Part shown: piece after piece, positions 1 through 34,532 of the stretch
Layout of the letters: each line of letters begins with the position of its first letter
Numbering within the stretch: the stretch's first letter is position 1
IMG/VR virus record: IMGVR_UViG_3300046169_000033
Location: 1-34,532 of that record
Direction: 5' to 3' (one strand)
DNA length: 34,532 nucleotides
Origin: a virus
The notes under the pieces: generated by a model
What the model was told of the DNA's origin: nothing
The model's input: the letters and a program-made list of their open reading frames with translations, nothing else
Databases searched by the model: none
Position numbers and translations under genes: made by a program

Positions 1-92
1 ACCGCAAACGTACCGGCATTAACCTCAAAGATATAATCCTGAGTTCCGCTACTTGCTATTGGCCCTGCGGCTAGTGGGGTAAAACCTAACAT
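1..92 (-). CDS. Tail protein, 5' part (gene spans the window junction)
   Basis: ATG at 92-90 lies directly after the TAA (95-93) of the tail assembly chaperone-like gene and starts a protein beginning MLGFTPLAAGPIASSGTQDY. The frame is open to base 1. If the window is circular, the codon split over the ends is GTC and the frame continues without a break into the 34532-34091 frame, giving 177 aa in total. The encoded N-terminus is small-residue rich and has no signal peptide. It lies in the tail cluster. The circular reading is an inference, but the phase match and exact divisibility (534 nt) support it. Confidence 0.75.
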   Translation of the reverse strand, partial: MLGFTPLAAGPIASSGTQDYIFEVNAGTFA

Positions 93-386
93 TTACTCTG
101 GCTTAGTCGGCCAATCGCTATCGGCCAAATTAGGCCAATCAGAATGGCTTGGAAGGTCACGCAAAGCCTGACGGTAAGTTGTTTGATCGTCTGTTATTGT
201 GCGATCTGTAACAGCCCACCAATCTGTTTCGGCAAGAAGATTATTTCGCTTTTCTCTAGCGTCATCTTCAGTTGTATCAACTACGGGTGCAGCGCCCAAA
301 TCTGTATAACCCTCAAACATTCCTGATGTTTCAGCGTTATCATCTACAACAATTTTGTTTCCGTCTTTTTCAAAGATTTTTGCCAT
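93..386 (-). CDS. Phage tail assembly chaperone-like protein
   Basis: This encodes about 97 aa. The C-terminal half carries the pattern R-x-x-LL-x-x-TDW ... YRQALRDLP ... WP-x-P, typical of the phage tail assembly chaperone (APC) family encoded beside tail fibres; by analogy it would help fold or attach the fibre. The ATG at 386 is preferred over an upstream TTG in the same frame because the sequence GGATAA sits just upstream and the neighbouring gene ends at 391. It lies immediately downstream of the glycine-rich adhesin and abuts the junction tail gene (TAA then ATG). The motif is visible directly; function is by family analogy. Confidence 0.7.
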   Translation of the reverse strand: MAKIFEKDGNKIVVDDNAETSGMFEGYTDLGAAPVVDTTEDDAREKRNNLLAETDWWAVTDRTITDDQTTYRQALRDLPSHSDWPNLADSDWPTKPE

Positions 387-390
387 GATT

Positions 391-1346
391 TTATCCAAAA
401 TAAAGGATGGTTAAAGCGCCACCACCACCTGTTACAGAAAGGCTACTTGAACCACTATTTGCGTATCCAAAGCCTGAGCCACTACCGCCGCCAACAAAGG
501 GATTTGGTTTATTAAGGGAGCTGCCAAAGGTAAAAAAAGGTGAATAACCCCTCCATACTTCCTCACTACCATTCAAGACATCAAATCTATTAATAGTGGC
601 AAACCCACTAGGCCACGGTTTTAACTCATAAGAGTTATTATAAAGAAAATCTGGAAGCGGGGTACGTGCTTGAGGATCGGTTGAGGTTGTATTATACCAC
701 ACAGATTGGGTGCCGCCGCAAGAACCGCCAGCGCCGTTATTTGGCGTAGCACCAGTTTGCGACCTTACAACATTTGCACCTCTACCACCTGTTACGTTGT
801 ATATGTTTGCACCAGATGCAGTGCCGCCCGTTCCTCCCGCTACATTTGTATCTGTTTTTGCCGCGCCCGCCGCTGTACCACCGTTGCCGCCGTTAGCCGT
901 AAGAGAAATGCCATTACCAGAAAGTGTGCTTGTGCCACCCGTTCCACCACTTTGAGCGCCCGATACGTTTGACCCAAGCGATATTGAATTGGTGTGACCC
1001 GCACCACATGTGAGGCTGTAGCTTTGGCTTTTAGAAAGCGTTGCTTTGTGAATACACATGCCAGCCGCACCGCCACCCGCCAAATTCCATGAGCTATTGC
1101 CACCCCCCGTGTGATCTCTGCCTACAGCGCCAGATCCTCCACCTCCTACTAAAATAAGGTAAGCATCACCGTCTAGCAAAGGTGTAAATGTTCCAGATGA
1201 GGTAATAGTCTGTGAAAAGCGTGGGCCACCGCCACCACCAGCAGCTGCTGCCTATTGTAGCCGCTGTTGTAGCAGTCTAAACTTGCAATATTCTGCAATT
1301 GCCTTGAGTTATTTACGACCGTTGTGCCGCTTATCTGAATAGCCAT
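391..1346 (-). CDS. Glycine-rich tail adhesin, interrupted by two frameshifts
   Basis: The ATG at 1346 (AAAGGAC upstream) begins MAIQISGTTVVNNSRQLQNI. The frame is lost near 1274, where one extra base changes LDAT..., and shifts again near 1241-1251 inside a CAGCAGCTGCTG run. Removing one base at each place joins it to the open frame ending at 391 and gives about 317 aa. The body is glycine rich: repeated GGGG and GGTGG blocks plus a motif ending LILVGGGGSG. Such domains occur in phage receptor-binding adhesins (compare gp38 of T-even-like phages) and can form polyglycine-II sandwiches. It lies between the S74 fibre and the tail assembly chaperone, as expected for a distal host-recognition protein. 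The indels are probably consensus errors. Confidence 0.6.
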
Positions 1347-1365
1347 CGTCGCTGTCCTTTCGCTA

Positions 1366-3645
1366 TTAGCTTTTCATGGATTGGATTTCAGCTTTCAGAT
1401 CATCAATCTGAGTTTGCTGCGTTTTAATTGCCTCAACCAAGTGACCAATCAGGCCGACATAGTTGATAGATTTCATGCCAGTATCTTCGTCAGTATTCAC
1501 AACGTCTGGGATGATCGGCTCCACCTGTTGCGCTATAAAGCCTTGGCCCTGAGTGCCGGTATCTTTCCAATCAAATGTAACGCCCTCAAGCTGACAAATA
1601 TCAGCAAGCGCATTATCAATTGGTTTGATGTTTTTCTTTAGCCGCTCATCAGATGTGCTGTTTAGATCGCCAGAAACCAAAACATGCGGAGATGAGTTTT
1701 TAACCTCTAGCCGCTCTGATCCACCGACAACAACGCGCCACTGATCGGCAGAATGAAACTGCATGTATGTGTTGGTGTCGCCGTGATGGTAAATACGATC
1801 TTGCAAATAAATATCCTCAACATCTGTGATGTTGTTGTTATTCATATCCAATCCAGATGTTGCCGATTTTCGGAGAAAAATATCATCTAAGTTTTTAGAC
1901 CCAATGCCTGTGACATGGCCGTATGTATCTAAGGTAATGTCTTGAATAACAGTGTCATCGCTATTGTTTACTGATCCTTGGCTAGATGTATCAGAATGGC
2001 TGAAAGTCGTTCCAGACAAACCCAGCCCGCTGCCTGCGCTGTAGGTTGTGTTTGTATCAGTATTAACAACTGTTTCGGTGGCGCTGGTGATGCCCGTGAT
2101 ATGACCATAGGTATCTAGCGTGATGTCTTGAATATACGTCCTACCAGAATTGTTTACAGAGGATTGGCTAGATGTATCCGCGTGAGAAATTGTGCGGTTT
2201 GAGCTAAGCGCCCCACCACCCGTTAAGCCACCACCCGCCGTGATAGATGTTGAGACATTAAAAGACAGATCAAAGGGATCGCCATCTGACCCTGTGCTGG
2301 TATCAGTCCAATTAATATTGATCCCGCCAGCCTCTACAAATTTCCATTCCTTGCCGTGGCTGATCGTAACCTCAGTGCCGTCACCATCCTCAACTTGAAA
2401 TGTCGTAAGCTGGTTAGGTGCGGCCCGAATTGTTTACCGACGATTGGCTGGACGTATCTGAGTGATTAAAAGGTGATCGTTTCGTTAGACGATTGATCAG
2501 TTGTAAAATTACCGCCACCAGTTAGCGCACCCCCCGCACTTAAAGTGATCGTGGCATTATTCGGGATCGTGTTTGTATTAACGACCGTTTCAGTAGCCGT
2601 TGCCAGCCCCGTGACATGCCCATATGCATCTAAGAGTCACATCCTGAATATACGTTCGCCCAGACCCGTTGACAGAGGCTTGGCTAGATGTGTCATCATG
2701 CGAGATGCTGATTGTGGTATTGCCGCTTTGATTGGCCGTAAACGTACCAGAGCCGCCTAAAGCGCCAGTGCCTTGCACCGTAAGCGTACCATCGCCCACT
2801 GATACTGAACCAGTGCCTACAGCCGTGACATGGCCGTAAGTGTCAAACGTCAAATCTTGGACAAATGTATTGCCACTGTTGTCGGTGCTGGAAACGCTGC
2901 TCGTATCAGAATGGCTGATGGTAACGTCACCAGTGCCGCCGCCAGTTAGCCCACCGCCCGCCGTAATCGTCTGATCGTTCTTCGCGTTAGCCTCTATGCC
3001 GTTCAGCTTGCTGTGATCCGCGTCAGTAAAAACATTACTGTCTGTTGCAGCTTCTACAGCCGCTCTGATTTCAGCATTAGTTTGATCGCCAGTTGCCCCC
3101 GCTTCAATTGCGTTGAGCTTGCTGTGGTCTGCATCGGTAAAGACATTACTATCAGATGCACTTTCTACTAATGCTCTTATTTCTGAAGCTGTTTGATCTG
3201 CCGTTGCACTGCTCTCAATGCCGTCCAGCTTGCTACCATCACTAGCAACATCGCGCCCATCTACAGTTCCAGAAACAGCCAAATTGCCGGTTACACTTGC
3301 GCCGGTTGATGAAACCGTAACCCTGTCAGATCCACCGTGCTGGAGCCTGTTCAGATCATCAGCAACAGCCGTAATAGAAACGGTTGCCTGACCGGCCAAT
3401 GTGATCGCATTATTGCTGTTACTGCTTTCTGTCGGGGATCTAGTTAGTGATGTTCCGCTGCTGCTATATGAGCCTGTGCCAATCTCAAAATTTGCACCTT
3501 CCTCAATAACGTATTGGACAACATCACCATTTGAAACACCCGCCGCTGCGAATGTTTGGAACCCATTGGACGCGGAACCCAAAGTGACAGTTCCGCTTCC
3601 AGTAGTGGCGGTTGTCATCTTGGCCCTGTTAAACAATTTAGCCAT
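1366..3645 (-). CDS. Long tail fibre with C-terminal S74 chaperone domain, three frameshifts
   Basis: The start MAKLFNRAKM at 3645 follows AAAGGTAA. The frame breaks near 2632 (extra base), 2467-2471 (A4 where A3 is needed) and 2416. Correcting these gives one protein of about 758 aa. The N-terminal part carries a hydrophobic beta-rich region, then two DSNVFTDADHSKLN repeats. The middle has five copies of an SHxDTSSQxSVNNSGRTYIQD...TYGHVTG unit. The last ~110 residues begin SDERLKKNIKPIDNALADI and contain QGFIAQQVEPIIPDV, the hallmark of the intramolecular chaperone (Peptidase_S74) that trimerises and self-cleaves in phage fibres, followed by a terminal coiled coil. The role is host recognition. 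Confidence 0.8.
1899..2925 (-). repeat. Five degenerate tail-fibre repeat units
   Basis: After frameshift correction, five units of roughly 35 residues can be aligned, at about 2818-2922, 2610-2712, 2425-2465 (truncated), 2090-2190 and 1900-2001. Shared features are S-H-x-D-T-S-S, S-V-N-N-S-G-R-T-Y-I-Q-D, and T-Y-G-H-V-T-G. The third unit stops after SGRT and passes directly into an unrelated segment (NQLTTFQVEDGDGTE), so it looks internally deleted. All three frame breaks of the gene fall in or beside this block. Repeats of this type are prone to recombination and to assembly collapse. Confidence 0.7.
2980..3240 (-). repeat. DADHSKLNxIEA fibre repeats
   Basis: Two near-identical segments encode E-I-R-A-x-V-E-x-A-x-D-S-N-V-F-T-D-A-D-H-S-K-L-N followed by I-E-A, preceded by a more diverged copy containing SDGSKLDGIESSATADQT. 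The period is about 31 residues. They are alanine and acid rich and probably form a repetitive shaft segment of the fibre. The reading frame is intact through this part. Confidence 0.65.
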
Positions 3646-3658
3646 GATGATTTACCTT

Positions 3659-4090
3659 TTATGTAAGTGTCAGAATGCCGTTTGTGCCAATATCAACAGT
3701 GAATGTGTCACCATCGTTAAGCACCAAACTTGCTCCATAATCATAATAACCGATCACTGGATCTGCCGGTGATGTGGGCGTGTCATTATACACAACGATA
3801 TATCTAAATGCCGCGACAGTGCCGCCGCTGGCAGTCAGCGTCAAATCATCTGCGCTTAATTTATATGTGCCAGATGTTTGTGTGCTGGTGACATTCGCCA
3901 ATGTGCGAGATGAAAGATTTGTATATGAAATTTCAGTAATGTTTGCCAAAACGCCATTTCCATCAGCGGCAACATTTGTGCCTGACGTTGGATCGGTATT
4001 TGACAAAGCTACTTTTAAAGTATCGCTGTCAAGATCCATAGCGTTTGCCAGATTTACAACAAAGTCATTGACCTTTGTAAAGCTTGCCAT
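3659..4090 (-). CDS. Conserved virion-type protein upstream of the tail fibre
   Basis: This encodes 143 aa beginning MASFTKVNDFVVNLANAMDL. The sequence is beta-rich with many T, S, N and D residues, a DSDTLKVALSN segment, and no membrane segment. Small proteins with this DTLKVALSNT-type N-terminus recur beside fibre genes in marine phages, which is recalled from memory rather than checked. It sits two bases after the first adaptor paralogue and just before the fibre gene, so a tail-fibre attachment or distal tail structural role is plausible. No catalytic motif is visible. Confidence 0.6.
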   Translation of the reverse strand: MASFTKVNDFVVNLANAMDLDSDTLKVALSNTDPTSGTNVAADGNGVLANITEISYTNLSSRTLANVTSTQTSGTYKLSADDLTLTASGGTVAAFRYIVVYNDTPTSPADPVIGYYDYGASLVLNDGDTFTVDIGTNGILTLT

Positions 4091-4092
4091 GT

Positions 4093-4713
4093 TTAGTAAC
4101 TCCTAATTTGAATACGCCGACCCGCGCCAGCAGTCTTTGCCTTTTCGCTCTCAGCATTTATACCATCTATTGCGCTTTGATACAATGAAGTCCAAACGGC
4201 CAACCTTCCATCGTCACCCAAAAATGGCGCTGTCTGCATCAATGCTCCGAACAGGTATGCGTCTTGATGCTTTTCCAGAACCCAATTTGATGTGTTGGCG
4301 TCGTTAAGAGCAGGAATATCGGAATAATAAACTAACTCAAAAGTGTAATCTGCATCAGGTTGCGGGAAAACTTCTATCGTACCGTCTACGATAGCATAAT
4401 ACTTTGGCTTTGCGCTTGCATCTTTTGCAGCCTCACGCCGCTCTGCCAACTCACCAACTCCAATCACCTCCAAATGAAGGGGATCTGTTCCTGTCAACAT
4501 GGCTCTGATCGGCTCTAAGAAATCAGTAGGCAAGGCCGTGTATTGAGTATCTAGCAGTGCGGTGCTACGCCGCTCCATACGCCAGTGACGCACTTTGCGC
4601 TGCATATCTGCTTCTGCCAAGGCAATGAATGTATCTAATGACTGCGCTATATCTTGCTTATTTGCATAAGCTAGAATTGCATCTTGCAACGTGGCATAAG
4701 ATGTAATTGCCAT
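4093..4713 (-). CDS. Adaptor-like head-tail connector protein, paralogue A
   Basis: This encodes 206 aa. Starting MAITSYATLQDAILAYANKQ, it has a helical N-terminus (FIALAEADMQRKVRHWRM), a middle with LPTDFLEPI and a GELAERR segment, then YYAIVDGTIEVFPQP, LVYYSDIPALNDANTSNWVL and a helical C-terminus. It is clearly paralogous with the next upstream gene, sharing order and motifs throughout. Proteins with this architecture are predicted adaptors that dock under the portal in short-tailed phages. There is no frame defect. The adaptor assignment is inferred from recalled family resemblance plus context. Confidence 0.6.
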   Translation of the reverse strand: MAITSYATLQDAILAYANKQDIAQSLDTFIALAEADMQRKVRHWRMERRSTALLDTQYTALPTDFLEPIRAMLTGTDPLHLEVIGVGELAERREAAKDASAKPKYYAIVDGTIEVFPQPDADYTFELVYYSDIPALNDANTSNWVLEKHQDAYLFGALMQTAPFLGDDGRLAVWTSLYQSAIDGINAESEKAKTAGAGRRIQIRSY

Positions 4714-4722
4714 TTAAAAGCC

Positions 4723-5394
4723 TTACCCCGCAACAGATGCCAGAGCCGATTGCTGCGCAGCCGCAACATCAGTAGGCGCTGACAAAGAAAACCCTGCCAT
4801 TTTCATATCATCCAAAGCAAGAGTTTGCTGAGAACGCACCGCTGCCATCACTTGCTGACTAACAGTATTATTAAACACAGCATAGCGAGCGTCATCCATC
4901 AAAAATGGCGTGGCATGGAGCAAGCTAGTGTAAAGATAAATATGCGGGCTATCTGTCAGCAACCAGTTTGTTGTGTTGCTATCAGACAAAACTGGCAATC
5001 TTTGATAATAATCCAAATCTAAAGATCCAGATGTTGGTGTTGGAGTAACCACAATGTCACGACCAACAATCGCATAAAATCTAGGGTTTGCAGTATTTCT
5101 TGTGCGCGTTCTTCGCAACATTGTAAGCTGCTGCGGTGTAATTTGCTCTAATGGCTCGTCCTCAGATGCCGCTACTTGCGCGTAGACAATCTCTAAAGCA
5201 TCGGCTGGCAATGTGGCGCGGCCACTTGTGATTGCAATAGCTGTTGATTGAGTGACCATATCAGCAGATCGCAAAACATCGTTCAATGTGCTTTCAGCTA
5301 ACCGAATAAAATCAGGTATCTTTTGGTCAAGATCGGCGCGGTTCAGCCAATCGCCAATCGCAGTTTGTAACTCTGCGTAAGTTGTGATCGCCAT
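4723..5394 (-). CDS. Adaptor-like head-tail connector protein, paralogue B
   Basis: This encodes 223 aa beginning MAITTYAELQTAIGDWLNRA. The motif order matches paralogue A: FIRLAESTLNDVLR, LPADALEIV, RFYAIVGRDIVVTP, YYQRLPVLSDSNTTNWLL, then PHIYLYTSLLHATPFLMDDAR. A Shine-Dalgarno-like GGAG lies upstream of the ATG at 5394. It ends 10 bp before paralogue A. Tandem adaptor paralogues suggest a two-ring connector, or different roles after duplication; that part is inference. Confidence 0.6.
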   Translation of the reverse strand: MAITTYAELQTAIGDWLNRADLDQKIPDFIRLAESTLNDVLRSADMVTQSTAIAITSGRATLPADALEIVYAQVAASEDEPLEQITPQQLTMLRRTRTRNTANPRFYAIVGRDIVVTPTPTSGSLDLDYYQRLPVLSDSNTTNWLLTDSPHIYLYTSLLHATPFLMDDARYAVFNNTVSQQVMAAVRSQQTLALDDMKMAGFSLSAPTDVAAAQQSALASVAG

Positions 5395-5448
5395 GTAAAT
5401 CTCCTAAGATTGGCTTACTTTTATCATACTTTGGCTGAGAACCCAAGG

Positions 5449-5517
5449 TTAAACGCTTTTTGCGTAATATGCGTTTTCTTCTCGCTCAACAACTTTTACT
5501 AAATAACGCTTCTGCAT
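5449..5517 (-). CDS. Possible 22-aa peptide
   Basis: A 22-codon frame MQKRYLVKVVEREENAYYAK-SV starts inside the end of the 45-aa gene in another frame and finishes in the gap before paralogue B. A purine-rich GGAG lies about 15 nt upstream. The peptide is charged and plausible, but so short that coding status cannot be decided from sequence. It could be the continuation of the 45-aa frame if an indel exists, as found elsewhere in this cluster. Confidence 0.25.
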   Translation of the reverse strand: MQKRYLVKVVEREENAYYAKSV

Positions 5518-5623
5518 TGTGCCGGTAGGCTTTCTCCTTCACTACCTCAATGCTTTTATAAAATGGATCACTGCGCATTAAGCCCAGCCCCATATCATCA
5601 ACTTCTATTTGATATTCTGTCAT
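5486..5623 (-). CDS. Small hypothetical protein, 45 aa
   Basis: The ATG at 5623 overlaps the TGA of the preceding gene (ATGA), a strong sign of translational coupling. The product begins MTEYQIEVDDMGLGLMRSDP and is acidic in the N-terminal half and basic at the end, with no membrane segment. It is not recognised. Between its stop and paralogue B (5394) lie about 90 bases with only the possible 22-aa frame. Confidence 0.5.
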   Translation of the reverse strand: MTEYQIEVDDMGLGLMRSDPFYKSIEVVKEKAYRHNAEALFSKSC

Positions 5624-5874
5624 TTTTTTATGCTCTCTAGGTACTCTACCAGTGACATCATTTCTTGCCCTAACGGTTGAACCTCTTGCGGGATCACTTC
5701 GTTAAATTGAGTATAGACATCTGGCCTGTATTTTCTATTGCTAAGACCCAAGTATTTAGCCTCTTTTGCTAAACTCATGGCCCTGCCTTGCACCATCAGG
5801 TTGACCTCATACGGTGTAAATTTCTTATCAAACTCCGCTAATCTGTCCATAACTTCTTCACGCGCTAAAGGCAT
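5620..5874 (-). CDS. Hypothetical protein, 84 aa
   Basis: This begins MPLAREEVMDRLAEFDKKFT and is predominantly helical and charged, with a basic middle (LGLSNRKYRP) and an acidic helical tail (MSLVEYLESIKK). There is no signal peptide, membrane segment or recognised domain. It overlaps the upstream gene by 17 bp and the downstream gene by 4 bp, so it belongs to the tightly packed late operon between TerL and the adaptors. Function unknown. Confidence 0.6.
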   Translation of the reverse strand: MPLAREEVMDRLAEFDKKFTPYEVNLMVQGRAMSLAKEAKYLGLSNRKYRPDVYTQFNEVIPQEVQPLGQEMMSLVEYLESIKK

Positions 5875-6199
5875 AAAGCCTTTTTAAATCCTCAGACACA
5901 TCGTAAAAAGCTTCTTCATCAGCCGTTGTTTTGTGGACAACATCACCTAAACCAGTTTCGGGAGAGTAGCTTGATGTTCCAAAATAAGATTGTGGCGGGT
6001 AAGGATCATAAATTACCTCTGGCACTTCACCATACTTTGATAATCTCGTTCCATATGCCAACTCACGCTCCATACCGCGAATATTGGGATTGCTCAGATG
6101 TTGCAATGGATCAATAACTGGCCGCACTTCGTCAGAGTAATGAAACAAATCAAGCAAGCCTTTTGCTAACTGTGAAGCTTGCCGTAAACCCTTTCTCAT
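5858..6199 (-). CDS. Hypothetical protein, 113 aa
   Basis: The ATG at 6199 overlaps the stop of the 424-aa gene (TAATG), so this start is preferred over a GTG 12 nt further upstream in the same frame. The product starts MRKGLRQASQLAKGLLDLFH and contains a tyrosine- and proline-rich middle (PEVIYDPYPPQSYFG) and an acidic C-terminus. The amphipathic N-terminus is short and basic. No family is recognised. Its position suggests a virion or virion-assembly role, which is inference only. Confidence 0.55.
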   Translation of the reverse strand: MRKGLRQASQLAKGLLDLFHYSDEVRPVIDPLQHLSNPNIRGMERELAYGTRLSKYGEVPEVIYDPYPPQSYFGTSSYSPETGLGDVVHKTTADEEAFYDVSEDLKRLYAFSA

Positions 6200-7473
6200 T
6201 ATCTGCCCCACTTCTTAATAATTTCGTCTAGCTCATCACGCTCAATGCCTTTGGGCATACCCTGTGGATCTACAGCCCAATCTGGCAGCAAACCGGCTTT
6301 CTGATCGGCAAACACTGTGTCAGCGCCTAAAGCGGTAGCATTCTGATCTGCAAATGGCCCGCTATTTAACCAGCTATTTTGACCGCGTGTTTCAGTTGTC
6401 ATAGCTTTTCGGGCTTCTGGACTAAACATCCTGCTATGTTCCAGCCAAGCTCGTTCTTCACCTTTTGCTCTGAACTGCGGGTTTCCTGCGCCTAAATGCC
6501 CAAACATATCATGTACAACGCGGAAAGCGTCATTAGCAACCGCATCTTCTTTATCGCCAACCTGACCTACAAAACCTAATAACGGGTTGTCTGATGCATC
6601 AAATTCGCCAGATCCGTAGCCAAAGTCAGTAGGAAATACAGTCAATTCCTTGTTTTCCACAACATCTTGATAACCCATCGCGGGACTTTTTGCATATGGA
6701 TCTGTCTGGCCTTCGCGCAAAAACTTAAAATCTATTCCCGTATCTCTTAGCGCTTCATACTGCGCCATAGTTTCGTTTTTAAGAGCCTCATATGCTGCTT
6801 TTACATCTGGGTTGTCTGGATCGTGCTTCATGCGCTCATACGCTGCTGCGATATATTTGGCCCGCTGCTGATCTAATTCTGGGTATTCAATATATTCTGG
6901 AATATCTATGCCAGCTTCATTCATATAATTGCGAGATGCGCTCTGCACTTCAGCAATTGGCCTAGAAGAAAATCTGCCCTCATCTGGAATACCTACTGCT
7001 GCCGGTCTGCCCTTTTCTGGCAAATTCATAACATCAGGGTTTCCCTCCAATGTATCGCCAAGAAGATATGGCCGTGATCTCTTGACCATAGACCCAAACT
7101 CACCGGCTTTCTCTATTAATCCCGCAAAAGGTGCGGCAACCATTTCTAATGGCGCTTCATTCTGCATTGCCAATAAGTCACGACCCAATCTATCGCTTGA
7201 ACTTTCGCTGAGATTAAATGGGAAACCTTCAGCAGCAGATTGAATTGCACCTGTAGTAACACCTGTTGCCGCTCTGTAAGCTGGTTCAATCGCACTTACG
7301 GCTCGCAACAGACCGTATAAAGGATTAAATGAACCTTGCCCGATCTCTCCAATCTCATCCAATTCAGCTAAAGCGCGTTGCGTTGTCTGCCTACCGACAC
7401 TTTCACGCGGGTCACGGTATTCTGGCTGTAAAGCGCCTCTATTTTGCAAAAGAAAATCTATAAAACTTGCCAT
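6199..7473 (-). CDS. Virion-type protein with conserved His/Asp/Trp-rich C-terminal domain
   Basis: This encodes 424 aa; the ATG at 7473 (MASFIDFLLQNRG) sits just after the upstream stop. Residues 1-130 are helical with an alanine- and glycine-rich stretch (GAIQSAAEGFPFNLS). The C-terminal ~150 residues hold the conserved-looking block FRVVHDMFGHLGAGNPQFR, GEERAWLEHSRMFS and ETRGQNSWLNSGP. I recall this block from large phage proteins of unknown function. The regularly spaced H, D, E and W residues look like an active or metal-binding site rather than a scaffold, but no known catalytic family fits with confidence. It may be an ejected virion enzyme. Confidence 0.6.
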   Translation of the reverse strand: MASFIDFLLQNRGALQPEYRDPRESVGRQTTQRALAELDEIGEIGQGSFNPLYGLLRAVSAIEPAYRAATGVTTGAIQSAAEGFPFNLSESSSDRLGRDLLAMQNEAPLEMVAAPFAGLIEKAGEFGSMVKRSRPYLLGDTLEGNPDVMNLPEKGRPAAVGIPDEGRFSSRPIAEVQSASRNYMNEAGIDIPEYIEYPELDQQRAKYIAAAYERMKHDPDNPDVKAAYEALKNETMAQYEALRDTGIDFKFLREGQTDPYAKSPAMGYQDVVENKELTVFPTDFGYGSGEFDASDNPLLGFVGQVGDKEDAVANDAFRVVHDMFGHLGAGNPQFRAKGEERAWLEHSRMFSPEARKAMTTETRGQNSWLNSGPFADQNATALGADTVFADQKAGLLPDWAVDPQGMPKGIERDELDEIIKKWGR

Positions 7474-7474
7474 T

Positions 7475-7882
7475 TTATCTTTCCGACAAATATCTAAACA
7501 AACCGCGAGCAAACCCCATTTTAGTTGCGGGGCTTACGCCAGAATGCAAAAGGGTTTTTAGCGTATCCATTCCGACAGTAAGGTTGCTTTTATCTGGATC
7601 TCTAAAATCGTCTAATTGATTTCTGAAATAATCCTCACCCGCTTCTGGCGTAAGGTCATACATACTACCAGCAAATAAACCTTTTTTTGGCCCCTTATCT
7701 GTCATTTTTGACATCATATAAGTTTCTTGCGGCCCAGCAGGAATTGATTGCAACCTTTCTACTGCGCGTTTTAGTGTGGCTTCACCGTACATATGACCCT
7801 CAACGCCATCTTCTCTAGGACGATAAGCATTGAAAGTATCACCTGTTATTTGTGCGTAAAGATCCCTGTAGCTTTCGGCCAT
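7475..7882 (-). CDS. Hypothetical protein, 135 aa
   Basis: This begins MAESYRDLYAQITGDTFNAY and contains LKRAVERLQSIPAGPQETYM and a C-terminal segment FARGLFRYLSER. It is soluble and mixed-charge, with no recognised motif. It starts one base after the DUF6321-like gene ends and finishes two bases before the next start, so it is an operon member. Residues around the GLFAGSMYDLTPEAG segment resemble loops of polyvalent phage proteins, too weakly to name. Confidence 0.55.
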   Translation of the reverse strand: MAESYRDLYAQITGDTFNAYRPREDGVEGHMYGEATLKRAVERLQSIPAGPQETYMMSKMTDKGPKKGLFAGSMYDLTPEAGEDYFRNQLDDFRDPDKSNLTVGMDTLKTLLHSGVSPATKMGFARGLFRYLSER

Positions 7883-8146
7883 CTAACACTTCCACCTTTT
7901 ACGCGCAGCCTTGCCCCGTTCACCCGTCCAACCTTGTGATCTGGCGCAGAATGACTTTTTACGGGCTTTCTCTTTCTTCGTCTTTGGGCTAGGCGCAGGA
8001 GCCTTGAGATTGCTTCCCGTGGCCTTATTATACTTTGCCCTACCCTTAGCCGTTAAACCACCGCCACGCTTTACAGACAGCTTTTCTCCGCGCCCTACTG
8101 ATAAGCTTGGGCCAGACTTTCGGCTTTTAGGTTTTGCTTTAGCCAT
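7883..8146 (-). CDS. Basic Lys/Arg/Gly-rich protein (DUF6321-like)
   Basis: This encodes 87 aa and is strongly basic. Key segments are SLSVGRGEKLSVKRGGGLTA, GRAKYNKATGSNLKAP and the C-terminal KKSFCARSQGW...ARKRWKC. The combination of GGGLTAKGRAKYN and KKSFCARxxG with a terminal cysteine matches small conserved phage proteins I recall as DUF6321. The charge and length suggest nucleic-acid binding, possibly packaged with DNA, but no function is established. It lies in a run of small basic genes downstream of TerL. Confidence 0.65.
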   Translation of the reverse strand: MAKAKPKSRKSGPSLSVGRGEKLSVKRGGGLTAKGRAKYNKATGSNLKAPAPSPKTKKEKARKKSFCARSQGWTGERGKAARKRWKC

Positions 8147-8154
8147 AAATTAAC

Positions 8155-9129
8155 CTACTGCATAAACAATTTGAATAATTCTTTTATATCGCTATCGCCA
8201 TAACCATCAACTATATACCCTTTCTTCAAGAGCTCTGATTTCATAAAGTCTACTTCAGAAGATGATGTGGGTGGCGAGTAGGTTAAGCCAGTTGCCGCTT
8301 GCCGCATTTGACCTGTTTGTTGATCTATTGGAAATCCTGCGCTTTCCTGCTGCACCGGCATTTGCATTGAGGAAGGCATTAAATAACTTGGTGCTGCTGG
8401 TTCCTTAGGATAAGGCGCAAAATCTTCTGGCCCCATCGGGGAAAATGCACCATGATAATCTGCGCTCATTGGATCTACCATTGGCGACTGCGAGCTTATT
8501 ACAGATTGCCCCGTAGGCGCTGGGGCCGGTGCTGGGGTTGGCGGCTCATAAAATCGTCCACCCTCATCATAATAACCAACGCGCTCGCTTTCATTACCAG
8601 CAAGCATATTAGCTATATTGCCTAGACCACTAAAGCCACCCGCGCCTCTGAAGCCACCACCGCTTGCCTGTGGGCCACCTTCATCAAACATATCGGTCAA
8701 ATCACGGTAGCCAATTCTTTCACGCGGCACATCGCCAGATCCTTTAGGAGGAACCTTCATTACGTTCAGAATATTAGATAAAGGCCCACCAGCAAAATAT
8801 GTGTCAGAAGTATTCATCCCGCCACCGTCAAACATATCTACATAAGCAGGAACATATTTCCCAGCATCATTATAATAACCAAAGCCACTTTTCTCTGTGC
8901 GGCTCGCAGTAATAGCCTTTTGACCCTTAGAGGTAGACGGGTCTACCGTTTTGCCGCCACCTTTACCGCCACTTCCACTTGATTTTGACGATGCTTTTGG
9001 CCCGTTATTATCACTGCCAAATCCTACAGGCTTTAACCCCTCTGGGCGCTTCTTGGGTCTTTTATTTCCGCTGCCCCCAAATACTTTTCCACTTAGGTTT
9101 TCGCCGCTTTTAAAAGTATAAGTTGCCAT
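8155..9129 (-). CDS. Low-complexity virion-type protein, 324 aa
   Basis: The start MATYTFKSGENLSGKVFGGS overlaps the stop of the upstream 16-aa gene (TAATG). The N-terminal third is Lys/Gly/Ser rich. The middle repeats short YY-D/N-x-G-G and MFDxGG motifs (GYYNDAGKYV, DMFDGGG, DMFDEGG, GYYDEGGRFY). A proline- and alanine-rich linker (PPTPAPAPAPTG) follows, then a Met/Gln-rich stretch and a short helical tail ending FKLFMQ. It looks like a disordered structural or ejected protein. No family is recognised. Confidence 0.55.
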   Translation of the reverse strand: MATYTFKSGENLSGKVFGGSGNKRPKKRPEGLKPVGFGSDNNGPKASSKSSGSGGKGGGKTVDPSTSKGQKAITASRTEKSGFGYYNDAGKYVPAYVDMFDGGGMNTSDTYFAGGPLSNILNVMKVPPKGSGDVPRERIGYRDLTDMFDEGGPQASGGGFRGAGGFSGLGNIANMLAGNESERVGYYDEGGRFYEPPTPAPAPAPTGQSVISSQSPMVDPMSADYHGAFSPMGPEDFAPYPKEPAAPSYLMPSSMQMPVQQESAGFPIDQQTGQMRQAATGLTYSPPTSSSEVDFMKSELLKKGYIVDGYGDSDIKELFKLFMQ

Positions 9130-9179
9130 TATTTTTTCTTACCGCCCTTGCGGCCCTTTTTCTTATATCCACAACGCAT
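9129..9179 (-). CDS. 16-aa basic peptide
   Basis: ATG at 9179 encodes MRCGYKKKGRKGGKKK, then TAA whose last base is the first base of the next gene's ATG (TAATG). It begins one base after the stop of the 34-aa Cys-rich gene. The composition (nine Lys/Arg of 16) and end-to-end packing match the neighbouring small genes, so translation is plausible despite the length. A basic nucleic-acid-binding peptide is the obvious guess; nothing firmer can be said. Confidence 0.4.
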   Translation of the reverse strand: MRCGYKKKGRKGGKKK

Positions 9180-9180
9180 T

Positions 9181-9285
9181 TTATTTACCCGCTATTGATT
9201 TCATCAAACATTTACCGGCTTTCTTGCAAGCACCCCTAGTCGGGCAACCACTGCAAGGCGTAAAATCTTTTCCATATTTTGCCAT
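9181..9285 (-). CDS. 34-aa Cys-rich peptide
   Basis: The ATG at 9285 overlaps the stop of the 73-aa gene (TAATG). The product begins MAKYGKDFTPCSGCPTRGAC and continues K-K-A-G-K-C before a short tail. The four cysteines (C-x2-C-x5-C-x5-C) could bind one zinc ion. Similar K/C-rich mini-proteins recur in marine phage genomes from memory. Function unknown; a metal-binding, DNA-associated role is inferred from composition and from neighbours of the same kind. Confidence 0.55.
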   Translation of the reverse strand: MAKYGKDFTPCSGCPTRGACKKAGKCLMKSIAGK

Positions 9286-9506
9286 TATGATTTCCTCTTT
9301 GGCTTCCAGCTAATTCTTTTCGGGCCTGTTTTCTTCTTCGCCATCTTTTTTGCCGTTGGTGATTTTGCTTCACTTGCGGGGCGACACGCTGGATATGATT
9401 TCCGCTTATCCTTTTTTCCACTGCGCCCACAAGGTTTTCCCGTTTTGACATCCCGCCAATCTTCTTTAAACCATTTGGTCAAACCGCCACGGGGCTTCTT
9501 AGGCAT
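9285..9506 (-). CDS. Small basic protein, 73 aa
   Basis: The ATG at 9506 lies inside the end of the upstream gene (shared ATGCCTAA) and gives MPKKPRGGLTKWFKEDWRDV. It then carries KTGKPCGRSGKKDKRKSYPA, a cysteine-arginine pair (ACRP) and a tail KKKTGPKRISWKPKRKS. The W-x-D-V-x-T-G-K-x-C-G-R-S-G-K core is a recurring phage and algal-virus small-protein pattern. The protein is very basic. An earlier in-frame ATG at 9515 is less likely because the overlap arrangement favours 9506. Function unknown. Confidence 0.6.
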   Translation of the reverse strand: MPKKPRGGLTKWFKEDWRDVKTGKPCGRSGKKDKRKSYPACRPASEAKSPTAKKMAKKKTGPKRISWKPKRKS

Positions 9507-9678
9507 ACTTCCCACCCCGTGCTTTGTAGGTTTTTACAACCCAGCCGCTTGCATATGCGGAAGGCCAGACATCAAATTTCCGCTTTGCTTCCGCTGTAAC
9601 CTGATTATACAACTTTTTATTCTTTGGCGTTGCACCACTGGTTTTTTTGGGCGACCGTTTTGATGTGGTTTTAGCCAT
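9499..9678 (-). CDS. DUF5872-like small protein, 59 aa
   Basis: The ATG at 9678 is preceded by GGAGAGG. The product begins MAKTTSKRSPKKTSGATPKN and holds the core LYNQVTAEAKRKFDVWPSAY followed by ASGWVVKTYKARGGKY. The pattern Y-x-x-V-x-x-x-A-K-x-K-F-x-V-x-P-S-A-Y-A-S-x-W is what I recall as DUF5872, found in phages and in large eukaryotic viruses. It is the first of the tiny genes after TerL (35 bp gap). Function is not known; a structural or DNA-associated role is inferred from basic charge. Confidence 0.65.
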   Translation of the reverse strand: MAKTTSKRSPKKTSGATPKNKKLYNQVTAEAKRKFDVWPSAYASGWVVKTYKARGGKYA

Positions 9679-9713
9679 AAACCTCTCCGCATATTTTGGG
9701 CCACACTACCACA

Positions 9714-10977
9714 TTAGGCTATGCCGCGCAAATTCCTTCTGATCGGTTCGCCCCAATCCTGCTGCGTCTGCTTTCCGACAGCTAAATATCGGAATGCATC
9801 TGCGCCGTGAGATGTCCAATCGTGCAAGCGGTCTACCTCGCCAAGTCTTTAACGTCTTCGTCAAATTCCCTACGATATTGCCGCAACGCCTCTATACCTC
9901 TGGCGCAATCTTTCTCGTCAAACCAGCAACGTGCAATCATAGACCGTGCGGCCTGTATTCCGTCATCTACAGCAAGCTTTGGGGCTATTGTGATATCAGA
10001 TATGCCCAGCGCGTCTAAAGTCTCTACGCGGCTCTTTCCTGTGCCTAGCTCCTTCACTTGCACATCGTGCGGTAATATATGCTCAGAATAGTGATAGCCT
10101 TTCTCACTGAGAACCTTTGCATAATGATCTAAGCCAACCCCGCTGCTTTCATAATAATCTATGATGCGGATCTCCTGCCCTACATATTGAGCAAAGAATA
10201 TGGCTGTGCTGTCGCCTATGCCAAGATCCCATGCGGTTGTAACTCCTACGGCTGGATCATACGGCACATTTGTCACCCTACCGTCAGAGGTAGCCGTTTT
10301 CATTTCTTGCGCGTAATATGCCCCTTGGATCGCCGCTTCAAAGCTGCATTCAAACTCTTGCTCATAGCGATCTTCGCCCATTGTGCGTTTAGCTTCTTCA
10401 AGCTCATCCTCATCAAGAATATCTGTCTCAGACGCTTTGAACATCCTGCACCACCACTCAGGATGGTTCTTCGCATAGTCATACATTTCCCAAAATTCGT
10501 TTTTGCCTTTAGGCGTCCCAATTATTGTGGCGCGGCCCTTACGATCTACAATAGCTGGCCTAATGACTGTAGGCCATGCTGATGCAGGGAAGTCAGCCAT
10601 TTCGTCAAGCACTACCGCATCAAAATACAAACCACGCATAGCGTTGTAATTATCAGCGCCAAATAACCGAAATCTTGCACCATTGGGGAAGTCTATCCTT
10701 AGCTCGCTATGATTAACTTTGATGTGGGGAATGTCTTGCGTGTACTCTAGCGCATAATCCCAAGCCACTGCTTTTGATTGGCTGAGATACGGGGCGATAT
10801 AAGCCACCCTGACGTTAGGAAGATCAATGGTTAGCGCATCTCTGATAAGATCATTAACCGCAGCCACAGTCTTACCAAATCGTCCTGTGAGCGACCAATA
10901 CTGCGAAAACGCTCTGTTCTATCGTGAAACTCTCGCGCTTGTAGCCTTGGCGTGTAGTCAATTTCTATGACTTCCAT
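9714..10977 (-). CDS. terL: Terminase large subunit, broken by three single-base indels
   Basis: The ATG at 10977 gives MEVIEIDYTPRLQAREFHDR. One extra base in the A4 run at 10906-10909, one at about 10883 and one missing in the CC run at about 9836 break the frame. Correction yields a 420-aa protein reading RFAVLVAHRRFGKTVAAVND (Walker A), VVLDEMADFP (Walker B), SAW... and TIIGTPKG, the nuclease start VTTAWDLGIGDSTAIFF, and the last acidic motif WTSHGADAFRYL, which is only visible beyond the third break. It would cut and pump genome DNA into the prohead. TerS overlaps its start by 13 bp. All expected ATPase and nuclease motifs are present once corrected, so errors in the consensus are more likely than gene death. 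Confidence 0.85.
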
Positions 10978-11255
10978 TTTATGACAAACTCATGCTCGCC
11001 CTGTGCGCCAGATCCCGTAACCTGTAATGGCAGAACCTTTCCCATAAGAGCCATGAAGGCAGTTGGGTTTGCTTCTGCTTGCAGTTCCAGATAGGCAACC
11101 ATGCCACGTTTACCACCGGCTAATTCAGCAGCTTCTAATATAGCATCTTTTAAAAGCTTACTGTTTTTATTCTTAGCGCCTTTGGGTCTGCCCTTACCAG
11201 CAGCGGGCGGTTTACTTTTCACTATGTTAGTGTCGGTTTCAACTTCTGGTTGCAT
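10965..11255 (-). CDS. Probable terminase small subunit
   Basis: This encodes 96 aa beginning MQPEVETDTNIVKSKPPAAG. A basic GRPKGAKNKNSKLLKDAILE segment, typical of the DNA-binding part of small terminases and related phage proteins, precedes a helical segment and a short C-terminus ending VIKWKS. Shine-Dalgarno-like AAGGACGG lies upstream. It overlaps the TerL start by 13 bp, the usual TerS-TerL coupling. No frame defect. The assignment rests on position, the G-R-P-K-G-x-x-N-K motif and size. Confidence 0.65.
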   Translation of the reverse strand: MQPEVETDTNIVKSKPPAAGKGRPKGAKNKNSKLLKDAILEAAELAGGKRGMVAYLELQAEANPTAFMALMGKVLPLQVTGSGAQGEHEFVIKWKS

Positions 11256-11311
11256 AAGTCCGTCCTTAGAGGGTGCGTCTATATGTTGTGTATAGTATGC
11301 TAAGAACCACT

Positions 11312-11360
11312 AAAAGAAAAGACCCCCCTCGTTGCAGTGCGTAACCTAGCCAGAGGGGGG
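11312..11360 (-). terminator. Rho-independent terminator between replication and packaging genes
   Basis: An 8-bp perfect stem (CCCCCCTC at 11323-11330 with GAGGGGGG at 11353-11360) encloses a 22-nt loop. Read on the minus strand it is followed by TCTTTTCTTTTAG. It follows the 162-aa gene (ends 11403) and precedes TerS (starts 11255), so it should separate the early minus-strand transcript from the late one. The remaining ~55 bases before TerS hold a possible late promoter with CTATACACAAC, similar to CTATGCACAAC in the HTH control region. Confidence 0.7.
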
Positions 11361-11402
11361 CAGTTGAGCAGACAGAGGGTATGACGCCCAACTAAAAGAC
11401 TA

Positions 11403-11891
11403 TCACGCCTCAAATCGTTTTGCAAAACCTATTGCCTCGCGGTATGGCAACAAATCCTGATCGGTTACAAGGCCGCGCTCTACCAGTGCTTCGCCCATCT
11501 TACCATTGACCCAATTATCACCGACAGGCTCGCCGCGTTTAATTCTATCAGCATTGATCTTGTAAGTGTCGGGTTTCCAAGGCCCAGAGGCAACGTCACG
11601 GCCACTGGCTTTGTCAAAGCAACTCTTAATGGCTGATGCTATGTCAGATGCTTTAGGCCATGAGCGTGAAGTATGAGCCGCCTTAATCTTCAACGTTGCA
11701 CGTTCAAACGTACCGGCCAAATGATCTGGTGTAGTGTTGTTTGGAAAAAGCTGGTTCAGAGCCTTTGCCGTTACATCAATCTCATCTTGCTGCGCCGTTT
11801 CGCTGCTGCGCAAATGGCTAGGAATTGCATAGCTGCTTAACATTGCTGCTAAATGACGCTTAATCATATCTACTCTTTGACCATAATCCAT
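11403..11891 (-). CDS. Replication-module protein of unknown function, 162 aa
   Basis: The ATG at 11891 overlaps the stop of the initiator-like gene (TAATG). The protein begins MDYGQRVDMIKRHLAAMLSS and is largely helical, with SWPKASDIASAIKSCFDKAS in the middle and a glutamate-rich C-terminus. Its place directly after an initiator-like protein is where many phages encode a helicase loader, and the W-P-x-x-x-D-I-x-x-A-I pattern would suit that, but no ATP-binding motif is visible. The loader idea is inference only. Confidence 0.5.
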   Translation of the reverse strand: MDYGQRVDMIKRHLAAMLSSYAIPSHLRSSETAQQDEIDVTAKALNQLFPNNTTPDHLAGTFERATLKIKAAHTSRSWPKASDIASAIKSCFDKASGRDVASGPWKPDTYKINADRIKRGEPVGDNWVNGKMGEALVERGLVTDQDLLPYREAIGFAKRFEA

Positions 11892-12571
11892 TACACTGTC
11901 TCCCGTTTTGCTTGCTCAATATTTGTCATAGCTTTTTTGTAGCTATCAGATTTCTCACCATGAAGTGATTTAAAGAACCAATCAACCTCTATGCTCTGCC
12001 AACCCTTTTCTTCGCACATAGCCAATGCATCAGATGGCTCACCACCGCCGACGAAGATCCACCGTAGTTTGTCAGACAATCTTTTAGCAGCAGTTTCAGT
12101 AAGTGGTTTTTTGATAGATTTACGATATGCAATGAAACTGTCAGCAGCTTCTTCATCCATCAACCAAGTAGATAAAATATTCCTAATATTATTACTTTGT
12201 TTTTTAACTGGTTTATTATCTGGTATAGGTTCGCCCTCTGGGGCCATTCCATTTGCCCTCTGGGTCAAATCCACCTGACCTACGGGGCAGTACCATTTTG
12301 TCCTATCGTAACCCGACTTATTGAATGTTCCTGAGATGATAAGACCAGCACTCTCAAGCGTAGACAATGCGGTTCTGATTTGCTTGCCAGAGAGATATGG
12401 AAACAGTTTTTCAAACGCCGCTATGCTGTTATATGTCCAGTAAGATCCCTCATGCAGATGGCGGTTGTTTGCAGCATTCTTCTCTGTCCAGAATAAAATG
12501 TTCTGATAAATAACAGCCGCGTTGACGCCTACAGCGCAAGCAATTGCTGGATTGAAAGTGTGATTTGACAT
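11891..12571 (-). CDS. Replication initiator-like protein (winged-helix N-terminus)
   Basis: This encodes 226 aa. The first ~95 residues (AVIYQNILFWTEKNAANNRH, then YWTYNSIAAFEKLFPYLSGK and QIRTALSTLESAGLI) form the winged-helix pattern seen in phage replisome organisers and DnaD/RepA-like proteins: a condition-sensing helix-turn-helix followed by a wing. A basic linker (KKQSNNIRN) leads to a C-terminal helical domain (MDEEAADSFIAYRKSIKKPL). It likely binds the phage origin and recruits host replication proteins, as no DNA polymerase is encoded. The start is preceded by AAAGGGGTCACG. Confidence 0.65.
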   Translation of the reverse strand: MSNHTFNPAIACAVGVNAAVIYQNILFWTEKNAANNRHLHEGSYWTYNSIAAFEKLFPYLSGKQIRTALSTLESAGLIISGTFNKSGYDRTKWYCPVGQVDLTQRANGMAPEGEPIPDNKPVKKQSNNIRNILSTWLMDEEAADSFIAYRKSIKKPLTETAAKRLSDKLRWIFVGGGEPSDALAMCEEKGWQSIEVDWFFKSLHGEKSDSYKKAMTNIEQAKRETV

Positions 12572-12646
12572 CGTGACCCCTTTATTTTTTTGTGCCTATA
12601 GTGTATCAGGAGTTCCATTGTGTTCTCCAACACTGTTTACCCCTAC

Positions 12647-12676
12647 GAACCGTCAGCATGACCAAGCTGGCGGTTC
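12647..12676. terminator. Strong hairpin after the HTH regulator
   Basis: GAACCGTCAG (12647-12656) pairs with CTGGCGGTTC (12667-12676), ten base pairs with one G-T pair, around a 10-nt loop. It starts three bases below the HTH stop codon (minus-strand sense). No T-run follows on the minus strand, so intrinsic termination is not assured; it may stabilise or attenuate the regulator transcript. The stretch 12577-12646 holds the leader of the initiator-like gene with a possible weak promoter. Confidence 0.5.
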
Positions 12677-12678
12677 TA

Positions 12679-12864
12679 TTATTTCTGGCGCTCAAAGTAA
12701 TCTGACAAACGCTCTACCGTTTCATAACGTATTTTGCCAACGCCATTCCGCACATTGTATATAGTCCAGCGCGATAATCCAGTAGCATCTGCTATAGCTT
12801 GCACTTGACGATCACCAAGCATTTGCTGGATTTTATCAAGTCGGTACATTGTACTAGCTTCCAT
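12679..12864 (-). CDS. HTH (Cro/CI-like) transcriptional regulator, 61 aa
   Basis: The ATG at 12864 (GGAGTG 8 nt upstream) gives MEASTMYRLDKIQQMLGDRQ; an earlier in-frame ATG lacks such a site. The helix-turn-helix reads VQAIADATGLSRWTIYNVRN with a following helix ETVERLSDYFERQK, as in small Cro-like repressors. It is divergent from the early plus block across a symmetric promoter-operator region. By analogy it represses its own and the opposite promoter, and motif sharing suggests it also acts on three downstream promoters. Only the DNA-binding domain is present; no cleavage or oligomerisation domain. Confidence 0.7.
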   Translation of the reverse strand: MEASTMYRLDKIQQMLGDRQVQAIADATGLSRWTIYNVRNGVGKIRYETVERLSDYFERQK

Positions 12865-12890
12865 TTTTTTCACTCCAAAAACAATTATGG

Positions 12891-12926
12891 GGTTGTGCAT
12901 AGACTACAATGCTGCTAGGTACAACC
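12891..12926. promoter_or_regulatory. Overlapping face-to-face promoters with inverted-repeat ends
   Basis: GGTTGT at 12891-12896 and ACAACC at 12921-12926 are a perfect inverted pair. They form the -35 boxes of two opposing promoters: plus TTGTGC (12893-12898), 17 bp, TAGGTA (12916-12921); minus TTGTAC (12924-12919), 17 bp, TATGCA (12901-12896). The two promoters therefore share nearly all their DNA, so only one polymerase can bind. The minus strand of the spacer contains TGTAGTCTAT, matching the motif at the three plus promoters. The -10 boxes are weak, as expected if an activator or supercoiling helps. Not tested. Confidence 0.5.
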
Positions 12927-12951
12927 CACAAAATGCAATTGGGGGTACGAA

Positions 12952-13137
12952 ATGCATAAACATCCAACACCAGCAGAGATCCAAGCTGCTATCGTAAAAG
13001 CTATGATTGAGATGGCTGTAAAGGAAAACATCTCAACGCATACTGTAAGCCGCATGATTAAGGCTGTAGAGACAGGCGTTAAAGCTGCAAACTTTCACCA
13101 TGATTTGACCAAGGAGATCGCTGGCTATGCAAGCTAA
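12952..13137 (+). CDS. Hypothetical early protein, 61 aa
   Basis: This begins MHKHPTPAEIQAAIVKAMIE and is almost entirely helical (KENISTHTVSRMIKAVETGV). GGGGGTACGAA lies just upstream of the ATG. It is the first gene of the plus block and overlaps the start of the annealing protein by 11 bp. The P-T-P-A-E-I opening and two helices could be a small DNA- or protein-binding module, but no family is recognised. Its early position suggests takeover or regulation of recombination. Confidence 0.55.
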   Translation: MHKHPTPAEIQAAIVKAMIEMAVKENISTHTVSRMIKAVETGVKAANFHHDLTKEIAGYAS

Positions 13138-13735
13138 TAAATTTCATCAAGCAATGGATCTTGTTGCTGAACTTAATAAATCGCACGGTGTAAAACAGCG
13201 CGGCGGCAAGCAATACACAGAGGTTGCCAAGCGCGTAGAGGCGTTCCGCATGTCATTTGGCGGTGATTACGGCATCACGACTGAGATCCTGCATAACGAT
13301 GGTAAGACGGTTATCGTGCGGGCTTTGATCGCCGACAAGGATGGTTTTGTAGTTGGATCTGGCCTTGCAGAAGAAATACGCGGATCATCACACATTACAA
13401 AAACGTCTGCTGTAGAAGTTTGCGAGACTTCTGCAATTGGACGGGCGCTTGCCAGCATGGGTATGCATGGTGGGCAGTATGCATCATCAAATGAGATGGA
13501 TGGCATTTCTCGCAAGGAAGCAGCACACGCTGAACAGTCTAAGCCAACAATGGAATTAGACATAGATGCCAGAGTAGATGCATCTATAGAATTTTACAAA
13601 AACTGCACCGCGTCAGCTTTTGAGAAGTTTGAGCCAAAATTTAAAAAGCTCATCAACAGCACAGGGATAACGTCAGATCAATATGACGCGCTCTTTGATG
13701 CAAACAATAACCGCAAATTGGAGCTAGGAATATGA
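13127..13735 (+). CDS. Single-strand annealing protein-like (ERF/Rad52 superfamily)
   Basis: This encodes 202 aa with AAGGAG 9 nt upstream. The N-terminal ~120 residues contain KQYTEVAKRVEAFRMSFGGD, YGITTEI, a beta pattern TVIVRALIADKDGFVVGSG, and the conserved ITKTSAVEVCETSAIGRALA-like helix, then GGQYASSNEMDG. This pattern is that of ERF/Sak-type phage annealing proteins related to Rad52, which pair complementary single strands and work with the SSB encoded 4 bp overlapping downstream. The C-terminus is a variable helical tail. Placement beside SSB strengthens the call. Confidence 0.7.
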   Translation: MQANKFHQAMDLVAELNKSHGVKQRGGKQYTEVAKRVEAFRMSFGGDYGITTEILHNDGKTVIVRALIADKDGFVVGSGLAEEIRGSSHITKTSAVEVCETSAIGRALASMGMHGGQYASSNEMDGISRKEAAHAEQSKPTMELDIDARVDASIEFYKNCTASAFEKFEPKFKKLINSTGITSDQYDALFDANNNRKLELGI

Positions 13736-14085
13736 AAGCGATTACTATCGTTGGGCGTCTTACCAAAGACAGTGAAGTTCGTGAGAACGACAGAGGGGGA
13801 TTTGTCTCCTTTTCTGTCGCAGTTGACGATGGCTGGGGAGAAAACAAAGGCGTGATGTTCTTTGATGTATCGTACAACCGTCCACAGTTATCTCAGTATC
13901 TAAAAAAAGGTACGCAAGTAGCCGTGACAGGCGATCTAAAGACCCGTGAGTACAACGGCAAAACTTTTTTAGGTGTTAGGCCATCAGAAGTTAAGCTGCT
14001 TGGTGGGCGCTCTGCGGAGCCTGTAAAGTACACCGAACATCAAGCACCACCGCCCAATGATGTGGATGACGAAATCCCCTTTTAG
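13732..14085 (+). CDS. ssb: Single-stranded DNA-binding protein
   Basis: This encodes 117 aa, overlapping the upstream stop (ATGA). The OB-fold pattern begins MKAITIVGRLTKDSEVREND, followed by FVSFSVAVDDGW, a FFDVSYNRPQLSQYLKKGTQ segment, and VAVTGDLKTREYNGKTFLGV. The C-terminal tip DVDDEIPF is the acidic-hydrophobic tail that SSBs use to recruit partner proteins. It likely protects replication and recombination intermediates and partners with the annealing protein. Length is short for bacterial SSB but usual for phage. Confidence 0.85.
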   Translation: MKAITIVGRLTKDSEVRENDRGGFVSFSVAVDDGWGENKGVMFFDVSYNRPQLSQYLKKGTQVAVTGDLKTREYNGKTFLGVRPSEVKLLGGRSAEPVKYTEHQAPPPNDVDDEIPF

Positions 14086-14095
14086 GGGCCAATCA

Positions 14096-14149
14096 GGGGG
14101 TGGGTCAGGTTTGGCAATGGTGCATAAGCTTGGCAGGAAGCCCACCCCC
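14096..14149 (+). other. Long-loop hairpin in the ssb downstream gap
   Basis: GGGGGTGGG (14096-14104) and CCCACCCCC (14141-14149) are perfectly complementary over nine bases and enclose a 36-nt loop. It occupies most of the 89-bp gap between ssb and the next gene and ends 25 bases before that start. No T-run follows, so it is not a standard terminator. It may be an mRNA-stabilising stem, a partial terminator, or a protein-binding structure. Confidence 0.5.
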
Positions 14150-14174
14150 ACAACCATGTGTTTAGGAGAAAACA

Positions 14175-14390
14175 ATGGAAATTAAAATTGATAAAAAAGT
14201 GCCAATGCCGACTGTTGGCCGTGTTGGTAAATGGCGTGATGCTTTAAAAGAAATGAAGAAAGGCCATAGCGTTTTATTGAATAAAGGCGGTGAAAGAAAT
14301 GCCATGTGGGCCGCTGCAAAAAAACTGGATATAAAAATAATTTCCAGAGCAGAAGGTGACAAAATCAGAGTTTGGCGAGCAAGTGCCTAA
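14175..14390 (+). CDS. Small early protein, 71 aa
   Basis: This begins MEIKIDKKVPMPTVGRVGKW, with AGGAGAA upstream. It contains RDALKEMKKGHSVLL, NAMWAAAKKLDIKIISRAEG and a C-terminal IRVWRAS. The order (short basic N-terminus, helix, A-x-x-x-x-I-K-I-x-x-R, final strand with R-V-W-R) is a frequent small phage fold of unknown function. It follows the hairpin-bearing gap and overlaps the next gene by several bases. Confidence 0.6.
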   Translation: MEIKIDKKVPMPTVGRVGKWRDALKEMKKGHSVLLNKGGERNAMWAAAKKLDIKIISRAEGDKIRVWRASA

Positions 14391-14778
14391 AATTCAAGTA
14401 CACCTAAAGAGCGGGCAGTTATTGCCCGTTTCTCAATACGATGCGCAGCGCATGGAAGATTTTGCTGATGGTCAAGTTTTCAACCTGACATCTACCGGCA
14501 AGAGATCCAACCCGCATCACAATCTCTATTGGGCGGCGCTTCGCAACGTATGTAAAGACACTGGCAAATGGCCCACCGAAAAACATCTGCACGATGAGTT
14601 AAAATTTGCGTGTGGTTATTACAGCATGAAATACAATGAATTGGCTGAAGAATTTATGCGTATTCCAAGCAGCATTTCGTTTGACCAAATGAGCCAGCAA
14701 GACTTTATGAAATATTTTGAGGCAGCTATGGAAAAGCTGTCAGAGGCGATAGGATATGACCCGTTACACATACAGTAA
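14356..14778 (+). CDS. Conserved phage protein of the recombination region, 131-140 aa
   Basis: The start is uncertain: GTG at 14356 or GTG at 14383 (VPKIQVHLKS...), the latter overlapping the preceding stop by 8 nt. Recognisable segments are RSNPHHNLYWAALRNVCKDT, then HDELKFACGYYSMKY, and a C-terminal IPSSISFDQMSQQDFMKYFE, ending in a helix (AAMEKLSEAIGYDPLHI). The combination N-x-Y-W-A...L-H-x-x-L-K-x-x-x-G and I-x-F-D-x-M-x-Q-x-x-F recurs in phage recombination regions. Function unknown; a DNA-processing partner is an inference. Confidence 0.55.
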   Translation: MTKSEFGEQVPKIQVHLKSGQLLPVSQYDAQRMEDFADGQVFNLTSTGKRSNPHHNLYWAALRNVCKDTGKWPTEKHLHDELKFACGYYSMKYNELAEEFMRIPSSISFDQMSQQDFMKYFEAAMEKLSEAIGYDPLHIQ

Positions 14779-15259
14779 AGAAAACAACGCCCGCGAAAAA
14801 GAATTAGCAGAAATTATAAAAAGCAAAACAAATTGCGAATGTGACCTTCAGCTTAAATATAGCATTTTTGACGCTGTAGGCTATGACGCAGAAACAAGAG
14901 AGCCTAAAGCATTTATTGAGATGCGCGTAGTAAATTATGCGTTTGGGCAATTACCAGAAATAATGATCCCAATGTCAAAGATAATTTTAGGCCAGCAGCA
15001 AACCCAACTTACTGGCGTAAAATCATTGTTCATGGTTTTTTGGTATAAATGCAAATCAGTGACTTATGTTGATATAAACAATATTGAGTGCAAGCCAGAT
15101 TATCGGGTTACACCAAAAGGAATGAACCGCACGAACGATCCAAACGAAATAGAGGTTTGCCGATACGTTCCAAGCGAAGTTTTTAAAGTTATGGTTGACA
15201 ACAGACTTTCAGAGTTTCCAACTTATCAAGGAGAAAAAAATGGCAATGCTTACACATAA
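14756..15259 (+). CDS. PD-(D/E)XK nuclease-fold-like protein, 167 aa
   Basis: This begins MTRYTYSKENNAREKELAEI, overlapping the previous gene by 23 bp. The segment SIFDAVGYDAETREPKAFIE followed by M-R resembles the D ... (D/E)-x-K core of PD-(D/E)XK nucleases, but the last residue is Arg rather than Lys. Further on, PEIMIPMSKIILGQQ and a VFWYKCKSVTYVDI strand match the usual following helix and strand. If the fold is right, the K-to-R change may weaken catalysis or it may be a structure-specific binder. The DNA is AT-richer by eye than its neighbours. Confidence 0.45.
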   Translation: MTRYTYSKENNAREKELAEIIKSKTNCECDLQLKYSIFDAVGYDAETREPKAFIEMRVVNYAFGQLPEIMIPMSKIILGQQQTQLTGVKSLFMVFWYKCKSVTYVDINNIECKPDYRVTPKGMNRTNDPNEIEVCRYVPSEVFKVMVDNRLSEFPTYQGEKNGNAYT

Positions 15260-15737
15260 AAATCCAAGAAACATAAAGATGTTTAAAGAATTTGAGATCG
15301 GTAAACCTGTTTCTAAACTTTCTGAAGAAAACAACCTAAGCAAAAGCCGCGTATCTGAAATTCTTACAAAAATAGGACACAGAAAAGCTTATGAAAACTG
15401 GTTGAATGAGGTAAAGGCTAATTATGCATCTGGTTTGCGCCCAACATATTTAACAGCAAATTTAAAAACAAAAAATTATAATTCTTGGGGGTGGGGCATT
15501 TTTGATGATGCTATAAAAAATACTTATGCTTATTATTGGATGTATGAAGTTTTGGGAATTGAAACATTAGAGCAATTTGATGAAACACCTAACCCATCGT
15601 TACTAAGGGTTTGCACGATAGGCCCAATAATTTTACTGCAAATGAGAGAGGCAAGTAAGCAATTTAAAAAGGAAAGTAAGCAATTTAAAAATGACAAATC
15701 TTATGAACAAACCACCTTTGGGCTTGAAGGAGCCTAA
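15240..15737 (+). CDS. HTH-containing early protein, 165 aa
   Basis: The ATG at 15240 (AAGGAG upstream) gives MAMLTHKNPRNIKMFKEFEI. Residues ~18-45 (GKPVSKLSEENNLSKSRVSE, then ILTKIG) form a helix-turn-helix, as in small phage activators and resolvase tails. The middle has YNSWGWGIFDDAIKNTYAYY, rich in aromatics, and the C-terminus two tandem KQFKK/KQFKN heptapeptides. It starts inside the end of the nuclease-fold gene. No family is recognised beyond the HTH. AT-rich by eye, like its predecessor. Confidence 0.5.
   Translation: MAMLTHKNPRNIKMFKEFEIGKPVSKLSEENNLSKSRVSEILTKIGHRKAYENWLNEVKANYASGLRPTYLTANLKTKNYNSWGWGIFDDAIKNTYAYYWMYEVLGIETLEQFDETPNPSLLRVCTIGPIILLQMREASKQFKKESKQFKNDKSYEQTTFGLEGA
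15653..15691 (+). repeat. 21-bp tandem duplication in the HTH protein tail
   Basis: AAGTAAGCAATTTAAAAA occurs at 15653-15670 and again at 15674-15691, period 21 bp, so the encoded tail repeats S-K-Q-F-K. This looks like a recent in-frame slippage duplication and keeps the frame open. The second copy runs into the start region of the next gene. Confidence 0.75.
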
Positions 15738-16017
15738 AGACAAAAAAAGCGTAAAATTTTTGCGTTGGGTTAGGGAACAGCCGTGCTGCGTCTGTGAGAG
15801 GTTTGGGGAAGTACAGCAAAGCGCCACCCAAGCCCATCACCCTATCCATGATCGTCACGGCACTGAGAAGCGCCCAGATACAAGTTGTATCCCGCTATGC
15901 GAAGGCCACCATCAGGGTCTTTTTGACACATCCAAAATCGCGCTCCATCGTGAACCGAAACTTTGGCGCGAAACTTATGGGCCAGATTACAGCTATTCCC
16001 ATTCAACCGAAATATAG
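15691..16017 (+). CDS. HNH-type nuclease (DUF968/Ref-like)
   Basis: This encodes 108 aa beginning MTNLMNKPPLGLKEPKDKKS. It carries PCCVCERFGEVQQSATQAHH, then GTEKRPDTSCIPLCEGHHQG and a C-terminal W-x-E-T-Y-G-P-D segment. The C-x-x-C, A-H-H, and P-L-C-x-x-H-H set is the zinc-bound HNH pattern of DUF968/Ref-type recombination nucleases. The final 25 bp overlap the 3' end of the convergent RusA gene. The start may instead be the in-frame ATG at 15703. A role in recombination repair or DNA processing fits the SSB and annealing-protein neighbourhood. Confidence 0.65.
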   Translation: MTNLMNKPPLGLKEPKDKKSVKFLRWVREQPCCVCERFGEVQQSATQAHHPIHDRHGTEKRPDTSCIPLCEGHHQGLFDTSKIALHREPKLWRETYGPDYSYSHSTEI

Positions 16018-16418
16018 AGAACTGGCCCTCGCTCAGGATGACAATACACTTTTCTGGCCCTGATGCTGTGAACCTGTTTGTCATCCAACACTACCTTCCC
16101 AACGATCCCGTCTAGCGCAGCCTTAACAATGTTATCCAGATCAGGCTTGCTCATATGCCGTATGGCTCCATATTCAGCCTCTAGGCGTTTCATCTTGGGC
16201 CATGACTTGGGTATGTCCATGAAAGCCACCAGATCAACGTGTACGGGCCTGTCTGTCGGCTCTAGCCCGTGCTGCTTCATAGCTGACCATGCTGCTGCTT
16301 GAATGCGAGCCTCATATTCTTTTGTCTTTGGCGGGGTGTAGGTGTGACCAGTGCGCGTAAACCTTGGTCTGCCCTTTCCTTGGGGCTGTCCTGACACTTG
16401 GATCTCAACTTTATTCAT
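15993..16418 (-). CDS. rusA: RusA-family Holliday junction resolvase
   Basis: This encodes 141 aa beginning MNKVEIQVSGQPQGKGRPRF. The hallmark MSKPDLDNIVKAALDGIVGK contains the acidic residues that bind metal, followed by VVLDDKQVHSIRARKVY as in RusA, and an N-terminal RPRF-type basic loop. RusA dimers cleave four-way junctions during late recombination and packaging. It is the only minus gene in the plus block and its end overlaps the HNH gene. No Shine-Dalgarno precedes the ATG. Confidence 0.85.
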   Translation of the reverse strand: MNKVEIQVSGQPQGKGRPRFTRTGHTYTPPKTKEYEARIQAAAWSAMKQHGLEPTDRPVHVDLVAFMDIPKSWPKMKRLEAEYGAIRHMSKPDLDNIVKAALDGIVGKVVLDDKQVHSIRARKVYCHPERGPVLYISVEWE

Positions 16419-16424
16419 GGCTGG

Positions 16425-16452
16425 ATAATATTTTTTTTAATTTATTTGTCTA
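16425..16452 (-). promoter_or_regulatory. Putative rusA promoter giving a leaderless mRNA
   Basis: On the minus strand TAGACA (16452-16447), a 16-bp A/T-rich spacer with an A8 run and TATTAT (16430-16425) form a near-consensus sigma70 promoter. Only CCAGCC separates the -10 box from the rusA ATG, so transcription should begin at or next to the A of the start codon. It lies back-to-back with the plus promoter at 16459, the two -35 boxes only 6 bp apart. Confidence 0.5.
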
Positions 16453-16458
16453 CCCCCC

Positions 16459-16508
16459 TTGACTTGTAGGCTATAAGCTACTATATATAATTTATAGACA
16501 ACAAGGAG
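16459..16508 (+). promoter_or_regulatory. Repeated promoter-leader element, copy 1
   Basis: TTGACT (16459-16464), 17 bp including TGTAGGCTATA, TATATA (16482-16487), then a leader TAATTTATAGACAACAAGGAG. The distance from -35 start to the end of AAGGAG is 50 nt, identical in all three copies. It drives the small gene at 16516. This copy has the best -35 box of the three. The TGTAGGCT motif lies between the boxes, where a bound repressor would block polymerase. Confidence 0.75.
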
Positions 16509-16515
16509 AACCCAG

Positions 16516-16704
16516 ATGAACAACTTTTCAGTTACATATCAAATCGGTGAAACAGACAACCCTGACACAATTTGCACACGCTTCGTGCAAGCTGATGATG
16601 CTGACATGGCTGTTGTAAAAGTTTTAGCCGAAAAAACTGAAGGCGATTATCCGCTTTCGTCAATAATCATGCTGAAAGTTACAGACGTTCAACGGGTGAC
16701 ATAA
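16516..16704 (+). CDS. Small early protein, 62 aa
   Basis: This begins MNNFSVTYQIGETDNPDTIC, with AAGGAG 7 nt upstream of the ATG. It is a compact alpha-beta protein with alternating strands (VTYQI, TRFVQADDADMAVVKVLA) and a C-terminal strand (IIMLKVTDVQRV). No family recognised. It is the first gene after element copy 1 and is followed by a UACG hairpin, so it forms a self-contained expression unit. Such short soluble proteins in early regions are often host-takeover factors; that is inference. Confidence 0.6.
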   Translation: MNNFSVTYQIGETDNPDTICTRFVQADDADMAVVKVLAEKTEGDYPLSSIIMLKVTDVQRVT

Positions 16705-16710
16705 TCAACA

Positions 16711-16724
16711 GGGGCTACGGCCCC
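16711..16724 (+). other. UACG-tetraloop hairpin 1
   Basis: GGGGC TACG GCCCC forms a 5-bp stem capped by a UNCG tetraloop, 7 bp after the stop of the 62-aa gene. Unlike the hairpin at 17017 it has no T-run behind it; GCAACGG follows and the next Shine-Dalgarno is close. It probably protects the 3' end or attenuates rather than terminates. Confidence 0.65.
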
Positions 16725-16744
16725 GCAACGGCTAGGAGGCCAAT

Positions 16745-17008
16745 ATGATGACTACCGACCAAATCAAAACTGCAACTGACGCTGATTTAGCTGAGTGGAT
16801 GGCAAACGCTGTCGCCACACAAAGTTGCACCGGCCACACCAAAGGCCACTTTAATGAAGTTGCTGCTCGCAATTACCGCGATGAGCTAATCAATCGGGGC
16901 CATGAGATCCCGACGATTGACTTCTGGGAATGCTTCAGAGGTGCAGATAGCAGCTACCGTGACAAGCTGTTTGAAACAGGAACCTATAACGGCAAAGGTT
17001 CATTCTAA
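16745..17008 (+). CDS. Small early protein, 87 aa
   Basis: This begins MMTTDQIKTATDADLAEWMA with AGGAGG 7 nt upstream; the second Met is an equal start. It has a helical N-terminus and a Cys/His segment (TQSCTGHTKGHFNEVAARNY), then RDELINRGHEIPTIDFWECF. The C, H and D residues could bind metal, but spacing does not fit a named zinc motif. It shares the transcript from element copy 1 and is followed by a true terminator. Not recognised. Confidence 0.55.
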   Translation: MMTTDQIKTATDADLAEWMANAVATQSCTGHTKGHFNEVAARNYRDELINRGHEIPTIDFWECFRGADSSYRDKLFETGTYNGKGSF

Positions 17009-17016
17009 AATAAATT

Positions 17017-17037
17017 GGGGCTACGGCCCCTTTTTTT
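17017..17037 (+). terminator. UACG-tetraloop terminator
   Basis: GGGGC TACG GCCCC (17017-17030) followed directly by seven T (17031-17037) is a canonical rho-independent terminator with a UNCG loop. It ends the first small-gene unit, and promoter element copy 2 begins 11 bp later. Confidence 0.85.
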
Positions 17038-17048
17038 ATGTTTAGGGG

Positions 17049-17098
17049 TTGCAATGTAGGCTATAGTCCCCTATATATAATTTATAGGCAACAAGGAG
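17049..17098 (+). promoter_or_regulatory. Repeated promoter-leader element, copy 2
   Basis: TTGCAA (17049-17054), 17-bp spacer starting TGTAGGCTATAG, TATATA (17072-17077), leader TAATTTATAGGCAACAAGGAG. It is 50 nt long like the others, and the leader differs from copy 1 at one position. It starts transcription of the 110-aa gene immediately after a terminator. Confidence 0.75.
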
Positions 17099-17106
17099 AT
17101 GACCTA

Positions 17107-17439
17107 ATGGAAAACGCAATGAACAACTTACTGGCCGCAATCAAATCTGATTACAGAAAATGGCATGGTGACAAACTAGATGACATCAAGAGCAGCATGA
17201 TTGCTGAGTTTGAAGATGGCCTGTCTTATAAGGTTGGCCCAAAGTATATTAAAATTACTACTAAAACCCGCCATCAAGAAATGGTTTGGGGTTTTGTGAT
17301 GAAGGCAGATGACGCCAAGTTTCAAGCCGGTGACATTCTCAAGCCCGCCGGTTGGTCAGCGCCAGCCCGCAATAAAGCGCGTGGCAATATTTTCGGTGAC
17401 TATCAAATTCAATGGACAGGCCCAAACTACTTGGTCTGA
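17107..17439 (+). CDS. Early protein, 110 aa
   Basis: The ATG at 17107 is 8 nt after AAGGAG; upstream in-frame starts would lie inside the promoter. The product begins MENAMNNLLAAIKSDYRKWH and contains SYKVGPKYIKITTKTRHQEM, VWGFVMKADDAKFQAGDILK and a basic ARNKARGNIFGDYQIQWTGP ending. This is a compact beta-rich protein, possibly nucleic-acid binding. No family recognised. A UUCG hairpin follows the stop. Confidence 0.6.
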   Translation: MENAMNNLLAAIKSDYRKWHGDKLDDIKSSMIAEFEDGLSYKVGPKYIKITTKTRHQEMVWGFVMKADDAKFQAGDILKPAGWSAPARNKARGNIFGDYQIQWTGPNYLV

Positions 17440-17445
17440 TAATCA

Positions 17446-17461
17446 GGGGGCTTCGGCCCCC
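17446..17461 (+). other. UUCG-tetraloop hairpin
   Basis: GGGGGC TTCG GCCCCC, a 6-bp stem with UUCG loop, lies 6 bp after the stop of the 110-aa gene and 22 bp before the next ATG. There is no T-run. It is the third UNCG stem within 760 bp, so it probably insulates or stabilises the upstream message while allowing read-through to the next gene. Confidence 0.65.
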
Positions 17462-17483
17462 ACTACAGCGACAGGAGAACGCT

Positions 17484-17903
17484 ATGAAACTTTATACGAA
17501 CAACAAAGGCGAATGGGCTGGAACGCAAGCTGACGCTCGCAAGCGCTTTAAAAATGACATGAGAATTATTGAGGTTCCAACCGACAAGCCAAGCTTGCTG
17601 GCATTCCTCAACGAACATCAAGTTGGCTCATTTGATGCTCTTGGCAGTAAGCCAGCCGATGACCAGCTTTCCGATATGATGGGTGGCAATCCCTTAGACA
17701 GCTTTCCAGATGCCCCTTTAAAATTTAAGATGAGCCACGGCCCTGATGGCGATGTGCGCTTGTCACGGCAGAACCCAGACAGCCACCCGCACCGCTGGGA
17801 TACTATCCGCGAATGCGCAGAGAAAGCATCTTTCAAGGATCTAGGCGTTGCTCTCGCGGTTCTGATGAACCGGCTGGATGAGGTGGCCGATCAAATCTCA
17901 TAA
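17484..17903 (+). CDS. Early protein, 139 aa
   Basis: The ATG at 17484 has ACAGGAGAAC just upstream, so this start is preferred over an earlier in-frame ATG in the hairpin region. The product begins MKLYTNNKGEWAGTQADARK and contains MRIIEVPTDKPSLLAFLNEH, an acidic low-complexity middle, SHPHRWDTIRECAEKASFKD and a helical tail. It shares element copy 2. No family recognised. It is followed by a strong terminator and promoter copy 3. Confidence 0.55.
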   Translation: MKLYTNNKGEWAGTQADARKRFKNDMRIIEVPTDKPSLLAFLNEHQVGSFDALGSKPADDQLSDMMGGNPLDSFPDAPLKFKMSHGPDGDVRLSRQNPDSHPHRWDTIRECAEKASFKDLGVALAVLMNRLDEVADQIS

Positions 17904-17941
17904 CCTGTCAAGGTAACAACTGGCAGCAGTTTATCTCAAAG

Positions 17942-17982
17942 AGTTTGCTATTAACCTAAAATGGTTTTTAGCAAACTTTTTT
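17942..17982 (+). terminator. Terminator before the third promoter element
   Basis: AGTTTGCTA (17942-17950) and TAGCAAACT (17969-17977) form a perfect 9-bp outer stem; inner AACC/GGTT pairs lengthen it across a small internal loop. Five more T follow (17978-17982). It ends the second unit, and element copy 3 begins two bases later. Confidence 0.8.
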
Positions 17983-17984
17983 AC

Positions 17985-18034
17985 TTGCAATGTAGTCTGC
18001 GATCTCTATAATAGCATCTGTAAGCAACAAGGAG
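17985..18034 (+). promoter_or_regulatory. Repeated promoter-leader element, copy 3
   Basis: TTGCAA (17985-17990), 16-bp spacer starting TGTAGTCTGC, TATAAT (18007-18012), leader with GCAACAAGGAG. The spacer is one base shorter than in copies 1 and 2, yet the total -35 to SD length is again 50 nt. The -10 box is perfect consensus. It probably drives the remaining plus genes to the terminator at 20423. Confidence 0.75.
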
Positions 18035-18040
18035 AATAAA

Positions 18041-18610
18041 ATGGCATACGATCCGACACACAAATATGAGCATAATTACGAACCAGCTATTCAAGCTCGC
18101 AAGATGGCAAACGCTGCCCACACAAAGCGCGTCAACTGGATTGCATCTGATGATCGCGCTCAAGAGATCATTGATTTTGTAGCTGACTACAGCCCAGAAG
18201 GTGATGGTTTTTTCTCAGCTTGCAACAAAGGCATCTGGCAGTTTGGATCTCTTACACCCAACATGCGTAATGCCATAGTTAAGGTGCTGGACAAACGCGC
18301 CGCTCAAAAAGCAGAATGGGCTGATAGAGACAGCAAGTGTGAGTTTGTTGGCACAGTAGGTGAGCGCCAAGCCTTCTCTCTCAAGGTTATTATCATTGTA
18401 GAGTTAGAAAGCATGTATGGATCTTCGTACCTTCATGTATGCCGTGACGATAATCATAATATTATTATTTACAAAGGCTCACAATATTGGGGCAGCGGCG
18501 CTGAAGTAACTTGCACAGCCAAGGTCAAAGACCATGAAGTGCGCGAAGGCGTTAAGCAAACCATCATCCAGCGGCCCACCAAAGTTAAAGTGAATGGGGA
18601 GAATTACTAA
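18041..18610 (+). CDS. Probable OB-like nucleic-acid-binding early protein, 189 aa
   Basis: This begins MAYDPTHKYEHNYEPAIQAR, 7 nt after AAGGAG. The N-terminal half is helical (WIASDDRAQEIIDFVADYSP, and SLTPNMRNAIVKVLDKRA). The C-terminal ~85 residues (EFVGTVGERQAFSLKVIIIV, HVCRDDNHNIIIYKGS, EVTCTAKVKDHEVREGVKQT, then IIQRPTKVKV) follow the strand pattern of an OB-like domain found in host and phage proteins: G-E-R, a RDD strand, a T-A-x-V strand and a basic final strand. Single-strand nucleic acid binding is plausible. It opens the third unit. Confidence 0.5.
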   Translation: MAYDPTHKYEHNYEPAIQARKMANAAHTKRVNWIASDDRAQEIIDFVADYSPEGDGFFSACNKGIWQFGSLTPNMRNAIVKVLDKRAAQKAEWADRDSKCEFVGTVGERQAFSLKVIIIVELESMYGSSYLHVCRDDNHNIIIYKGSQYWGSGAEVTCTAKVKDHEVREGVKQTIIQRPTKVKVNGENY

Positions 18611-18870
18611 TGACTTGCAAACAATGTAAAGGCACGGGCCTTATCAGCTACTCACACCAGCACAACTGGTTTGATGACCGTGTAACCATCACAGAGGCTT
18701 GTGACTGCAACACAGGCCCAACCGATGCTGAAGTTGATATGCTCAACGCGCAGCTTAAATCTGCTTCGCTCTATGGCACGTTAGATGAGATCATCAAGAT
18801 CGTGCAAAGCATCAAGCACACTCCAACGCGCAACCAGCTATGGCGCAGCTATGGAGTTATCAATGACTAA
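18610..18870 (+). CDS. Small protein with zinc-finger-like cysteines, 86 aa
   Basis: The ATG shares a base with the previous stop (TAATG). The N-terminus MTCKQCKGTGLISYSHQHNW and, 20 residues on, CDCN form C-x-x-C-x-G-x-G ... C-x-C, which resembles half of a DnaJ-type zinc motif. The rest is helical (AQLKSASLYGTLDEIIKIVQ). It may bind a partner or nucleic acid. Function unknown. Confidence 0.55.
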   Translation: MTCKQCKGTGLISYSHQHNWFDDRVTITEACDCNTGPTDAEVDMLNAQLKSASLYGTLDEIIKIVQSIKHTPTRNQLWRSYGVIND

Positions 18871-18955
18871 TTGGGTACAAGACATCATCATCACCGTGGC
18901 GATTGCTGCGGTGGTGTTGGGCTGGATCTTTGGCGTTAGCATGGGGTGGATGTAA
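18863..18955 (+). CDS. Small membrane protein, 30 aa
   Basis: The ATG at 18863 lies within the previous gene's end (8 bp overlap). The product MTNWVQDIIITVAIAAVVLG then WIFGVSMGWM is one transmembrane helix flanked by polar ends, N-terminus probably outside. Its stop overlaps the next start (TAATG), which supports real translation. It resembles no named holin; an early inner-membrane effector is possible. Confidence 0.55.
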   Translation: MTNWVQDIIITVAIAAVVLGWIFGVSMGWM

Positions 18956-19281
18956 TGTCATATGGCATATGTTATCGCGGCCCATATTATGTTTACGCCT
19001 TTATGAACGATATGAATGAGTATTTATATATTGGCAGAACCAGAGATATTCATCAGCGCATTTCTCAACATAAAGGCACAAAGCATTGGTTTTCAGAAGT
19101 TAAGGAAGTTTGGTGTCAAGAAATTTTTACTGACCAATATTTAGAAGTAAATGACCATGAACGCACTTTGATTGATTTTTTTAAGCCAAAATACAACAAG
19201 ACCGCTCATAAACAGCCAAGACTAGAAACGCCGCCAATTTATAAATGCGAGTTTATTGTTAGTGAAAGGTGTGACGCATGA
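18955..19281 (+). CDS. GIY-YIG-type endonuclease-like protein, 108 aa
   Basis: The ATG at 18955 (TAATG overlap) gives MSYGICYRGPYYVYAFMNDM. The core reads YVYAF ... YLYIGRTRDIHQRISQHK, the GIY-YIG pattern with V-Y and Y-I-G, a conserved Arg (R in GRTRD), His in the QH segment, and a C-terminal catalytic Glu candidate (DHERTLIDFFKPKYN). The last motif matches minimal GIY-YIG domains. No long DNA-binding tail is present. It could nick DNA or be a homing-type remnant. It is followed by an overlapping gene (ATGA). Confidence 0.65.
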   Translation: MSYGICYRGPYYVYAFMNDMNEYLYIGRTRDIHQRISQHKGTKHWFSEVKEVWCQEIFTDQYLEVNDHERTLIDFFKPKYNKTAHKQPRLETPPIYKCEFIVSERCDA

Positions 19282-19478
19282 CTTTATCTGAACCTGTTTT
19301 CATGGCCTTTGTCATTTTTTCATCACCAGATGAATGCAAGGCGTTTTCTGAATATTATAATCTTGAGCGCCTTTTTCAGCCTCAATGCGTAGAGATGGGC
19401 GGTGAAGCAGATTACCGCCGCCCTATACCAAACATCAAGCCACGGCCACGGCCAGAACAAGGAGAGCAAAATGGATAA
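19278..19478 (+). CDS. Hypothetical protein, 66 aa
   Basis: The ATGA overlap with the GIY-YIG gene indicates coupling. It begins MTLSEPVFMAFVIFSSPDEC, with one hydrophobic strand-like segment, and ends in a proline- and arginine-rich tail (NIKPRPRPEQGEQ). Not recognised. The tail may be a flexible basic anchor. Confidence 0.5.
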   Translation: MTLSEPVFMAFVIFSSPDECKAFSEYYNLERLFQPQCVEMGGEADYRRPIPNIKPRPRPEQGEQNG

Positions 19479-19725
19479 ATTTATGCATTACGTTTGCGAC
19501 AGATTAGAAGCCATGATGAGAAATTCAGTAGAGCATGGGCCAGTAATTAATAAGCTTACCAATAAAAGGGATAAGTTTGTTTCGGTAGATGTGATTGACG
19601 AATTTGTACAAGAGATAATTCTTAATCTTGGCGTCAATCAGAGAATAGAAAGAAAAAAGAGCGGAGAAATCTTTTTAGAGGATCTTCAAAGTAAAATTAA
19701 AAACGGGCCGAAAAGGGGCAGATAA
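19471..19725 (+). CDS. Hypothetical protein, 84 aa
   Basis: The ATG at 19471 has AAGGAGAGC upstream, so this start is preferred over an earlier in-frame ATG. It begins MDKFMHYVCDRLEAMMRNSV, is helical and ends in a basic tail (QSKIKNGPKRGR). It overlaps the previous gene by 8 bp and is joined to the next ATG end-to-start. No family is recognised. Confidence 0.5.
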   Translation: MDKFMHYVCDRLEAMMRNSVEHGPVINKLTNKRDKFVSVDVIDEFVQEIILNLGVNQRIERKKSGEIFLEDLQSKIKNGPKRGR

Positions 19726-19986
19726 ATGGAAACTTGGGCAGAAATCCGCAACCGTCACCAGCAAGAAAAAATTGCTTTGGTCAAATCACTTGCTGATGAT
19801 TACACTTATGCACAGGCCGCAAGCATTTTGGAATGGGATGCTAAGAGCCTTGTAAGATTTTGCCACTATTGGCAGATAAATTTTAAAAACAGCCAAAAAG
19901 GGGGGTATATCAATGCAGAGCCTTACATCAGCCGATCACGCACATTTGCGGTTTCTTCGGGGGCAAGTAGATCGTTTGCAAGATGA
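19726..19986 (+). CDS. HTH-like protein, 86 aa
   Basis: This starts directly after the previous stop, METWAEIRNRHQQEKIALVK. The segment DYTYAQAASILEWDAKSLVR and FCHYWQINF reads as a helix-turn-helix in which the recognition helix follows an A-x-x-L-x-W-D-x-x-x-L pattern. The last ~25 residues (AEPYISRSRTFAVSSGASRS) overlap the next gene by 74 bp and look unselected, so the real end may differ or the frame may be damaged at the G6 run near 19901. Confidence 0.5.
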   Translation: METWAEIRNRHQQEKIALVKSLADDYTYAQAASILEWDAKSLVRFCHYWQINFKNSQKGGYINAEPYISRSRTFAVSSGASRSFAR

Positions 19987-20101
19987 AAGCTTTAGGCTAG
20001 ATCCGCACCCTAACGTGAAGCAAGATTTGGAACGCGCCAGATCAGAATTAAAATCATTTATCTTATCACTACAAAAAGAAGGAAAGAACATTCATGGATG
20101 A
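19913..20101 (+). CDS. Hypothetical coiled protein, 62 aa
   Basis: The ATG at 19913 is preceded by AAGGGGGGTATATCA. The product begins MQSLTSADHAHLRFLRGQVD and forms a helical protein (LQDESFRLDPHPNVKQDLER, ARSELKSFILSLQK) with charged heptad-like spacing. It overlaps the previous gene by 74 bp and the next by 8 bp. No family is recognised. Confidence 0.5.
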   Translation: MQSLTSADHAHLRFLRGQVDRLQDESFRLDPHPNVKQDLERARSELKSFILSLQKEGKNIHG

Positions 20102-20402
20102 AACCGTGTTAGCCGCCAAAATGAGAGAGATGGCAAAGGCAGATATGAATTACGTTAAAAGCAAAGAAAGCTGGGGGAACAACCCAAGTTGGGGCAAGGT
20201 TGAGGAATATGAAAAAACACAAAAGCAAGGCGGGCGCTTAGGAAGGCCAGATAGCTTTAAAACCAAAATCAATGAGCGTTTAGAAAAAGGTATGTCTAGG
20301 GATGAAATTGTGGCAGAATTAGGGTGCAGCCGTAATATCGTAAACCAATACATTCGCAAACGGCGCTTAGAACAGAATGCTGCGCACTCCCACGCGGCAT
20401 AG
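20094..20402 (+). CDS. Helix-turn-helix protein, last gene of the plus block, 102 aa
   Basis: This begins MDETVLAAKMREMAKADMNY. The C-terminal part has INERLEKGMSRDEIVAELGC and SRNIVNQYIRKRRLEQN, a clear helix-turn-helix with a strongly basic recognition helix. The N-terminus is a charged helical region with a glycine-rich GGRLGRPDSF hinge. It may regulate late genes, such as the convergent lysis operon. It ends just before the major terminator. Confidence 0.6.
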   Translation: MDETVLAAKMREMAKADMNYVKSKESWGNNPSWGKVEEYEKTQKQGGRLGRPDSFKTKINERLEKGMSRDEIVAELGCSRNIVNQYIRKRRLEQNAAHSHAA

Positions 20403-20422
20403 ATGAAGGGTTAAACCTTCTC

Positions 20423-20462
20423 CCCCGTCACTATCTTCTCCTTGTGTAGTGGCGGGGTTTTT
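20423..20462 (+). terminator. Strong terminator of the plus transcription block
   Basis: CCCCGTCACTA (20423-20433) pairs with TAGTGGCGGGG (20447-20457) over 11 bp with one G-T, around a 13-nt loop, followed by TTTTT. A smaller hairpin (GAAGG GTTAAA CCTTC, 20405-20420) precedes it. It prevents plus transcription running into the minus-strand lysis genes. Between 20463 and 20526 I see no gene. Confidence 0.85.
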
Positions 20463-20526
20463 CGTGGGGCCAGCAAGTTCATCACAACCCTGTCACAGTT
20501 TCCTATGAGCCAGCCCCGACTTATCT

Positions 20527-20955
20527 TTATGACCAATCCTTAACGGCAAAGCAAGGGCAAGCTTTTCTTGCATATGAATTATGCCCAGATATTTCTTTGA
20601 TGCTGGGAAACTTGGCGCTGTATTCCACAATTAACTCACGCAAAGCTTCTTCCTGCTCTGGCGTGAAGTTATCCAGAAAAGCATCGTCAGCACAGCCGCC
20701 ACGGCCACCCACTAGGCTTACCCCTATAGATGACTTGTTTCGGCCTCTACAGTGCGCCCCTGATTGCTCTACGGGCCTACCATAGCCCACTGAGCCATCG
20801 CGGTGAATGATTGCGTGATAGCCCACATTTCGCCACCCGCGCTCCTCAACGTGCCAGCGCCTAATCTCTGCGACTACATCTTCAACAGACCGATCAGCAT
20901 ACCAGCTTGGATTTGTGGCAGTGCAGTGAATTATAATCTCGTTTATCTTTCTCAT
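20527..20955 (-). CDS. N-acetylmuramoyl-L-alanine amidase (T7 lysozyme-type endolysin)
   Basis: This encodes 142 aa. It matches the single-domain zinc amidase of T7: His10 in MRKINEIIIHCTATNP, Tyr46 in GYHAIIHRDG, and C-terminal GHNSYARKACPCF with His125, Lys131 and Cys133, corresponding closely to the zinc ligands and catalytic residues of T7 gp3.5 (17, 46, 122, 128, 130). It would cut the amide bond between muramic acid and the stem peptide. There is no N-terminal signal, so release depends on the holin encoded immediately upstream (4-bp overlap). T7's lysozyme also inhibits its RNA polymerase; none is seen here. Confidence 0.9.
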   Translation of the reverse strand: MRKINEIIIHCTATNPSWYADRSVEDVVAEIRRWHVEERGWRNVGYHAIIHRDGSVGYGRPVEQSGAHCRGRNKSSIGVSLVGGRGGCADDAFLDNFTPEQEEALRELIVEYSAKFPSIKEISGHNSYARKACPCFAVKDWS

Positions 20956-21347
20956 TTGGTTAAGCCTTTCTGCTTTTCATATGTCCTAAGACCACCAATT
21001 CCTAACATGCCGCCAAGAACAGTCAAAAGCGTTCCCATGTCAAACTCTGGCAAGGGCGGGATTTCTGTTCCCGTTAAAGCTACAAAAAAAAGGGCAACAG
21101 GCTGGCCAACAAAATGCCAACCAAAGGCAATAGCACAGATGTAACCCACGCTAGGACGCCAGCCACCTTTAAAAGCTGATCCACTTGCTGCCTCTGCTGT
21201 GTTGAGTTGTATTTGAGCGAGGGCCAAGTCTTGCGCGTGTCTATCCGACATTGTAGCAATTTCGTGCGCGAGCTTTGCCTTCTCGTCAGCATCAGGAATA
21301 AACTTGTCTAAGAGGCCAGTGACCGGCGCTATTAGCTTGTCAATCAT
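20952..21347 (-). CDS. 3-TM holin
   Basis: The ATG at 21347 (GGAG 5 nt upstream) gives MIDKLIAPVTGLLDKFIPDA, preferred over an upstream in-frame ATG. The amphipathic N-terminus (DEKAKLAHEIATMSDRHAQD) precedes W-R-P-S-V-G-Y-I-C-A-I-A-F membrane segments and the C-terminal MGTLLTVLGGMLGIGGLRTY-EKQKG signature of the holin family named for gene-transfer-agent release. It should open the inner membrane for the amidase. 131 aa, coupled to both neighbours by ATGA overlaps. Confidence 0.75.
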   Translation of the reverse strand: MIDKLIAPVTGLLDKFIPDADEKAKLAHEIATMSDRHAQDLALAQIQLNTAEAASGSAFKGGWRPSVGYICAIAFGWHFVGQPVALFFVALTGTEIPPLPEFDMGTLLTVLGGMLGIGGLRTYEKQKGLTK

Positions 21348-21544
21348 TTCTCCGAACCTAACCACACGGCAAACGCGCCCGTCATGGCCCCAGAGCAAAC
21401 GCTAATCATTGCGGATTGCTGCGTTGACAAATCATCAAGGCTCATTCCCCACTCCAAAACGCGAATGTACATTACCGTCATAACGGCCATCATAATGCGC
21501 GGCATTATTTTCCAAGCTAATATCTTTTCCATAGCTATAGTCAT
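21344..21544 (-). CDS. Small membrane protein of the lysis cluster, 66 aa
   Basis: This begins MTIAMEKILAWKIMPRIMMA, with AGAGG upstream. Two hydrophobic stretches (IMMAVMTVMYIRVL and ISVCSGAMTGAFAVWLG) indicate two membrane helices with a short polar loop. Its stop overlaps the holin start. It may act as a second holin or antiholin; family not recognised. Confidence 0.55.
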   Translation of the reverse strand: MTIAMEKILAWKIMPRIMMAVMTVMYIRVLEWGMSLDDLSTQQSAMISVCSGAMTGAFAVWLGSEK

Positions 21545-21545
21545 A

Positions 21546-21800
21546 TCAAACCTCTATGTTTATCTTAGTTCCTTGCGGTCTATCCGCTGTAGTCTTGCGG
21601 CCAAACCTATCATAAGTTTCGTTTAGATCAAATCTTTGCTTTGCAAGCGCTTCTAGGTGGCTGTGGTTGGCCCTATGCTCTTTCTCTACCCTTTGCTCTA
21701 CCAGATGCGTTTCTATGCGCTCACGCGATCTGGTTTGCTGGTGTATGTCCGACTGCACGTTAAACGGTGCGCTGCCTATGCCTGATAGCCCGTCAGCCAT
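21546..21800 (-). CDS. Small soluble virion-type protein, 84 aa
   Basis: This begins MADGLSGIGSAPFNVQSDIH directly after the upstream stop. It is strongly helical and charged in the middle (RSRERIETHLVEQRVEKEHR), likely a coiled coil, and ends in a short strand (GTKINIEV). No membrane segment. It lies between two membrane-protein genes in the late operon. Function unknown; a tail or head accessory role is inferred. Confidence 0.5.
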   Translation of the reverse strand: MADGLSGIGSAPFNVQSDIHQQTRSRERIETHLVEQRVEKEHRANHSHLEALAKQRFDLNETYDRFGRKTTADRPQGTKINIEV

Positions 21801-22283
21801 TTACCACCACCCAGCGCCTAAGCCTGTCAACCATGTGCCGCCCCCTATAATAGCCGCCAGCATTGCAAATAATAATAGTAGCAGCAGCGTTTCAAAAAAG
21901 GCCGCTTTACGCTCTTGCTGCTTATACAGAGTTTCCTCGCGCTCTTTCTTAATCTTACGCCGTAGCTCCACCATTTCGCGCCAAGTGCCATAGCCAAAGC
22001 GATTATTTAGCATTTGCTGCAAGTCTTTCTCTTGCTCTGCCAGCTTCTTTTGGTGAATGATTATCTGCAAGGCTTCTTGCTCTACAGATCCAGACGAAAA
22101 CAGTTTAGTGAAAATAGGCGGGTTCTTACGCTGCTGTTCTGCGCGGCCAAGATCCGCTGCTGCGCCATACCACTTGCCAAGCTGGCCCGCTACATCTTCT
22201 AGCTCACGGCCCGCATAAACCATTTTCTTGACAAGATTGTAGGCTTGCGTAGCCCCCGCAATAGCTGTGATAGGATCTATCAT
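21801..22283 (-). CDS. Membrane-anchored coiled-coil protein, 160 aa
   Basis: The ATG at 22283 (GGGGCGAG upstream, ATGA coupled to the 57-aa gene) gives MIDPITAIAGATQAYNLVKK. A charged coiled-coil region (IIIHQKKLAEQEKDLQQMLN, and RKIKKEREETLYKQQERKAA) ends in a C-terminal membrane helix (FFETLLLLLLFAMLAAIIGG). The layout (helical N-terminus, coiled coil, C-terminal anchor) recurs in late regions of marine short-tailed phages, perhaps for DNA ejection or lysis. No family name is certain. Confidence 0.55.
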   Translation of the reverse strand: MIDPITAIAGATQAYNLVKKMVYAGRELEDVAGQLGKWYGAAADLGRAEQQRKNPPIFTKLFSSGSVEQEALQIIIHQKKLAEQEKDLQQMLNNRFGYGTWREMVELRRKIKKEREETLYKQQERKAAFFETLLLLLLFAMLAAIIGGGTWLTGLGAGWW

Positions 22284-22453
22284 GTATCTCGCCCCACGAT
22301 AATGTATCCCAAGCATTTTGCATCAGGATGTATTCTGTATATTTTGGGATAATGATAATAAAATGACGGGCGCGGGCAGCGATACCGGCAAGCCTTATAC
22401 ATGATCCCATGCGGAAACATTCCAAAGGCAATTGATGTGAGGGCGCAAATCAT
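22280..22453 (-). CDS. Small Cys-rich protein with hydrophobic N-terminus, 57 aa
   Basis: The ATG at 22453 gives MICALTSIAFGMFPHGIMYK and then CRYRCPRPSFYYHYPKIYRI; a further in-frame Met lies inside. The hydrophobic N-terminus with cysteine could be a membrane or lipobox-like anchor, and three further cysteines follow. The ATGA overlap with the next start (22283) supports translation. TATAAT sits 7 nt upstream in place of an SD. Not recognised. Confidence 0.45.
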   Translation of the reverse strand: MICALTSIAFGMFPHGIMYKACRYRCPRPSFYYHYPKIYRIHPDAKCLGYIIVGRDT

Positions 22454-22472
22454 GGCCCGATTATATCACATT

Positions 22473-22685
22473 TTACTTGACAGCTAAATTCTGAATATCG
22501 CGCCGCATTTCCTTTTGATCGTCGCGCATTTCTTTTAAAAGTTCGTGCATCATGTCTGTTTTTTGCTCAAGAAGCTTAATCTGAGATTTACTGGTCAAAA
22601 GATTGTTAATTATCCACCATGCTGATGCAGCAAAAGCACCCGCTATGGCTATTAAAAAGCCCATGTAATCTTCAATAAACTTCAT
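22473..22685 (-). CDS. Membrane protein with coiled-coil tail, 70 aa
   Basis: The ATG at 22685 gives MKFIEDYMGFLIAIAGAFAA with one N-terminal membrane helix, then KSQIKLLEQKTDMMHELLKE and MRDDQKEMRRDIQNLA, a charged coiled coil. The topology resembles small hemolysin XhlA-like and spanin-like lysis proteins. It lies 11 bp after the 95-aa gene and may be a lysis accessory. The start could be the Met 21 nt upstream. Confidence 0.55.
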   Translation of the reverse strand: MKFIEDYMGFLIAIAGAFAASAWWIINNLLTSKSQIKLLEQKTDMMHELLKEMRDDQKEMRRDIQNLAVK

Positions 22686-22695
22686 TATTCGCGCC

Positions 22696-22983
22696 CTAAT
22701 AACCATGAACCATCAGCTTGCTGTAATCACCAGAAAGTAACTTTCCTTTGACATATTCAGAAAATTCTGGAGAACCTAATTTTAATCCACTTTCTTTCAG
22801 CCACATTTCCGCAACTACAAAAGGAATTGAAGTAACGTGACGCATATCTGATTTACGGTTATGCCCGTCTATTTGTTTTTCCTTATTAAAATCTAAAATG
22901 GCACTGACATCTTGTGAACGGCTTACGATCAGCTTGTCATCTTCTGTTTTATAAGAGGTTTTTAGACTTAGACTATCAGTCAT
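22696..22983 (-). CDS. Conserved late protein, 95 aa
   Basis: The ATG at 22983 is reached after a purine-rich stretch and overlaps the end of the preceding gene. It begins MTDSLSLKTSYKTEDDKLIV and contains SRSQDVSAILDFNKEKQIDG, HNRKSDMRHVTSIPFVVAEM and WLKESGLKLG. This block (beta start, then DMRHV-x-x-I-P) is familiar from small proteins near the capsid gene in marine podovirus-like phages. Function unknown. Confidence 0.6.
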   Translation of the reverse strand: MTDSLSLKTSYKTEDDKLIVSRSQDVSAILDFNKEKQIDGHNRKSDMRHVTSIPFVVAEMWLKESGLKLGSPEFSEYVKGKLLSGDYSKLMVHGY

Positions 22984-23146
22984 CTTTTTTCTTCTTTGGC
23001 TTTTTAGGCTTTTCTTCTGCCCGCATAGCAAACCCTAATGACATCATTAGTTTTGCTTCTTCTGCTGAAACGTCAACGATATCGCCCATTTTTGCGCGTA
23101 CACCATCAACAAATGGGCCTCTGTCAGTGATAATTTTAATTTTCAT
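22976..23146 (-). CDS. Small basic-tailed protein after the capsid gene, 56 aa
   Basis: The ATG at 23146 gives MKIKIITDRGPFVDGVRAKM, with a GDIVDVSAEEAKLMMSLGFA middle and a lysine-rich tail (EEKPKKPKKKKDD). The pattern G-D-x-V-D-V-x-x-E-E-A-K-x-L-M-x-x-G-x-A is usual for small genes following phage major capsid proteins. Possibly head completion or decoration. Its stop overlaps the next start. Confidence 0.55.
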   Translation of the reverse strand: MKIKIITDRGPFVDGVRAKMGDIVDVSAEEAKLMMSLGFAMRAEEKPKKPKKKKDD

Positions 23147-23168
23147 ATCAACCTTCCATAAGAATAGA

Positions 23169-23184
23169 GGGGCATTTCTGCCCC
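23169..23184 (-). terminator. GAAA-tetraloop hairpin after the capsid gene
   Basis: On the minus strand GGGGCA GAAA TGCCCC forms a 6-bp stem with a GNRA tetraloop, 16 bp below the capsid stop. CTCTATTCTTATGG follows, a weak T-rich run, so it may be an attenuator that keeps capsid messages more abundant than the distal lysis genes. Confidence 0.6.
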
Positions 23185-23199
23185 CCTACTATGCCTTAT

Positions 23200-24159
23200 T
23201 TAGCTTACATCAGCAATAACGCCGTGCGCTTTCTCTGAAGTAACCTGTAAACCCCACTCAGCAGAAATCAAACGGCGCTCTGACAGGCCAGTGCGAGCCA
23301 ATGGCTTCTGATTAGCAGTTTGCAAGTACGCAATCTCAGCGTAGCTTGGGTCAAGCACGAACACATCACGCGAGCGAATGTGACGGGCTGGAACGATTTG
23401 CAACTCACCAAAGTCTGAGATGTAAACATCAATTGCAGCGTTCAGCTTGCTATCTTCTGCTTCTTTGAAGCGCGTAGCGTTACCTGTGAAGGTAGAGATA
23501 GTTTGCTTCTGAGCAGATCCGCAAAGGACGATTGAAGGCGTTGCACCCTCATCCCAACAATCAGCGATAATCCCTTTAAGGAGCGCTTCTGTGATTGCTC
23601 TTTGAGTACCATCAGTTGCAGCAGCATTTGGATAGCCAGATGTTCCTGATCCTGATGTAGTACCGTCTGCACCGCCAGTGCCGCGTGAAGCATTAGTGGT
23701 CAAGAATGCTGGCAAACCAGCAGTAACGCGAGCCGTACCAGACGCCCCTGCATTGCCAGCCACATTTGACAGACACATCTTTTCCATGTCTCGCTTCATT
23801 TCAGACAACTTATAGGCGACTTGCTTGGCTACTGTCTGAGCATTAGCAACACCATTAACCGCTTGGTTTGTATCAGAAACCTCTACAACCTTAGCGCTAA
23901 TATTTGTATAGTTGCCTTTTCGCACTGCGTTTGTTGGTGCAGAGTTAGACAGCCCAACATCACCCTCTATTTGGGTGTTTGTCGCTGCTGCGGCCAAATC
24001 TACTTCAGACCATTCAAAGTAAGTATTATCAACGCTGCGCGTTCCAATAGCACTCATAAAAACGGTTTCAGTAGGCGACACTGAGGCTAAGGCTTCAGAT
24101 AAATCCTCGCGAATTGTTGAAACATCATATGTTTCATTTGTATTTGCAGTAACAGCCAT
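23200..24159 (-). CDS. Major capsid protein (SU10/DUF5309-type)
   Basis: This encodes 319 aa, start MAVTANTNETYDVSTIREDL. The N-terminal EALASVSPTETVFMSAIGTR, a YFEWSEVDLAAAATN segment, YTNISAKVVEVSDTNQAVNG and the helix KLSEMKRDMEKMCLSN match HK97-fold DUF5309 capsids. A variable glycine-serine loop follows, then DVYISDFGELQIVPARHIRS, RDVFVLDPSYAEIAYL, KPLARTGLSERRLISAEWGL and EKAHGVIADVS. It forms the icosahedral shell. AGGATACGGCA lies upstream. It is preceded by the scaffold gene, the usual order. Confidence 0.85.
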   Translation of the reverse strand: MAVTANTNETYDVSTIREDLSEALASVSPTETVFMSAIGTRSVDNTYFEWSEVDLAAAATNTQIEGDVGLSNSAPTNAVRKGNYTNISAKVVEVSDTNQAVNGVANAQTVAKQVAYKLSEMKRDMEKMCLSNVAGNAGASGTARVTAGLPAFLTTNASRGTGGADGTTSGSGTSGYPNAAATDGTQRAITEALLKGIIADCWDEGATPSIVLCGSAQKQTISTFTGNATRFKEAEDSKLNAAIDVYISDFGELQIVPARHIRSRDVFVLDPSYAEIAYLQTANQKPLARTGLSERRLISAEWGLQVTSEKAHGVIADVS

Positions 24160-24183
24160 TGCCGTATCCTTTCATTGCAAAAG

Positions 24184-25164
24184 TTAAGAGAGAAGAAAAT
24201 TAGCAACATCATCAATGCCGCCTCTTTTCTGCATCTGCGCTCTAGCTTGTTTAGATTTTGTAGCTTTTCCTGCCGTTGCTGCCCGCTTTGCTGCCGGTTT
24301 CACTACAGGCCGCGCACCTTCTGCTTTTTTAGTAGCAGCGGTTTTGGTTTGCTGTAGCTCACGCCATTTCAAAGCATCGTTCAAGATCATAACTTCTTCA
24401 GCGGTTTTCACAGTAGAAATCTGCTCATTTGTCAGATCATAGTGCTTCTTTGCTTTAGTAGTCATTTCCTTGATAAATACAGTGCGCTTTTCTGGATCAG
24501 CAAAATCAGGCATCCATTCCTGCAAACGCATAGCTTGCTGTTCAAGAAACTGATTGTGTTGCTGTTCTTCTTGGGCACGCTGCTGTTGCGCAACATATTG
24601 AGCCTTACGGTCAAAATCATTACGCTTATCAACGGCACGGCGATATTCTGCCTCTGCTTCTAAATAGCCTAGAGGGTCACTAGCGCGTAGTTCCTCTGAT
24701 GGATATTGTGGCATAGGCGGTATTTCACCGCTTTGGATTTGCTGCATCATCTGCGCAAGCATTTGACGCTCTTGGGTCACTTTTTGAGTTACTTCCTCAA
24801 CTTGCTTTTTGGCTTGCGCCGCTTCAGCCATGCCCTTTTGGATATACTTTTGCCCTGAGTACCCGCGTTTGAGTTCATCTAGGCTTACCTCTTTTTCTTC
24901 GCCATCTACTCTGACGCGATAAATAGGTTCCTCTTGAACTTCGCTTTCTTCAGCTTCTTCGTATTCCTCATCAACACTTTCTTCACTGGCATTGATCTCA
25001 GTGTCATCCACAAATTCAGCTTCAGCTTCTACCGTTTCGGGCTGACCGTCATCAGTTACCTCTACAGCATCTTCTAAAGCTTCTTGCGGATTTGGGGCTT
25101 CCATAATCAAATTTTCGGCAACAGCCCCTAAGTCATTACCGTTGATTGGGTTAGTCGTGTCCAC
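24184..25164 (-). CDS. Probable capsid scaffolding protein
   Basis: GTG start at 25164 (GAAGGGAAAG upstream) encodes a 326-aa acidic protein beginning MDTTNPINGNDLGAVAENLI. The N-terminal third is very acidic (EYEEAEESEVQEEPIYRVRV), the middle is a long glutamine-rich coiled coil (QVEEVTQKVTQERQMLAQMM, QYVAQQQRAQEEQQHNQ), and the C-terminus is basic and alanine-rich (KPAAKRAATAGKATKSKQAR). This acidic-coil-basic profile immediately upstream of the capsid gene is typical of scaffolds; no protease motif was seen. Confidence 0.75.
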   Translation of the reverse strand: MDTTNPINGNDLGAVAENLIMEAPNPQEALEDAVEVTDDGQPETVEAEAEFVDDTEINASEESVDEEYEEAEESEVQEEPIYRVRVDGEEKEVSLDELKRGYSGQKYIQKGMAEAAQAKKQVEEVTQKVTQERQMLAQMMQQIQSGEIPPMPQYPSEELRASDPLGYLEAEAEYRRAVDKRNDFDRKAQYVAQQQRAQEEQQHNQFLEQQAMRLQEWMPDFADPEKRTVFIKEMTTKAKKHYDLTNEQISTVKTAEEVMILNDALKWRELQQTKTAATKKAEGARPVVKPAAKRAATAGKATKSKQARAQMQKRGGIDDVANFLLS

Positions 25165-25399
25165 GGTGCTTTCCCTTCTTCTGAAGGAGCTTCACTGCAT
25201 CCACATCGGCTTGCAGCAAATGCTCAATTGCATTTAAGGCCCGCAGAATTGCGTGTGCCTCCTCGCGGTTGGATACGTCATCCTTACCGCTACTTGCGAA
25301 AACACTTTTTTGATGTTCTCGCAAATCTTCTATGGTTTCTCTAAACCAATCATTTTGCAGCAGAGATTGTGAGCGTTTTGCCCTTGTTTCAATATCCAC
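25151..25399 (-). CDS. Small helical protein between portal and scaffold, 82 aa
   Basis: A GTG start at 25399 (GGGAATGTCTG upstream) gives MDIETRAKRSQSLLQNDWFR. It is helical: ETIEDLREHQKSVFASSGKD, SNREEAHAILRALNAIEHLL, then LQKKGKHRGH. It overlaps the portal end by 11 bp and the scaffold start by 14 bp. Similar small genes sit in this position in marine podovirus-like genomes; function unknown. Confidence 0.6.
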   Translation of the reverse strand: MDIETRAKRSQSLLQNDWFRETIEDLREHQKSVFASSGKDDVSNREEAHAILRALNAIEHLLQADVDAVKLLQKKGKHRGHD

Positions 25400-27491
25400 C
25401 AGACATTCCCATCATTTGAGCATTATGCTCACGAATAGCATTTTGCTCCTGCTTCACGCCTTCAACGTCAACAGCAGTGCCATATTTGCCAAGGATCTCA
25501 GCAACCTTCACGGCTAAATCCTGCACCATTTCATCACGCTGCAAATCATCATCCATGCCAAGTTTGTGCATTTTATACTGCTGATCCATCTGCGCTTTTA
25601 CCATGTCAACTTGCGCTCTTGTCTGTGCCTTCATTTGCTCTGTTTGCAGGAAGGCCGCATTCGGATCTGGTTGGGGCTGTTGCGCCGCCATTTGTGCTTG
25701 CTGCTGTTGCTGCTGCATCATTTGCTGCTCAATTTCTGGAGTCATTGGCATAAAATACCTGTCTGCGTTTCTAATACCACCTAAAGCCAGCATATCTGCC
25801 ATAGTATTGCGTAGCTGTGTGAGCGTTACAACGCCGTTCTGAGGCCCGTATGTCTGATATAGCTGCTGCTGTATAGCAAATGCCTGTTGCAGCGCTACAG
25901 CGCGGTCATTTTCGCGCCCTGTGCCGATCCCGACATTAACAATGAGATCCATTTCTGCATCCCACGCTCTAGGATCTACAGGAACAAAACCACCATTTAA
26001 ACGCATAAGCTGTTCATCATCAGTGTGCTTGACCATTAACTCCAACATGCGTTGAAACAATTGACGCATACCGCCTTCAGCAAAATTGCGAGCTATAACT
26101 TCAGCTTGACCCGTTTGGCCCTCTTGAGATGCAGCAATTGCCGTTGCTGTAGAAGATTTCAAAACGTCTGGATCAAGACCCTGCGCCATTTTGCTAACGC
26201 CGGTTTTGTTATCTACCAATTGGTCAAAATACTGCATAGCCGGTAAAGTCTGACCAGCCGTGAAAGGCACTGTCATTTCAGAAACCGCAGCCGGTGATTT
26301 AACCCTGATTATTCGTCCAATTTCATTATTTAAGAGATCGTCCACCGCGACCTGACCATCTACAATTTGTAGTGCTGGATTGTTCGTCAACGCCACGTTG
26401 TCCAAAACACCCCGCAACATTGCTGTAGCAGCGTCCTGATCGTCCATAACCAAGTCAACAAGAGATGTGCCAAAAAAAGCGTGTGGCTCTGGATCGCATT
26501 CAAAGATAGCGTATGGAATGTGATCTGCTTCGTAAAAATTAAGCAGCTTGTAGGAAGATCCAGCGCAAAGGAATTGATACAAAACCGGCACACCCGATCC
26601 TTCTATATCAAGTTCCATATATGCCGTTGTTACAGTGATTTTCTTTGATGCCGTAGAGGTGTTCTCATCATCGTCATCTGTAGCGTACCCACGGCGCTCA
26701 AATTCTGCCTCATCGTCCATTGTGCTATACTGAGATCCATCAAGATCAGCTAAATCATCCAAGCTAAAACCCATAGCCAAAAGGTCAGAAACACGCATTT
26801 CTGTGCTATGACCAACGCAATAGCAATCATCTATAGAACGTGCATTTCTATCTACAAAGAAATCTTCTGGCGGCACACTTTCTATGCATAGATCGCCATG
26901 AGGCATTGACCGCGCAATTTTTACATCATGCTCTGGGGTTTCTATTTCCATTCCCATTTCATCTACAGTGATGGTCATGCGGGCTTCATGCTCTAAAACC
27001 TCTACGTCATCCTCTTTTACGATAACAGTAAACGCCTCATCAGTCAGATTAGTAAACGTGTGGATCTCTGTTTCCATGTTTTCTTTGTGGTAAACGTAAG
27101 CAATCCCCGCCTTCTTCACCATAGCATCTTGGAAAACATCGTTTAGCACACGATACCCATCATGCTGTTGAAACTTGTAGCTTATATATTGCGTAGCCTG
27201 TTCTGCTGATTGGACATCTTCTGGCCCACGCGGCACAAACTCAACAGGTTTTTCGCTTGTCAAAAAAATGCGTTGAATAGATGGCTTCATGCCACGCACG
27301 ACTTCACGGCACTTAGTTGCTACAACTCTTGACCGGCCCTCCTCAAAGCCAATGTCAACTTCCCCATCAAAGTACCGTTGAGCTTTAATTCTTTGAGGCG
27401 CTATTTCACCGTCTATGAAATCCACTGCATCTTGAATTGCTTTGGAAACAATGCTTTCAATCTGTACTTCGTCTAATGGTTCTAAGCGCAT
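25389..27491 (-). CDS. Portal protein (P22-like size, 700 aa)
   Basis: This begins MRLEPLDEVQIESIVSKAIQ. Core pieces are AQRYFDGEVDIGFEEGRSRV, VVRGMKPSIQRIFLTSEKPV (the wing and stem entry), ESVPPEDFFVDRNARSIDDC, FFGTSLVDLVMDDQDAATAM, a MAQGLDPDVLKSSTATAIAA turn and RMLELMVKHTDDEQL. The C-terminus is a long helix with a polyglutamine stretch (MMQQQQQQAQMAAQQPQPDP) and a barrel-like coil. It would form the dodecameric DNA gate and docking site for adaptors. 11 bp overlap with the next gene. Confidence 0.8.
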   Translation of the reverse strand: MRLEPLDEVQIESIVSKAIQDAVDFIDGEIAPQRIKAQRYFDGEVDIGFEEGRSRVVATKCREVVRGMKPSIQRIFLTSEKPVEFVPRGPEDVQSAEQATQYISYKFQQHDGYRVLNDVFQDAMVKKAGIAYVYHKENMETEIHTFTNLTDEAFTVIVKEDDVEVLEHEARMTITVDEMGMEIETPEHDVKIARSMPHGDLCIESVPPEDFFVDRNARSIDDCYCVGHSTEMRVSDLLAMGFSLDDLADLDGSQYSTMDDEAEFERRGYATDDDDENTSTASKKITVTTAYMELDIEGSGVPVLYQFLCAGSSYKLLNFYEADHIPYAIFECDPEPHAFFGTSLVDLVMDDQDAATAMLRGVLDNVALTNNPALQIVDGQVAVDDLLNNEIGRIIRVKSPAAVSEMTVPFTAGQTLPAMQYFDQLVDNKTGVSKMAQGLDPDVLKSSTATAIAASQEGQTGQAEVIARNFAEGGMRQLFQRMLELMVKHTDDEQLMRLNGGFVPVDPRAWDAEMDLIVNVGIGTGRENDRAVALQQAFAIQQQLYQTYGPQNGVVTLTQLRNTMADMLALGGIRNADRYFMPMTPEIEQQMMQQQQQQAQMAAQQPQPDPNAAFLQTEQMKAQTRAQVDMVKAQMDQQYKMHKLGMDDDLQRDEMVQDLAVKVAEILGKYGTAVDVEGVKQEQNAIREHNAQMMGMSGGY

Positions 27492-27501
27492 GTTGTTTCC
27501 T

Positions 27502-29097
27502 TTATTGTGTCGCAGCTTGCCCAGATAAATAAGCGGTCAATGCTGCCCGCATTCTTTGTTGCGCTGCCGGTGACATATTTCTGCTTTGGATAATACTTTG
27601 ATAAAGATTATCTATATTTCTTTTTTGCAACTGAGAACCTACTACTCTGCCTGTTGCGCCAACGCCCGCAACCGTTCCCGCAACGCCAAGAGCGGTTAAA
27701 GGATCTCTTGTCAACATTCCAGCAACGCCAGCCGGTGCTATTGAGGCTATAGCTGAAACTGACCCCGTAGGCGCAAATTTACCGATAAATCTTGCTATAT
27801 TTTCTGCTGAACCGCCCTCAACGATTTGTGCAATTTGGTCTTTTTCAGTTTGCGTCCATCCAGCTTCTTTGCCTTGAATAATACGTCTATAAAGCGGTCT
27901 AAATTCCGTTCGCACCGCATTTTCTAAATCTAAATTGTTAGAAGTCGCTCTGGATTTTGCTAAAGATAACAATTCCTCAATTTGATCTGCCTTCATTGCC
28001 CTTGAATATAAAGCATTAGCAACTTGTATCTCAGGCGCAAGTTCAGAAGTATTTGCATCAAATGTTCGCAGTACATTTCTCAAAGCATTTTTTTCTTCAC
28101 CTTTGGCGTCATTCATTCTACCAGATATTGCCCTTCTTGTAGTTTGAATGCTTGCGGCGGTCATACCCTTTTCAGCAAACCCCTCAAGAATTGAAACAAC
28201 CATACGCAATTTTGTATAATCTGGGGCAACCCTAACTTTATTACTTCCCCGAACAGGAGTTAAATATCCTTGTTGATCTAATAGGCTAAAAACATCGCTG
28301 TAAATTTTATCTGTTACCGCCGGTTGCGCAGACAATCCTTCAGCTTTTTGTAATTCATACAACCTTCCAGCTTGTTTTTTTAAATCAACAGCAGACAATG
28401 GGCCTTTAGGTGCTTTTGTTAAAATTTTATCTGCTGTTTGCGCAACTTTCCCGCCGCCAACAGCACCTAAAATTTCTGCGATCATTTCAGCCGTTGGATT
28501 GTCTGGGAACAATTCTTCTATACCAGCGCCAGCCGCGCCGCCGCCAAAACTTGTTGCAGCTTCAGTAGCCGCAAATGCTGTCGGAGCTTTAGCTGCTTCT
28601 GCTCGCACAGACGCCAAAGCGTTTTTTGCACCTTGATAAATAGAAGGCGCTGCCGTTAATGCCGCTTTTGGCCCAGCTAAAGCTATTGTCGCAGCAGCCG
28701 GTATAGTCTCTCCAATTGCTTCAGTGCCGCCTCTTACAATTCGTTGACTTCTTGTTTGCGGCTCCACATCTGAAATTGCCTGATCTGCGCTTAATGCTTG
28801 AAATAAATCTCGTAAACTTTCAGAACCGCCAACAGGCTTTTCACCAATTGGCACTCCAATTTTTTGCAAACCAGATGCCGCTATGTCTACTGGCGCACCA
28901 AATCCACTTGCTAAACCCTCATATATTCCAGATAAAGATTGCTCAACTATGTCAGTTTTTTCACCAGATGGAGTAGAAGTCTTTTGACGGTTGTTTAATT
29001 CACGCTCAAACATCAAAGCATTTGCAAAATCTTTTGCAGTCAGCGCTTTATTCATTGCACCTTCAATTTCTTCATTTGAAAATTTACTGAGATCCAT
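27502..29097 (-). CDS. Internal/ejection-type virion protein, 531 aa
   Basis: The ATG at 29097 (GGAATTAAA upstream) gives MDLSKFSNEEIEGAMNKALT. Alanine-rich hydrophobic stretches (ETIPAAATIALAGPKAALTA, SFGGGAAGAGIEEL, AIASIAPAGVAGML, ALGVAGTVAGVGA) alternate with charged helices, such as KADQIEELLSLAKSRATSN. Such amphipathic, membrane-seeking proteins follow the tail genes in podoviruses and are ejected to make a DNA channel (compare P22 gp16/gp20 and T7 gp14-16). The assignment is by composition and place. Confidence 0.6.
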   Translation of the reverse strand: MDLSKFSNEEIEGAMNKALTAKDFANALMFERELNNRQKTSTPSGEKTDIVEQSLSGIYEGLASGFGAPVDIAASGLQKIGVPIGEKPVGGSESLRDLFQALSADQAISDVEPQTRSQRIVRGGTEAIGETIPAAATIALAGPKAALTAAPSIYQGAKNALASVRAEAAKAPTAFAATEAATSFGGGAAGAGIEELFPDNPTAEMIAEILGAVGGGKVAQTADKILTKAPKGPLSAVDLKKQAGRLYELQKAEGLSAQPAVTDKIYSDVFSLLDQQGYLTPVRGSNKVRVAPDYTKLRMVVSILEGFAEKGMTAASIQTTRRAISGRMNDAKGEEKNALRNVLRTFDANTSELAPEIQVANALYSRAMKADQIEELLSLAKSRATSNNLDLENAVRTEFRPLYRRIIQGKEAGWTQTEKDQIAQIVEGGSAENIARFIGKFAPTGSVSAIASIAPAGVAGMLTRDPLTALGVAGTVAGVGATGRVVGSQLQKRNIDNLYQSIIQSRNMSPAAQQRMRAALTAYLSGQAATQ

Positions 29098-29098
29098 T

Positions 29099-30115
29099 TT
29101 AATTCCTTGGCAAATAATCAGATGGATTTGCCTGTGAAGCAAATGGATCTGGACGGCTTAACAATTGTTGAAACGCTGCATTTTTATCAATTTCACCAGA
29201 ACGATATTGCTGTACGATCTGCGCACCTAAAGCATCATATTGAGCAATACCACGCAAGGTTTCTAAAATAATTTCATTTCCTCGCGGTTGATTGATTAAA
29301 CGCGGCAACGATTGTTTAAACAAATCTAAATCCGCATCTGACATAGGCCCAGAACCCGCTGGCCTCTGCTGCGGCACTAAGGAATTGATTAAGGCAGCAG
29401 CAGCTTGCAAATCATCTAAGCCTTCAGTTTCTATTCCAAAATTACCCGCTGCAAACTTTAGTGCAGCCATACTGCCCGTTTCTGTTTCACCTAAAAGTTG
29501 CTCTAACCTGTTAATATTTGACATGTTTCTTTGCGCATTTGCACCGACGCTAAATGCCTCAGACAAAGTTTTTGCATCTAACTTTGCAAACTCGTCAACG
29601 CCTTTGTCAGAAATAATTGTTGTTTGACTGCTATCAGCAAACTTTAAAGCTTCTTCTTGCGTCATTCCTAACTGATTGACCGCATATTCATAAGCTTGCA
29701 CTTTGCTTGGCTTCTTAACCTTACCAGCCGCCATCATTGCCCTAGCATTTGCAGCAGCTTCAGTCTGGCGCAATCTTTCGTTAGCTTGCATTTCAGTAAG
29801 ATACCCTGAGAAGCCTTGAGAAGCGTCCAGAGCGCGTGACTGCACTGCCTCTAAATACCGTTGAGCCACCTTATCACCCGCCTCTGCGCGTTTCTGTAGC
29901 TCTGCTACGGTGCGGTTGCGAGCCTGACCCTGCATTCGTTGCTGGCCTCTCGCCATCATCTCTGCGCGATAATTAGCAGATTGCGGGTTCATCGGATTAA
30001 GAACAGATGCAGCCATTCCAAGCTTATTCATAAAGTTTAAGCCGGTTTCCTCATCTGGCTTTCTCATACGGCTAAATAACCCTAAAAGCCCGCCTTGGTT
30101 TGGATCCATCGTCAT
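29099..30115 (-). CDS. Ejection-type virion protein, 338 aa
   Basis: The first ATG (30115) has GGAG 8 nt upstream and gives MTMDPNQGGLLGLFSRMRKP. It is helical throughout: QSANYRAEMMARGQQRMQGQ, NERLRQTEAAANARAMMAAG, AKLDAKTLSEAFSVGANAQR, SLPRLINQPRGNEIIL. The mostly alpha, alanine- and glutamine-rich makeup and position between two similar proteins suggest an internal virion protein. No enzymatic motif. It ends one base before the 531-aa gene. Confidence 0.6.
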   Translation of the reverse strand: MTMDPNQGGLLGLFSRMRKPDEETGLNFMNKLGMAASVLNPMNPQSANYRAEMMARGQQRMQGQARNRTVAELQKRAEAGDKVAQRYLEAVQSRALDASQGFSGYLTEMQANERLRQTEAAANARAMMAAGKVKKPSKVQAYEYAVNQLGMTQEEALKFADSSQTTIISDKGVDEFAKLDAKTLSEAFSVGANAQRNMSNINRLEQLLGETETGSMAALKFAAGNFGIETEGLDDLQAAAALINSLVPQQRPAGSGPMSDADLDLFKQSLPRLINQPRGNEIILETLRGIAQYDALGAQIVQQYRSGEIDKNAAFQQLLSRPDPFASQANPSDYLPRN

Positions 30116-30126
30116 CTAATAATCTC

Positions 30127-31080
30127 CTAAGCGAAAGCCCCAGCAGCTTGAAAATAATCAAGAAATCCGGGCCGGTAGCCTTGCTGCTGACCCTGCAAAT
30201 TAGGCACACCAGAAATAGAACCTAAGAAAGTAGCTAAACCCTGCTGTGGAGCGCCAGTATATCCCGCATATTGCTGCTTCCCTGCGTTAATAAGATCCTG
30301 CATCATCTGCTGCTGCATCGCACCCTGCATCATTTGCTGGTTTTGTATGCTTTGACCATATCCAAACGATTGCTGGCCTAAACCAGCCATTTGCTGCGCA
30401 GCGCCTAGATTTTGCTGATTGGCTTGCAAACCGGCTTGCTGATTTAATTGTTGAGCAGTCATGCCTTGTTGCGCACCAAATTGAGCCGCTTGATTAGCTG
30501 CCATTTGATTTGCTGCATTTACAGATTGCTGTTGCCCCACATCAAACTGAGAAGCACCTAAAGCAGTATTAAACCCTTGTGATCTTAATCTAGCTGTTTG
30601 ATCTAATGCTTGTTGCGCAAAATTCTTATTAGTTTCTGCCTCAACTAATCCATGCCTTGACCCACCAAAAGCGTTTGCAGATGTTGCTTGCGCTCCTGCC
30701 GTATTCATGGCTTGCTGGCGCGCACCCTCTACATCCCGCAAAGACGCTTGCACAACTTGATTTTCATATGGGTTTTGATAATTAGCCATTCCAGACGCAG
30801 CCGTTGCTGGCCCCCGCTGCATTGACGCACCATATCCTAAACCTTGCACTTGCTGCGGCCTGTAGCCCATTTGCGCCTGTGTTCCAGCCAATGCTGTTTT
30901 TTGTGCGTTAGCCGCTTGCGTGTATGGATCATTTGCAATTGGCGCTTGCATTACCTGACCAAACTGAGGAATTGCTTGGTTTGGTGGCCCCATCTGGCTA
31001 AACGTTGGCCCACCACGCCGATCTAAATTCATAGACGGTTGCGCCACTTGCGACATTGAAGGATTTGCTGAACCGCCCAT
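30127..31080 (-). CDS. Glutamine-rich ejection-type protein, 317 aa
   Basis: The ATG at 31080 (GGAGGTAAATAAA upstream) begins MGGSANPSMSQVAQPSMNLD. Q, A, G and N dominate. The conserved-looking block ANYQNPYENQVVQASLRDVE, GARQQAMNTAGAQATSANAF and GGSRHGLVEAETNKNFAQQA precedes heptad-like AQQ/NQQ repeats and ends YRPGFLDYFQAAGAFA. The block is familiar from marine podovirus DNA-ejection proteins. It lies in the ejection cluster. Confidence 0.65.
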   Translation of the reverse strand: MGGSANPSMSQVAQPSMNLDRRGGPTFSQMGPPNQAIPQFGQVMQAPIANDPYTQAANAQKTALAGTQAQMGYRPQQVQGLGYGASMQRGPATAASGMANYQNPYENQVVQASLRDVEGARQQAMNTAGAQATSANAFGGSRHGLVEAETNKNFAQQALDQTARLRSQGFNTALGASQFDVGQQQSVNAANQMAANQAAQFGAQQGMTAQQLNQQAGLQANQQNLGAAQQMAGLGQQSFGYGQSIQNQQMMQGAMQQQMMQDLINAGKQQYAGYTGAPQQGLATFLGSISGVPNLQGQQQGYRPGFLDYFQAAGAFA

Positions 31081-31081
31081 T

Positions 31082-31546
31082 TTATTTACCTCCGCTTCTG
31101 CCGCCGCCTTGCATCTGTAATGCAACAGGCTGATTTGATGGTGCGCGACTTCCCATTTCCCCCGTAACAGGATCTATTGAAAAGCTATTTAAATAATCAT
31201 ATTGCGCTGGTCTGTTTTCTTGCAATTGCTGTTGAGCTTGCTCAAATATTGGCGCTGAAGAATAACCAGAAACACCGCCCGCAAATTGGGTTGGTTCTGG
31301 TAAATAAGATTGCTGCTGACCATCTGGCCCTGCGCCGGTAGGCATCCCAAAAGCGCTTGCCATTTGATTAGTGCCTTCAAAAGAAGCTTGCTGCATCGGA
31401 CTGAAAGCTGCAACATCAGGCCCGTAGTAAGGAACATAACCCGTTGACGCGACATCTTTGCCCATCCCAATGCCTTGCTGATACGCTGTTTCTAAAAAGG
31501 CTGGCACTGTAGCCTTTGTTGTAGATGATCCACCACCACCAGACAT
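31082..31546 (-). CDS. Small virion-type protein, 154 aa
   Basis: This begins MSGGGGSSTTKATVPAFLET with AAGGAGATAT upstream. The middle has YVPYYGPDVAAFSPMQQASF and a proline/glutamine-rich part, ending in MQGGGRSGGK. It is disordered with few charged residues, and shares style with the Q-rich neighbour. Possibly a plug or ejection partner; unrecognised. Confidence 0.5.
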   Translation of the reverse strand: MSGGGGSSTTKATVPAFLETAYQQGIGMGKDVASTGYVPYYGPDVAAFSPMQQASFEGTNQMASAFGMPTGAGPDGQQQSYLPEPTQFAGGVSGYSSAPIFEQAQQQLQENRPAQYDYLNSFSIDPVTGEMGSRAPSNQPVALQMQGGGRSGGK

Positions 31547-31548
31547 TT

Positions 31549-31923
31549 TTATATCTCCTTAATAAAACTTGCATACAGCATTTTCCAATCTAACGGCGCT
31601 AAAGGTTTTTTCCACCCAATGCGCCCCGCCATGATTGCTGCCGTGCAATTTTGCTCTTTGGCCCAAGCCTTAACGTCTGTATCCATGTCTAGTATTTGAT
31701 CCAATTCGCCACCAGCCAAAAAGATGTTTAAAACTCTCTTTCTAGGATATACCACAATTTCAGTAACAATACACCCCTTGGGCGCGGGCCATAGCTGCAT
31801 ACGCCCTTCCATGATGCCTTTTTCAATATCTTCCCATTCGTGAGTGCCGCCACAATAAGTAAGCGCATCTTCTATCCACTGCCTACAACGCTGTAGCTGA
31901 TTTATTGGGGTTAGATCATTCAT
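31549..31923 (-). CDS. Conserved phage protein, 124 aa
   Basis: This begins MNDLTPINQLQRCRQWIEDA, with key segments GGTHEWEDIEKGIMEGRMQL, WPAPKGCIVTEIVVYPRKRV, FLAGGELDQILDMDTDVKAW and AKEQNCTAAIMAGRIGWKKP. The ordered C, H, W and G positions recur in many phages from memory, and the strand-helix order resembles a GNAT-type fold without a clear acetyl-CoA loop. It starts inside the end of the 219-aa gene. Function unknown. Confidence 0.6.
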   Translation of the reverse strand: MNDLTPINQLQRCRQWIEDALTYCGGTHEWEDIEKGIMEGRMQLWPAPKGCIVTEIVVYPRKRVLNIFLAGGELDQILDMDTDVKAWAKEQNCTAAIMAGRIGWKKPLAPLDWKMLYASFIKEI

Positions 31924-32575
31924 GGTTTCGTGTAATTGATAATGTTGTTGCAGGAGAGGAAGGAGAAAAAGAAGTAGCTGCTGTTGTGTTTAAATGACCA
32001 TTAGTATCTGTCACCGCCCATTTAACTTCTAAATAATCATCCGCATTCAAATCAAAAATCGCTGTCCTTGAAACAACTAAAGTAGCATTGTTTTGATGCA
32101 ACGAATTAACCATCGTTGCCCCAGCTACGTTTACACCGTTGATTGCGGGCCAAAAATAAAAAGTAACTGTACTTGACGAAGTTGAAGCTATTTCTGCGCT
32201 AAAACTAATGACATACTCACCAGCTTCATCAAAAACAATTCTTTCTGGATTACTGCCATCACGATTAATTCTGCTAAAATTAGATGGTGCATCATATGTG
32301 ATAGAGTAAGCCGTATTCGCTGATGCGGCAGTAACATCGGTTGACCTAATAAATGTGGCATGACCGCCACGCATAACAATTTGCCTAAATTCATTGTTAT
32401 AAGAAACAACAGGAAAACCGCTTGCATCATCCCATAAAATAACGCCGTTTTCTGAGGGATTATCGTCAGATGTTTTAAATCCTAATTTTGCTAAATTTCT
32501 TTGCAAATAAGATGTTAGCTGCCTTCCCCATTCAGCCAAATCTACACCTATCGGTGGCAGCAATGGACTAGGCAT
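31916..32575 (-). CDS. Probable receptor-binding or tail protein with jelly-roll-like domain, 219 aa
   Basis: This begins MPSPLLPPIGVDLAEWGRQL. The C-terminal ~150 residues run SNFSRINRDGSNPERIVFDE, AGEYVISFSAEIASTSSSTV, TFYFWPAINGVNVAGATMVN and DLNADDYLEVKWAVTDT, the beta pattern of C1q/TNF-like jelly-roll domains common in phage tail tips. The N-terminus is a short helix that could attach to the tail. It overlaps the beta-propeller gene by one base. Confidence 0.55.
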   Translation of the reverse strand: MPSPLLPPIGVDLAEWGRQLTSYLQRNLAKLGFKTSDDNPSENGVILWDDASGFPVVSYNNEFRQIVMRGGHATFIRSTDVTAASANTAYSITYDAPSNFSRINRDGSNPERIVFDEAGEYVISFSAEIASTSSSTVTFYFWPAINGVNVAGATMVNSLHQNNATLVVSRTAIFDLNADDYLEVKWAVTDTNGHLNTTAATSFSPSSPATTLSITRNHE

Positions 32576-34077
32576 TATCTTTTCCCTGCTGGCAAAGCGT
32601 CAACTCTCATATTTCCCACACGCCAATCAGTATTTGCAACGCCCTCTACTCGCATTCTCATTTGCCGCCCAGAAAACCTCACCCCCGTAGGATTAGCCGG
32701 TGCGTAAGGCCCATGCTCTTGCTCAGAACCGTTTGGATAAAATCTTGTTTTAAACTTTACTTGAACTTGGCCTTGCGTAGCCTCATCAGGGATAAGCTGC
32801 ATCACATTCATAATGTTATCGCCATTGCCTAATGAAATAGGGCCAGTTTCAGCAAAAACTGATTGGCTATCATAGGCATGTCCAACTTCATGCTCATAAA
32901 GTGTTTTATTATTACCGGCGAGCAATGCCAACTTAAACACGCCCCTGCCAACCCCAGAAGATCGCCCTAGATTACCAATAACCCAATGGTTTTCTTGATA
33001 ATCAAACGCCACATATTTATCTATATCTGTGCTGCCAGCAGAGCAATAAAACCACCATATTTCTTTATATTCTGTATTTGCCCAAGCCCACACCTGACTT
33101 TGCTGGCCCCTATTAAAATCATCAAATACATAATCGTGAACATCACACGGCAATTCTCTAACACTGTTGCCATCAAAATGGTGGAAGCCTCGCTGACCCA
33201 TCCAAAAAACACCGGCATCAACATCAGCAGCCGCTTTTCGTGAAATTGCACCACACGCGGTTCCCACTCTTTGATTTGAGTACACATACGGCGGCCCCAA
33301 ATATCTCATGGCATGAGCGTCTACATCAGTAATAATTAAAGTTTGACCGCGTGTTCTGATCCCTTGCATAATTTGCCCAGAGGTTTGTAGCAAAATATCG
33401 CCAGCTTCATTTGTTGTGGCTGGCGTCCATACAGTGTTTGCTTCACGATCACACCACTGAACTTTTCTAGGATCATCACCCGCGCCCAAAGCGAATATAA
33501 ATCGTTCTTCTGTAACGACTAAACCTAAATTTTTAGTTGGTGCGTTTGTAAGGACAGAAGCCGTAGAGGCATTGGCTGATTTATCCCAATACCAAATTCT
33601 GCCATCTGATGAAGAACATGCTATTAAATCTTCGCCCCAATTATCTATTGACCAAGTTGTAGCTTCATCAAAGTTCCCGTCATTGGGCCGCGCTGTTCCA
33701 TATTCATTTTCACCATAATCACCATATCCATACCCCGTGATTACAACGCCACGTTCTAACTCAGGAACGCGCCGCGCAGATAAATTATTAAGATTGCTTG
33801 GCGTTATATTTGTAAGAGTGCCACCGCCATTCATCAACTTTAATTCATTGTAAGAACCACCAGCAATATAAGCTATTCCATCGTTTGCTTCCCACGAATG
33901 CATACCGCGCAACGTATTTGATGCGAAACTAGCTTTTCTAGTCTGCCACCCCTTTACAGGCCGCAAGCTGTTATCACGCCAGCGAACTAAACTGCCATCA
34001 CGCCATCTACCAGTTTGCTCTAAATCAGTGCCATTTCGGTAAAATCCTGCGGGTATATCTAAAGGTACTAAAGTCAT
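32575..34077 (-). CDS. Tail hub/stabilisation protein, beta-propeller (P22 gp10-like)
   Basis: This encodes 500 aa, start MTLVPLDIPAGFYRNGTDLE. It opens with RWRDGSLVRWRDNSLRPVKG and WQTR, then repeats blade-like strands: GIAYIAGGSYNELKLM, NWGEDLIACSSSDGRIWYWD, RFIFALGAGDDPRKVQWCDR, LIITDVDAHAMRYLG, AGVFWMGQRGFHHFDGNSVR, EIWWFYCSAG. Length and beta-propeller rhythm fit the P22 gp10-type tail component that closes the portal below the adaptor. AGGATCGGTAA is upstream of the ATG. The assignment is by fold resemblance. Confidence 0.6.
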   Translation of the reverse strand: MTLVPLDIPAGFYRNGTDLEQTGRWRDGSLVRWRDNSLRPVKGWQTRKASFASNTLRGMHSWEANDGIAYIAGGSYNELKLMNGGGTLTNITPSNLNNLSARRVPELERGVVITGYGYGDYGENEYGTARPNDGNFDEATTWSIDNWGEDLIACSSSDGRIWYWDKSANASTASVLTNAPTKNLGLVVTEERFIFALGAGDDPRKVQWCDREANTVWTPATTNEAGDILLQTSGQIMQGIRTRGQTLIITDVDAHAMRYLGPPYVYSNQRVGTACGAISRKAAADVDAGVFWMGQRGFHHFDGNSVRELPCDVHDYVFDDFNRGQQSQVWAWANTEYKEIWWFYCSAGSTDIDKYVAFDYQENHWVIGNLGRSSGVGRGVFKLALLAGNNKTLYEHEVGHAYDSQSVFAETGPISLGNGDNIMNVMQLIPDEATQGQVQVKFKTRFYPNGSEQEHGPYAPANPTGVRFSGRQMRMRVEGVANTDWRVGNMRVDALPAGKR

Positions 34078-34090
34078 TTACCGATCCTGC

Positions 34091-34532
34091 TTACAGGGTT
34101 GCGTTAGAATTTACATTTCCTGCTACGTTTAAATTTCCGCTATTATCTAAAGTCATGTACACATTTGAACCGATTTTAAATTCCAACGTTGTCCCATTGG
34201 AAACGACTTGCCAAACCCCAATATCCAAAGTTGTGATATTTGCTAACGTAATATTCGCTGTTGTTACTTGCGTTGTTGTTACATTTATTGCTGGGATAGT
34301 AGCCGTTCCAGAAAAAACAGGATTTAACAAAGGAGCCTTTGCGTCAATTTGCGTTTGAATTGAGCTTGTGACGCCATCAACGTAATTTAACTCTGTTACG
34401 CTAACCCCAGATGAAGCTGCAATTTTGCCATTTTCATCAGATATTAAAACTTTCCCAGCAGATAAGTCACTGCTCAAAACACTTGTGGCAGCACCAGAAA
34501 TTGCGGGGGGGATGCTGTTTAGCTGAGCAGCG
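34091..34532 (-). CDS. Tail protein, 3' part (continues at 92-1 across the junction)
   Basis: The frame is open from the window edge and ends at 34091. Beyond the edge it should continue the frame that starts at 92, with AQLNSIPPAISGAATSVLSS at the joint. Visible motifs are LISDENGKIAASSGVSVTEL, NYVDGVTSSIQTQIDAKAPL (a coiled-coil trimer motif of fibre proteins) and a beta-rich tail with TTTQVTTANITLANITTLD and FKIGSNVYMTLDNSGNLNVA. It is a 177-aa tail or fibre component in total. Confidence 0.75.
   Translation of the reverse strand, partial: AAQLNSIPPAISGAATSVLSSDLSAGKVLISDENGKIAASSGVSVTELNYVDGVTSSIQTQIDAKAPLLNPVFSGTATIPAINVTTTQVTTANITLANITTLDIGVWQVVSNGTTLEFKIGSNVYMTLDNSGNLNVAGNVNSNATL

What the first reader, a model, noticed from the sequence alone, without database searches (positions are those of the whole stretch)
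16459..18034. Three copies of an exact 50-nt promoter-leader element
Elements at 16459, 17049 and 17985 share -35 box, TGTAG[GT]CT in the spacer, -10 box and a leader ending CAACAAGGAG. The distance from -35 to SD is 50 nt in all three, even though spacer 3 is one base shorter. Each drives small unknown genes and is preceded by a terminator or divergent gene, which suggests a modular way of adding independently controlled early genes.
Basis: seen in the sequence. Interest (0 to 1): 0.7.

Follow-up and report, generated by a model that had tools for sequence, protein, structure and literature searches.

The report
Lineage-specific promoter slots swapping phage genes
A marine Roseobacter-type virus repeats one 50-base start signal in front of small genes; relatives keep the signal while the genes behind it are swapped whole, and other viruses carry the same genes behind their own, different start signal.

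Summary
Three elements of exactly 50 nt (TTG…GGAG) lie at 16459, 17049 and 17985. They share a -35, GTAG[GT]CT, a -10 and the leader CAACAAGGAG, but they are alike (31-42 of 50 identical), not identical. In related contigs all 15 distinct genuine type-A variants are 50 nt, including a fourth element (E4) absent from the window.

The modular reading is strongly supported. In sister contigs each element stays in place while the gene behind it is replaced, deleted or added. Homology stops within about 10 nt of the start codon and resumes at or just after the stop codon. Terminator hairpins lie just upstream of E2 and E3.

The reverse also holds: the same genes in other phages sit behind different promoters that are repeated in those genomes. 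Roseobacter phage CRP-902 has the E3 gene at 92.6% DNA identity, behind an unrelated promoter carrying a TGACA-NN-TGTCA palindrome. The promoter follows the phage; the gene does not carry it. At least six promoter types precede this one gene.

This resembles T4 PeSL cassettes and mycobacteriophage ESAS in another phage group, with swapping resolved to single ORFs. "Early" timing and the regulator are untested; a phage Cro-like protein is a weak candidate.

The parts
16459..16508 (+). Promoter-leader element E1 (CTTGAC-N17-CTATAT, GTAGGCT core, leader CAACAAGGAG)
   Evidence: conserved in L069, L075, L107, L120, L179 in front of different genes
17049..17098 (+). Promoter-leader element E2
   Evidence: precedes a 110-aa or 197-aa ORF in sister contigs
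17985..18034 (+). Promoter-leader element E3
   Evidence: 98-100% identical over the last 56 nt in four type-A gene variants; replaced by E4 in L179, L069, L090, L107, L075
17017..17037 (+). Terminator GGGGCTACGGCCCC + T7 just upstream of E2 (UNCG loop)
17938..17982 (+). Terminator-like hairpin AGTTTGCTA..TAGCAAACT + T6 just upstream of E3
   Evidence: -21.1 kcal/mol, z -6.9
16711..16724 (+). UNCG hairpin after the 62-aa ORF; right-hand boundary of the swapped ORF
17446..17461 (+). UNCG hairpin (GGGGGCTTCGGCCCCC) after the 110-aa ORF
16516..16704 (+). 62-aa ORF, first gene of slot 1, no family; homologues in CRP-901/902 (77/75%) behind type-B promoters
16745..17008 (+). 87-aa ORF, second gene of slot 1 (another gene here in L107, L075)
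17107..17439 (+). 110-aa ORF, first gene of slot 2 (PHROG 5014 and 3274, unknown function)
17484..17903 (+). 139-aa ORF, second gene of slot 2
18041..18610 (+). 189-aa ORF of slot 3 (PHROG 27218, unknown function); at least six promoter types precede its homologues
18610..18870 (+). 86-aa ORF; follows the 189-aa gene here, but is driven directly by E4 in five sister contigs
12679..12900 (-). Cro-like helix-turn-helix gene (HTH_3); candidate regulator of the type-A elements; its upstream holds TGTAGTCTATGC (TGTAGTCT at 12908-12901, reverse strand)

Best explanation
Each element is a complete sigma-70-type promoter plus translation leader of the phage's own design. Each forms a fixed slot that expresses whatever small accessory ORF (or two-gene unit) lies behind it. 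Shown from sequence: the elements are repeated in one genome; slots 2 and 3 are cut off from upstream transcription by terminator-like hairpins (slot 1 by divergence from RusA); ORFs are replaced, deleted or added between sister phages with breakpoints at the leader/start codon and at the stop codon/hairpin; and the same ORFs in unrelated backbones stand behind those phages' own repeated promoters. Inferred: the host RNA polymerase reads the elements; the shared leader and hairpin act as short homology for recombination, so an incoming ORF is put under the resident promoter; the sequence between -35 and -10 (GTAGKCT in type A, TGACA-NN-TGTCA in type B, ATACT-N6-AGTAT in C and E) is a binding site for a lineage-specific factor, most likely a repressor, that sets all slots of one phage together.
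For: Repetition within genomes, types differing between genomes: CRP-902 has six copies, CRP-901 five, type C genomes two or three. No locus carries both A and B among 39 loci matching the A pattern (a few by chance) and 41 matching B. Same gene, different promoter: A-B pairs of the 189-aa gene reach 92.6% CDS identity with upstream identity 0.50-0.64 (shuffled 0.47), while A-A pairs (CDS 88-98%) keep 0.98-1.00 and B-B pairs (CDS 73-98%) keep 0.77-0.98. In the gene tree the type-A genes branch next to CRP-902 inside the type-B gene clade (100/100), and window vs CRP-902 (pS 0.24) is closer than window vs type-A L006/L150 (pS 0.30-0.37). Slot junctions: E1 slot homology ends at 16519 and resumes at 16702 around an ORF 16516-16704; E2 slot ends at 17098 and resumes at 17439, the stop codon; the E3 unit is absent between 17987 and 18615. 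Deletion alleles have junctions in CAACA, present in both leader and post-stop sequence. Backbones differ: window and CRP-902 share few proteins. Operator symmetry: 37 of 37 distinct type-B elements have matching half-sites, including one double change TGCCA..TGGCA, though the search pattern favoured symmetry.
Against: No transcription start was mapped. No regulator is identified: the gp12-type HTH of type B, C and F genomes keeps its recognition helix while the promoters differ, and its own TTTACAG..CTGTAAA site is not in the elements. The type-A core is not clearly palindromic in all copies. Type is confounded with backbone for A and B, so homogenisation is shown for few lineages. The nearest backbone relative checked, Octadecabacter DB virus 2, has no such repeats. 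Slot comparisons rest on a handful of closely related metagenomic contigs.
Confidence: 0.75

Rival explanations
1. Plain vertical duplication: three ordinary strong promoters that arose by duplication with their genes, no special modularity.
For: E1 and E2 are 84% identical and adjacent; E1 matches the alphaproteobacterial promoter consensus.
Against: The genes behind the elements are unrelated and are exchanged between sister contigs while the element stays; near-identical genes elsewhere have unrelated promoters.
Confidence: 0.08
2. Mobile promoter-terminator cassettes of the PeSL kind: the regulatory piece itself moves between sites and carries genes along.
For: Terminator-promoter composite; L109 has an E2-type element in the E1 position; E3 plus its gene behaves as an added unit.
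Against: In most comparisons the promoter stays and the ORF changes; across lineages no promoter was seen to have moved with the gene.
Confidence: 0.2
3. The repeated sequence is kept by RNA-level function of the leader (translation enhancement or mRNA binding), and the promoter similarity is secondary.
For: CAACAAGGAG is the most conserved part of E1-E4; the -35-to-SD distance is fixed at 50 nt in all genuine type-A variants.
Against: GTAGKCT in the untranscribed spacer is conserved too; type B distances vary by several nt; the leaders show no significant structure.
Confidence: 0.12
4. The type-A elements are operators of the phage Cro-like protein (12679-12900 reverse strand), which turns the slots off.
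For: GCAATGTAGTCT, identical over 12 nt to E3, lies upstream of this HTH gene in contig G002; the window and G004 have GCATTGTAGTCT; weak local match in the upstream search (score 16 against a null maximum of 12). Its recognition helix differs from that of the B/C/F proteins.
Against: Few sites; the dyad is not clear in E2, E3, E4; no binding data.
Confidence: 0.25

Closest known systems
PeSL (promoter-early stem-loop) cassettes of T4-like phages (Arbiol 2010, Comeau 2014; cited in PMC4503421 and PMC4177764; originals not held)
   Same: Composite of terminator stem-loop and promoter between small accessory genes, associated with gene shuffling
   Different: Not a T4-like phage; the promoter sequence is private to each phage lineage and stays in place while single ORFs change behind it; dyads between -35 and -10 in types B, C and E
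SAS/ESAS of Cluster K mycobacteriophages (PMC3203893; PMC12699233)
   Same: Repeated at starts of small genes within a genome, includes the ribosome-binding region, inverted-repeat part whose consensus differs between subclusters, suspected protein binding site
   Different: No GGGATAGGAGCCC, no pair of 17-bp repeats; ESAS were reported to stay with gene families, here promoter and gene family are uncoupled between lineages
CtrA-controlled promoters in alphaproteobacterial phages (PMC9437464)
   Same: One promoter type (G, L297-L299) in front of the 62-aa gene has TTAA-N7-TTAA
   Different: Types A-F have other spacer motifs; the CtrA site is not present in the window elements

Membership tests
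PeSL of T4-like phages | Terminator stem-loop joined to a promoter in a short intergenic stretch | tested here: met
   E2 and E3 preceded by terminator hairpins within about 20 nt; E1 by a divergent gene instead
PeSL of T4-like phages | Located where accessory genes are shuffled between relatives | tested here: met
PeSL of T4-like phages | Host is a T4-like myovirus using T4-type early promoters | tested here: not met
   Portal nearest to Octadecabacter DB virus 2, whose annotation includes a tail tubular protein; none of the window proteins scanned gave a hit named as T4-type; E1 fits the alphaproteobacterial consensus
SAS/ESAS of Cluster K mycobacteriophages | 13-bp SAS GGGATAGGAGCCC at start codons | tested here: not met
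   Leader is CAACAAGGAG
SAS/ESAS of Cluster K mycobacteriophages | Imperfect 17-bp inverted repeats separated by 4-13 bp upstream of the SAS | tested here: not met
   Type A lacks them; type B has one 12-bp palindrome inside the promoter spacer
Alphaproteobacterial sigma-70 promoter | CTTGAC-N17-CTATAT | tested here: met
   E1 12 of 12; E2 with weaker -35; E3 with weaker -35 and TATAAT at the same place
Alphaproteobacterial sigma-70 promoter | Transcript 5' end at the expected place | not testable with these tools
   no RNA data

The most novel reading that the evidence does not exclude
Marine Roseobacter-type phages carry a private promoter address, uniform within a genome and different between lineages, and small accessory ORFs circulate among unrelated phages as bare coding units that are docked codon-exactly behind the resident promoter, so that every acquired gene falls at once under the resident phage's own regulator.
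Probability: 0.35. Interest if true: 0.75.

Novelty: new variant of a known kind. Interest (0 to 1): 0.56.

Why it matters
How phages place foreign accessory genes under correct control after horizontal transfer is an open question. Here one gene is found behind at least six promoter types, with near-identical coding sequence and unrelated promoters in two backbones, and slots are seen filled, emptied and refilled with breakpoints at start and stop codons. This makes the question testable in cultivated phages (CRP-901/902). It also gives a practical handle: the repeated promoter marks likely accessory genes of unknown function in these phages.

Tried and rejected
(1) Duplication of promoter with gene: rejected, genes behind the elements are unrelated. 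(2) The element as a hallmark of the gene: rejected. (3) gp12-type HTH as regulator of the B/C/F promoters: disfavoured, its own conserved dyad is not in the elements. (4) Spacer 3 shorter by one: not needed if the -10 is CTATAT/TATAAT at the same column. (5) Bacterial genomes: the loose pattern gave 76 scattered hits that looked like background, none convincingly of this kind. (6) Cargo function by fold: the 189-aa protein has a helical N-terminus and a C-terminal beta domain whose weak best matches are largely OB-fold proteins (E about 3e-3, TMq about 0.3); the 110-aa protein matched nothing; not pursued. (7) Backbone relative Octadecabacter DB virus 2: no repeated promoter.

Full report
The observation. 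The window is a 34.5-kb IMG/VR virus contig whose nearest isolates at one locus are Roseobacter phages CRP-901/902. Three elements of exactly 50 nt from TTG to GGAG lie at 16459, 17049 and 17985. They are alike (42, 35 and 31 of 50 identical), not identical. The three are the strongest direct-repeat family of the region, and the matches of E3 to the other two are well above shuffles. E1 fits CTTGAC-N17-CTATAT, the consensus quoted for Sinorhizobium in PMC2873474, without a mismatch. In that reading the three align without gaps, so the 'one base shorter' spacer is a choice of -10, while the constant 50 nt is real: all 15 distinct genuine type-A variants found in related contigs have it (four other regex matches, three of them not 50 nt, were judged chance).

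Surroundings. E2 follows a GGGGCTACGGCCCC-T7 terminator. E3 follows a long hairpin with a T run (-21.1 kcal/mol, z -6.9). E1 diverges from a RusA gene. UNCG-loop hairpins follow the first ORF of slot 1 and the ORFs before and after E2. The genes behind the elements have no known function. Next to the array lie an SSB, a NinB/Orf-like recombination mediator, RusA, an HNH protein (15691-16017) and an endonuclease-like ORF (18946-19281), a plausible recombination setting.

Slots. In sister contigs with about 93-98% identical flanks the element stays and the content changes. Slot 1: 62 aa (window, L075), 74 aa (L120, L179), 98 aa (L069), 134 aa (L107), or no first ORF (G002, L090, L175), where the junction lies in CAACA, present both in the leader and after the stop codon. 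L109 has an E2-type element in this position with a 197-aa gene. Slot 2: 110 aa or 197 aa (L075). Slot 3: E3 plus the 189-aa gene, or, in L179, L069, L090, L107 and L075, no such gene and a fourth element, E4 (also 50 nt), that drives the 86-aa gene directly. Breakpoints: E1 slot homology ends at 16519 and resumes at 16702 (ORF 16516-16704); E2 slot ends at 17098 and resumes at 17439 (stop 17439).

Same genes, other promoters. The 189-aa gene was found behind six promoter types A-F and the 62-aa gene behind A, B and a type G with TTAA-N7-TTAA, the CtrA motif of alphaproteobacteria (PMC9437464). Type B, in CRP-901/902 and many contigs, has TGTGACA-NN-TGTCA between -35 and -10 and the leader TATAGAGAGAGAGGA, in six (CRP-902) and five (CRP-901) copies per genome. 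Type C copies share ATACT-N6-AGTAT (read by eye). No locus has both A and B. Among pairs of the 189-aa gene, upstream identity is 0.98-1.00 within A (CDS 88-98%), 0.77-0.98 within B (CDS 73-98%) and 0.50-0.64 between A and B even where the CDS is 92.6% identical (shuffled 0.47). The gene tree puts the type-A genes next to CRP-902 inside the type-B gene clade (100/100), and synonymous distance to CRP-902 (0.24) is below that to two type-A contigs (0.30-0.37). Apart from these genes and a few others the window and CRP-902 have little in common. So the gene moved between backbones, and the promoter did not move with it.

Mechanism. Shown: repetition, terminator-like hairpins before slots 2 and 3, ORF-level exchange, uncoupling of gene and promoter between lineages. 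Inferred: host RNA polymerase use, recombination through short shared leader and hairpin sequence, and a lineage-specific factor bound in the spacer. For type B the palindrome supports a dimeric binder (with a pattern bias toward symmetry). For type A the Cro-like HTH gene at 12679-12900 has a 12-nt match to E3 (GCAATGTAGTCT) upstream in G002, a weak lead. In B, C and F genomes the equivalent HTH keeps its recognition helix and its own TTTACAG..CTGTAAA dyad while the slot promoters differ, so it is probably not their regulator.

Known systems. T4 PeSLs are the nearest in architecture; mycobacteriophage ESAS the nearest in repeated, subcluster-specific start signals (PMC3203893). Defining features of both fail here (membership table), so this is filed as a new variant of a known kind. 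The CRP-901/902 paper reports a strictly lytic lifestyle and the word 'promoter' does not occur in its main text (PMC10149686).

Limits. No RNA data; type is confounded with backbone for A and B; few sister contigs; backbone relative Octadecabacter DB virus 2 has no such repeats, so the trait is not general.

Noticed in passing
L297 2955, L298 780, L299 1340: The 62-aa gene stands behind promoters with TTAA-N7-TTAA, the CtrA site of alphaproteobacteria, suggesting host CtrA control of the same accessory gene in other phages.
   Followed up: partly
CRP-901 (L036) and CRP-902 (L035) upstream of gp12; G007, G009, G012, G014, G019: A conserved small Cro-like protein has a TTTACAG-N13-CTGTAAA-like dyad at its own promoter in type B, C and F genomes.
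   Followed up: partly
window 12862-12951: Divergent region between the Cro-like gene and a 61-aa ORF has GGGTTGT..ACAACCC arms enclosing TGTAGTCTATGC.
   Followed up: partly
window 15691-16017 and 18946-19281: HNH and endonuclease-like ORFs flank the slot array on both sides; they could drive exchange of the region.
   Followed up: no
window 16711-16724, 17017-17030, 17446-17461: UNCG-loop hairpins (GGGGCTACGGCCCC and like) follow small ORFs of slots 1 and 2; only one has a T run.
   Followed up: partly
window 18041-18610: 189-aa protein: helical N-terminus and C-terminal beta domain with weak OB-fold matches; distant homologues in Sinorhizobium, Caulobacter and Vibrio phages.
   Followed up: partly
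window 21344-21800: Two small reverse-strand ORFs are 79-86% identical to CRP-902 proteins although most of the rest of the two genomes is not alike.
   Followed up: no
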